42,408 nt of DNA from Tannerella sp. GTDB lineage: Bacteria > Bacteroidota > Bacteroidia > Bacteroidales > Tannerellaceae. How positions within the stretch are numbered: position 1 is the first letter of the stretch; each line of letters starts with the position of its first letter. Below are positions 1-42,408 of the stretch, one piece after another. The notes beneath the pieces were generated by a model that saw only the letters and a program-made list of their open reading frames with translations, had not been told where the DNA came from and searched no databases. A program made the translations under genes and the position numbers. Where the stretch lies: assembly GCA_031276175.1 (NCBI GenBank), contig JAISNP010000121.1:1-42408 (forward strand). Direction: 5' to 3'.

Positions 1-441
1 GGACTCAATCCCGGCACCATCGGTATACTCCACCTCAAGGCTGACGAAACCCCTGTCGGCCGGTATAAGAACCAGCCGGGTAAAGACGGTATTAATCTCA
101 TCCTTTACACGATTGCGAAGTCGGTTTATGGTGATAAAATCCGGCTGCTCATAACCGGCAAGCCAGATGTAATGAATATCACGCAGCAGTAATTGCTCTA
201 TTTTACGGCATGAGTAGACGTTATTCATGTAAGCGTACAGGATGACCTTAAGCATCATTTCAGGATGACAGGGACATCGTCCTGTTTCCTCGTAGAGTTT
301 CTTGAAATTATCCGAATTAAGGCTGTCAACGATGGCGTTGGCCATGCGAACAGGGGAGTTCTCCGCAATGTCTTTATCCATCCTTTGCGGAAAAAGTACT
401 GTTTGGTTGGGTGCGTAAGGACGAAAATGCAACTTTGACAT
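1..441 (-). CDS. IS1182-family transposase, N-terminal part (runs off the window)
   Basis: Reading the minus strand from the ATG at 441 gives an uninterrupted frame of 147 codons to the window edge. It begins MSKLHFRPYAPNQTVLFPQR. It then has the helical DUF772-type region common to IS1182/IS5-like transposases, with short stretches such as CPCHPEMMLKVILYAYM, YSCRKIEQLL and ITINRLRNR. The DDE catalytic core would lie beyond the left edge, so it cannot be judged whether the gene is intact. The 5' leader (450-525) holds two imperfect hairpins, a usual feature of insertion-sequence leaders. Family assignment is from remembered motifs; presence of a transposase N-terminus is clear. Confidence 0.82.
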   Translation of the reverse strand, partial: MSKLHFRPYAPNQTVLFPQRMDKDIAENSPVRMANAIVDSLNSDNFKKLYEETGRCPCHPEMMLKVILYAYMNNVYSCRKIEQLLLRDIHYIWLAGYEQPDFITINRLRNRVKDEINTVFTRLVLIPADRGFVSLEVEYTDGAGIES

Positions 442-556
442 AATTTTTAAACTGTTCCTGAAGTTACGAAAACTTCGGGGTATAACAAAGCTTGGGCTTG
501 AGAAAGTCCGGGCTTTGTGTAATAAAAAAAGGATGTGACTGTTTTGACACACCCTC
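1..556 (-). mobile_element. Insertion sequence end (IS1182-like), partial
   Basis: The transposase reads leftward, so this is the start-proximal end of the element. Just upstream of the gene, at about 531-556, lies a stretch which read inward starts GAGGGTGTGTCAAAACAG. This resembles terminal inverted repeats of IS1182-like elements I remember from Bacteroidales. The exact boundary and any target duplication cannot be confirmed because the other end is outside the window. The element would sit about 60 bp downstream of the M48 protease stop codon. Confidence 0.6.
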
Positions 557-616
557 TTTCTTCCCGACACCGTCGGTAGTTCTCCCGCAGGCTGCAGCGT
601 GCCCGGCCTGTTCCGG

Positions 617-1399
617 TTATTTTGCGTAGCTGTCTGCTTTTTTGCGTATCCGTTCGGCGCGTTTTTCGCTGTCGGGATGCGAGGCAAACATTTTGCGCAC
701 GGCCGAGGCGCGACTGCTTTGCGAGAGGTCGACGAGTTTGTCCAGCGCATTGGCCATTGCGTAGGGGCCGAAACCGTGGGCAATGCTGATATTGAAGCCG
801 TAGTCGTCGGCGGCGTATTCCTGCTTCTGCGAGAACTGTGCGCCGACGAACGATTGCACGAGGTCTTTCAACTGCGTTTCGGAGAGCGCGTAGACCGCAT
901 TGCTTGCTGCGCCGACTGCGTGGATGGCTGCAGAACTCATGTAGGCCGTCCGTATCGCGTCTTTCGTATCCGTGCCGGCTATATGGCCGATTTCATGCCC
1001 GATGACGGCTACGAGTTCGTCGTCTTCCATCAAATCCATCAGTGCGCTGAATATGCGGATGCTGCCGTCGCCACATGCAAAGGCATTCACGTCGTCCACG
1101 TCGTATACCTTGAAATTAAGCGGAATATTGTTTGCCTCCTTCATGTTTGCCGTCAACCGCGCGAGACGGGCGCCGTATTCGCTCGTTTCGTCGGCTATCG
1201 GGTTGTTTGCATCCATCCATTCCACCGTTTCGCGGCACAGTGCGGCCACGTCTTCGTCGCTCAGGCTGACCGTCGAAACCACGTCCTTCGCTGCTTCTTC
1301 CACTTTTTTCAGATTGATTGTGCGTCCTCCTATCCTGACCTGCGCCTGCAGGGAGGAAATCCCTGCTACAAATGCCATACATAAAATTACTCTGTTCAT
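617..1399 (-). CDS. Secreted M48-family metalloprotease
   Basis: A 260-residue protein starting MNRVILCMAFVAG, with a signal peptide ending near Q18-A19-Q20. The zinc motif HEIGH lies at 135-139 (ligands H135 and H139, catalytic E136). The third ligand is probably E194 in EYAADDYGF, the usual second motif of M48 peptidases. It lacks membrane helices apart from the signal, so it belongs with the periplasmic BepA/LoiP-like single-domain proteins, which in other bacteria act in outer-membrane protein quality control; the substrate here is unknown. An ATG ten codons upstream (1429) overlaps the promoter -7 box at 1427-1434, so the ATG at 1399 is preferred. Confidence 0.9.
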   Translation of the reverse strand: MNRVILCMAFVAGISSLQAQVRIGGRTINLKKVEEAAKDVVSTVSLSDEDVAALCRETVEWMDANNPIADETSEYGARLARLTANMKEANNIPLNFKVYDVDDVNAFACGDGSIRIFSALMDLMEDDELVAVIGHEIGHIAGTDTKDAIRTAYMSSAAIHAVGAASNAVYALSETQLKDLVQSFVGAQFSQKQEYAADDYGFNISIAHGFGPYAMANALDKLVDLSQSSRASAVRKMFASHPDSEKRAERIRKKADSYAK

Positions 1400-1426
1400 T
1401 TTCTTCCTGTTTATATAATATTGCGA

Positions 1427-1458
1427 CAAAAATAGCGCATACGGACGTGGAATACAAA
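1427..1458 (-). promoter_or_regulatory. Promoter for the M48 protease gene
   Basis: On the minus strand there is TTTG at 1458-1455, then 20 bp, then TATTTTTG at 1434-1427. This matches the Bacteroidetes consensus TTTG/N19-20/TAnnTTTG. Transcription would start near 1420, about 20 nt before the ATG at 1399. Confidence 0.65.
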
Positions 1459-1466
1459 TTAAAAAT

Positions 1467-1474
1467 TACCTTTG
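1467..1474 (+). promoter_or_regulatory. -7 promoter element for the HAD-thioesterase gene
   Basis: TACCTTTG fits the Bacteroidetes TAnnTTTG box and lies about 45 bp before the ATG at 1518. No clear TTTG is seen at the -33 position. It is back to back with the M48 promoter. Confidence 0.5.
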
Positions 1475-1517
1475 TTGCCCGACAAGGGAACGATTGAATA
1501 AAAAAGAAGACATTAGA

Positions 1518-2759
1518 ATGAAATATAAACTTTTAGCGCTGGATATAGACGGCACGCTGCTGAACGGGAAAAAGCAGATCAGTCCGCGTACGAAACTCGC
1601 CCTGCTGAAGGTGCAGCAGCTGGGGGTGCGGATTGTGCTGGCATCGGGACGACCGACCTACGGCGTGATGCCCGTCGCCAGAGCGCTGGAAATGGATAAA
1701 TACGGAGGTTTTATCCTTTCGTACAACGGTTGCCAGATATTTAATGTACAAACCGGCGAACAGCTGTTCGAGAAGCGCATCGACCCCCGCATGTTTCCTT
1801 TCCTCGAACGTCTGGCGAAGAAAAGGGAATTCCCCATTTTCACGTATCACCTGAACAAAATTATCACCGATACACCCCTGAACAAACGTGTCCTCGACGA
1901 AGCCGAACTGAACGGGATGGAGGTGGTCGGCGTAGACCGCTTTGCCGAAGCCATCGACTTTTCGCCCTGCAAGTGCATGTTCGTGAGCGAAGACGCACAT
2001 GCGCTCGACGAATTGCGGCAATACCTGAAAAAACATCTGGCCGGCACGATGGATATTTTCCCTTCCGAAGAATATTTCCTCGAAATCGTGCCGCAATCCA
2101 TCGACAAGGCCAATACGTTGAGCGTCCTTGCGGATATATTAAATGTAGACATGAGCGAGATCATCGCCATCGGCGACGGCGTTTGCGACGTGACGATGAT
2201 TCAGATAGCCGGACTTGGCGTAGCGATGGAAAATGCCCGCATATCCGTACGCCGTTGCGCAGACTATGTGACCGGCTCGAACGACAACGACGGCGTCGCC
2301 ACGGTCGTCGAAAACCGCATCCTTGCGAACATCCGCCCTGCGGAAATCCCGCTGGCCGAGCTTAACGCGCGTGCAAAGGATGCGCTGATGGGGCATCTCG
2401 GGATTCAATATACCTACGCCTCCGAAAACCGCATCGAAGCCACCATGCCTGTCGACCGTCGCACGCGCCAGCCCTTCGGCATCCTGCACGGAGGCGCCAC
2501 GCTGGCGCTGGCCGAAACCGTCGCCGGCCTCGGCTCCATGCTCCTCTGCCGCCCCGACGAGGTGATGGTCGGGATGCAGGTCAGCGGCAACCACGTCTCC
2601 TCCGCACACGAAGGCGATACGGTACGCGCCGTAGCATCCATCATCCACAAGGGACGCACGTCGCACGTCTGGGACGTACAGGTATTTACCTCGACGGACA
2701 AACTGATCTCGTCCGTCCGCGTGCTGAACAGCATATTGAAAAAACATGCGGACACATGA
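1518..2759 (+). CDS. Cof-type HAD phosphatase fused to a hotdog (PaaI/YdiI-like) thioesterase
   Basis: A 413-residue cytoplasmic two-domain protein. The N-terminal part (about 1-270) is a Cof-type HAD hydrolase: motif I DIDGT with nucleophile D9 and acid/base D11, the LASGRP motif II, and a late GDGVCD motif. Most Cof proteins have Asn where this one has Cys in that last motif. The C-terminal part (about 275-413) is a hotdog thioesterase with FGILHGGATLALAET, which closely follows the acyl-CoA thioesterase YdiI/MenI signature. The thioesterase half may hydrolyse 1,4-dihydroxy-2-naphthoyl-CoA for menaquinone synthesis; this is inference from family resemblance. A TTG codon in frame at 1494 is possible but the ATG at 1518 begins the conserved domain. 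Confidence 0.88.
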   Translation: MKYKLLALDIDGTLLNGKKQISPRTKLALLKVQQLGVRIVLASGRPTYGVMPVARALEMDKYGGFILSYNGCQIFNVQTGEQLFEKRIDPRMFPFLERLAKKREFPIFTYHLNKIITDTPLNKRVLDEAELNGMEVVGVDRFAEAIDFSPCKCMFVSEDAHALDELRQYLKKHLAGTMDIFPSEEYFLEIVPQSIDKANTLSVLADILNVDMSEIIAIGDGVCDVTMIQIAGLGVAMENARISVRRCADYVTGSNDNDGVATVVENRILANIRPAEIPLAELNARAKDALMGHLGIQYTYASENRIEATMPVDRRTRQPFGILHGGATLALAETVAGLGSMLLCRPDEVMVGMQVSGNHVSSAHEGDTVRAVASIIHKGRTSHVWDVQVFTSTDKLISSVRVLNSILKKHADT

Positions 2760-2790
2760 GCCGGCGCACACGATATTTTATCACTATTTC

Positions 2791-2821
2791 TTGTCGCTTG
2801 ATTGAAAAATCGTTTCCTTTG
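2791..2821 (+). promoter_or_regulatory. Promoter for the peptidase operon
   Basis: TTG at 2791-2793, a 20-bp spacer, and TTCCTTTG at 2814-2821, one base off the TAnnTTTG consensus. It would give a leader of about 75 nt before the ATG at 2903. Confidence 0.5.
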
Positions 2822-2902
2822 CAGAAAATAAACAATCAACCGGCGTCATACAACCGGCACGGCAAAGAAACATACAAAGCACACTTTTGAATTTTAATTT
2901 AT

Positions 2903-5653
2903 ATGAAACGTATCGCAGTATTTATCGTTCTATTTTCCTCGTTCTCGGGGCACGTTTTTTCTCAGAAGAAACCGCTCGACCATACCGTTTACGACTCGTG
3001 GCAGAGCATTTCGGGAGTACAGTTAAGCCACGACGGCAAGTATGCCGTGTACAACATCTCGCCGCAGGAAGGAGACACGGCGCTGATCGTCAAAAACACA
3101 AAAACCCTCGAAGAAACCGTAATCGACAGAGGGATGAACGCCGGAATCACGGAAAACTCCGGATTCGTCGTTTTCAGGATCACGCCCTCGCAAGCCGAGA
3201 AAAAAGCCTCCAAAAAGAAGAAGCGCGACGAACAGCCGCAAGATTCCCTGGGATGGCTAAAGCTGGCAACCGGCGAAGTCTTCAAACAACCGAAAGTAAA
3301 ATCGTTCGGCCTGCCCGAAAAATCGTCGGAATACTTCGTCTTCAGGGCGCCGATGCCCGAAGATACGGCACAGCGGAAAAAGAATGAAAAAGCGGAATGT
3401 CTTGTCATTCTTCATCCCGGAACGTGTAATTACGACACGCTCTTATACGTGGACAATTACACGTTGAGCAAAAACGGGAACTATATTGCATACACTACAA
3501 AATATCCCGCCGGCGATTCGACGTCGGTTCCGGGGATTTACCTGTACGAGCCGGAAACGCGCCGTAAAAACACGCTTATGGAGGGCAAAGGCGCTTACAG
3601 ATTGCAGTCGTTCGACGAGGTAGCCTCACAATTCGCGTTCTTCGCCTCAACGGATACGACCAAAACGGAACCGAAGGTCTATAATCTTTATTACACTCTG
3701 ACCTCCACGCCCGACGTCCGCATAATTGCCGACACCCTGTCCGCTGCAATGCCGGACAACTGGGCTGTCAATATCCACAGGGCGACTTCATTCAGCCGGA
3801 ACGGCAGGAAGCTGTACTTCGGCATTTCGCCGGTAATTGCGCCCAAAGACACGAGCGCGGACGAAAGCGAGCAGGCAAAACTCGACATATGGACATACAT
3901 GGACGATTATCTGCAACCCACGCAACTGAAAAACCTGAACAGGGAATTAAACCGTTCTTATCTATGCGTGTTCGACACGTCGAATCCGAACGGTTTCGTT
4001 CAACTCGCTTCGGAAGACATGGAAGACGTAATCACAACCGATAAGGGAAATGCCGAAAATGCGCTCGGCCTTACAACCAAAGGCTACCGGATAGAATCGC
4101 AATGGACGGGACGGGCAAAAAACGACGTGTATGTCGTCTCGACCGAAACAGGCGAAAAAACGCTTGTGGCAAAAGCGCTGGACGCCCGTCCTTCGATTTC
4201 GACGGCGGGAAATTATATAGCGTGGTTCGACGGCGAAACCGCGCAATGGTATGTCTATTCGGTGAAAGAAAAAACGACCCGCTGTCCGACGGAAAACCTG
4301 ACCGTCGATTTTGCGGACAGAAGTCGCGAAGTGCCCGACAAACCCGGCTCTTTCGGCGCAATGGGCTGGGCGAAAAACGACAAATACTTTTACGTTTACG
4401 ACAAGTTCGATATATGGCAGTTAGACCCGACCGGGAACCGTCCTCCGGAGATGATTACTAAAGGAGCGGGCAGAAAGGAAAATACAATATTCCGCAACAT
4501 CAGGCTCGACCGGGAAACAGAGTACATCGACGACGAAAAGCCGCTGCTGCTGCATGCTTTTGAAAATATTTCAAAAAAAGCAGGATACTACTCGCTGAAG
4601 ATAAGCAGGCAACCCCGGAAGCTGACGATTGAAGACAAAACGTTCGGACAACTCCAAAAAGCCAAAAATGCCGATACGTATGTTTACACGAAAGCAAATT
4701 TCAATACATGCCCCGATTTGTGGACGACTTCCGACAACTGGAAAAAAGAAACACAACTGAGCGCCATTAATCCGCAGATGAAGGATTACCTGTGGGGTAC
4801 GCCCGAACTTGTCGGCTGGAAAAGCAAAGACGGGTACGATTTGCAGGGCATACTGTACAAACCCGAAAACTTCGATCCTGCAAAGAAATATCCGTTACTG
4901 ATTTATTTCTACGAACGTCATTCCGACGATCTTCACAGATATTCCCCGCCTGCGCCGAGCCGTTCGACAATCAACATCCCCTTCTACGTAAGTCGCGGCT
5001 ATGTAGTCTTCACGCCCGATATTCGCTACGTGGACGGCTATCCGGGTCGCAGCGCCTTCAACTCGATTGTTGCGGGAGCGGAAATGCTGATCGAAAAAGG
5101 ATTTATCGACAAAAAGCGTATCGGTATTCAGGGACAGAGCTGGGGCGGTTATCAAACGGCCTATCTCGTTACGCAGACAGACATGTTTGCCGCTGCCGGC
5201 GCAGGCGCTCCGGTGTCGAACATGACAAGCGCTTACGGCGGGATACGGTGGGAAACAGGCCTCAATCGCCAGATGCAGTACGAACGCCAGCAAAGCCGCA
5301 TAGGCAAAACGCTTTGGGACGGACTTGATCTCTACATCGAAAACTCGCCGCTTTTCTTTGTCGACAAAATCAAAACGCCGATACTGATTATGCACAACGA
5401 CAACGACGGCGCCGTGCCATGGTATCAGGGAATAGAATACTTCACGGCATTAAAACGACTGGGCAAAGTCGCTTATTTGCTTCAGTACAACGGCGAAGCG
5501 CACAACCTCGTACATCGCAGAAACACGCGAGACCTCTCGATCCGCCTGCAACAGTTTTTCGACCATTACCTGAAAGGCGACCCGATGCCGGTATGGATGA
5601 AATCCGGCGTCCCCGCAACAAAAAAAGGAAAAACATGGGGGCTGGAGTATTAA
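2903..5653 (+). CDS. Exported S9-family (prolyl oligopeptidase-like) serine peptidase
   Basis: A 916-residue protein with a signal peptide (MKRIAVFIVLFSSFSGHVFSQ, split at about residue 21). A long region (about 30-640) probably forms the beta-propeller gate of S9 peptidases. The C-terminal alpha/beta-hydrolase domain has the nucleophile Ser746 in GQSWGG, Asp835 in DGAVP and His867 in GEAHNL, so the triad is complete. A Lys-rich stretch around 95-110 is a local oddity in the propeller. It would cleave short peptides after export to the periplasm. It is first in a run of four exported peptide hydrolases read in one direction, with a promoter at 2791-2821. Confidence 0.93.
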   Translation: MKRIAVFIVLFSSFSGHVFSQKKPLDHTVYDSWQSISGVQLSHDGKYAVYNISPQEGDTALIVKNTKTLEETVIDRGMNAGITENSGFVVFRITPSQAEKKASKKKKRDEQPQDSLGWLKLATGEVFKQPKVKSFGLPEKSSEYFVFRAPMPEDTAQRKKNEKAECLVILHPGTCNYDTLLYVDNYTLSKNGNYIAYTTKYPAGDSTSVPGIYLYEPETRRKNTLMEGKGAYRLQSFDEVASQFAFFASTDTTKTEPKVYNLYYTLTSTPDVRIIADTLSAAMPDNWAVNIHRATSFSRNGRKLYFGISPVIAPKDTSADESEQAKLDIWTYMDDYLQPTQLKNLNRELNRSYLCVFDTSNPNGFVQLASEDMEDVITTDKGNAENALGLTTKGYRIESQWTGRAKNDVYVVSTETGEKTLVAKALDARPSISTAGNYIAWFDGETAQWYVYSVKEKTTRCPTENLTVDFADRSREVPDKPGSFGAMGWAKNDKYFYVYDKFDIWQLDPTGNRPPEMITKGAGRKENTIFRNIRLDRETEYIDDEKPLLLHAFENISKKAGYYSLKISRQPRKLTIEDKTFGQLQKAKNADTYVYTKANFNTCPDLWTTSDNWKKETQLSAINPQMKDYLWGTPELVGWKSKDGYDLQGILYKPENFDPAKKYPLLIYFYERHSDDLHRYSPPAPSRSTINIPFYVSRGYVVFTPDIRYVDGYPGRSAFNSIVAGAEMLIEKGFIDKKRIGIQGQSWGGYQTAYLVTQTDMFAAAGAGAPVSNMTSAYGGIRWETGLNRQMQYERQQSRIGKTLWDGLDLYIENSPLFFVDKIKTPILIMHNDNDGAVPWYQGIEYFTALKRLGKVAYLLQYNGEAHNLVHRRNTRDLSIRLQQFFDHYLKGDPMPVWMKSGVPATKKGKTWGLEY

Positions 5654-5712
5654 ACCACACGCACACATTATTATTAAGCATATAATCATAGCAAACAAAA
5701 ACAATATTACAA

Positions 5713-7347
5713 ATGAAAACATCAGTATCTGTATTATTCGCATTCTTGCTGGGAATCGTCCCGGCAATCCATGCCCAGACAGGCAACGCATCTTCGGAAA
5801 ACATCAGTGACGAACAACTGCTCCGAACAGGCATCAGGGAACTTTCGGACGATTCGTTCGGCGGACGGAAACCGCTCTCACAACACGAGAGTCCGACGAT
5901 AAACTACATCGCCGACAAATTCAAGACGCTCGGGCTGAAACCCGTCCACGGCAGTTACTTTCAGGAAGTACCCCTGCTGTCGGTAAAAACAAACGTGAAA
6001 GGCAACGCCGTCACACTGAAAGGCAAAAAAGGAACGGCACGGCTCAAAATGATGGACGACATCGTCCTCTGGACGCTACATGCCGAAGAAAAACTGAAAG
6101 TATCGAAAGCCGAACTCGTATTTGTCGGCTTCGGCATCTACGCACCCGAATACGGCTGGAACGACTACGAAGGCATCGACGTGAAAGACAAAATCGTCGT
6201 CATGCTCGTGAACGACCCCGGCTTCTATGACGACAACCTCTTCCGCGGGAAAAACTACATGACCTACTACGGCCGCTGGACTTACAAATACGAAGAAGCA
6301 AGTCGCCGCGGCGCCGCCGGAGCAATCATTATTCACGAAACGAACGCCGCATCCTATCCCTGGAGCGTAGTGCAGAACGGACGCACGAGCGACATCCTCA
6401 GCCTCAACTCGCCCACGGGAAACAGCGAACTCGTCGACCTGCAGGGATGGATCACCGGCGAATCGGCGCAAAAACTCTTCGACATTGCAGGCAAGCCGCT
6501 CGACGAGTCGCTGGAGGCCGCAAAAAAGAAAAATTTCCGCAGCTTCCCGCTCGGCGTGACCGCCACGATCGAAACCGTCAACGACGTACATGTCGCTAAC
6601 TCCCACAACGTCGTTGCCCTCATCCCCGGCTCCGACCTGAAAGACGAATACATCATCTACTCCGCCCACTGGGATCATCTGGGCATAGGTACTCCGGTCG
6701 ACGGCGACAGCATCTACAACGGCGCCGGCGACAATGCCTCCGGCGTATCCGCCCTCTTCGTGATTGCACGCAAGTTCATGCAACTGCCGCAACCGCCGAG
6801 ACGCTCGATACTCTTCATCGCCGTGACCGCCGAAGAATCGGGACTCCTCGGCTCCGAATACTACGCCGCCAACCCGCTCTTCCCGCTCAGTAAGACGGTC
6901 GTCAACTTCAATATGGACGGATACGGCGACAAGCTCCGCACCTCCGAAGTGAGGGCTTCCGGCGGCGGACTCTCCAAAGATATTGACCGCTACGTCGTCG
7001 AAGCGGCCGCCGTGCAGGGCAAACCCGTCACCTTCTCCACAACCAACCCCGGCGGTGGATTCTTCCGCTCCGACCACTTCAACTTCGCCAAGGTAGGCAT
7101 CCCCGTCGTCCTTGCCGGAGGAAGCAAACCGCTCGACCCCAAAGCTGCCGAAGAACATCGCAAACTCTGGGGCGGCAAAAGCACTTATCACCAGCCTTCC
7201 GACGAATACCACGACTGGTGGGATCTCACCGGATCGCTCGAAGACATTTACCTCTACTACGGCATCGGACTGCGCCTGGCCAACGACGGATACTTCCCCA
7301 AATGGGATGACCCCACATACAAAACCGTGCGCGAAGCACAAAAGTAA
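5713..7347 (+). CDS. Exported M28-family metallopeptidase with PA domain
   Basis: A 544-residue protein with a signal peptide ending near HAQ (residues 20-22). Residues about 120-260 look like a PA (protease-associated) insert, with FVGFGIYAPEYGWNDYEG and a RRGAAGAIIIH stretch. The catalytic domain has the two-zinc M28 ligand set: H319 (AHWDH), D340 (GAGDNASG), catalytic E374 and ligand E375 (AEESG), D402 (NMDG) and H493 (YHQPSD). It is a probable aminopeptidase of the periplasm. The gene follows the S9 gene by 59 bp and precedes the asparaginase gene by 12 bp, which supports one operon. Confidence 0.93.
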   Translation: MKTSVSVLFAFLLGIVPAIHAQTGNASSENISDEQLLRTGIRELSDDSFGGRKPLSQHESPTINYIADKFKTLGLKPVHGSYFQEVPLLSVKTNVKGNAVTLKGKKGTARLKMMDDIVLWTLHAEEKLKVSKAELVFVGFGIYAPEYGWNDYEGIDVKDKIVVMLVNDPGFYDDNLFRGKNYMTYYGRWTYKYEEASRRGAAGAIIIHETNAASYPWSVVQNGRTSDILSLNSPTGNSELVDLQGWITGESAQKLFDIAGKPLDESLEAAKKKNFRSFPLGVTATIETVNDVHVANSHNVVALIPGSDLKDEYIIYSAHWDHLGIGTPVDGDSIYNGAGDNASGVSALFVIARKFMQLPQPPRRSILFIAVTAEESGLLGSEYYAANPLFPLSKTVVNFNMDGYGDKLRTSEVRASGGGLSKDIDRYVVEAAAVQGKPVTFSTTNPGGGFFRSDHFNFAKVGIPVVLAGGSKPLDPKAAEEHRKLWGGKSTYHQPSDEYHDWWDLTGSLEDIYLYYGIGLRLANDGYFPKWDDPTYKTVREAQK

Positions 7348-7359
7348 AAACAGGGACAC

Positions 7360-8352
7360 ATGACAAAAAAACTCCATATCCTCCTCGCAATGTGTGTCTG
7401 CACACTTATAAACACCGCAGCCCAGCAACGCGAATATGCCATCGCCGTACACGGAGGCGCCGGCGTGATGGCCGGGCTGGAAAACGATCGTGCAAGGGCC
7501 GAGGCATATTATTCGGCGCTCGACACGGCGCTTACCATCGGCAACGACATACTCTCGACCGGAGGACACGGCGAAGAAGCCGTGATGGCCGTCATCAGCT
7601 ACTTTGAAGACAATCCGCTCTTCAACGCCGGCAGGGGAGCAACGGTCACGGCCGAAGGCGCCTTCGAACTCGACGCCGCCATCATGCTCGGCCGCGACCT
7701 CGCCGCAGGAGCCGTCGCCGGAGTGAAGACCGTCAGGCATCCCATCCGCGCCGCATACGCCGTGATGACCGCCTCCCCCCACGTGATGCTGTCCGGCAAC
7801 GGAGCCGAACGTTTCGCCGCCGGACAGGGACTTGAAATCGTAGACAACATGTTCTTTGCCACACCGCGCACCATGCGGTGGGTCGAACAGTTCAAACTCG
7901 AAAGCGGAAAGAACGGCACCGTAGGATGCGTCGTGCGCGACACGCACGGCAACCTCGTCGCCGGCACAAGCACCGGAGGAATGCTCGGAAAAAACTGGGG
8001 ACGCATCGGCGACACGCCCGTCATCGGCGCCGGAACCTATGCCGACAACGCCGCCTGCGCCGTATCCTGCACCGGACACGGCGAGTACTTCATCCGCCAC
8101 GCCGTAGCATACAACCTCTGCGCACGATACAAACATCTCGGTGAAACGGTCGAAGAAGCCGCCGACTTCATCATCCGTCGCGAACTCAACGCCGAAGAAG
8201 GCAACGGCGGACTGATCGCCGTCGACAAAAACGGACACATCGCCATGCCCTTCAACAGCGGAGGCATGTTCCGAGGCTTTATCTACAAAGAAAAAGGCGC
8301 ATCCGCCATCGTCAAAGAAACAGGAATCGGAAAGGAAATGAAAAAACACTGA
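7360..8352 (+). CDS. Exported Ntn-type asparaginase / isoaspartyl peptidase
   Basis: A 330-residue protein of the plant-type asparaginase family (Ntn hydrolases). The N-terminus MTKKLHILLAMCVCTLINTA is a signal peptide, so the enzyme acts outside the cytoplasm. The family start AVHGGAGVM is present. The precursor is expected to cleave itself before Thr187 in the NGTVGCV motif, which then serves as nucleophile. The following STGG, GRIGD and GAGTYAD segments form the usual active site. The enzymes remove isoaspartyl residues from peptides or hydrolyse asparagine. It lies between two M28 peptidase genes with 12-bp and 6-bp gaps, so a role in clearing isoaspartyl dipeptides left by the peptidases is likely (inference). 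Confidence 0.92.
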   Translation: MTKKLHILLAMCVCTLINTAAQQREYAIAVHGGAGVMAGLENDRARAEAYYSALDTALTIGNDILSTGGHGEEAVMAVISYFEDNPLFNAGRGATVTAEGAFELDAAIMLGRDLAAGAVAGVKTVRHPIRAAYAVMTASPHVMLSGNGAERFAAGQGLEIVDNMFFATPRTMRWVEQFKLESGKNGTVGCVVRDTHGNLVAGTSTGGMLGKNWGRIGDTPVIGAGTYADNAACAVSCTGHGEYFIRHAVAYNLCARYKHLGETVEEAADFIIRRELNAEEGNGGLIAVDKNGHIAMPFNSGGMFRGFIYKEKGASAIVKETGIGKEMKKH

Positions 8353-8358
8353 CCCGTC

Positions 8359-9855
8359 ATGAAAAAATTCTTTTTTGCCGCAATCTGCCTGTCCTGCGTC
8401 CTTACAACCGTTCGGGCGCAGACGCAGATACGCGAAACGCCCACCGACGAAGAAAAATACCTCGACGCCATGCACCGCCACATCACCTCCGACAAGCTCT
8501 ACGGCTACGTCTGCCTCCTGTCGGACACCGCCCTCCGAGGACGTCTGGCCGGCTCTGAAGGCATGGCGCAGGCCGTCGCCATCGTAGAAAACTACTACCG
8601 GGAATGGCGACTGCTTCCCGCCGCCGGCAACGGCGCCTACCTTCAAACCTATCCGCACCCCTGCGTAGAAATACACGACGGAAGCACGATGGAAATCCTC
8701 TTCCCCATGCAGGGACGCAAACGCGGCGAAACCGTTTGGATGCCTAAACAATACCCCTGGGCCGAAGGATGGTTTGCCGGCAACTCATCCGGCAACGGCG
8801 AGATCGAAGCAGACGTCGTATACGCCGGCTTCGGCGTAACCGCGCCCGAACTCGGATACGACGACTATGCCGGAACAGACGTCCGGGGAAAAATCGTACT
8901 CATCGAAGGCGAAACCCCCAACCGCAGCACGTCCCCGGACTCCATCGCGATGTGGTACCCGCACACCCTCCACCAAAACAAACTCGCCAATGCCGCACGC
9001 CACGGCGCCGCCGGAATGCTCTACTGCTGGGTGCCCGGCCCGAACGCGCACTACAACCCCGACTTCGTCTACTGCCACGTCACCCTGCCGGTAGTAAACG
9101 ACATCTTCGCCGGCACGGGAAAAAACTATCGGGAAACGGTCGATAAAATATACGCAACCCAACGACCCGCCTCGTTCGAAACCGGAAAAAGAGCACGCAT
9201 CAAAATGAACTCCACCTACAACCCCGACGCCACAGGCAAAAACATCCTGGGCGTCGTAAAAGGCAGCGACCCCGCGCTGGCGGACGAATACGTAATCATC
9301 TCCGCCCACCTCGACCATCTGGGAATGATACCTTACCACATCGCCGGAGCAAACGACAACAACGCCTCGACGGCAACCCTGCTCGGCGTCGCCGAAGCAA
9401 TCTCGAAATCCGCCATCAAACCGAAACGCAGCATACTCTTCCTCACCCTCGACGGCGAAGAAGCCGGACTGACGGGCAGCAACCACTACACGCGCCATCC
9501 CACCATCGAAAAAAACAACATTAAAGCCATCATCAATCTCGAAATGCTCGGCACGGGCGAATCACTGGCCGCCGCAGTAGCCGAAACCTCCCCGCACCTG
9601 AAGCCCTTTCTCGAAGAAGCCAACGCCAAATACGTACACCGCCGCCTCACCGTCCGCTCCAACCCCTACCTGACGCGGCCGCGCACCGACGGCGCCGTCT
9701 TTGCAAAAGCCGGATACCCCGTAGCCGACATCCGCGCAAGAGAAAGCCGCTACTACCATCACCCCCTGGACAATCCCGAATCCATCAATCCCGAAATGCT
9801 CCAATCGGCCGCCCAATGGCTCTACTGGATTGCGATCCTGATTGCCGATCAATAA
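8359..9855 (+). CDS. Exported M28-family metallopeptidase (second copy)
   Basis: A 498-residue protein with a signal peptide ending at about VRAQ (residues 18-21). Like its neighbour it carries a PA-like insert (VVYAGFGVTAPELGYDDYAG near 153-172; ARHGAAGML). The M28 ligands are H317 (SAHLDH), D333 (GANDNNAS), E367 base and E368 ligand (DGEEAG), E395 (NLEMLG) and H467 (YYHHPLD). Overall similarity to the first M28 protein looks modest, so this is probably an old rather than a recent duplication. It is last in the operon. Downstream lies the 21-bp repeat array and no obvious terminator was seen. Confidence 0.92.
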   Translation: MKKFFFAAICLSCVLTTVRAQTQIRETPTDEEKYLDAMHRHITSDKLYGYVCLLSDTALRGRLAGSEGMAQAVAIVENYYREWRLLPAAGNGAYLQTYPHPCVEIHDGSTMEILFPMQGRKRGETVWMPKQYPWAEGWFAGNSSGNGEIEADVVYAGFGVTAPELGYDDYAGTDVRGKIVLIEGETPNRSTSPDSIAMWYPHTLHQNKLANAARHGAAGMLYCWVPGPNAHYNPDFVYCHVTLPVVNDIFAGTGKNYRETVDKIYATQRPASFETGKRARIKMNSTYNPDATGKNILGVVKGSDPALADEYVIISAHLDHLGMIPYHIAGANDNNASTATLLGVAEAISKSAIKPKRSILFLTLDGEEAGLTGSNHYTRHPTIEKNNIKAIINLEMLGTGESLAAAVAETSPHLKPFLEEANAKYVHRRLTVRSNPYLTRPRTDGAVFAKAGYPVADIRARESRYYHHPLDNPESINPEMLQSAAQWLYWIAILIADQ

Positions 9856-9999
9856 ACAATTCTCCCCTTCGGGAAAGACACACGCAGCCCGCGTGCGGAC
9901 GAAACTGCTACTCCGTGGCACGGCAAACCGTTTCCCTAATCCGGAATACATCTCATTTACGGAAACAGACCCTTTTTCTACGGCAATAACCTGAATATT
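9856..9999. other. Intergenic spacer before the 21-bp array
   Basis: Non-coding stretch after the second M28 gene. No ATG, convincing terminator or promoter was found. An in-frame TAA near 9933 closes the repeat reading frame on its upstream side. Confidence 0.5.
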
Positions 10000-10587
10000 G
10001 TCGACGCCTCCGCCCAAAGTGTCGACGCCTCCGCCAAGGTTGTCGACGCCTGCGCCGAAAGTGTCGACGTCTCCGCACAAAGTGTCGACGTCTCCGCCCA
10101 AAGTGTCGACGCCTCCGCCCAAAGTGTCGACGCCTCCGCCGAAAGTGTCGACGTCTCCGCCAAGAATGTCGACGTTGTCGCCAAGAATGTCGACGTTGTC
10201 GCCAAGAATGTCGACGTTGTCACGAAGAATGTCGACGTTGTCGCAAAGAATGTCGACGTTGTCACGAAGAATGTCGACGTTGTCGCCAAGAATGTCGACG
10301 TTGTCACGAAGAATGTCGACGTTGTCGCGAAGAATGTCGACGTTGTCGCCAAGAATGTCGACGTTGTCGCCAAGAATGTCGACGTTGTCGCGAAGAATGT
10401 CGACGTTGTCACGAAGAATGTCGACGTTGTCACGAAGAATGTCGACGTTGTCGCCGAGAATGTCGACGTTGCCGGCAAGAATGTCGACGTTGTCGCAAAG
10501 AATGTCGACGTTGTCGCCAAGAATGTCGACGTTGTCACGAAGAATGTCGACGTTGTCGCAAAGAATGTCGACGTTGTCGGCAATAGT
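10000..10587. repeat. Tandem array: 28 copies of a 21-bp unit starting GTCGAC
   Basis: GTCGAC recurs every 21 bp without a break from 10000 to 10567, giving 28 units. Units 1-7 are one subtype (GCC/GTC TCC after GTCGAC, ending AAAGT or similar), unit 8 is a hybrid, and units 9-28 are a second subtype (GTTGTC, ending AAGAAT). In the frame GTC GAC GTT GTC the array reads as heptads V-D-V-V-A/T-K-N, and the last-codon changes GCC, GCA and GCG are silent. Frame has no start codon upstream and runs out into antisense dinB, so an intact gene is not claimed. Array is open in other frames too because the unit is a multiple of three. Confidence 0.95.
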
Positions 10588-10697
10588 TTCGGAACAATGA
10601 CAGGTTTTGCGTATATCAAGATCGTTTTTTACAGGCGGTGTCCATCAAAAAGCGGATTCGGGAAACGAGTGGCGGTAAAATCCGGCGTTTACGGAGA
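10588..10697. other. Spacer between the 21-bp array and dinB
   Basis: About 110 bp downstream of dinB on the minus strand. No strong terminator hairpin is evident. Confidence 0.4.
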
Positions 10698-11768
10698 CTA
10701 CCAAGCATCAAACAACCCCGGTTGCGTATACTCCCCCACCCTTTTCTCGTCCGCATTGCCTGCTCCGAAGCCAAGCAGCCTCACCGGCCGGCCGGACAGG
10801 TCGATCTGCTTCATCATCTCGCGCACGACAGGCCAACATTCCTGCAACCGCACAAGTTTTCGAGGGAAAGTTTTGCTGCGGGTAATTGTTTTGAAATCGG
10901 CATATTTCACTTTGATGGTAATTGTTTTTCCGTAGAAGTTTTCTTCTTTCATCCGCTCGAAGACTTCGACGGCCAAGCGGTACAGCTCGACGGTCAGGAG
11001 CATCCTGTTGTCCTTATCTTGCGGAAATGTGGTTTCCGCGCTGACGGATTTGGCGGCACGGTTCGATTCGACCGGACGGTGGTCGATTCCGCGGGCATGG
11101 AGGAAAAGAAGGCGCCCCGCTTTTCCGAACAGCCGGACGAGTTTTTCCTCCGTACATTGCTTCAGGTCGTATCCTGTATAAATGCGGTTCTCGTGCATCT
11201 TGCGGGCGGTTACTTTTCCTACGCCGAAAAACTGTTCGATTTTCAGGTTTTCGATAAATTTTTCCGCTTCTGCGGGTGTGATGACGAAGAAGCCGTTGGG
11301 CTTCCGGTATTCGGATGCGATTTTCGCCAGAAATTTGTTGAAAGAAACGCCTGCCGACGCCGTCAGGTGAGTGCGCGCGACGATTTTCTGCTGTATTTCC
11401 TTTGCAATCAGACCGGCCGAGGGGTTTTGCACATGGTTGACCGTTACGTCCAGAAACGCCTCGTCCAGCGACAGCGGCTCGACCAGTTCGGTGTATTCCA
11501 GAAAGAGTTCGCGGATTTGCATGGATACTTCATGGTATACGTCGAAACGTGGCGGCACGAAAATCAGTCCGGGACATTTTTGCTTCGCCGTCAGCGAGGG
11601 CATGGCCGAACGGATACCGAATTTCCGCGCCTCGTAGCTGGCGGTAGACACTACGCCGCGCGCCTCCGGGAAACCTACCGCTACGGGTTTTCCCCGCAAT
11701 GCCTTATTGTCCCGCTGTTCCACAGAAGCATAAAAGGCGTCCATGTCGATATGTATAATTTTCCGCAC
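10698..11768 (-). CDS. dinB: DNA polymerase IV (Y-family translesion polymerase)
   Basis: A 356-residue protein beginning MRKIIHIDMDAFYASVEQ. Metal ligands are D8, D102 and E103 (SLDEAFLD), and the SYEARKFGIRSAM stretch is typical of the finger/palm of DinB. The C-terminus ends in QPGLFDAW, a match to the QxxLF sliding-clamp binding motif. It carries out error-prone synthesis past damaged bases. It is followed by the 21-bp tandem array and preceded by the DUF4296 gene with a 50-bp gap. Confidence 0.96.
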   Translation of the reverse strand: MRKIIHIDMDAFYASVEQRDNKALRGKPVAVGFPEARGVVSTASYEARKFGIRSAMPSLTAKQKCPGLIFVPPRFDVYHEVSMQIRELFLEYTELVEPLSLDEAFLDVTVNHVQNPSAGLIAKEIQQKIVARTHLTASAGVSFNKFLAKIASEYRKPNGFFVITPAEAEKFIENLKIEQFFGVGKVTARKMHENRIYTGYDLKQCTEEKLVRLFGKAGRLLFLHARGIDHRPVESNRAAKSVSAETTFPQDKDNRMLLTVELYRLAVEVFERMKEENFYGKTITIKVKYADFKTITRSKTFPRKLVRLQECWPVVREMMKQIDLSGRPVRLLGFGAGNADEKRVGEYTQPGLFDAW

Positions 11769-11818
11769 AACAAGCGCAAGGTTACAATCTGCGAACGGGC
11801 GAGTAAGGAAGCGCGTCC

Positions 11819-12646
11819 CTATTCTCCGTCCGTCATATCCTGTTTATCGTTTTCTTCTTCCAGCGCCGGCGAGCCGTAACGATACTTTATCAACCGAATC
11901 CGATCCAGATAAATCTTTCGATACGCATCGGCCTTTCCGTCCGGACGAACGTAACCGTATACGCGCTGCGTCTTTTTCACGGGACTGACTTTCAAGATCA
12001 TTTCGCAGTATCCGTTTTCGTATACCGTGCGCGACGCCGTATAAACCGTATCGTCGCTGACGGTGCGCAGGCGTATTTCGACGGGCTTCGTCATTTGCGG
12101 CGTAATGCCCCACACATTCACACCGAAAACAAAGGCGCTGCCCGAAGAATATGCGCCGCCTCCGGGTTCGATGTCGAAGACAATCATATTGTCAAGCATC
12201 CGCGGCGACAATTCGTAGTAGCGTCGGAAATTCCATATATCCAGCGAATCACGATTTGATTCCGATACGGATTCCGGCGCCACGTCTCCCAGCGCATCAA
12301 TGCGTTTCTGCACCTCTGCGAGCGCCGCCTTGTGCACGCGCATGTAGGCATCCAGATGCCTGCCGTACCAGACGAGCGAACTGTCGTAGTCGGCTTCCGT
12401 CACGTGGTGTTTCCTGAAAACGGATTTGTAGAGCGCGTTTTTCTCCTCGTTGTCGCGAAAAACAAGAGGATCCGTCGTCGTCATTTCTTCCGCCATCTGC
12501 ATGTCGACAAGTATATCTTTCATTTTTTTTTCGGAAATGATTCCTTCGGGCACACGGCCGCACGCAATGGGCAGCACGGCGCACAAAACGAACAATCCCA
12601 AACACAAACAAGCGTTGCGAAGTACAGACGTTATATTATTATACAA
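11819..12646 (-). CDS. DUF4296 lipoprotein
   Basis: A 275-residue protein with a lipoprotein signal: hydrophobic stretch CLCLGLFVLCAVLPIAC, lipidated Cys at about residue 29 followed by Gly. The next part (ISEKKMKDILVDMQMAEEM and the KHHVTEADYDSSLVWYG segment) matches the DUF4296 family found in Bacteroidota. Function is unknown. The stop lies 50 bp from dinB, and its start is 3 bp from the lspA stop, so it is translated with the lipoprotein signal peptidase that would process it. The C-terminus is acidic and probably disordered. Confidence 0.85.
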   Translation of the reverse strand: MYNNITSVLRNACLCLGLFVLCAVLPIACGRVPEGIISEKKMKDILVDMQMAEEMTTTDPLVFRDNEEKNALYKSVFRKHHVTEADYDSSLVWYGRHLDAYMRVHKAALAEVQKRIDALGDVAPESVSESNRDSLDIWNFRRYYELSPRMLDNMIVFDIEPGGGAYSSGSAFVFGVNVWGITPQMTKPVEIRLRTVSDDTVYTASRTVYENGYCEMILKVSPVKKTQRVYGYVRPDGKADAYRKIYLDRIRLIKYRYGSPALEEENDKQDMTDGE

Positions 12647-12649
12647 AAC

Positions 12650-13288
12650 TTAAAGGGTATGATTTCGGGAACTTTCTTTTTTGAAACTTACGGAAAACGT
12701 CTTGCGGTAGAACAACAGCAGCACGGTCATGCCTGTGCAGATCGCCGAGTCGGCAAGATTGAATATCGGGCGGAAAAAGATGAACTCCTGTCCGCCCCAA
12801 ACAGGCATCCATGCAGGCAGACGGGTTTGTATCAGCGGAAAATAAAGCATGTCTACCACTTTCCCGTACAGGAAAGGCGCATAGCCTTCGCCGTGCGACA
12901 CAAACGAAGCAATCTGTCCGCGGCTGTGGTCGAAAATTACGCCGTAGAACACGCTGTCGATGATATTTCCGAACGCGCCGGCCAAAATAAATCCGATACA
13001 GGCTATATATCCGAACTTGACGTTGCGCCTGAGCAGGCGTGAAATGTAGACGACAATCGCAACCACCGCCACAATCCTGAAAACGGAAAGTATCCACTTG
13101 TCGATAAGCTCAATTCCGAAAGCCATGCCCGGATTTTCGGTAAAGTAAATCTGAAACCACGAGAAAACCTGGATGCTTTCATGCAGTTTCATATGCGTCT
13201 TTACCCAGATTTTCAGCGTCTGGTCGAGGATGAGGAGGAGGACGACGATGGCGACCGTTCCCCATACTTTTTTATGTCTCAATTGCAT
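12650..13288 (-). CDS. lspA: Lipoprotein signal peptidase (signal peptidase II)
   Basis: A 212-residue membrane protein with four predicted helices. It has the conserved ENPGMAFG segment (51-58), GNIID with catalytic D111, GKVVDM, and FNLAD with catalytic D180. The enzyme cuts prolipoproteins before the lipidated Cys in the inner membrane. It is longer than the E. coli enzyme (about 165 residues) because of an extra loop between about 121 and 165, common in Bacteroidota. It sits between the DksA-like gene and the DUF4296 lipoprotein, the order I associate with Bacteroidales. Confidence 0.96.
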   Translation of the reverse strand: MQLRHKKVWGTVAIVVLLLILDQTLKIWVKTHMKLHESIQVFSWFQIYFTENPGMAFGIELIDKWILSVFRIVAVVAIVVYISRLLRRNVKFGYIACIGFILAGAFGNIIDSVFYGVIFDHSRGQIASFVSHGEGYAPFLYGKVVDMLYFPLIQTRLPAWMPVWGGQEFIFFRPIFNLADSAICTGMTVLLLFYRKTFSVSFKKESSRNHTL

Positions 13289-13311
13289 GTGGTTTGCTTT
13301 TCCGGATTTGA

Positions 13312-13692
13312 TTATTTTACTCCGCTCTGTTTTGCTTCGATACTCAGCGTGGCATGAGGCACTGCACGCAAACGGTCTTTGGAAATCAGTTTACCTGTTT
13401 CGCGACATATCCCGTAGGTCTTGTTTTCGATGCGGATCAGCGCCGCCTGAAGGCTCTGGATGAACTTCATCTGGCGTTGCGCCAGACGGCCTGCTTCTTC
13501 TTTCGACAGCGTGGCCGCACCTTCTTCCAATACTTTGAACGTCGGCGAGGTGTCGGACACGTCGTTTCCGTCCGAATTGGTCAAACCTGCCCGCAACAAA
13601 TCATAATCTTTCTTCGCAATTTCCAGTTTTTCCAGAATTATTGCTTTGAACTCTTCCAGCTCTTCATCCGAATACTTTGTTTTCTCATTCAT
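13312..13692 (-). CDS. DksA/TraR-family protein with degenerate zinc finger
   Basis: A 126-residue protein with an N-terminal coiled-coil region (about 5-95) and the C-terminal segment YGICRETGKLISKDRLRAVP. Only one cysteine of the usual four-Cys finger is left, a form I recall as normal in Bacteroidota. DksA-like proteins bind RNA polymerase through the secondary channel; whether this one responds to ppGpp is not known from the sequence. It lies between ileS (61-bp gap) and lspA (23-bp gap) and is probably co-transcribed. Confidence 0.9.
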   Translation of the reverse strand: MNEKTKYSDEELEEFKAIILEKLEIAKKDYDLLRAGLTNSDGNDVSDTSPTFKVLEEGAATLSKEEAGRLAQRQMKFIQSLQAALIRIENKTYGICRETGKLISKDRLRAVPHATLSIEAKQSGVK

Positions 13693-13753
13693 AGGTCATC
13701 TGTTTTTGTGGATTAATATATCCTGTTCCCGTCCTGCGGCGAGGGTTCGGTTG

Positions 13754-16700
13754 TCAGGTTGTCTTTTCTATTTTTACGTACAAATTAAAGCCGTCCATGT
13801 CGAAAAGCGTCGCGGCGTCCGGTTCGCTGTCGGTCACTTCGATGGAGACGGCCAGCACCTGAGCGGCGATGTAGCTTTTGTGCGCTTCGATGGCGGCGTC
13901 TGCTTCGGGAGTGGAACGGACGGTGACGCGGATTTTGTCCGTGATCTCAAAGCCGCTGCTTTTGCGCAGATTCTGAATACGGTTTACCAGTTCGCGAGCG
14001 AGGCCTTCGCGCTGCAATTCGTCCGTGACCGTAACGTCAAGCGCAATGGTCAGGGTATTTTCGCGGGCGACCAGCCATCCGGGTATATCTTCGGAAATGA
14101 TTTCCACATCCTCGAGGGATATGACGGCCTGCTGTTCGTCGATTTGGAACCGGAAGAGGCCTTCGCGCTCAAGGGAGGCAATTTCCGTCCGGTTCATGGA
14201 TTGAATCGAGGCGGCGAGCTGTTTCATAATCTTCCCGTAGCGAGGTCCCAGTTTCTTGAAGTCGGGTTTGACTTTCTTTATTAATATGTCGTCCGTATTT
14301 TCTGCGAATTGCAGTGATTTTACATTGACTTCGCTCAGGATTAAGTTTTTTACGGCTTCGATATTTTCTTTTTGTTGTGCGTTTGCTACCGGAATCATCA
14401 GGGTTCGGAGGGGTTGACGCACTTTGATGTTCACTTTGCGTCGGAGCGCCAGCACCATCGAGGAGATGGTTTGCGCCGACTGCATACGCGCTTCGAGTTG
14501 CGCGTCGATTGCGGCTTCGTTGCAGCGGGGGAAATCGGCCAGATGTACGGATTCGGCCTGTTCGCGCCCCGAAACCCGCGTCAGGTCAAGATAAAGCCTG
14601 TCGGCATAGAAAGGGGCTATGGGCGCCATCAACTTGGCGACGGTTTCGAGACAGGCGTATAGCGTCTGATAGGCCGAGAGCTTGTCGACGGTCATGCCGC
14701 CTCCCCAGAAACGGCGGCGGTTGAGCCGGACGTACCAGTTGCTTAAGTGATTATTCACAAAATCGGCAATCGCGCGTCCGGCGCGGGTCGGTTCGTAGGC
14801 GGTGTAGTATCCGTCCGTTTCTTTTATCAGCGAATGGAGCAGGGAGAGTATCCATCGATCGATTTCGGGGCGGTCTCCGGGCGCCACGTCCGCTTCGCGA
14901 CCGGCGAATCCGTCGACGTTGGCGTAGAGCGCGAAAAAGGAGTATGTATTGTGGAGCGTGCCGAAAAACTTGCGGCGCACTTCGTCGATGCCTTCAAAGT
15001 CGAATCTGATGTTATCCCACGGCGAAGCGTTCGTAATCATGTACCAGCGCAGGGCGTCGGAGCCGTATTTTTCGATGGACTCGAAGGGATCGACGGCGTT
15101 GCCCAGTCGTTTGGACATTTTGTTTCCGTTTCTGTCCAGCACCAGCCCGTTGGAGACTACCGCGCGGAACGAAACGCTGTCGAAGATCATCACCGCGAGC
15201 GCATGGAGGGTAAAAAACCATCCCCGTGTCTGGTCGACGCCTTCGGCAATGAAATCGGCGGGATAGACGGCGGCGTCGAGCGTCCGGGAGCCGAAGGGAT
15301 AGTGTATTTGTGCATAGGGCATGGCGCCGGAGTCGAACCATACGTCGATCAGGTCGGTTTCGCGCGTCATTGGCTGCCCGCTGTCGGAAACCAGTACGAT
15401 GTCGTCCACGAAGGGGCGGTGCATATCTATCCGGCGATAGTTCTCGGCGGAGTAATCTCCCGGCCTGAAGCCTTTTTCGCGGAGCGGATTGGCGGTCATT
15501 ACCCCGGCATCGACCGCCCGGTCTATCTCGTCGCATAGTTCGGCAAACGAGCCGACGCATTTTTCTTCCGCGCCGTCGGATGTGCGCCATACGGGCAGCG
15601 GCGTGCCCCAGTAGCGGCTGCGGCTCAGGTTCCAGTCCTGAAGGTTTTCAAGCCATTTGCCGAAGCGTCCCGTGCCGGTGGCCTGCGGTTTCCAGAGGAT
15701 GGTTTCGTTCAGCTCCATCATTCGTTCGCGGCAGGCGGTGGTGCGGATAAACCAGCTGTCGAGCGGATAGTAGAGCACCGGTTTGTCCGTCCGCCAGCAG
15801 TGCGGATAGGTATGGACGTATTTTTCTATTTTGAAGGCCGCGCCCTGCTGTTTGAGCATGAGGCAAAGGTCGAGGTCGAGCGTAGCGTCGGCGCCGGTGA
15901 GTTCGGGGTCGTATTCGTTTTTCACGAAACGTCCGGCGTAGGGGCGGTAAAGCGCTGCGTGCATGTGCGTGGTCACGTAAGCTTCGTCCAGGTCTTCGAG
16001 TTTGAAATATCGACCCTGCAAATCTACGGCCGGACGCAGGCAGCCTTGCCTGTCGCGCAGCAACATGGGGGGTACGCCGGAGTTTTTTGCCGCGCGTGCG
16101 TCGTCGGAGCCGAAGGTGGGCGCGATGTGTACGATGCCGGCGCCGTCTTCCGTAGTCACAAAATCGCCCGTGATTACGCGAAAGGCGCCTTCGCCGGGGT
16201 TATACCAGGGGATTAGCTGTTCATACTCCATTCCGGCCAGTTCGGCGCCGTCGTATTCGGCGCGGTCGATGGTTTGCCACGGGATTTGTTTGTCGCCGAC
16301 GCGGTAATCGTCCAGCGGCAGTCCTTCGGCTTCGGGGGCGAAATAGGCGTGGAGGCGCGCTTTGGCGAGTACGAGGGTGACGGGTTCGCCGTTATAGGGG
16401 TTGCGCGTCCGGACGGCGACGTAGCGGATTTTCGGGCCGACGCAGAGCGCGGTATTGGACGGGAGCGTCCATGGAGTCGTTGTCCATGCGATAAAACAGG
16501 GCGCGCCCCATCCGGTCATTTCGGGTTTTGGGTTTTTTATTTTGAACATGGCCACGACCGTAGTGTCTTTTACGTCGCGATAGCATCCGGGCTGGTTCAG
16601 TTCGTGCGTGCTTAGCCCTGTGCCGGCGGCGGGCGAATAGGGTTGCACGGTATAGCCTTTGTAGAGGAGTTTTTTATCGTAAAGCGCCTTGATGAGGTAC

Positions 16701-17185
16701 CAGAGGGTTTCGATGTAGGCGTTGTCGTAAGTGACGTAGGGGTGTTCCATGTCGATCCAGTAACCCATCCGCTGGGTCAGTTCTTCCCATTCGCGGGTGT
16801 ATTTCATCACGTTTTTGCGGCAGGCGGCGTTATAGTCGGCTACGGAGATGGTTTTCCCGATGTCTTCTTTTGTAATGCCCAGCGCTTTTTCGACGCTGAG
16901 TTCTACGGGCAGGCCGTGCGTGTCCCAACCGGCTTTGCGTGCGACGCGGAAGCCTTTCATGGTTTTGTAGCGGCAAAAGATGTCTTTGATTGCGCGCGAA
17001 ATCACGTGGTGTATCCCCGGCATTCCGTTGGCTGAGGGCGGGCCTTCATAAAATACAAAAGACGGGCAACCTTCGCGTGCAGCCACGCTTTTGCGGAAGA
17101 TCCCGTTTGCCTGCCAGTTTTTCAATACCTCCCTGTTCACGTCCGACAAGTCGAACACATCATACTCCGTAAACCGATTACTCAT
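13754..17185 (-). CDS. ileS: Isoleucyl-tRNA synthetase
   Basis: A class I synthetase of 1143 residues from the ATG at 17185 (MSNRFTEYDVFDL). The HIGH-type motif is GIHH in PSANGMPGIHHVISRAIKD and the KMSKS motif is KMSKRLGN. The CP1 editing region lies between (GWGAPCFIAWTTTPWTLPSN), and the anticodon-binding helical domain follows. The length fits the large form usual in Bacteroidota rather than the shorter E. coli form. An upstream ATG (17200) would add five residues. It charges tRNA-Ile and removes mischarged valine. Confidence 0.96.
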   Translation of the reverse strand: MSNRFTEYDVFDLSDVNREVLKNWQANGIFRKSVAAREGCPSFVFYEGPPSANGMPGIHHVISRAIKDIFCRYKTMKGFRVARKAGWDTHGLPVELSVEKALGITKEDIGKTISVADYNAACRKNVMKYTREWEELTQRMGYWIDMEHPYVTYDNAYIETLWYLIKALYDKKLLYKGYTVQPYSPAAGTGLSTHELNQPGCYRDVKDTTVVAMFKIKNPKPEMTGWGAPCFIAWTTTPWTLPSNTALCVGPKIRYVAVRTRNPYNGEPVTLVLAKARLHAYFAPEAEGLPLDDYRVGDKQIPWQTIDRAEYDGAELAGMEYEQLIPWYNPGEGAFRVITGDFVTTEDGAGIVHIAPTFGSDDARAAKNSGVPPMLLRDRQGCLRPAVDLQGRYFKLEDLDEAYVTTHMHAALYRPYAGRFVKNEYDPELTGADATLDLDLCLMLKQQGAAFKIEKYVHTYPHCWRTDKPVLYYPLDSWFIRTTACRERMMELNETILWKPQATGTGRFGKWLENLQDWNLSRSRYWGTPLPVWRTSDGAEEKCVGSFAELCDEIDRAVDAGVMTANPLREKGFRPGDYSAENYRRIDMHRPFVDDIVLVSDSGQPMTRETDLIDVWFDSGAMPYAQIHYPFGSRTLDAAVYPADFIAEGVDQTRGWFFTLHALAVMIFDSVSFRAVVSNGLVLDRNGNKMSKRLGNAVDPFESIEKYGSDALRWYMITNASPWDNIRFDFEGIDEVRRKFFGTLHNTYSFFALYANVDGFAGREADVAPGDRPEIDRWILSLLHSLIKETDGYYTAYEPTRAGRAIADFVNNHLSNWYVRLNRRRFWGGGMTVDKLSAYQTLYACLETVAKLMAPIAPFYADRLYLDLTRVSGREQAESVHLADFPRCNEAAIDAQLEARMQSAQTISSMVLALRRKVNIKVRQPLRTLMIPVANAQQKENIEAVKNLILSEVNVKSLQFAENTDDILIKKVKPDFKKLGPRYGKIMKQLAASIQSMNRTEIASLEREGLFRFQIDEQQAVISLEDVEIISEDIPGWLVARENTLTIALDVTVTDELQREGLARELVNRIQNLRKSSGFEITDKIRVTVRSTPEADAAIEAHKSYIAAQVLAVSIEVTDSEPDAATLFDMDGFNLYVKIEKTT

Positions 17186-17216
17186 AGCAGTTTCTCTCAT
17201 TACTTGAATTTGGGCG

Positions 17217-17224
17217 CAAAGTTA
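17217..17224 (-). promoter_or_regulatory. -7 promoter element for ileS
   Basis: On the minus strand the box reads TAACTTTG, matching TAnnTTTG, about 32 bp before the ATG at 17185. No clear -33 TTTG is seen. Confidence 0.5.
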
Positions 17225-17274
17225 GTCTTTATTTGCCGAAAGAGAAAATATATTTCCCGCGCGGCGCGGCGCGG

Positions 17275-18183
17275 TCAGCCTTTGCGGAAAGCGAGCGGCG
17301 ACAGCCCGGTATGTTTCTTGAAAAACTTGCCGAAGGCCGACTGGTCGGGGAAATTCAGGCTGTCGGAGACCGACTGCACGGAGGTGCGCGGCATCTTAAG
17401 CATCCTTTTGGCCTCGACCAGAAGCGCGTCCTGTATCCACCGGCTGGCCGGGCGGCCGCTTTGTTCGTTAAGTATTATGGAAAGATACTGCGGCGTGATG
17501 CAAAGCTTGCCGGCATAAAACGACACTTCGTGCTCCGTCCGGCAATGCTCCGTCAGCAGGCTGAGAAAGTCGTCGAACAACTCCTCCTTCCGGCTTAGCT
17601 GCGGGGCGATAAAGTTGTCTTTTTTCCTGAAAAAGAAATGCGCCATATCCAGCGCAAACAGCCTCAGATACGTTTTTACCACTTCTTCCTGAAACGAATG
17701 TGCATGAAGCCGGAATTTGTCGCGGAGCGTCTGCAGGTTTTCGTACAGCAGATCGAACTCTTCAGGTTCGAAAATGCTGTACGGATTTTTTTTCAGCTGC
17801 ATGTACGAAATCATCGGCATATTGCCGAACCAGCGCTGCACGTCGTTATCCATAAACGATTTTGTGAGTTGCAACATCCACGCCCGCGTATCTGAGGACA
17901 CGTCGGTGACTTGCATGATATGCGTAGGCATAACCCAGACAATCCCGTGGGTCGGGATGGTATGCGGATTGTAATCGACCGACAGGGCGACTTTGCCGGA
18001 CATCACGCCGATGAACGTCAGCGCATCGTGGCGCGACGGAGGCGGAAACGGCGGCTGTTCGCCCGGCTCATACGTCGGACGGAGGAACTCGGCAATCAGT
18101 ATGTCGTCCTGAAAATTATCGAAATACACAATCGCCTTTTTTAAACAGTCTATTTTTTGAGACAATTCGGAACGCATAATCAA
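17275..18183 (-). CDS. AraC-family transcriptional regulator
   Basis: A 302-residue protein. The N-terminal part (about 1-190) looks like a cupin-like sensory region (HDALTFIGVMSGKVALSVDYNPH; IVWVMPTHIMQVT). The last hundred residues have the two-helix-turn-helix AraC domain, with FYAGKLCITPQYLSIIL and a second motif ending SAFGKFFKKHTGLSPLAFRKG. The ligand and targets are unknown. A second start at 18177 is possible. It is the gene next to the 22-bp hairpin array, which lies upstream of its promoter. Confidence 0.92.
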   Translation of the reverse strand: MIMRSELSQKIDCLKKAIVYFDNFQDDILIAEFLRPTYEPGEQPPFPPPSRHDALTFIGVMSGKVALSVDYNPHTIPTHGIVWVMPTHIMQVTDVSSDTRAWMLQLTKSFMDNDVQRWFGNMPMISYMQLKKNPYSIFEPEEFDLLYENLQTLRDKFRLHAHSFQEEVVKTYLRLFALDMAHFFFRKKDNFIAPQLSRKEELFDDFLSLLTEHCRTEHEVSFYAGKLCITPQYLSIILNEQSGRPASRWIQDALLVEAKRMLKMPRTSVQSVSDSLNFPDQSAFGKFFKKHTGLSPLAFRKG

Positions 18184-18201
18184 TTCGGATTAATTTCGGT
18201 G

Positions 18202-18209
18202 CAAAGATA
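18202..18209 (-). promoter_or_regulatory. -7 promoter element for the AraC regulator gene
   Basis: The minus strand reads TATCTTTG, a full match to TAnnTTTG. It would start transcription only about 12-18 nt before the gene start, implying a very short leader. The hairpin array starts about 110 bp further upstream. Confidence 0.5.
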
Positions 18210-18319
18210 ACAAATACGGGCGCAATTTTTCCCTTCCCCGGCGAAAATGGCGCCGCTGCCGGCGTCCGAACGCGAAGGTTATTGAAAATAATTGCCGATC
18301 GGGGTGAAATATTTACTTC

Positions 18320-18693
18320 TTATCGTATAAAATAAGTCTTCTTCAATACGTCTTATTTACTTCTTACTTTGTAAGATAAGTATTCTTACCATATAAGGCA
18401 AGTATTCTTACTATGTAAGGTAAGTATTCTTACCGTACAAGATAAGTCTTCTTACCGCATAAGGTAAGTCTTCTTACCGTGCAAGGTAAGTCTTCTTACC
18501 GTATAAAGTAAGTCTTCTTACCGTGTAAGGTAAGTCGTCTTACCGTGTAAGGTAAGTCGTCTTACCGTGTAAGGTAAGTCATCTTACCATGTAAGGTAAG
18601 TCTTCTTACCGTGTAAGGTAAGTCGTCTTACCATGTAAGGTAAGTCGTCTTACCATGTAAGGTAAGTCTTCTTACCGTGCAAGGTAAGTCTTC
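18320..18693. repeat. Tandem array: 17 copies of a 22-bp hairpin unit
   Basis: Seventeen head-to-tail 22-bp units. Each has arm CTTACC, a 6-nt loop such as GTGTAA, arm GGTAAG and a 4-nt spacer such as TCTT. Because every arm is flanked on both sides by its complement, each can pair with the left or the right neighbour. Units at the left end (18320-18410) are most diverged; those from about 18496 on are nearly identical. Array lies between the divergent promoters of the AraC gene and the ABC-F gene. No spacers of unique sequence are present, so it is not a CRISPR array. Confidence 0.95.
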
Positions 18694-18942
18694 TTTAATC
18701 GAAATATTTTTTTCTTTATTGTATATGCAAATGTAGATATTTTCACGGTATGAGGAGAAAAAGGCTGTATTTTTCACGTTTTTTCGTGTATTTAGGGCTT
18801 GCGGGCGGATGTTTTGCGCGTAAATCGTTTGTACGGACGGGATGCGGGTGATGCGGGGCGGGGCGGACGGAGCGGGGCGTTCACGATGTGCGGCGGATGC
18901 GGGCAAAACTGCGCCGCGCTCGCCTGCTTTGCGTAAAATGTG
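18694..18942. other. Intergenic region between the hairpin array and the ABC-F promoter
   Basis: An AT-rich part with a small CACG/CGTG hairpin near 18777-18790, then a G-rich part (18840-18905). No gene was recognised. The second half may be promoter-distal DNA. Confidence 0.4.
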
Positions 18943-18950
18943 TATCTTTG
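18943..18950 (+). promoter_or_regulatory. -7 promoter element for the ABC-F gene
   Basis: TATCTTTG, a full match to TAnnTTTG. Transcription would start near 18957, which rules out the in-frame ATG at 18888 and supports the ATG at 18972. Confidence 0.6.
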
Positions 18951-18971
18951 CAGCTTCATTTTGTAACGGAT

Positions 18972-20948
18972 ATGATTTCAATAGAAAATTTGACGGTTAA
19001 TTTCGGTGGGTTCACGCTGTTCGACGGTGTGTCTTTTGTCGTAAACAGGAAGGATCGGATCGCACTGGTGGGTAAAAACGGCGCAGGCAAGTCGACATTG
19101 CTGAAAATACTGGCCGGATTGCAAACACCCACGTCGGGGGCGGTCGCTATCCCGTCGGGCACGACGGTGGGCTACCTGCCGCAGCAAATGCGGACGGACG
19201 ATTCGCGAAGCGTAATGGCGGAGGCGGAGCGCGCTTTTGAGCACGTGTTGCGCATGAAGGACGAAATAGATCGTATACACGAGGAATTGAGCCGGCGAAC
19301 GGACGGCGAGTCGGAGGAGTTTATGGAACTGGTGGATCGGGTGACGCAACTGACCGAACAGTTTCGTATGTGCGGGGGAATGAATTGCCGCGCCGAGTTG
19401 GAGCGTACGCTGACGGGGCTGGGCTTTATGCGGAAGGATTTCGACCGCCCGACGTCGGAATTCAGCGGCGGATGGCGGATGCGTATCGAACTGGCCAAGC
19501 TGCTGCTGGCGCGACCGGACGTGCTGTTGCTCGACGAACCGACCAACCACCTCGACATCGAGTCCATACAGTGGCTCGAAACGTTTATCGCCACGCAGGC
19601 CAATGCCGTAGTGCTTGTTTCGCACGACCGGGCTTTCATTAATAATACGACCGGACGAACGATCGAGATAGAACTCGGCCGGATTTACGACTACCGGGTA
19701 AAATATGCGGAATACACAACGCTCCGTCGCGAACGGCGCGAACAGCAACTGCGCGCCAGCGAAAACCAGCAGAAAAAAATTGCCGACACGGAGGCTTTCA
19801 TCGCACGCTTCCGCTACAAACCATCCAAATCGGTGCAGGTACAGTCGCGCATCAAGCAGTTGGAAAAACTGGAACGTATCGAAGTGGACGATACCGACAA
19901 TGCGACGCTCCGCCTTAAATTCCCGCCCGCCCCACACTCCGGCTCATGGCCTGTGACGGCCGAAAACGTGACCAAACGCTACGGCAACCACCTCGTCTTC
20001 GCCGGCGCCACCTTCGCCATCCGCCGCGGAGACAAAGTGGCCTTCGTGGGCAAAAACGGCGAAGGCAAATCGACGATGGTAAAATGTATCACAGGCGAAA
20101 CCGACTTCGAAGGCGCGCTCACCCTCGGCTATCAAGTCAAAACAGGATACTTCGCCCAGAATCAAGCCGAGCTGCTCGACGAAAACCTCACGGTGTTCGA
20201 AACCGTCGACAACGCCGCGCAGGGCGACATCCGCACCCGCATACGCGACATACTGGGCGCCTTCATGTTCGGAGGCGAAGCAGCCGACAAAAAAGTGAAA
20301 GTCCTCTCCGGCGGCGAACGAAGCAGGCTGGCAATGATACGCCTGCTGCTCGAACCGGCCAACCTGCTCATCCTCGACGAACCGACCAACCACCTCGACA
20401 TGCGCTCCAAAGACGTACTCAAAGACGCATTGCGCGATTTCGACGGCACGCTGATACTCGTCTCCCACGACCGCGAATTTCTCGACGGACTGGTCGACAA
20501 AATATACGAATTTGCCGACGCACGCGTCAAAGAACACCTCGGCGGAATATACGAATTCCTCGCACACCGGAAAATCGAAAACCTCCGCGAACTCGAACAT
20601 CGCGCCCGCCCCGCCGACGCGCCCGACACCGCCGACAACAACCCCGCACAACCCGCCGCAAAACTATCCTACGAAGCACGGAAAGAACAAACCCGAAACA
20701 TACGCCGAATAGAAAAAAACATCGCCGAAGCGGAAAACGAAATCACACGTACAGAACAGGAAATCGCCGACGCCGAACGCCGGATGGCCGCCCCCCACTC
20801 CGCCCCAGACCCCGCACTGTACGCCGCACACGAAAAACTGAAAAAACACCTCTCCGACACAATGACCCGCTGGGAAGAACTGACCCTCGAACTCGAAAAC
20901 CTCGCCTCCCAAAACCCCTCCGGCGCAGACAAACCACGCCGCCGGTAA
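18972..20948 (+). CDS. ABC-F family ATPase
   Basis: A 658-residue soluble protein with two ATP-binding cassettes and no membrane helices. The first Walker A is GKNGAGKST (34-42), with signature SGGWRMRIELA and LLLDEPTNHLD. The second Walker A is GKNGEGKST starting at residue 360, with SGGERSRLAMI and LILDEPTNHLD. A charged linker (about 240-300) joins them and the last 90 residues form a likely coiled coil (EARKEQTRNIRRIEKNIAE). This matches the Uup/YdiF-like group of ABC-F proteins, which act on the ribosome. A role in antibiotic protection cannot be told from sequence. Start chosen from the promoter at 18943 and the conserved N-terminus MISIENLTVNFGG. Confidence 0.94.
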   Translation: MISIENLTVNFGGFTLFDGVSFVVNRKDRIALVGKNGAGKSTLLKILAGLQTPTSGAVAIPSGTTVGYLPQQMRTDDSRSVMAEAERAFEHVLRMKDEIDRIHEELSRRTDGESEEFMELVDRVTQLTEQFRMCGGMNCRAELERTLTGLGFMRKDFDRPTSEFSGGWRMRIELAKLLLARPDVLLLDEPTNHLDIESIQWLETFIATQANAVVLVSHDRAFINNTTGRTIEIELGRIYDYRVKYAEYTTLRRERREQQLRASENQQKKIADTEAFIARFRYKPSKSVQVQSRIKQLEKLERIEVDDTDNATLRLKFPPAPHSGSWPVTAENVTKRYGNHLVFAGATFAIRRGDKVAFVGKNGEGKSTMVKCITGETDFEGALTLGYQVKTGYFAQNQAELLDENLTVFETVDNAAQGDIRTRIRDILGAFMFGGEAADKKVKVLSGGERSRLAMIRLLLEPANLLILDEPTNHLDMRSKDVLKDALRDFDGTLILVSHDREFLDGLVDKIYEFADARVKEHLGGIYEFLAHRKIENLRELEHRARPADAPDTADNNPAQPAAKLSYEARKEQTRNIRRIEKNIAEAENEITRTEQEIADAERRMAAPHSAPDPALYAAHEKLKKHLSDTMTRWEELTLELENLASQNPSGADKPRRR

Positions 20949-20970
20949 CGCTTTTTACACGGAAAAACCA

Positions 20971-20978
20971 TACCTTTG
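20971..20978 (+). promoter_or_regulatory. -7 promoter element for the NagB-PIG-L gene
   Basis: TACCTTTG, a full match to TAnnTTTG, 37 bp before the ATG at 21015. It lies just beyond the ABC-F stop codon, so this gene has its own promoter. Confidence 0.6.
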
Positions 20979-21014
20979 CGCCTCCGAACAATTACAGTTA
21001 AAGCAAAAAACAAT

Positions 21015-22994
21015 ATGAAAACAAATTTAAGCTCAGGTATCACCCTGACAAAAATCCCCGAACGCTTCTATCACCCCGAAAATGCCTACGAACACTCCCT
21101 GCTGGCACGCTTCGAAAAAATGCCGACCTTTATATACGAATCCGTCGAAGAAGGATCCGTCGCATCGGCACGCGAAATCGCACGCGAAATCGAAACACGA
21201 CGCCAAGACTCGCGCAACTTCGTACTCGCCATCTCCGGCGAACGCGCCACACGCCGCGTGTTCGACGAATGGATCGCCATGCACAAAGCCGGCGAACTGA
21301 GCTTCGACCGCGTAACCATCTTCCTCATCAACGAATTTTATCCGCTGACAAACGAATCCGGCAGCATACTTGCATACCTGAAAGAAGCGCTGCTCAATCA
21401 CGTCGACATCCGACCGGAAAACATCCACTCCCCCGACGGCTTCATGAACAAAGACGCCATCTACGACTTCTGCCGCCGCTACGACAACGACATTGCCGAC
21501 GCCGGCGGAATAGACTGCCTGATCATGAGCCTCGGCCACCGCGGACGCATCGCCTGCAACGCCGCAGGAACGCCCGCCAGCTCAAGGACACACTTCGCCA
21601 TGCTCGACAACGACTCGCGCAAAGAAGCATCACGCCTCTTCCGGTCGACAGACCTCGTGCCGCCGGGCGTCATCACCATGGGACTATCCACCATACTGAA
21701 CGCAAAAAACGTCGTCCTCCTCTCCTGGGGCGCAGGCAAAGCGCAGGACGTGAAACAGGCCGTCGAAGACAAAGCCGGCGACAGCTTCCCCGCCACATGC
21801 CTGCAAAACCATCCCTCCGTCAAAATGATCACCGACATACAGGCCGCCGGCGAACTGACGCGCATCAGCCGCCCATGGCGCGTATCAAGCTGCGAATGGG
21901 ATACCAAACTCATCCGCCGCGCCATCGTATGGCTCTGCCGGCTCACCGGCAAACCCATCCTGAAACTGACAAACAAAGACTACCTCGAAAACGAACTGGG
22001 CGAACTGCTCGCACGCTACGACTCAGCCTACAACGTCAACATAAAAATATTCAACGACATTCAGCGCACCATCACCGGATGGCCCGGCGGAAAACCCGAT
22101 GCCGACGACTCCAACCGCCCCGAACGCGCCGTGCCCTACCCTAAAAAAGTAATCGTCTTCAGCCCGCACCCCGACGACGACGTAATCTCAATGGGAGGCA
22201 CCCTCCGCCGACTGTGCGACCAAAAACACGACGTACACGTAGCCTACCAGACTTCGGGCAACATCGCCGTCGCCGACGAAGAAGTCATCCGCTACTGCGA
22301 ATACCTCCGCGACGTATGCCTCCGCTACACCGGCGACGAAACGGTACGCCGCAAGGCCGAAGAAATCATCCGCTACCTCCGCCGCGAAAAAACGGAAGGC
22401 GCCCCCGAAAACCCCGACGTCCTCTTCATGAAAGGCACCATCCGGCGCGAAGAAGCGCGCACGGCATGTCGCTACTCCGGCGTAAAAGACGAAAACATCC
22501 ACTTCCTCGACCTGCCCTTCTACGAAACAGGCGCCGTAAAGAAAAATCCGCTGAGCGAAACGGACGTCGACATCATCAAAAAACTGCTCCTCGACATCCG
22601 CCCCGACCAGATGTTCGCCGCCGGCGACCTTGCCGACCCGCACGGCACGCACAAAGTATGCCTCGACGCCGTACTCGCCGCCATCGACGACCTCAAAAAC
22701 GACGAATGGCTCAAAAACTGCCGGATATGGATGTATCGCGGCGCATGGGCGGAATGGGAAATGGACCATATCGAAATGGCCGTGCCCATCAGCCCCGAAG
22801 AACTCCGCTTCAAACGAAACGCCATCCTCAAGCACCAGTCGCAGGCCGAAAGCGCCCCGTTCCTCGGCGACGACGAACGGTTGTTCTGGCAACGCGCCGA
22901 ATACCGCAACCGCGCCACGGCGGAATTGTACAAACAACTCGGCCTGGCATCATACGAAGCCATCGAAGCCTTCGTAAGATACATCCCCCTGTAA
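21015..22994 (+). CDS. NagB-like domain (catalytically degenerate) fused to a PIG-L deacetylase domain
   Basis: A 659-residue fusion. Residues about 20-300 follow glucosamine-6-phosphate deaminase (NagB). Compared with E. coli NagB, catalytic D72 is Asn106 (LINEFYPL), D141 is Arg176, H143 is Arg178 and E148 is Ala183 (LGHRGRIACNAAG). The Lys near WGAGKAQDVKQAVE and the Arg in NDSRKEASR remain. The C-terminal part (about 378-600) is a PIG-L/LmbE zinc-dependent N-deacetylase: HPDDD at 385-389, GGTLRRL, and HGTH at 543-546. Such fusions are commonly annotated as glucosamine-6-phosphate deaminase; here the deacetylase half looks intact but the deaminase half probably is not. Followed by a transporter 5 bp away. 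Confidence 0.85.
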   Translation: MKTNLSSGITLTKIPERFYHPENAYEHSLLARFEKMPTFIYESVEEGSVASAREIAREIETRRQDSRNFVLAISGERATRRVFDEWIAMHKAGELSFDRVTIFLINEFYPLTNESGSILAYLKEALLNHVDIRPENIHSPDGFMNKDAIYDFCRRYDNDIADAGGIDCLIMSLGHRGRIACNAAGTPASSRTHFAMLDNDSRKEASRLFRSTDLVPPGVITMGLSTILNAKNVVLLSWGAGKAQDVKQAVEDKAGDSFPATCLQNHPSVKMITDIQAAGELTRISRPWRVSSCEWDTKLIRRAIVWLCRLTGKPILKLTNKDYLENELGELLARYDSAYNVNIKIFNDIQRTITGWPGGKPDADDSNRPERAVPYPKKVIVFSPHPDDDVISMGGTLRRLCDQKHDVHVAYQTSGNIAVADEEVIRYCEYLRDVCLRYTGDETVRRKAEEIIRYLRREKTEGAPENPDVLFMKGTIRREEARTACRYSGVKDENIHFLDLPFYETGAVKKNPLSETDVDIIKKLLLDIRPDQMFAAGDLADPHGTHKVCLDAVLAAIDDLKNDEWLKNCRIWMYRGAWAEWEMDHIEMAVPISPEELRFKRNAILKHQSQAESAPFLGDDERLFWQRAEYRNRATAELYKQLGLASYEAIEAFVRYIPL

Positions 22995-22999
22995 AGCGC

Positions 23000-23911
23000 G
23001 TGAAACGGATACTCGCCTTCATCAAAGACCATGCGCTCCCGACGGCAATGATTACGGGAGCGCTGGCACACGAGTGGGTAAGCCGCCTGTCGTTCCTGAC
23101 GCCATTCCTCATCTTCGCCATGCTGCTGATTACGTTCTGCAAAATCTCGTGGAGAGACATTCGCTTCCATCCCGCCCACCTGTGGCTGCTGCTGATACAA
23201 CTGGCCGGAAGCGCAGGCCTCTACCTGCTGCTTCGCCCCCTCGACGAAACGATAGCGCAGGGCGCACTGCTCTGTATGCTGGCGCCGACAGCTACGGCCG
23301 CAGCCGTCATTACCGGAATGTTGGGCGGAAGCGTCGGATTCCTGACTGCCTATCTATTGTTTTGCAATATTGCCGTGGCGATTGCCGCACCCGTATATTT
23401 CTCCTTCATCGGGGTACACGAAGAACTGTCGTTCCTGCAATCCGTATGGTATATATGCCGTCAGGTTTTCCCGCTGCTTATCTTCCCGCTGTTTATTGCC
23501 GTCGCGTTGCGCAAATATGTGCCGAAAGTACATAAGGCGCTGCTGAGCCTCCCCCGGCTCACGTTCTACCTATGGACGGTAGCGCTCGTCATCGTGATGG
23601 GAATAACCGTCAACTTCATGCTGGAACAGGCGCGTTCGAACCTTAAAACAGGTATCGGCCTGTCTGTTGCCTCCCTGACGCTTTGCTGCGCACAATTCTG
23701 GATCGGCAGACGCATAGGCCGACAATACGGCGACCCGGTATCGTCGGGACAGGGATTGGGACAAAAAAATACCATCCTCGCCCTCTGGATGGCACAAACC
23801 TACCTCAATCCGCTCATCTCCCTTGCACCTGCCACGTACATCATCTGGCAGAACATCATCAACGCCTGTCAACTCTGGCGCCGCAACAGGCGCACACCTG
23901 CAAAAAAATAA
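23000..23911 (+). CDS. Bile acid:sodium symporter (BASS)-like membrane transporter
   Basis: A 303-residue membrane protein with about nine to ten hydrophobic helices, starting KRILAFIKDHALPTAMITGAL after a GTG codon at 23000. The LLCMLAPTATAAAVITGMLGGS stretch resembles the conserved Pro/Ala-rich crossover helix of BASS and arsenite-permease relatives, and WMAQTYLNPLISLAP lies near the C-terminus. The substrate is unknown. GTG at 23000 is 5 bp after the NagB-PIG-L stop, suggesting translational coupling. An ATG eleven to seventeen codons later is possible but would cut the first helix. It converges on the efflux operon with 26 bp between the stops. Confidence 0.75.
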   Translation: MKRILAFIKDHALPTAMITGALAHEWVSRLSFLTPFLIFAMLLITFCKISWRDIRFHPAHLWLLLIQLAGSAGLYLLLRPLDETIAQGALLCMLAPTATAAAVITGMLGGSVGFLTAYLLFCNIAVAIAAPVYFSFIGVHEELSFLQSVWYICRQVFPLLIFPLFIAVALRKYVPKVHKALLSLPRLTFYLWTVALVIVMGITVNFMLEQARSNLKTGIGLSVASLTLCCAQFWIGRRIGRQYGDPVSSGQGLGQKNTILALWMAQTYLNPLISLAPATYIIWQNIINACQLWRRNRRTPAKK

Positions 23912-23937
23912 CTTTCGGAACGGAAGACTGCCTTTCG

Positions 23938-26900
23938 TCAGTCTTCGCCTCCGCCCAGCGCACGATACAGATCAATCACCGTCTGCGCCTTTTCCAGATT
24001 GTCGCCGGTAATCGCGAGTTGGGCGTTCAGGTAGTTTTGCTGTGCGGTAAGGACTTCGAGGTAAGTGGCCTCGCCGGCACGGAGAAGTTCCTGCGTATAA
24101 TCTGCCGCTTTGCGCAACGATTCTATCTGCCCGGCACGGACGCCGGTTTTCGCCTGCGCCTTTTCGTAGGTATAAAGTATGTCGGACACTTCGCTCGCTG
24201 CCGTCAGTACTGTTTTCTGAAAATTCAGAAACGCTTCGTCTTCCTGCGCTTTCGCAATTTTCACCTGCGCACGCAACTGTTTACCGGCAAACAGAGGCTG
24301 CGTCAGTCCGCCGATGACATTTGCAAACAGGTTTTCGGGACGGAAAAAATCGGCCGGCGATGCCGCGCCGTAACCGGCCATCGACCCCGAACCGAGAGTA
24401 AGCGACGGATAGAGGGCGGCCTGCGCTACATTGTGCAATTCGAAAGCGGCGCGAAATTGAAGTTCCGCCGCACGTACGTCGGGACGCAATGCCAGCATCT
24501 GCGCCGGGACGCCGTGGGGAAGAGGCGTATCCGGCGCCTTCCACGTATCAAACGAACGGCGTGCAATTGCGCCGGGCTTGCGACCGAGCATCACCGACAA
24601 AACATTCTCCAGCTTGTATATCGCAAGTTCGAGGTTCAGCGCCGACGCCTGGGTAGAAAGTTTCAAGGCATTGCTCTGTTCCACTGCGGCGGCGTTCAGA
24701 AAACCGGCATCCATCATCGCCTGCATCGAACGGTGGCTGTCGTCCAGCAGGCGAACGGTTTCGTTCGAGATTCTCAACTGTTCGTCCAGCGCCATCAGCG
24801 TATAGTATGAAGTGGCAATCGTCGATACCAGCGACGTTTGTATCAACCGCCTGTATTCATGGCTGCTCAAATATTGTGCATATCTTGCACGCGCCTGACG
24901 GTTAAGCTTGCCCCACAAATCCACTTCCCACTGCACTGCGACGCCGAGACGGTACTGGTTACTGCCGTACCCCAATGCGTCGACGACGTCATTCCGTACG
25001 CTTGTCCGCGCATGAGTCACTTGTCCGTTCAGCGAAACCACCGGGAAATATGCCGCACGGGCTACCTGCAATCCTGCTTCCGCCGACTGTATCCGCAAAT
25101 ACGCCGCGCGAAGATCGAAGTTCTCACGAAGCCCTTCTTCAATGAGGCTTTGCAGGTTCGTATCCGTAAAATATTCCGCCCAGGGGATGGCAGCAACCGT
25201 TGTCGTATCATCGTGACCGAAATCGGCCGTACGGTACAAATCCGTCGTATCTACTTCGGGCGATTGATACTTGTGGATTACCTGACACGACGAAACACTT
25301 GCGGTAAGCGCTATGCCGACTACTGCAACCTGCGCCGCATTAACCAAACCCGACTTGGAGAATTTCTCCTGAAGCAACTGGAATATGATATATAACGAAG
25401 GCACGACCAGCACACCAAGCAACGTGCCGGTTAACATCCCGCCGATGGCCGAAATACCGATTGACCGGTTACCGATTGCTCCGGCTCCCGACGCAAGCGC
25501 CAGCGGCAACAGTCCGAAAATAAGGGCAAACGAAGTCATCAATATCGGACGCAGACGCGCCACCGCGCCCTGAATTGCCGCTTCGACGACACTCATCCCC
25601 TGCCGCCTGCGCTGCACGGCGTATTCCACAATCAAAATCGCATTCTTCGCAAGCAACCCTATCAGCATGATCAGCGAAATTTGAACATAAATATTGTTTA
25701 CGATACCCGTCCCCATTGCCATACCGCCGTATATAAACACATAAACTCCGGCCAGACCGATCGGCAACGAACATATTACCGCCAGCGGAAGGATATAACT
25801 CTCATACAGCGCGGCCAGCAACAAGTAGACAAATATCAGACAAAGAGCCAGAATCATGTAGGTCTGTTCTCCGCTTTTCACCTCTTCGCGCGTCATTCCC
25901 GAAAAATCGTATGTGAAATTATCGGGCAAAACCTCTTCCGCCACTTCTTTAACTGCCCTGAGTACATCGCCGTTGGCGTAACCGGCGACATAATCGGGCA
26001 TAATCGTCAGGTTCATGGACGAATACATATTGAAACGGCTCAGCGTCTGCGGCGCGGTTACGTCGCGAACAGTCAGAAACTCCGTCACGGGCGCCATCTC
26101 GCCCGAAGCCGTACGGACGAAATATCCGTTCAGGTCGTCCAGTTTCTCGCGATATTCGGGCGAGGCTTGCACCATCACGCGATACTGCTTGCCGTAAAGA
26201 TTGAAATCGGACACATACATGCTGCCCACATAAGCCTGTAATGTACTCATCACTTGTCCCAGCGTCAGACCTGCCTCTTTTATTTTGGCAATATCCGCTT
26301 CGAGTTGTTTCTGGGGAAAATTCGGATTGAACGTCGTCATTGCCATCGTCACTTCGGGACGTTTGCGCATGGCGTCGAGAAAACGGTTGGTCGTTTCGAA
26401 AAAATAATTTATGTCGCCGCCCGTGCGGTCTTGCATCTGTATTTCCACACCGTTGCTAAGCCCGAACCCCTGCAAGGTAGGCGTCCCCATAAAAATAAAC
26501 GTAGCGTCCTTGATATGCGCCGTCTTCTCTTTCAAAACGGCAGCTACTTCGTTTGTTGTAATCTTCCGTTGATTCCACGGATCCATCTTCAACTGAATGG
26601 TGGCATATGAACCGCCCATACCACTCATAAAGTTCACGCCTGCAAGCGACGCCACATGTTTTACATGCTCAATCTCCCGTGCAATATTGGTCACTTCGAG
26701 CACCACTTCGTGCGTCCTGTCGAGCGAAGCGCCCGGCGCCAGTGTCACCATGCCCATCACGCCGCCGCTGTCCTCCTGCGGCACGAATCCCGACGGGATG
26801 ATACGCATCATGGCAAAAAGCAACGCCGTCATGCCGAGGATAAGCGTCACCGTAATCCAGCGGTGACCGCGTTTCCCCAAAAAATGCAACGAACGCCGAT

Positions 26901-28473
26901 AACGCTCCGTGACCATCTGGAAACCCGTATTGAACATAAATGCAAAACGATTGAATATATTTTTCCGTTTTTCGCCCGTATGATGACCGCGCAGGAAAAT
27001 GGCGCACAAGGCAGGGCTTAACGTCAGGGCATTTACGGCAGAAATAAGAATCGAAACAGCCAGAGTCAGTCCGAACTGACGGTAAAACACGCCCGACGTC
27101 CCTCCGATGAAACTGACGGGAATAAACACGGCCGACATCACCAGCGTTATCGAAATGATAGCCGGCGCAATCTCCCGCATCGCCTTGAGCGCAGCTTCCC
27201 GTGCATTGGTCATGCCTGCGTCCAATTGCGCATGTACGGCCTCGACTACCACAATCGCATCATCCACCACAATCCCGATGGCCAGCACCAAAGCAAAAAG
27301 TGTCAGCAGGTTTACGGAGAATCCGAACAGTTCGAGAAAGAAAAACGTCCCTATGATGGCAACCGGTACGGCAATGGCAGGGATAAGCGTAGAACGGAAA
27401 TTTTGCAGGAACAAGAGTACTACGGCAAACACGAGCAGAAACGCCTCCAGCAACGTATGTATCACCTTTTCGATAGACGCATCAAGAAATTCGTTGGCAT
27501 CCTGCACGTAAACGATTTTCAGTCCCGGCGGAAACGAAGCCTCCGCGCTTTTCAGTTCCGCTTTGATGTTGTTGATGATTTCCTGCGCATTGGAGCCTGC
27601 CGTCTGATTAATGCCGATAGTCACGGATTCGTTTCCGTCCAATCGCGAGATGACATTATAGTTGAGTGCGCCGAGTTCGACCCGCGCCACATCGCGCAAG
27701 CGGAGAATCCGGCCGTTCATCGAGCGCACGACAACGTCTTCGTACTCGATTACGGATTTCAACCGGCCTGTATATTTTAATGTATACTGAAAGCTTTGCC
27801 TGCTCTCCTGTCCCAATTCACCGGGAGCGGCTTCGATATTCTGTTCCTGCAGGGCGGAGATGATTTCCTGCGGCGTAATCATGTATGCCGCCATCACATC
27901 GGGTTTCAGCCAGATACGCATCGAATAGTCGCGTGCGCCGTACACATTGGCATCGCCCACTCCCTTGACGCGCTTGATGGGCGGCAGCAGATGGATATTG
28001 GCGTAGTTTTGGAGAAACGTCTGGTCGTATTCGGGATTGCTTGTCGTAAAATTAATCATCAGGATAGTAGAACTTTGTTGCTTACGGACAGTCACGCCGA
28101 TTTGCGTCACTTCCTGCGGCAGACGGGGCGTGGCGCGTGCTACCTGATTTTGCACGTTCACGGCGGCAATGTCGGGGTTGATGCCTTTTTCAAAAAAGAC
28201 GGTGATGCTTGCACTGCCCGTGTTCGATGCCGAAGACGTCATGTACGTCATTCCTTCGACGCCGTTGATTTGTTCTTCCAGCGGAATCACAACAGCATTC
28301 ATCACCACATCCGCATTTGCGCCCGGATAGTTTGCCGAAACACGTACGGTGGGCGGCGCAATGTCCGGATACTGCTCGACGGGCAGCATAAACAGGCCGA
28401 TAATGCCCAATACCACGATAAGGATAGAGATAACTGTCGATAAAACGGGTCTGTCTATAAATGTCTTCAACAT
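23938..28473 (-). CDS. RND efflux permease (HAE1/AcrB-like) fused to a TolC/OprM-like outer-membrane factor
   Basis: One open frame of 1511 codons. Residues 1 to about 1040 form a complete AcrB-like permease: MLKTFIDRPVLSTVISILIV start, two large periplasmic loops, the GIVVDDAIVVVEAV helix with the paired proton-relay Asps, and a last helix ending LYIIFQLLQEKF. Residues about 1047-1063 then form a basic, hydrophobic, lipobox segment (KSG...ALTASVSSC) with Cys1063. The remaining 449 residues look like an OprM/NodT-type outer-membrane factor (WEVDLWGKLNRQARAR; LRPDVRAAELQFRAA; TYLEVLTAQQNYLNAQ). The mature length after Cys1063 fits a stand-alone lipoprotein of that family. It follows its membrane fusion protein by 20 bp. 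Confidence 0.95.
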   Translation of the reverse strand: MLKTFIDRPVLSTVISILIVVLGIIGLFMLPVEQYPDIAPPTVRVSANYPGANADVVMNAVVIPLEEQINGVEGMTYMTSSASNTGSASITVFFEKGINPDIAAVNVQNQVARATPRLPQEVTQIGVTVRKQQSSTILMINFTTSNPEYDQTFLQNYANIHLLPPIKRVKGVGDANVYGARDYSMRIWLKPDVMAAYMITPQEIISALQEQNIEAAPGELGQESRQSFQYTLKYTGRLKSVIEYEDVVVRSMNGRILRLRDVARVELGALNYNVISRLDGNESVTIGINQTAGSNAQEIINNIKAELKSAEASFPPGLKIVYVQDANEFLDASIEKVIHTLLEAFLLVFAVVLLFLQNFRSTLIPAIAVPVAIIGTFFFLELFGFSVNLLTLFALVLAIGIVVDDAIVVVEAVHAQLDAGMTNAREAALKAMREIAPAIISITLVMSAVFIPVSFIGGTSGVFYRQFGLTLAVSILISAVNALTLSPALCAIFLRGHHTGEKRKNIFNRFAFMFNTGFQMVTERYRRSLHFLGKRGHRWITVTLILGMTALLFAMMRIIPSGFVPQEDSGGVMGMVTLAPGASLDRTHEVVLEVTNIAREIEHVKHVASLAGVNFMSGMGGSYATIQLKMDPWNQRKITTNEVAAVLKEKTAHIKDATFIFMGTPTLQGFGLSNGVEIQMQDRTGGDINYFFETTNRFLDAMRKRPEVTMAMTTFNPNFPQKQLEADIAKIKEAGLTLGQVMSTLQAYVGSMYVSDFNLYGKQYRVMVQASPEYREKLDDLNGYFVRTASGEMAPVTEFLTVRDVTAPQTLSRFNMYSSMNLTIMPDYVAGYANGDVLRAVKEVAEEVLPDNFTYDFSGMTREEVKSGEQTYMILALCLIFVYLLLAALYESYILPLAVICSLPIGLAGVYVFIYGGMAMGTGIVNNIYVQISLIMLIGLLAKNAILIVEYAVQRRRQGMSVVEAAIQGAVARLRPILMTSFALIFGLLPLALASGAGAIGNRSIGISAIGGMLTGTLLGVLVVPSLYIIFQLLQEKFSKSGLVNAAQVAVVGIALTASVSSCQVIHKYQSPEVDTTDLYRTADFGHDDTTTVAAIPWAEYFTDTNLQSLIEEGLRENFDLRAAYLRIQSAEAGLQVARAAYFPVVSLNGQVTHARTSVRNDVVDALGYGSNQYRLGVAVQWEVDLWGKLNRQARARYAQYLSSHEYRRLIQTSLVSTIATSYYTLMALDEQLRISNETVRLLDDSHRSMQAMMDAGFLNAAAVEQSNALKLSTQASALNLELAIYKLENVLSVMLGRKPGAIARRSFDTWKAPDTPLPHGVPAQMLALRPDVRAAELQFRAAFELHNVAQAALYPSLTLGSGSMAGYGAASPADFFRPENLFANVIGGLTQPLFAGKQLRAQVKIAKAQEDEAFLNFQKTVLTAASEVSDILYTYEKAQAKTGVRAGQIESLRKAADYTQELLRAGEATYLEVLTAQQNYLNAQLAITGDNLEKAQTVIDLYRALGGGED

Positions 28474-28493
28474 AGAAATAACATTCTTGAGAT

Positions 28494-29603
28494 TTATTGT
28501 TCAAAAACGATTTTGGCGCCGTGCGAGAGCGTCGCCACGCCTCCCGTCACAATACGTTCACCCGTCGAAAGTCCGCTGTGCACGATATACGTCCGACCGT
28601 CGGGCGTAGGGGTGACCGAAAGGATACGTTGCTGTGCCGTTCCGTCTTCGACGACGTAAACCAGCACCTTGTCCTGCTGGGCGAAAGTAGCGCGTTGCGG
28701 AATCAAAATCACATCGCTGTAAGCCGTGGGCACGGATACCTTACCGCTCATCCCGCTACGGAGTATGCCTTCTTCGTTGGGGAACTCGGCACGAAAACCG
28801 GCGCTGCCCGTAGAAACGTTCACGATGCCCGTGATGGTTTCTATCCGGCCTTTGTACGGATATGCCATGCCGTCTGCCAGGGTAAGCGTGATTTCGGACG
28901 CATGTTTCAACTTTTCGGCTTGCGTATTGCCTTCGAGACCGCTCAAAAATTCGGCCAGTTCCTTTTCGTTCAGAGAGAAACAGGCAAATACGGTTTTCGT
29001 ATTGGCCACGGTAGTCAATACGTTCTGGCTGTTCACCAGACTGCCTTTCCGATAGGGTACGGCGCCTACATGGCCGTCCACGGGGCTAATGACGGACGTC
29101 CATGATAGTGTGGCTTCCGCATTTTTCTGTTGCGCCCTGGCCTGCTCGTGTGCAGCCGAGGCTGCGTTGAGGGCATTCCGGCTGGCTTCCAACTGTACGG
29201 CGCTGATGATGCCCTTTTCGGCCAGTGGAGTCATACGGCTCACGTTCAGTTCGGCCGTAGCCAGTTGAGCCTCGGCCGACGCGACGGCCGCACGCGCAGT
29301 CATCACCGCCTGCTCGGCCTGTGGAGAGTTGATTTTGAACAGCAACTGTCCCTGCTTCACCGTCGAACCCTCGTCTATATAAATGTGGTCTACAAATCCG
29401 TCAATCCGGGGACGGATTTCAATGTCTTCCCGGCCGCGGATAGTTGCCGGATAAGAAGTGATCAGTTCCGTAGCGCCGGTCGAAACAATCATTGTCGGAT
29501 ACGTTTGCGGAGCATCGTTTCCTCCGTCCCCCTGCTGCTTTCCACATGAAAGCATTGCAAGCAACATTATTGTTGCTCCGTTCAAATACAACATCTTCTT
29601 CAT
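28494..29603 (-). CDS. RND efflux membrane fusion protein (AcrA-like lipoprotein)
   Basis: A 369-residue periplasmic adaptor with a lipoprotein signal; the hydrophobic stretch ends LLAMLSC with lipidated Cys at about residue 20. The lipoyl/barrel-sandwich halves (EIRPRIDGFVDHIYIDEGSTVKQG and SPVDGHVGAVPYRKGSLVN) flank a helical hairpin (about 95-160). Beta-barrel and membrane-proximal parts follow. It would bridge the permease and the outer-membrane factor encoded by the next gene. It is the first gene of the minus-strand efflux operon, transcribed from the region 29604-29720. Confidence 0.95.
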   Translation of the reverse strand: MKKMLYLNGATIMLLAMLSCGKQQGDGGNDAPQTYPTMIVSTGATELITSYPATIRGREDIEIRPRIDGFVDHIYIDEGSTVKQGQLLFKINSPQAEQAVMTARAAVASAEAQLATAELNVSRMTPLAEKGIISAVQLEASRNALNAASAAHEQARAQQKNAEATLSWTSVISPVDGHVGAVPYRKGSLVNSQNVLTTVANTKTVFACFSLNEKELAEFLSGLEGNTQAEKLKHASEITLTLADGMAYPYKGRIETITGIVNVSTGSAGFRAEFPNEEGILRSGMSGKVSVPTAYSDVILIPQRATFAQQDKVLVYVVEDGTAQQRILSVTPTPDGRTYIVHSGLSTGERIVTGGVATLSHGAKIVFEQ

Positions 29604-29635
29604 ATGTAAATCAAAAATTATTATAATCCATGCAG

Positions 29636-29705
29636 TTGTAATACACTGATGTTCGGTACATCGTCAATTGTGACGACAAATGTATGACAAATTGCAGTAT
29701 TACAA
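29636..29705. promoter_or_regulatory. Nested inverted repeats upstream of the efflux operon, possible operator
   Basis: Three pairs of arms share nearly one centre (29669-29671): TTGTAATAC (29636-29644) with GTATTACAA (29697-29705), TACAT (29657-29661) with ATGTA (29680-29684), and TCGTCA (29661-29666) with TGACGA (29671-29676). It lies between the divergent efflux and aldo/keto reductase genes. A regulator site or hairpin is inferred; no local regulator gene is adjacent. Confidence 0.45.
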
Positions 29706-29803
29706 TAGCAAATTAACGGTAAACATCAATATTTTTACACTAAACACGAAAAGGAAATTAGTTATCGCGAAAAAGCATAATCTCTTTTCGGGGGAATATT
29801 TAA

Positions 29804-29811
29804 TACCTTTG
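29804..29811 (+). promoter_or_regulatory. -7 promoter element for the aldo/keto reductase gene
   Basis: TACCTTTG, a full TAnnTTTG match, about 28 bp before the ATG at 29840. Confidence 0.6.
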
Positions 29812-29839
29812 TGTCCGAAATAATTCACTGTATTTGAAT

Positions 29840-30757
29840 ATGAAAAATATTAAGATTTCGACGACCGGTTTGGAGGCGTCGAATATTGTTTTAGGATGTA
29901 TGCGACTGAAAAACCTGTCCGTATCCGAAGCGAAAGTATTGTTGCATACGGCGCTGGACGAAGGAATCAACTTTTTCGATCATGCCGATATTTACGGCGA
30001 CGGCATCTGCGAAAGCATTTTTGCCGATGCGCTACCGAAGGGCGCAGCCACGCGAGAAAAAATCTTTATCCAGAGCAAATGCGGTATCCGCCGAGGCTAC
30101 TTCGATTTTTCGAAAGCACATATCCTCGAGGCGGCAGACGGGATTTTGAAACGCCTGCGGACGGAATATGTCGACGTGCTGTTACTGCATCGCCCCGATG
30201 CACTGATTGAGCCTGAAGAAGTAGCCGAAGCATTTGATACGCTGCTGTCGGCAGGAAAAGTGCGGCATTTCGGCGTATCCAATTTCAACCCGATGCAAAT
30301 CGAACTGCTGCAAAAATATGTGTCCGTCAAACTGTCCGTCAACCAGTTGCAATTCAGCATTGCACATACGCCGATGATTGACTGCGGGCTGACCGTCAAC
30401 ATGCATGTCAGGCAGAGCGTTAACCGCGAAGGACACATTCTGGATTATTGCCGTCTGCACGATATTACGATTCAGGCGTGGTCGCCTTTCCAAAAGGGCT
30501 TTTTCGACGGCCCGTTCCTCGGAGACCCCGAATATGCGAAACTGAACGCCGTCGTCGACCGGCTTGCCGCCAAATACGAGGTGACGCCTTCGGCCGTAGC
30601 CACAGGATGGATTACCCGCCATCCGGCCGACATACAGGTTATTCTGGGAACGACGCGTCCGTCGCGCATCATCGAAAGCTGCCGGGGCAGTATGCTTCCG
30701 CTGACGCGCGAAGAATGGTACGCCGTCTACACGGCGGCCGGCAACATTGTCCCGTAA
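29840..30757 (+). CDS. Aldo/keto reductase
   Basis: A 305-residue cytoplasmic oxidoreductase of the YdhF-like group. The catalytic tetrad is present: D47 and Y52 (FFDHADIYG), K80 (IQSKCG) and H117 (LLLHRPD). The GVSNF motif and the late TTRPSRI segment bind NADPH. The physiological substrate is not known. A TTG codon two positions upstream (29834) is less likely than the ATG. It reads away from the efflux operon and has its own promoter; a DUF1080 gene follows after a 54-bp gap. Confidence 0.93.
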   Translation: MKNIKISTTGLEASNIVLGCMRLKNLSVSEAKVLLHTALDEGINFFDHADIYGDGICESIFADALPKGAATREKIFIQSKCGIRRGYFDFSKAHILEAADGILKRLRTEYVDVLLLHRPDALIEPEEVAEAFDTLLSAGKVRHFGVSNFNPMQIELLQKYVSVKLSVNQLQFSIAHTPMIDCGLTVNMHVRQSVNREGHILDYCRLHDITIQAWSPFQKGFFDGPFLGDPEYAKLNAVVDRLAAKYEVTPSAVATGWITRHPADIQVILGTTRPSRIIESCRGSMLPLTREEWYAVYTAAGNIVP

Positions 30758-30811
30758 ACAATTTCTATTTTCAAAATAATCAATGAACAACAAATTAAAA
30801 CTTTTTTTGTC

Positions 30812-31585
30812 ATGACACCACATCGAATTATAGGCTGCACGCTTGTTTTTATGATTTTCGCCTGTTCGCCGAAGAAACAACAAGACACGACGGATACCCG
30901 CCGGCCGCAGGAAATTCCCGAAATACTGCAAAATCATTCCGAAAAGGCATCGTTCACGAAGTTGGCCGACGGAAAGGCCGAACGGATTACCCTGTTCAAC
31001 GGGAAGGATTTGTCCGGCTGGTACACATTTACCCAAAAGTACGGGAAGAACAACGATGCGGAAAATCAGTTTCTGACGGAAAACGGGATGCTGCATTTCG
31101 ACGGCGAACCAATGGGTTATCTCTGCACGAACGATTCATACAAGGACTATTATCTTAAAATCGTATTCCGCTGGGGAGAAAAGAAATATCCGCCGCGCGA
31201 AGACGGGCCGCGCGACAGCGGCGTACTGTATCATTTTCCGGATACGGCGAAAAATACCTTGTGGCCGATGTCCGTCGAATGTCAGATTCAGGAAGGCGAT
31301 TGCGGCGACTATTGGCTGATAGGCGGAACAACGGCCGATTCGCCGAACAAAAACGTGCACGAAGGTGCGCAGGGAAGATTTATCCGCTCGGGAAACTTTG
31401 AAAACCCGACTCCCGAATGGAATACCGTCGAAGTGATATGCTACGACGACAAATCGGAACATTACGTGAACGGGCATCTGGTAAATCAGGCATACAATCT
31501 GAGCGTTACCGGAGGAAAAATCCTGCTGCAACTCGAAGCCGCAGAGATTTTCTACAAAACGGTCGATTTGTTGCCGCTGAAATAA
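30812..31585 (+). CDS. DUF1080 lipoprotein (3-keto-disaccharide hydrolase-like)
   Basis: A 257-residue lipoprotein: hydrophobic TLVFMIFAC with lipidated Cys at residue 18. The body begins ITLFNGKDLSGWYTF and continues with DYYLKIVFRWGE, DSGVLYHF and EWNTVEVICYDD, the usual signature of the DUF1080 / LamG-like fold. Some members hydrolyse 3-keto-disaccharides; that activity is not shown by the sequence here. It would sit on the periplasmic or surface side of a membrane. A TlpA-like gene follows after 36 bp. Confidence 0.9.
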   Translation: MTPHRIIGCTLVFMIFACSPKKQQDTTDTRRPQEIPEILQNHSEKASFTKLADGKAERITLFNGKDLSGWYTFTQKYGKNNDAENQFLTENGMLHFDGEPMGYLCTNDSYKDYYLKIVFRWGEKKYPPREDGPRDSGVLYHFPDTAKNTLWPMSVECQIQEGDCGDYWLIGGTTADSPNKNVHEGAQGRFIRSGNFENPTPEWNTVEVICYDDKSEHYVNGHLVNQAYNLSVTGGKILLQLEAAEIFYKTVDLLPLK

Positions 31586-31621
31586 TCGTAAATTAAAGTC
31601 CCAAACATTAAAACGAATAAA

Positions 31622-32494
31622 ATGTCAACCAAAATGAAACATGTTAATTTATTATGTACATCGGATATGATGTCTCCATCGGCTGAAAGCCGCAATCTTC
31701 ATTTATTATTGCAGCGTCCGGACGACGGAATAAACAGCCCTTTTTCGGGAAAAGACGAAAAATCCTCGCGCGTGTTTGAAATAAACACGCGCGTGGATTC
31801 AGGCATTTTTCACGCCCCGGAAGTCTTTCCGCACGAACGACGGCTTCCGGCACGGAAGATTGCGGCTTCCGGCCGGTTGGGGTATTATATCCGATATACA
31901 TTTAATTTATTCATACTGTTAACGGTTGCCTGCGGCATATTCGCGTGCACGGGAAACAGGAAACCGGGACAAGACACGCAGGAAGGTGCGGAAAAATCCG
32001 ACGGACAGATTGTTACCGACACGGAACATCAGGCCGACGACAGAGGATACATTGTCAAAGTCGGCGACATGGCGCCCGATTTTACGATGACGACGATTGC
32101 CGGCAAGACGGTCAAACTCTCCGATTTGCGCGGCAAGGTGGTGATGCTACAGTTCACGGCAAGCTGGTGTGTCGTATGCCGCAAGGAGATGCCTTTTATA
32201 GAGAAGGATATATGGCTGAAGCACAAGGATAATCCGAAATTCGCCCTGTACGGCATCGACCGCGACGAACCGCAGGAAACCGTGGAGCAGTTTGTCTCGC
32301 AAACGGGCGTAACCTATCCGATGGGACTTGACCCCGGCGCAGACATTTTTGCCCTCTACGCCGAGCGCAAAGCAGGAATCACGCGAAACGTGATTGTCGA
32401 TTCCGAAGGCCGTATTGTTTTGCTGACCCGCCTGTATGATCCGGACGAATTTGCTTCGATGTGTCTGAAAATAGACGAATTGTTGACGGACTGA
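31622..32494 (+). CDS. TlpA-like thioredoxin lipoprotein, interrupted in frame by a palindromic element
   Basis: The 290-codon frame ends in a thioredoxin-like domain (about 147-290) with VGDMAPDFTM, the redox pair C183-C186 in SWCVVC, and a late GITRNVIVDSEG segment. Residues 94-109 (FNLFILLTVACGIFAC) are the core of a lipoprotein signal with Cys109. The first residues MSTKMKHVNL are separated from that core by 86 codons supplied by a 248-bp inserted element plus a 10-bp duplication. Joining across it restores a normal signal, MKHVNLFILLTVACGIFAC. The product may start instead at the TTG codon at 31877 inside the element, giving MGYYIRYTFNLF. Whether the protein is still exported is not known. 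Confidence 0.85.
   Translation: MSTKMKHVNLLCTSDMMSPSAESRNLHLLLQRPDDGINSPFSGKDEKSSRVFEINTRVDSGIFHAPEVFPHERRLPARKIAASGRLGYYIRYTFNLFILLTVACGIFACTGNRKPGQDTQEGAEKSDGQIVTDTEHQADDRGYIVKVGDMAPDFTMTTIAGKTVKLSDLRGKVVMLQFTASWCVVCRKEMPFIEKDIWLKHKDNPKFALYGIDRDEPQETVEQFVSQTGVTYPMGLDPGADIFALYAERKAGITRNVIVDSEGRIVLLTRLYDPDEFASMCLKIDELLTD
31644..31911. mobile_element. MITE-like palindromic element with 10-bp target duplication
   Basis: The element spans 31654-31901 (248 bp) and is flanked by direct repeats TTAATTTATT at 31644-31653 and 31902-31911. Its ends are inverted copies, ATGTACATCGGATAT on the left and the complement of ATGTATATCGGATAT on the right (14 of 15 match). A second mirrored block lies 31 bp in from each end (31685-31700 and 31855-31870). 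The centre is a perfect 11-bp hairpin, CGCGCGTGTTT with AAACACGCGCG (31767-31793). Element plus one repeat is 258 bp, so the reading frame continues through it. It encodes no transposase. Confidence 0.88.
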
Positions 32495-32534
32495 TTTTTC
32501 GTAAATGCACTTCCTGTTTTGGCATCGGCGCCTC

Positions 32535-32578
32535 AAAAAAATTACAGTGTGCACAAAATCACTTTGCGCACACTGTAA
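32535..32578 (-). terminator. Terminator after fabG
   Basis: A perfect 11-bp stem, TTACAGTGTGC (32542-32552) with GCACACTGTAA (32568-32578). On the minus strand it is followed by a T run (complement of 32535-32541), so it ends fabG transcripts. It may also slow transcripts from the opposite thioredoxin gene. Confidence 0.75.
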
Positions 32579-32612
32579 ATTACGGTTTTCAAACCGGATT
32601 CGGTGAAAACGG

Positions 32613-33359
32613 CTACATGTTCATTCCCCCGCAAACGGGAATTACCTGCCCCGTGACATACGACGAAAGATCCGACGCGAGGAAAGCGGCTACGTTGGCC
32701 ACATCTTCGGGCGTACCGCCACGGCGCAGAGGGATTTGTTTCGCCCACTCGGCACGCACTTCTTCCGAAAGGGCGGCCGTCATATCCGTAATAATGAACC
32801 CGGGCGCAATCGCGTTAGCCCGGATGCCGCGAGAACCCAGTTCCTTGGCTATCGACTTGGCCAGACCTATCATGCCGGCTTTGGATGCGGAATAATTCGC
32901 CTGACCCGCATTGCCCGAAATCCCTACTACCGACGCCATATTGATGATACTGCCGCTTTTCCGGCGCATCATGACCGGCGTTACGGCATGGATAAAGTTG
33001 AACGCCGATTTCAGGTTAATGTTAATGACCATATCCCATTGCTGCTCGCTCATGCGCATCATTAAGCCGTCGCGCGTGATACCCGCATTATTCACAAGCA
33101 CGTCGATACATCCGAAATCCTTTACTATCGCTTCGACGACCTGATGGGTTTCTTCGAAACCGGCAGCATTCGATGCGTATCCTTTGGCTTTAACGCCCAG
33201 CGCCTGAAGTTCTTTCTCGGTAGCCAATCCGGCCTCGTCTATTGCCAAATCCGTAAATGCAATGTTTGCTCCTTCGGATGCAAACTTAATTGCAACCGCT
33301 TTGCCGATACCGCGGGCTGCTCCCGTAATCACGGCTGTCTTTCCTTCCAATAATTTCAT
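32613..33359 (-). CDS. fabG: 3-oxoacyl-ACP reductase-like short-chain dehydrogenase
   Basis: A 248-residue SDR-family protein from the ATG at 33359 (MKLLEGKTAVITGAARGIG). The NAD(P)-binding motif GAARGIG lies at 13-19, NNAG at 90-93, and the catalytic S143, Y156 and K160 (YSASK) are present. Spacing fits E. coli FabG. An upstream ATG at 33389 would overlap the fabH stop codon and is not preferred. Gene follows fabH by 23 bp in a tetR-fabH-fabG set, which suggests a dedicated acyl-chain reductase rather than the housekeeping copy; this is inference. Confidence 0.92.
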   Translation of the reverse strand: MKLLEGKTAVITGAARGIGKAVAIKFASEGANIAFTDLAIDEAGLATEKELQALGVKAKGYASNAAGFEETHQVVEAIVKDFGCIDVLVNNAGITRDGLMMRMSEQQWDMVININLKSAFNFIHAVTPVMMRRKSGSIINMASVVGISGNAGQANYSASKAGMIGLAKSIAKELGSRGIRANAIAPGFIITDMTAALSEEVRAEWAKQIPLRRGGTPEDVANVAAFLASDLSSYVTGQVIPVCGGMNM

Positions 33360-33382
33360 ATATATAAATTTAGTTTCAAATC

Positions 33383-34330
33383 TCAACATTTAATCAAGCA
33401 AGCCCCGGCCGAATATCCACCTCCGAAGACGCTTATGCAAATCAAATCGCCTTTCCTGAAACGGTCTTTGTTTTGGGCATAGGCCAATGCGCAACTGGAT
33501 GAGCCGGTGTTTCCCAGTTCGTCGATGTTGTGCAATACTTTTTCTTCCGGCATGTTTATCTGTTCGGAAATATTTTTCAGTATCCGCATGTTGGCCTGAT
33601 GCGCAACAAAATACGAAACATCGTCCAGCGTATAGCCGTTTCGGTTCAGCAGACGGAACATATTGTGCGGCATAACCGTACAAGCCTTCGCAAAGACGTC
33701 GCGGCCTTCGGGCATACGTATGCCGCCGTGGCGCGGCCGCAGTTGTATGCTTTCGGGCCCTTTTCCTTCGCATCCCAGCGCTTCGGTATACACATCCAGC
33801 ATTTGTGCATCATTCTCCGTCACGGGTTCGTGTGAAAAGAAGAAAGCAACGGCCGCATCGCCCCAGAGGTGTCCCGTCTTCGGATCGTCTTCATTCCAAT
33901 AGGCCGAGTTCTTGTCGCCTCCGACTATCAAGGCTTTGCGCGCCTTTCCGGTAGCAAAATAGCCTTCTATCACTTCGAGCGCATTGACAAACGACGAACA
34001 TGCCGACGAAAGTAAAAATGCCTTGGTATTTGTGATTTCAAATTCGCGCTGCACGACGTGAGCTGCCGTCCCCACCGTATCGTAGGGCGAATACGTGGCG
34101 GAAATAATCAAATCCACTTCTTTTATATCATACGGAAGTCCGGGCAGCGCATTGCGAACGGCTTCGACACTCATCGTATTAATATTTTCTTCCGGTTTCG
34201 CAATCGCACGTGTCAATATGCCTGTGCGCTGGTATATCCATTCGCTCGTTAATCCGTTCAATTTAAAAAAATAATCATTCGCTATACGACCTTCAGGGAT
34301 GTAATATCCCGATGCATTAATATACATCAT
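33383..34330 (-). CDS. fabH: 3-oxoacyl-ACP synthase III-like condensing enzyme (KAS III)
   Basis: A 315-residue thiolase-fold enzyme with the KAS III triad C111 (SSACSSF), H244 (AHQANMRI) and N274 (GNTGSSS). It would start or extend acyl chains by joining an acyl-CoA to malonyl-ACP. Its gene lies directly after a TetR regulator (no gap) and before fabG. The gene symbol denotes family, not proof that it is the cell's primary initiating enzyme. The second residue is also Met, so start could be at 34327. Confidence 0.9.
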   Translation of the reverse strand: MMYINASGYYIPEGRIANDYFFKLNGLTSEWIYQRTGILTRAIAKPEENINTMSVEAVRNALPGLPYDIKEVDLIISATYSPYDTVGTAAHVVQREFEITNTKAFLLSSACSSFVNALEVIEGYFATGKARKALIVGGDKNSAYWNEDDPKTGHLWGDAAVAFFFSHEPVTENDAQMLDVYTEALGCEGKGPESIQLRPRHGGIRMPEGRDVFAKACTVMPHNMFRLLNRNGYTLDDVSYFVAHQANMRILKNISEQINMPEEKVLHNIDELGNTGSSSCALAYAQNKDRFRKGDLICISVFGGGYSAGACLIKC

Positions 34331-34924
34331 CTATTTAATTTTAATTCCGTTAAATATCAAGTTCATCATATTTTGCTTTTGGCTCAGGAAGGCTGTTTCC
34401 GAACCGCCTATTTTACCCCGGATATACGGGACTTCGAGACCTTTCAGCGCATGATGAATAATCATCGCCGTCATATTCGAGTCGGGCACATCGAAGACTC
34501 CGGCATTCACACCGTCGTCCAAGATAATTTTAATGATTCGTATCTCTTCACGGTCAAACTTTTTCCGGGCCTTTTCCACTCTCCATATATCTCTGAAAAA
34601 CAGCGCGCGGAGCGTACCGTTACGGAAGACGATGGTTTTCACCGCATCCAATCGCGTATATATTAATGTGATAAGTTTTTCATCCGCAGGCAAGTCCCGG
34701 GCGGCTATATCCGTCAGTACCTTGTACAGTTTATCTATTTCCGATTCAATTACCGCACCGAATATGTCGTCCTTGCTTTTGAAATAGGTATAAATCGTGC
34801 GTCGGCCTTTTTTCGAGGCTTGTGCAATATCGTTCATAGTTGTATTGTCAAATCCAAGACGAGCAAACAGTTGTCTTGCCACATCTACCAATACATCCCT
34901 CGTTTTTGTTACCGTTATCGACAT
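34331..34924 (-). CDS. TetR-family transcriptional regulator
   Basis: A 197-residue protein from the ATG at 34924 (MSITVTKTRDVLVDVARQLF). The N-terminal helix-turn-helix is ARLGFDNTTMNDIAQASKKGRRTIYTYF. The C-terminal half is a helical ligand-binding region without recognisable specificity. It abuts fabH without a gap and so is probably translated with it; the regulator may control the three-gene operon, as FapR/FasR-type regulators do elsewhere, although those are of differing families. Upstream in-frame codons run into the promoter and are not used. Confidence 0.92.
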   Translation of the reverse strand: MSITVTKTRDVLVDVARQLFARLGFDNTTMNDIAQASKKGRRTIYTYFKSKDDIFGAVIESEIDKLYKVLTDIAARDLPADEKLITLIYTRLDAVKTIVFRNGTLRALFFRDIWRVEKARKKFDREEIRIIKIILDDGVNAGVFDVPDSNMTAMIIHHALKGLEVPYIRGKIGGSETAFLSQKQNMMNLIFNGIKIK

Positions 34925-34955
34925 AAGAATTGCACACTTTAATTCAATCTGCGCA

Positions 34956-34963
34956 CAAAAGTA
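34956..34963 (-). promoter_or_regulatory. -7 promoter element for the tetR-fabH-fabG operon
   Basis: The minus strand reads TACTTTTG, a TAnnTTTG match, 32 bp before the ATG at 34924. A TTG lies only 16 bp upstream of it, so the -33 box is uncertain. Confidence 0.5.
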
Positions 34964-35070
34964 GTTAATAATTCCATTGCAACTTGATATTTCATGCACA
35001 ATCTTAAAGAAATGCCCATTGAAAGATTCTAAAAAATGGTGTAAAAACATTTTGTCGCCTGATAATCAAA

Positions 35071-35107
35071 AAGAAACCCGTACGGCTATTGAATCGCCAT
35101 ACGGGTT
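35071..35107 (-). terminator. Terminator after the small heat-shock gene
   Basis: A 12-bp stem with one mismatch, AACCCGTACGGC (35075-35086) with GCCATACGGGTT (35096-35107). On the minus strand it is followed by TTTCTTTTT, consistent with an intrinsic terminator about 50 bp past the stop codon at 35154. Confidence 0.8.
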
Positions 35108-35153
35108 ACTTACCTGTTATTAACACTAAAACCAAACAACGGGTCTGAAACAA

Positions 35154-35573
35154 TCAATCAATCTCTATCCTTTTTGCAGTGGTTTTCTCCGCCTTTACGA
35201 TTTTGGGAAGATCAATGTAGAGTATTCCGTCTTCCATTCTGGCCTTGATATTATCCTTGTCCACATCGTCCGGAAGAATCATACTCTGGCGGAAACTGCT
35301 GTACGAAAATTCACGCCGCAGATATTTGTTCGCCCTGTTTTCTTCCTGCGTGTCGGACTTCTTTTCTACCGAGACGGTCAGCACATCGTCGTCGTGGATG
35401 TCGATGTGAAAATCATCTTTCGTCAAGCCGGGGGCGGCCACCTCTACTTTGTACTCTTTGTCGTTTTCGACGATATTCACTGCGGGCGAAGATACTCTCT
35501 GTCTTTCGACCCATTCATTTCCGAAGAAATCATTAAAGATTCCCGGTAACCAATTTGTTCTTCTTACAGGCAT
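35154..35573 (-). CDS. Small heat-shock protein (Hsp20 family)
   Basis: A 139-residue chaperone from the ATG at 35573 (MPVRRTNWLPGIFNDFFGNEW); an adjacent ATG at 35576 would add one Met. The alpha-crystallin domain spans about 28-130, with VEVAAPGLTKDDFHIDI, the YLRREFSYSSFRQSM segment and ARMEDGILYIDLPK. The protein holds unfolded proteins under stress and forms oligomers. A purine-rich AGGAG lies about 10 bp before the start, an uncommonly clear ribosome site for this group. It ends in the terminator at 35071-35107. Confidence 0.94.
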   Translation of the reverse strand: MPVRRTNWLPGIFNDFFGNEWVERQRVSSPAVNIVENDKEYKVEVAAPGLTKDDFHIDIHDDDVLTVSVEKKSDTQEENRANKYLRREFSYSSFRQSMILPDDVDKDNIKARMEDGILYIDLPKIVKAEKTTAKRIEID

Positions 35574-35944
35574 CATAGCTTTGTTCTCCTATTTTTAATT
35601 ATACATTTTGTTATTCACACGCTTGTGCATACACATAAATGATGCCGAACAGTAATCCGGCCTAAAAACAAGCCAAAATGTCAGCAATAAACAAAATAAT
35701 GCCTGTTTCATGCAAATATGCGTGACAAAGTTGCAGTATTGCTTTCGCCCGTGTGCGGCGGGACGGACGGAATGAAAGGCGCCGTAACGGATTCCCCTCC
35801 GGACAACTGTTTTCAAAGACCGTACATCCGTCAAGCATCATCCGGCTACATATTATTCGCTGTACGTCAGCTATTTTATATATGTTTGTTTTTTTTAACC
35901 CCCACTTTATTGTGTTCCCATATTTATATTTTAAAAAATAGGCT

Positions 35945-35952
35945 TACATTTG
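35945..35952 (+). promoter_or_regulatory. Possible -7 promoter element
   Basis: TACATTTG matches TAnnTTTG. A transcript from here would run through the hairpin, the (AG)n tract and toward the HU-like gene 500 bp on. No clear -33 box. Confidence 0.4.
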
Positions 35953-36016
35953 CCGCCGTATCTTACTAAATGAATCTTTATGTTTCTTGGAAAACAAAAA
36001 TATCAGCCCGTGTTAC

Positions 36017-36046
36017 GCTTAATTAACTCCGTGGAGTGGATTAAGC
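36017..36046 (+). other. Stem-loop before the (AG)n tract
   Basis: Outer arms GCTTAAT (36017-36023) and ATTAAGC (36040-36046), inner arms ACTCC (36026-36030) and GGAGT (36033-36037). It has no T run, so it is not a terminator. It lies 14 bp before the dinucleotide repeat. Confidence 0.5.
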
Positions 36047-36058
36047 ACGATATTTTGT

Positions 36059-36115
<57 letters not shown>

Positions 36116-36269
36116 GCAGGCGTAGATACATTAATATATTGTACTTGCGCACGCGCGGAAGATAATAAAAACAAATCATTTAAATCACATACCCCTTCAA
36201 TCGTTTTTGCAGGATTAAGCAGCGTAAAGGGATTTTTTTCTTCACAAATACATGTTCAATCAGGGTTGG

Positions 36270-36304
36270 CCGGCGCGGATTTCCGCCGCCGGTTGATTTG
36301 TTTT
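36270..36304 (+). terminator. Terminator-like GC-rich hairpin
   Basis: CCGGCG-CGG (36270-36278) pairs with CCG-C-CGCCGG (36283-36292) with one bulge. It is followed by the T-rich stretch TTGATTTGTTTT. It may end a short transcript from the region 35952-36260 or act as an attenuator before the HU-like gene. Confidence 0.5.
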
Positions 36305-36452
36305 ATACCGTTACGGGAGGAGTATGCACTGTGCGACCCTCCCTTCTATGAGCGGCTCCGTATGATTACAGGTTTAAAATGTCGAACGGCAACATGATTC
36401 GGTTGTTTGAGACATACCGATTTTTTAATACACACTATAAACTGTTTTTAGT

Positions 36453-36836
36453 ATGGCTATAAAATATAAAAGTATTCAAAAGGCGCAGCCGGGAGTGGCC
36501 GGCGGAGGCAAGAAAAAATTCTATGCATCCATAGTGATTGATGGTGAAGCGACAATCGACGACCTTGTGAAGGCGATTGAGAAATTCAGCGCACTGAGCG
36601 AAGCGGACATCCGCGGCGTAATTATCGCACTGGAAAACGTAATTCAGGACAGGCTGGCCGAAAGCAAAATGGTCAGGCTGGAGAAACTGGGGACGCTTTA
36701 CCCGACAATGCACAGCGAAGGCAGGGATGCGGAAGAGGAAATCGACAACCATGTTATCCGAAACGTGGGCGTGAACTACCGTCCCGGCGCCCGTATCCTG
36801 TCCACCCTGAGAGACGCGCCCAAAAAGAAAGTTTGA
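36453..36836 (+). CDS. HU-like DNA-binding protein
   Basis: A 127-residue basic protein resembling the Bacteroidota HU-related family. The segment TIDDLVKAIEKFSALSEADI followed by VIIALENVIQDRLAESKMVRL and EKLGTLYP matches the helical body of these proteins, and the N- and C-termini are Lys-rich. It differs from classical HU by its N-terminal extension (about 1-35). It would bind DNA as a dimer. It has no gene partner; the upstream region is long and structured. Confidence 0.85.
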   Translation: MAIKYKSIQKAQPGVAGGGKKKFYASIVIDGEATIDDLVKAIEKFSALSEADIRGVIIALENVIQDRLAESKMVRLEKLGTLYPTMHSEGRDAEEEIDNHVIRNVGVNYRPGARILSTLRDAPKKKV

Positions 36837-37181
36837 GCAGACAATAAATGGTAAAAGACTTGTTCCGGTAGCCGTTCAACATCAGGTTTGGTTTCATCCG
36901 ACATCAAGCCTGATGTTACCTGACGGCAAGCCTGCCGTTACACAACGGCAAGCCTGATGTGGGACAGTCTTAAGCTATGAATGGAAAACAAATCGAATAT
37001 ACGCAGATTGTGAGAACACAAGAATCGGTTAATAACTCTTTAAAATAAAATACATATGGAGAAAACAGGATGATCGAATGACGCTAAAAAGCCCGGAAAA
37101 CGCAGGTACCGTCTTCCGCTCGCGTTGACTTTAAAACGAAACAAGTACCATATTAACAACATATTTTAATGATTCTGAGAA
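36837..37181. other. Intergenic region before the SusC gene
   Basis: Contains the short 22-bp hairpin array (36879-36966) and about 215 bp of likely SusC leader. A five-codon frame at 37056 is not regarded as a gene. No ECF sigma or anti-sigma gene was seen next to the locus. Confidence 0.5.
36879..36966. repeat. Short tandem array: four 22-bp units, three forming hairpins
   Basis: Units start at 36879 (degenerate), 36901, 36923 and 36945. Clear units have 5-bp arms around the loop AAGCCT and a 6-nt spacer. Arms are ACATC/GATGT in the first, ACGGC/GCCGT in the second, and mixed ACGGC/GATGT in the third. First and second show paired changes that keep the stem. GCCGT can also pair with the next ACGGC across the spacer, as in the array at 18320. 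Confidence 0.8.
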
Positions 37182-40100
37182 ATGAAAAATAAATTAATTA
37201 CAGGCATGAAAAATGCCGGACTTAAACAAATGAAAAAAATGAAACAACTTATGATGCTGTCCGCATTCTTCCTGACGGTGGGAGCGGGCATGATGCACGC
37301 GGCGACGGCTTATTCGTCGCCGGAAACAGCCGAACCGCAGCAGAGCAAAATCCGCATTACGGGTACGGTTGTCGACGTTAACGGGGAACCTGTTATTGGA
37401 GCGAACATTATGGAGAAAGGCACGGCCAACGGTAATATTACCGATACGGACGGCAATTTTTACCTGACCGTTCAAGATAACGCCATTCTGCAAATATCTT
37501 ATATAGGATATATCAGTCAGGCGATTACCGTTGGCAATCAAACCCACATTAAAATCACGCTGCTGGAAGACAATATGGCATTGGACGAAATCGTCGTGAT
37601 TGGCTACGGTACTACAAAACGTAAAGATTTCACAGGTTCCGTAACGTCCCTCAAGCTGGAAGATTCGCCGATAGCCTTGACGGTGAATCAGAATGCGCTT
37701 GAATCCTTAAAAGGAAATGTAACCGGTTTGGATATAGGCGCAACTAATTCTGCCGGAGGTCAACCCTCCATGCTGATACGCGGCCAGAAATCCATTTCCG
37801 GCTCCAACGACCCGCTGGTTGTAGTAGACGGCGTCATCTTTATGGGAAGTATCAACGACCTTAATCCGAACGACATTGCCACATATGACGTCCTGAAAGA
37901 TGCGACTTCGGCTGCCGTATACGGATCGCGTTCGGCAAACGGAGTGATTATGATTACGACGAAAAAAGGACGCGCCGGCGGCAAACCGGTTATTCGTTTC
38001 AATGCGAGCAACGGTATGCAGTCATGGCATCTACGTCCGACGCTAATGAACGGGGCACAGTGGATGGATGCCGTCGGCAAACGTAATCATTATTCCGATT
38101 ACAGTTTCTTGACTGCTCAGCAGAAGGAAAACTATGACGCCGGCAGAGAAACCGACTGGTTGGACGAAGCAACCCGTACCGGATGGATACAGGATTATCA
38201 GGCGTCGGTTTCGGGGGCAGGCGAAAAAATGAACTATTACCTGTCTGCTTCCTGGTCGGATAATAAGGCGGTCATCCGGGGAGATGATTACAGCCGGTTG
38301 TCCGTATTGAGCAAAATCAGTACGGATATTACCGACTGGTTGCAAACAGGCGTCGATATTTCCTTTTCAAAATCGGATTATTCCGGTTTTGCGGCGGATT
38401 TGGGATTCGCGGCAATTCTTCAATCACCTTACTCAATGAAATATCGCGATGAAGCAAACGGTCTCCTTGAAAAATACCCGAACGGAAACAATGCCATAGG
38501 CAATCCGCAATGGGGAATTTATGATGAGGAAAAACGGGAGAACATGGATGTACGCGACAATTTTCGCGCCAATGTGTATGCCGAAGTGAAAGCGCCTTTT
38601 TTACCGGGACTGAGTTACCGTTTCAATTATTCGGGAACCTTGGAGCAGCGACGGTCGGGGAATTTCTATCACGAATCGGACTTTGTTCCGATAGGCCCCT
38701 ATAATGATCCGACTCGCTATTCCGCCGAAACACGAAAGAATTACCTGACTTCCGCCAACGGAAACTACGCGACGGAACGGACAACCGGCTACGTGATGGA
38801 TCATATCCTGAAATACAACCGTACATTCGGCAAGCATACGGTGGATGTAACAGCCGTAGCCACTCGCGACAGCCGGGAGTATAAATACAAAAATACTGCG
38901 GCGTCCGATTTTCTGGAGAACGGAAATACGCTTCTGGGTTTCGACGGTTTGCATTATGCGAAAATTCAGAAAATATCGTACAGTGGAGAACAGCGTGCCA
39001 ATATCGGCTACCTTGGGCGCATCAACTATTCGTTTGCCGACAGGTACTACCTGACCGGCGCATACCGAAGGGACGGCGCATCCGTTTTCGGAAACGAAAG
39101 GAAATGGGGAAATTTTGCCTCTGTCGGTGCGGCATGGCGCATTTCCGGCGAACATTTCCTGGCGGGAATCGCCGTGCTGAACGATTTGAAACTTAAACTG
39201 TCTTGGGGCAAAAACGGAAATCAGGGACTAAGCCCGTACAGCACGCTGTCAAGGGTAGTAAACGGGGCGAGCGGAGGTATTTTTTATGTTTTCGACAACT
39301 CCGGTAAACCTTCTTACGGAATTAACCAGACCACTATGGGTAATATCTCACTGGGCTGGGAAACCACGCAGTCATGGAACGCAGGATTTGAATCCGCATG
39401 GCTGGACAGCCGTCTATTTATGAACCTGGATGTTTATTTTTCCAGAACAACCGACCAGATATTTACACGGAATATTCCGGTGATGACGGGATTCAGGAGC
39501 ATGTATTCATCAATGGGCGAAGTAAGCAACAGGGGTGTGGAACTGACCTTGCGTTCGGTAAATGTAAAAACGAAAGATTTGAACTGGACGACCGGCGTTA
39601 CCTTCTGGATGAACAGAAACAAACTGATTCACCTCTACGGCGAAGATTTGGACGGCGACGGAAAGGAAGACGACGATATCGGCAACGGTTTATTCATCGG
39701 CCAATCCATACATTCGATTTTCGGATATACACAGGATGGCATTGTACAAACAGACGATACCGAATATATCAATACTTACAAAGCGACTCCGGGAGACGCC
39801 AAATATAAAGACATTAACTCGGACGGCGCACTTAATGCCGACGACCGCTCCATTATCGGCCGTACCGATCCCAATTTCAAGCTGAACATGAGCAATACGC
39901 TCGCATACAAAAACTGGGAATTGTATGTGATGCTTGCCGGCACGTTCGGCGGAAACAATTATTACCTTAAGGATAACCGCTATGCTTTCCTTGCCGGAGG
40001 CGATCCGGGCACTTTCGGAGGAAACAGCATTTACATTCCCTACTGGACGGAAGAAAACAGAAGCAACACGTATCCGTCGCCCACCTTTGCCGGCAATGAC

Positions 40101-40346
40101 GGACGGTTCCTCGGTCTGCAAAACCGCGCTTATGTACGGCTGCAGGACATTACTCTGTCATACACATTCCGTGAGCCGTGGATCAAAAAGGCCAACATCG
40201 GCCACCTGAAAGTATTCGCCACAGGCAAGAACCTGGCAACGATTACCGGATGGACAGCCGGCGACCCGGAAATCGGAAGTACGATTTTAAGCGGTAGCTA
40301 TCCGGTGGCGGCGACTTTATCACTGGGCATCAATCTTGGTTTCTAA
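37182..40346 (+). CDS. SusC/RagA-family TonB-linked outer-membrane protein
   Basis: A 1054-residue frame. A signal peptide lies near residues 20-42 (MKQLMMLSAFFLTVGAGMMHA), so the start may be at a later Met (37206 or 37230). Next come a carboxypeptidase-like domain (about 55-135, ITGTVVDVNGEPVIGANI), a DEIVVIGYGTTKRKDFTGS segment typical of the TonB-box/plug region, a plug domain with SAAVYGSRSANGVIMITTKKG, and a long beta barrel ending in Phe (LSLGINLGF). It imports glycan or peptide fragments across the outer membrane together with SusD, encoded 19 bp downstream. Confidence 0.95.
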   Translation: MKNKLITGMKNAGLKQMKKMKQLMMLSAFFLTVGAGMMHAATAYSSPETAEPQQSKIRITGTVVDVNGEPVIGANIMEKGTANGNITDTDGNFYLTVQDNAILQISYIGYISQAITVGNQTHIKITLLEDNMALDEIVVIGYGTTKRKDFTGSVTSLKLEDSPIALTVNQNALESLKGNVTGLDIGATNSAGGQPSMLIRGQKSISGSNDPLVVVDGVIFMGSINDLNPNDIATYDVLKDATSAAVYGSRSANGVIMITTKKGRAGGKPVIRFNASNGMQSWHLRPTLMNGAQWMDAVGKRNHYSDYSFLTAQQKENYDAGRETDWLDEATRTGWIQDYQASVSGAGEKMNYYLSASWSDNKAVIRGDDYSRLSVLSKISTDITDWLQTGVDISFSKSDYSGFAADLGFAAILQSPYSMKYRDEANGLLEKYPNGNNAIGNPQWGIYDEEKRENMDVRDNFRANVYAEVKAPFLPGLSYRFNYSGTLEQRRSGNFYHESDFVPIGPYNDPTRYSAETRKNYLTSANGNYATERTTGYVMDHILKYNRTFGKHTVDVTAVATRDSREYKYKNTAASDFLENGNTLLGFDGLHYAKIQKISYSGEQRANIGYLGRINYSFADRYYLTGAYRRDGASVFGNERKWGNFASVGAAWRISGEHFLAGIAVLNDLKLKLSWGKNGNQGLSPYSTLSRVVNGASGGIFYVFDNSGKPSYGINQTTMGNISLGWETTQSWNAGFESAWLDSRLFMNLDVYFSRTTDQIFTRNIPVMTGFRSMYSSMGEVSNRGVELTLRSVNVKTKDLNWTTGVTFWMNRNKLIHLYGEDLDGDGKEDDDIGNGLFIGQSIHSIFGYTQDGIVQTDDTEYINTYKATPGDAKYKDINSDGALNADDRSIIGRTDPNFKLNMSNTLAYKNWELYVMLAGTFGGNNYYLKDNRYAFLAGGDPGTFGGNSIYIPYWTEENRSNTYPSPTFAGNDGRFLGLQNRAYVRLQDITLSYTFREPWIKKANIGHLKVFATGKNLATITGWTAGDPEIGSTILSGSYPVAATLSLGINLGF

Positions 40347-40365
40347 CTATTAATTTCGTGTAAAT

Positions 40366-42150
40366 ATGAAAACTATCATTTTAAGAAAAACTGTCGGATA
40401 TTTGTTGTTATCCATGTGTATGCTTTCGGGATGTGATGATGAAGCATTTCTGAAAGAAAACCCTTTATCGTTTTATACGGTAGACAATATCATTTCATCT
40501 TCCGATCAGGTAGACCAGATGATTACCACCTGCTACGTAAGAGTCCGCAACATCTATTGTCCGTATGACAATTATTCGGAACTGGCGGTATGGTCTTACC
40601 GGATGGGAAACGGAACGGACGTATTTGACGTGCCGACCATCAGGAACAGCTATCGCCTGAACGATTACAGTATTCTCAATTCCCAGACGGACGTGTTTAA
40701 TGCTACGTATTCCGCCTTTTATTACCTGATTAATTCGGCCAACAACGTGCTTTATGCTTCGGAAAAAGCCACATGGGAATCTCCTGAGAAAAAGGCGTAT
40801 GTAGAGGCGCAAGCCCGTTTCTTCAGGGCGTTTGCGTATCGCAACCTCGGTGAACTGTTCGGCGGCGTGCCGCTGGTAAAAGAAGTTACATTCGTGCCGC
40901 GATACGATTACGCGCGCGCTTCACGCATGGAAACGTACCGGTTTGCCATTGACGAACTGGAAGCCATACAGTCCGATTTGCCGGTAACAACGCCCGAAGC
41001 GGGACGGCTGGTGCGCGCCGCAGCGCAGCATAATCTTTGCCAGCTCTACATTGACATGGGCGTACTGCTTGCCGAATCGGGCGGCGATGCCGGCGCCGCT
41101 TACAGGAAAGCGCTCGATTATGCGAACGACATCATTGACGGCGGCGTGTACCGCCTGATGACCGAGCGTTTCGGATCACGGAAAGAGGAAAGCCCCGACT
41201 TCTACTTTTCCAATAATATGGCCGGCCAGACGCCCGATCATCTCTATTCGGCGGCCGGCTACAAGGCAGAAGGCAACGTCTATTGGGATTTGTTTCAGGA
41301 AGGAAATCAGGACTACCGGCAAGGGAATACGGAAGCCATCTGGGTAGCGCAGTCCGACTACAACGTCAAGAAAACGGACGGCAAAAAAGCCGGCCTGATG
41401 TATTCGGGTATTTACGGGCCTGTTTTCCGCGATCAGGCTGCAACACATGTTTCCGGAGCGATGGAAGACGTAGGTGGCTTCGGCATGGTTCAGGTGATGC
41501 CCACCGCTTACACACGCGATTTGATTTACGAAGGCAAATGGGGAGATGATATGCGCAATTCGGAAGCCGTGTTCCGCCGTATTTTTTACGGAAACGAACC
41601 CTCCTCCGAATATTACGGGAAACCCGTCCCCTGGAGCGTCCTGTACAAAGAGCAAAACGGCGTGCCGGACGATGCGGCATACACCCAGTTATATCCTGCC
41701 TCGTGTAAAATCGTTACGGATAAATATACAGGGATAGCGGACGGCGAAAACAGAACCGTCCTTTATCGCGACGATTACCTGATTCGCTTGCCGGAAACAA
41801 TTTTGCTCCGGGCGGAAATCAAATGGCGGCTCGGAGATATTGCAGGCGCGGCTTCCGACATCAACCTGCTTCGCACGCGCGCCCAATGCGGCTATCAGGT
41901 CGCCGCTTCCGACGTAAGCATAGATTTGATCCTCGACGAACGGGCACGGGAATTAGTCTACGAAGAAAGCCGGTGGAACACGCTGCTCCGCATGGGCGGT
42001 ACGATTGCGACGGAGCGCATCAAAAAATATTCCTACTGGGATTATCCGCGTAATACGCTGACTAAAAATTTCAATCTGTGGCCTGTCCCGCAAACGGTCA
42101 TCGATACGAACAAAGATATTATAATAGAGCAAAATCCGGACTGGAAGTAA
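40366..42150 (+). CDS. SusD/RagB-family nutrient-binding lipoprotein
   Basis: A 594-residue lipoprotein; the signal ends in LLLSMCMLSGC with lipidated Cys at residue 23. It shows the SusD pattern of an N-terminal YTVDNIISSSDQVDQMI segment, the AQARFFRAFAYRNLGELFGGVPLV helix pair, and a late ETILLRAEIKWRLGDIAGAASDINLLRTRAQC helix with a C-terminal LWPVPQTVIDTNK. It forms the lid over the SusC pore at the cell surface. The substrate cannot be read from sequence. It is followed by an intrinsic terminator. Confidence 0.95.
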   Translation: MKTIILRKTVGYLLLSMCMLSGCDDEAFLKENPLSFYTVDNIISSSDQVDQMITTCYVRVRNIYCPYDNYSELAVWSYRMGNGTDVFDVPTIRNSYRLNDYSILNSQTDVFNATYSAFYYLINSANNVLYASEKATWESPEKKAYVEAQARFFRAFAYRNLGELFGGVPLVKEVTFVPRYDYARASRMETYRFAIDELEAIQSDLPVTTPEAGRLVRAAAQHNLCQLYIDMGVLLAESGGDAGAAYRKALDYANDIIDGGVYRLMTERFGSRKEESPDFYFSNNMAGQTPDHLYSAAGYKAEGNVYWDLFQEGNQDYRQGNTEAIWVAQSDYNVKKTDGKKAGLMYSGIYGPVFRDQAATHVSGAMEDVGGFGMVQVMPTAYTRDLIYEGKWGDDMRNSEAVFRRIFYGNEPSSEYYGKPVPWSVLYKEQNGVPDDAAYTQLYPASCKIVTDKYTGIADGENRTVLYRDDYLIRLPETILLRAEIKWRLGDIAGAASDINLLRTRAQCGYQVAASDVSIDLILDERARELVYEESRWNTLLRMGGTIATERIKKYSYWDYPRNTLTKNFNLWPVPQTVIDTNKDIIIEQNPDWK

Positions 42151-42163
42151 TCGCTCGGCATGG

Positions 42164-42212
42164 AAAGAGGCTACACGGAGGATGTCATCTCCCCGACAGC
42201 CTCTTTTCTTTT
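42164..42212 (+). terminator. Intrinsic terminator after susD
   Basis: Stem AAAGAGGCT (42164-42172) with AGCCTCTTT (42198-42206), an inner pairing of GGAGGATG with CATCTCC, then TTTTCTTTT. As the next gene begins only 30 bp later in the same direction, it may attenuate rather than fully stop transcription. Confidence 0.75.
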
Positions 42213-42240
42213 GCACTTCACAACGATATATAAAATAGAC

Positions 42241-42408
42241 ATGAAACAATTGAATTTGATTTTTAAGTACCTGCCGACAGTGATTCTGCTGGCGGGATGC
42301 CTTAACCTCCAGCCACAGGAAAAGGCGGAAAACCTGCAATCGCTGGCGCGGCAATTCAACGCGCCGGGCGACGAATACCGTCCGTTTGTCTGGTGGCACT
42401 GGATGGGG
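42241..42408 (+). CDS. Lipoprotein resembling a glycoside hydrolase, start only
   Basis: The 56 codons before the window edge encode a lipoprotein signal (hydrophobic YLPTVILLAGC, Cys at residue 20) and then LQSLARQFNAPGDEYRPFVWWHWMG. The ending Pro-Phe-Val-Trp-Trp-His-Trp-Met-Gly resembles the N-terminus of family 106 rhamnosidase-like glycoside hydrolases, but that is a weak guess on so few residues. It belongs to the SusC/SusD locus by position. Confidence 0.7.
   Translation, partial: MKQLNLIFKYLPTVILLAGCLNLQPQEKAENLQSLARQFNAPGDEYRPFVWWHWMG

Follow-up and report, generated by a model that had tools for sequence, protein, structure and literature searches.

A palindromic MITE with a 21-bp minisatellite centre, inserted in frame in a lipoprotein gene of Tannerella sp.

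The 248-bp palindromic insert in a TlpA-like lipoprotein gene of Tannerella sp. is a non-autonomous transposable element (MITE). It lies in the window, the whole 42,408-nucleotide stretch of DNA that was analysed, which is contig C48 of a 2.79-Mb draft genome (145 contigs, 90.8% complete). With a probability of roughly 0.85, it is one copy of a species-restricted MITE family that has 21-bp dyad units in variable number as a central minisatellite, and this copy inserted in frame, probably by chance, with a gene product that would be reduced or mislocalised. MITEs are short (about 50-1000 bp), multicopy and without a transposase gene. The family described here agrees with this in size and copy number, and it has terminal inverted repeats and a target-site duplication. 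The features of the insertion in the window are the following:

31622..32494, plus strand: interrupted open reading frame of a TlpA/AhpC-TSA-type lipoprotein (Redoxin 9e-23, AhpC-TSA 7e-21; orthologues L142-L163)
31644..31653, plus strand: left target-site duplication, 10 bp, TTAATTTATT, from flank comparison
31654..31901, plus strand: MITE-like element, 248 bp (a 248-bp copy, 95% identical, is found in the own-genome contig G000:C21, L023 834-1081)
31654..31684, plus strand: outer part of the left terminal inverted repeat (ATGTACATCGGATATGATG...), with the family end motif TATATCGGATATGATACC
31685..31700, plus strand: left inner mirrored block, 15/16 against the reverse complement of 31855-31870
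31761..31799, plus strand: central hairpin, the two-unit form of the 21-bp dyad array (16/17 paired; other copies have longer arrays)
31855..31870, plus strand: right inner mirrored block, counterpart of the left one
31871..31901, plus strand: outer part of the right terminal inverted repeat, from the inverted-repeat match
31877..31879, plus strand: TTG in frame with the gene, candidate new start for a short lipoprotein signal
31902..31911, plus strand: right target-site duplication, 10 bp, TTAATTTATT, from flank comparison

The outer 31 bp of both ends are inverted repeats (23/31 matching), and the inner mirrored blocks, which sit 31 bp in from each end, match at 15 of 16 positions. The whole 47-bp arms of the window copy are 81% complementary, and the two flanking repeats are identical at 10/10 positions. 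An earlier note, made from the sequence alone, had described a 248-bp element with mirrored ends, an inner block at 31 bp and 10-bp direct repeats, and the coordinates were confirmed. The note had also called the central hairpin perfect: the hairpin is present, but its arms (31761-31777 and 31783-31799) form 16 of 17 pairs (94%), hence it is near-perfect. The element plus one repeat spans 258 bp (i.e., 86 codons), which is divisible by three and has zero stops in the gene frame, and the TTG at 31877 is in that frame by position, both as the note had stated. Compared with dinucleotide shuffles, either strand of the element folds as RNA about 10 SD more strongly (0 of 200 shuffles were as good), and the start region with the element has a predicted fold of about -119 kcal/mol.

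When the element was searched against the DNA of its own genome, 119 local matches were obtained (E up to 10), and the end motif, with up to three mismatches, yielded 59 matches versus one for a reversed-pattern control. Merging the stronger matches at 1 kb left about 52 distinct places, including the 95%-identical 248-bp copy, which makes the proposed transposable palindrome a multicopy family. These places fall into two subfamilies. The first one, with approximately 20 places (the window, L023-L039, L041 and L054), has a 21-bp tandem array between a left and a right part, in constant order, the number of array units going from two (the window and L023) to roughly 18 (L027); some of its copies are truncated or cut. 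The earlier note did not describe this variable minisatellite. The second one (L042-L061, L132, L134 and L139) has the common ends around other GC-rich palindromic interiors (e.g., L050, L052, L055, L059 and L139), and its smallest member is a 111-bp mini-element. Over the 47-bp arms, 32 to 40 positions pair in the other complete copies of the first subfamily, and 22 to 30 in the second. Given the 14 complete copies measure 111 to 479 bp, they are too short to hold a transposase gene. Mosaics were also observed, in which the common end or the left half runs into a different CTCGGAGYTAACTCCGAGAGG-like 21-bp array (L024 at about 700-994, where the right half is this different array, as well as L123, L126, L128 and L129). 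In L053, downstream of the end at 775, an inverted repeat AGGGGCTGTATCAAAAGT ... ACTTTTGATACAGCCCC seems, by eye, to be nested in a second-subfamily copy.

The downstream 197 residues of the interrupted protein have matches in 38 of the 41 genus genomes, own genome counted. Among the 22 closest orthologous loci, 21 have a readable N-terminus (the remaining one, L161, is cut by a contig end), and 0/21 carry an insert; the N-termini of L155 and L159 differ from the others and lack the lipobox cysteine. The nearest orthologue, in genome G028, begins MKRITLFLFSVIACGMFACTGN, and joining the window flanks with one repeat gives (M)KHVNLFILLTVACGIFACTGN. From this comparison, the native start of the lipoprotein gene is most likely ATG 31634, in which case the duplication would cover parts of codons 4-7. 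As for the surroundings, the locus of G024 (L143) likewise has a neighbour of the 3-keto-disaccharide-hydrolase type upstream, with 81% identity, and no match to this neighbour was found in the fetched flank at the other 7 of the 8 orthologous loci tested. Judged by their N-termini, the orthologous loci are clean empty sites. Hence, uninterrupted orthologues of the thioredoxin gene do exist in related genomes, and the central claim of the earlier note, a transposable palindrome in frame within a lipoprotein signal peptide, stands on a multicopy family, its duplications and empty orthologous sites.

The events would have proceeded as follows. A transposase supplied in trans would have acted on the ATGTATATCGGATATGATACC ends and inserted the element into an AT-rich target, with a stagger of about 10 bp that we infer from the observed duplication. 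The family settles mostly between genes, and the window copy landed in codons 4-7 of the TlpA-like lipoprotein gene. The gene retains one long frame because the insert measures 258 bp with its duplication and is open in that phase. The lipoprotein signal would be shifted 86 residues inward, so that, counting from start 31634, the hydrophobic signal would come at about residue 90. The start region of the mRNA would acquire a very stable hairpin. Given the displaced signal and the start-region hairpin, less exported lipoprotein is expected: the strength of the mRNA hairpin would argue for lower translation, and the exported lipoprotein is probably reduced or mislocalised.

As a minority alternative to this outcome, re-initiation at TTG 31877 would restore a short signal. 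The insertion would then be domesticated, with 23 residues before the cysteine, a product that is still lipidated and a hairpin that retunes expression. This reading would draw on the TTG being in frame, on the resulting short signal, which would have an Arg before the hydrophobic stretch and the native lipobox, and on the frame of the gene itself, which is intact downstream of the insertion. However, the TTG lies within strongly paired sequence, and the native ATG 31634 remains and would compete with it. We therefore regard domestication as doubtful, although it is the alternative that fares best.

It is less likely still that the element behaves as a coding palindrome of the Rickettsia type, a kind of element to which the earlier note had compared it; such a palindrome would be adapted to in-frame insertion in genes and supply a tolerated peptide module. 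This reading starts from the frame in the window and from the in-frame position of the element at the 5' side of two other genes, of which the one at L023 encodes a TPR lipoprotein and the one at L037 is a ROK-kinase-like frame. In 8 of the 9 complete copies of the first subfamily, moreover, the length plus 10 is divisible by three (the exception, L039, has a degenerate left end), which fits frame selection if the copies are independent. In those eight copies, 12 of the 48 phases are open versus 1.8% of the phases in mononucleotide shuffles of the window copy, and most copies have one open phase. The long open phase of the element shows 7-residue repeats. The 248-bp window element itself is open in two of its six phases, one per strand, because in a palindrome an open phase on one strand tends to have its mirror image on the opposite one. 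This makes its open frame less remarkable than it appears.

A protein-coding element was thus first suggested by the divisible lengths and the open phase, yet it failed in the codon test and in the indel comparison. The codon test considered 11 of the 15 left halves (L028, L030, L031 and L039 were left out), whose 33 unique substitutions are distributed as 9/12/12 among the codon positions. They comprise 7 synonymous changes, 25 nonsynonymous ones and 1 stop, where neutrality predicts 25%, 72% and 3%. These values make the substitutions in the open frame look neutral, with no sign of protein selection, which largely refutes the coding reading. A 4-nt indel splits the right halves into two subtypes in different phases, and L039 and L027 are out of phase.

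The gene context points the same way. According to our own gene calling, a called gene spans the element at 0 of the 53 other loci, where the second-subfamily loci are mostly represented by the left end alone, and the chance end matches L135, L136, L138 and L140 (4 of the 18 loci of one set) were dropped. Partial overlaps with a gene call occur at 5/53 loci: L023, whose downstream gene is modelled with a start within the element, L039 (4 bp), and L030, L129 and L131, where it was the array itself that was called. At 11/53 loci no gene was called at all, and intergenic status there means the absence of a call. The window copy is hence the one locus out of 54 that is spanned by a gene. At L023, the fusion is a 5' extension rather than an interruption, since the orthologue in G062 starts downstream of the corresponding point and has no such extension. 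The likeness to Rickettsia palindromes drawn by the earlier note is therefore not borne out in behaviour: none of the other loci is spanned, the substitutions are neutral, and L039 and L027 do not preserve the frame. On the evidence of its substitutions, the element itself is without selection as a protein. The in-frame fit of the window copy is best interpreted as an accident that was tolerated, and probably as luck, given the palindrome is open in 2/6 phases and 258 is divisible by three.

Selection on RNA was considered as well. Over the 14 copies, arm mismatches comprise 40 G.U and 39 A.C, and therefore neither RNA strand is favoured. Compensatory change in the array dyads was likewise rejected: for the outer arms, pairing with the own unit is about the same as with other units in five arrays (2.09 versus 1.68 in L030, the rest about equal), and for the spacer arms the values are 2.08 versus 1.91 of 5 (96 units), being clearly higher in L035 and L040 alone.

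Regarding transposition, the insertion targets are AT-rich, and duplications recur beyond the window. With 10-bp flanks, the identity is 10/10 in the window, 9/10 in L023, L028 and L034, 8/10 in L033 and L050, and 7/10 in L039. L035 presents a 12/12 duplication, whose length of 12 bp lowers its score to 4/10 in a comparison fixed at 10 bp. In 6 of the 14 complete copies the unshifted duplications are poor (1-6/10), four of those copies being from the second subfamily. Over the 14 complete copies, the identity between left and right flanks adds up to 87, while random re-pairings average 65.6, and 1 of 20,000 permutations reached the observed value. This test left out the copies with poor right ends (L042, L043, L047 and L130) and those at contig ends (L132 and L134), and L028 was added by hand. 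Copies flanked by different duplications, as the transposition reading of the earlier note implies, thus recur elsewhere in the genome.

The source transposase was not found when DDE_Tnp_1 and Y1_Tnp were searched in this 90.8%-complete draft. The seven DDE_Tnp_1 matches are fragments or short frames, and their loci have no element ends. Y1_Tnp has a single match in the genome, on contig C38. REP/RAYT systems have a linked Y1 transposase, and a REP/BIME-type repeat spread by such an enzyme would share with this family a palindromic, multicopy and mostly intergenic nature. However, none of the copies obtained in the DNA and end-motif searches lies on C38, and the element has flanking duplications and long terminal inverted repeats, which REPs are not known to have. 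A spread of this type is hence very unlikely. Even less credible is an assembly chimera joining two loci through the repeat, since, although at least eight contig ends lie inside element copies and the repeat therefore stressed the assembly, orthology assigns both flanks to a single gene, and the 10-bp duplication that they share is perfect.

The family has a narrow distribution. Among the 60 relatives searched, 56 gave zero matches to the element; the others are G004 with 11 matches, G029 with nine (array units only), G023 with three, and G057 with one of 22 nt. The copies in G004 and G023 are of the second subfamily. In G029 (L010 165-440 and L022 1455-1735), 21-bp arrays of the ACGCGCGT type were observed without element ends, those of L022 being bounded by inverted flanks like AAAAAAAGACGG ... 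CCGTCTTTTTT. Seven further genomes yielded one 26-nt match in all. A wide distribution was considered and rejected: the exact end pattern has 30 matches in a large contig collection, which equals the chance expectation (2 x 257 Gb / 4^17 = 30), and 4 of these 30 have any BLAST match to the four query elements, 18-33 nt long. The single viral match to the end pattern shares nothing beyond the pattern, and the search of plasmids returned two matches, both to the thioredoxin gene, and 0 to the element. An Rfam scan of six element loci gave no match, and no description of this element was found in the literature searched, which comprised open-licence papers.

The centre of the element is a two-unit example of dyad-bearing arrays with a period of about 21 or about 42 bp, which are frequent in intergenic DNA. 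In the array census, arrays under 100 bp or with a period under 10 were dropped, and the class was defined as a period of 20-23 bp or a multiple of it up to four. The own-genome sample of 434 kb, which includes the window and stretches from large contigs and is not random, contains 37 arrays (8.5 per 100 kb), with 34/37 in the class. The single-contig congener G030 presents 67 arrays in 400 kb (16.8 per 100 kb), with 62/67 in the class. Both shares are slightly inflated because the class limits widen with the multiples (60-69, 80-92). The smallest autocorrelation period is 20-23 in 29/37 arrays of the own genome (21 alone in 22/37), and 40-44 in 55/67 arrays of G030 (about 41-42 bp). By our own gene calling, 33/34 class arrays in the own genome and 61/62 in G030 are intergenic, and together with periods that are not divisible by three (20, 22, 23, 40 and 41) this position argues against a coding cause. 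Extrapolation from the samples suggests some 240 arrays in the own genome and 500 in G030. Examples are found in the window at 9999-10583 and 18360-18695, and in L209-L228 and L229-L248.

In the own genome and in G030, respectively, 56% and 61% of the units have a dyad score of at least 6, versus 10% and 7% of shuffled units. The units fall into 25 clusters in the 34 class arrays of the own genome and into 41 in the 62 of G030, and therefore most units are unrelated in sequence. Matches between array flanks number four in the own genome and 138 in G030, part of the latter coming from neighbouring arrays with overlapping flanks.

Elsewhere in the genus, arrays are unevenly spread: five were found in 62 kb of G004 (one 69 bp), three in 77 kb of G015, two in 65 kb of G013, two in 51 kb of G017 (with a 36-bp period, outside the class) and one in 24 kb of G028, and none were found in G022 (100 kb), G026 (55 kb) and G024 (53 kb). 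Gene-centred loci of various congeners, 145 kb in total, contain only one array (46 bp), and four other genera of the order have 0, 1, 1 and 0 arrays per 100 kb. In the window, a 21-bp array at 10146-10583 stands upstream of the gene at 10638. Upstream of the orthologues of this gene, an array of at least 100 bp is present at 0/15 congener loci, 4/15 of which have under 400 bp upstream; shorter arrays were found in L300 (G023; 91 bp, 23-bp period) and L293 (G015; 58 bp, 21-bp period). The missing arrays may be taken to suggest fast array turnover.

A tentative reading of these results, which we hold to be possible rather than probable, is that the element core belongs to an intergenic minisatellite system present in some species of the genus, whose units are mostly unrelated and enriched in dyads, with a period kept near two or four turns of the helix (21 or 41-42 bp). 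What the arrays share would then be their phasing, either because a nucleoid or regulatory protein binds or shapes dyads that lie on one face of the helix, or because amplification has a two-turn step, and MITEs would capture and disperse the arrays. If a period of two or four turns, and not a sequence, is indeed what the arrays have in common, this would be a clue to a DNA-shaping function or to an unknown amplification mechanism.

Two other features of the window were observed. On the minus strand, 23938-28473 is a 1511-aa frame in which, by eye, an RND-type transporter seems to be joined to an outer-membrane-factor lipoprotein. At 36060-36112, an uninterrupted (AG)26.5 tract lies in a short open frame and is a possible slippage site.

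The window copy is a clean case of a MITE in a coding gene in frame, probably by chance, which calls for caution against reading the open frames of palindromes as coding. The family is also a new entry among the few MITEs that contain a minisatellite, namely BrickBuilt, PgRS and BOX.

The closest architecture is that of BrickBuilt of Porphyromonas gingivalis. In the sections of the source consulted (PMC4596501), BrickBuilt is described as a MITE-like element found in P. gingivalis and P. gulae only, with 19 copies in ATCC 33277, composed of a leader, tandem 23-nt bricks whose number varies among strains, and a tail. The same sections report small inverted-repeat ends, long stem-loops, no internal transposase and no Rfam match, with ends GAGACCTTTGCA that match the IS5-family ISPg1/ISPg9. 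The duplications are given there as 2-7 nt as printed and as inconsistent, and the location as always intergenic. The likeness lies in common left and right parts around a tandem array of variable length. However, the unit is 21 bp here and 23 nt in BrickBuilt, the ATGTATATCGGATATGATACC / ATGTATATCGG ends of this family are without a known IS whereas BrickBuilt has GAGACCTTTGCA, the duplication is about 10 bp rather than 2-7 nt, and the window copy is inside a gene whereas BrickBuilt, in that account, is strictly intergenic. Given the differences in ends, unit, duplication length and strict intergenic habit, the element is not filed as BrickBuilt.

Rickettsia palindromic elements, as far as the consulted part of PMC10969869 describes them, are similar in being palindromic (by name), short and inserted in frame in genes, yet here 1/54 loci lies within a gene, and the evolution of the frame looks neutral. 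The consulted part of PMC3049150 describes the BOX elements of Streptococcus pneumoniae as boxA-(boxB)n-boxC, with a variable tandem centre, stem-loops and parasitic spread, and reports open frames on both strands in large BOX elements. They offer a parallel modular architecture in another phylum, and are likened to this element by architecture alone. Finally, the BrickBuilt source, in the same sections, presents MITE464/PgRS of P. gingivalis as a MITE with a 41-nt tandem array. This is the period class of the 41-42-bp arrays of the congener G030, to which it is likened by period alone.
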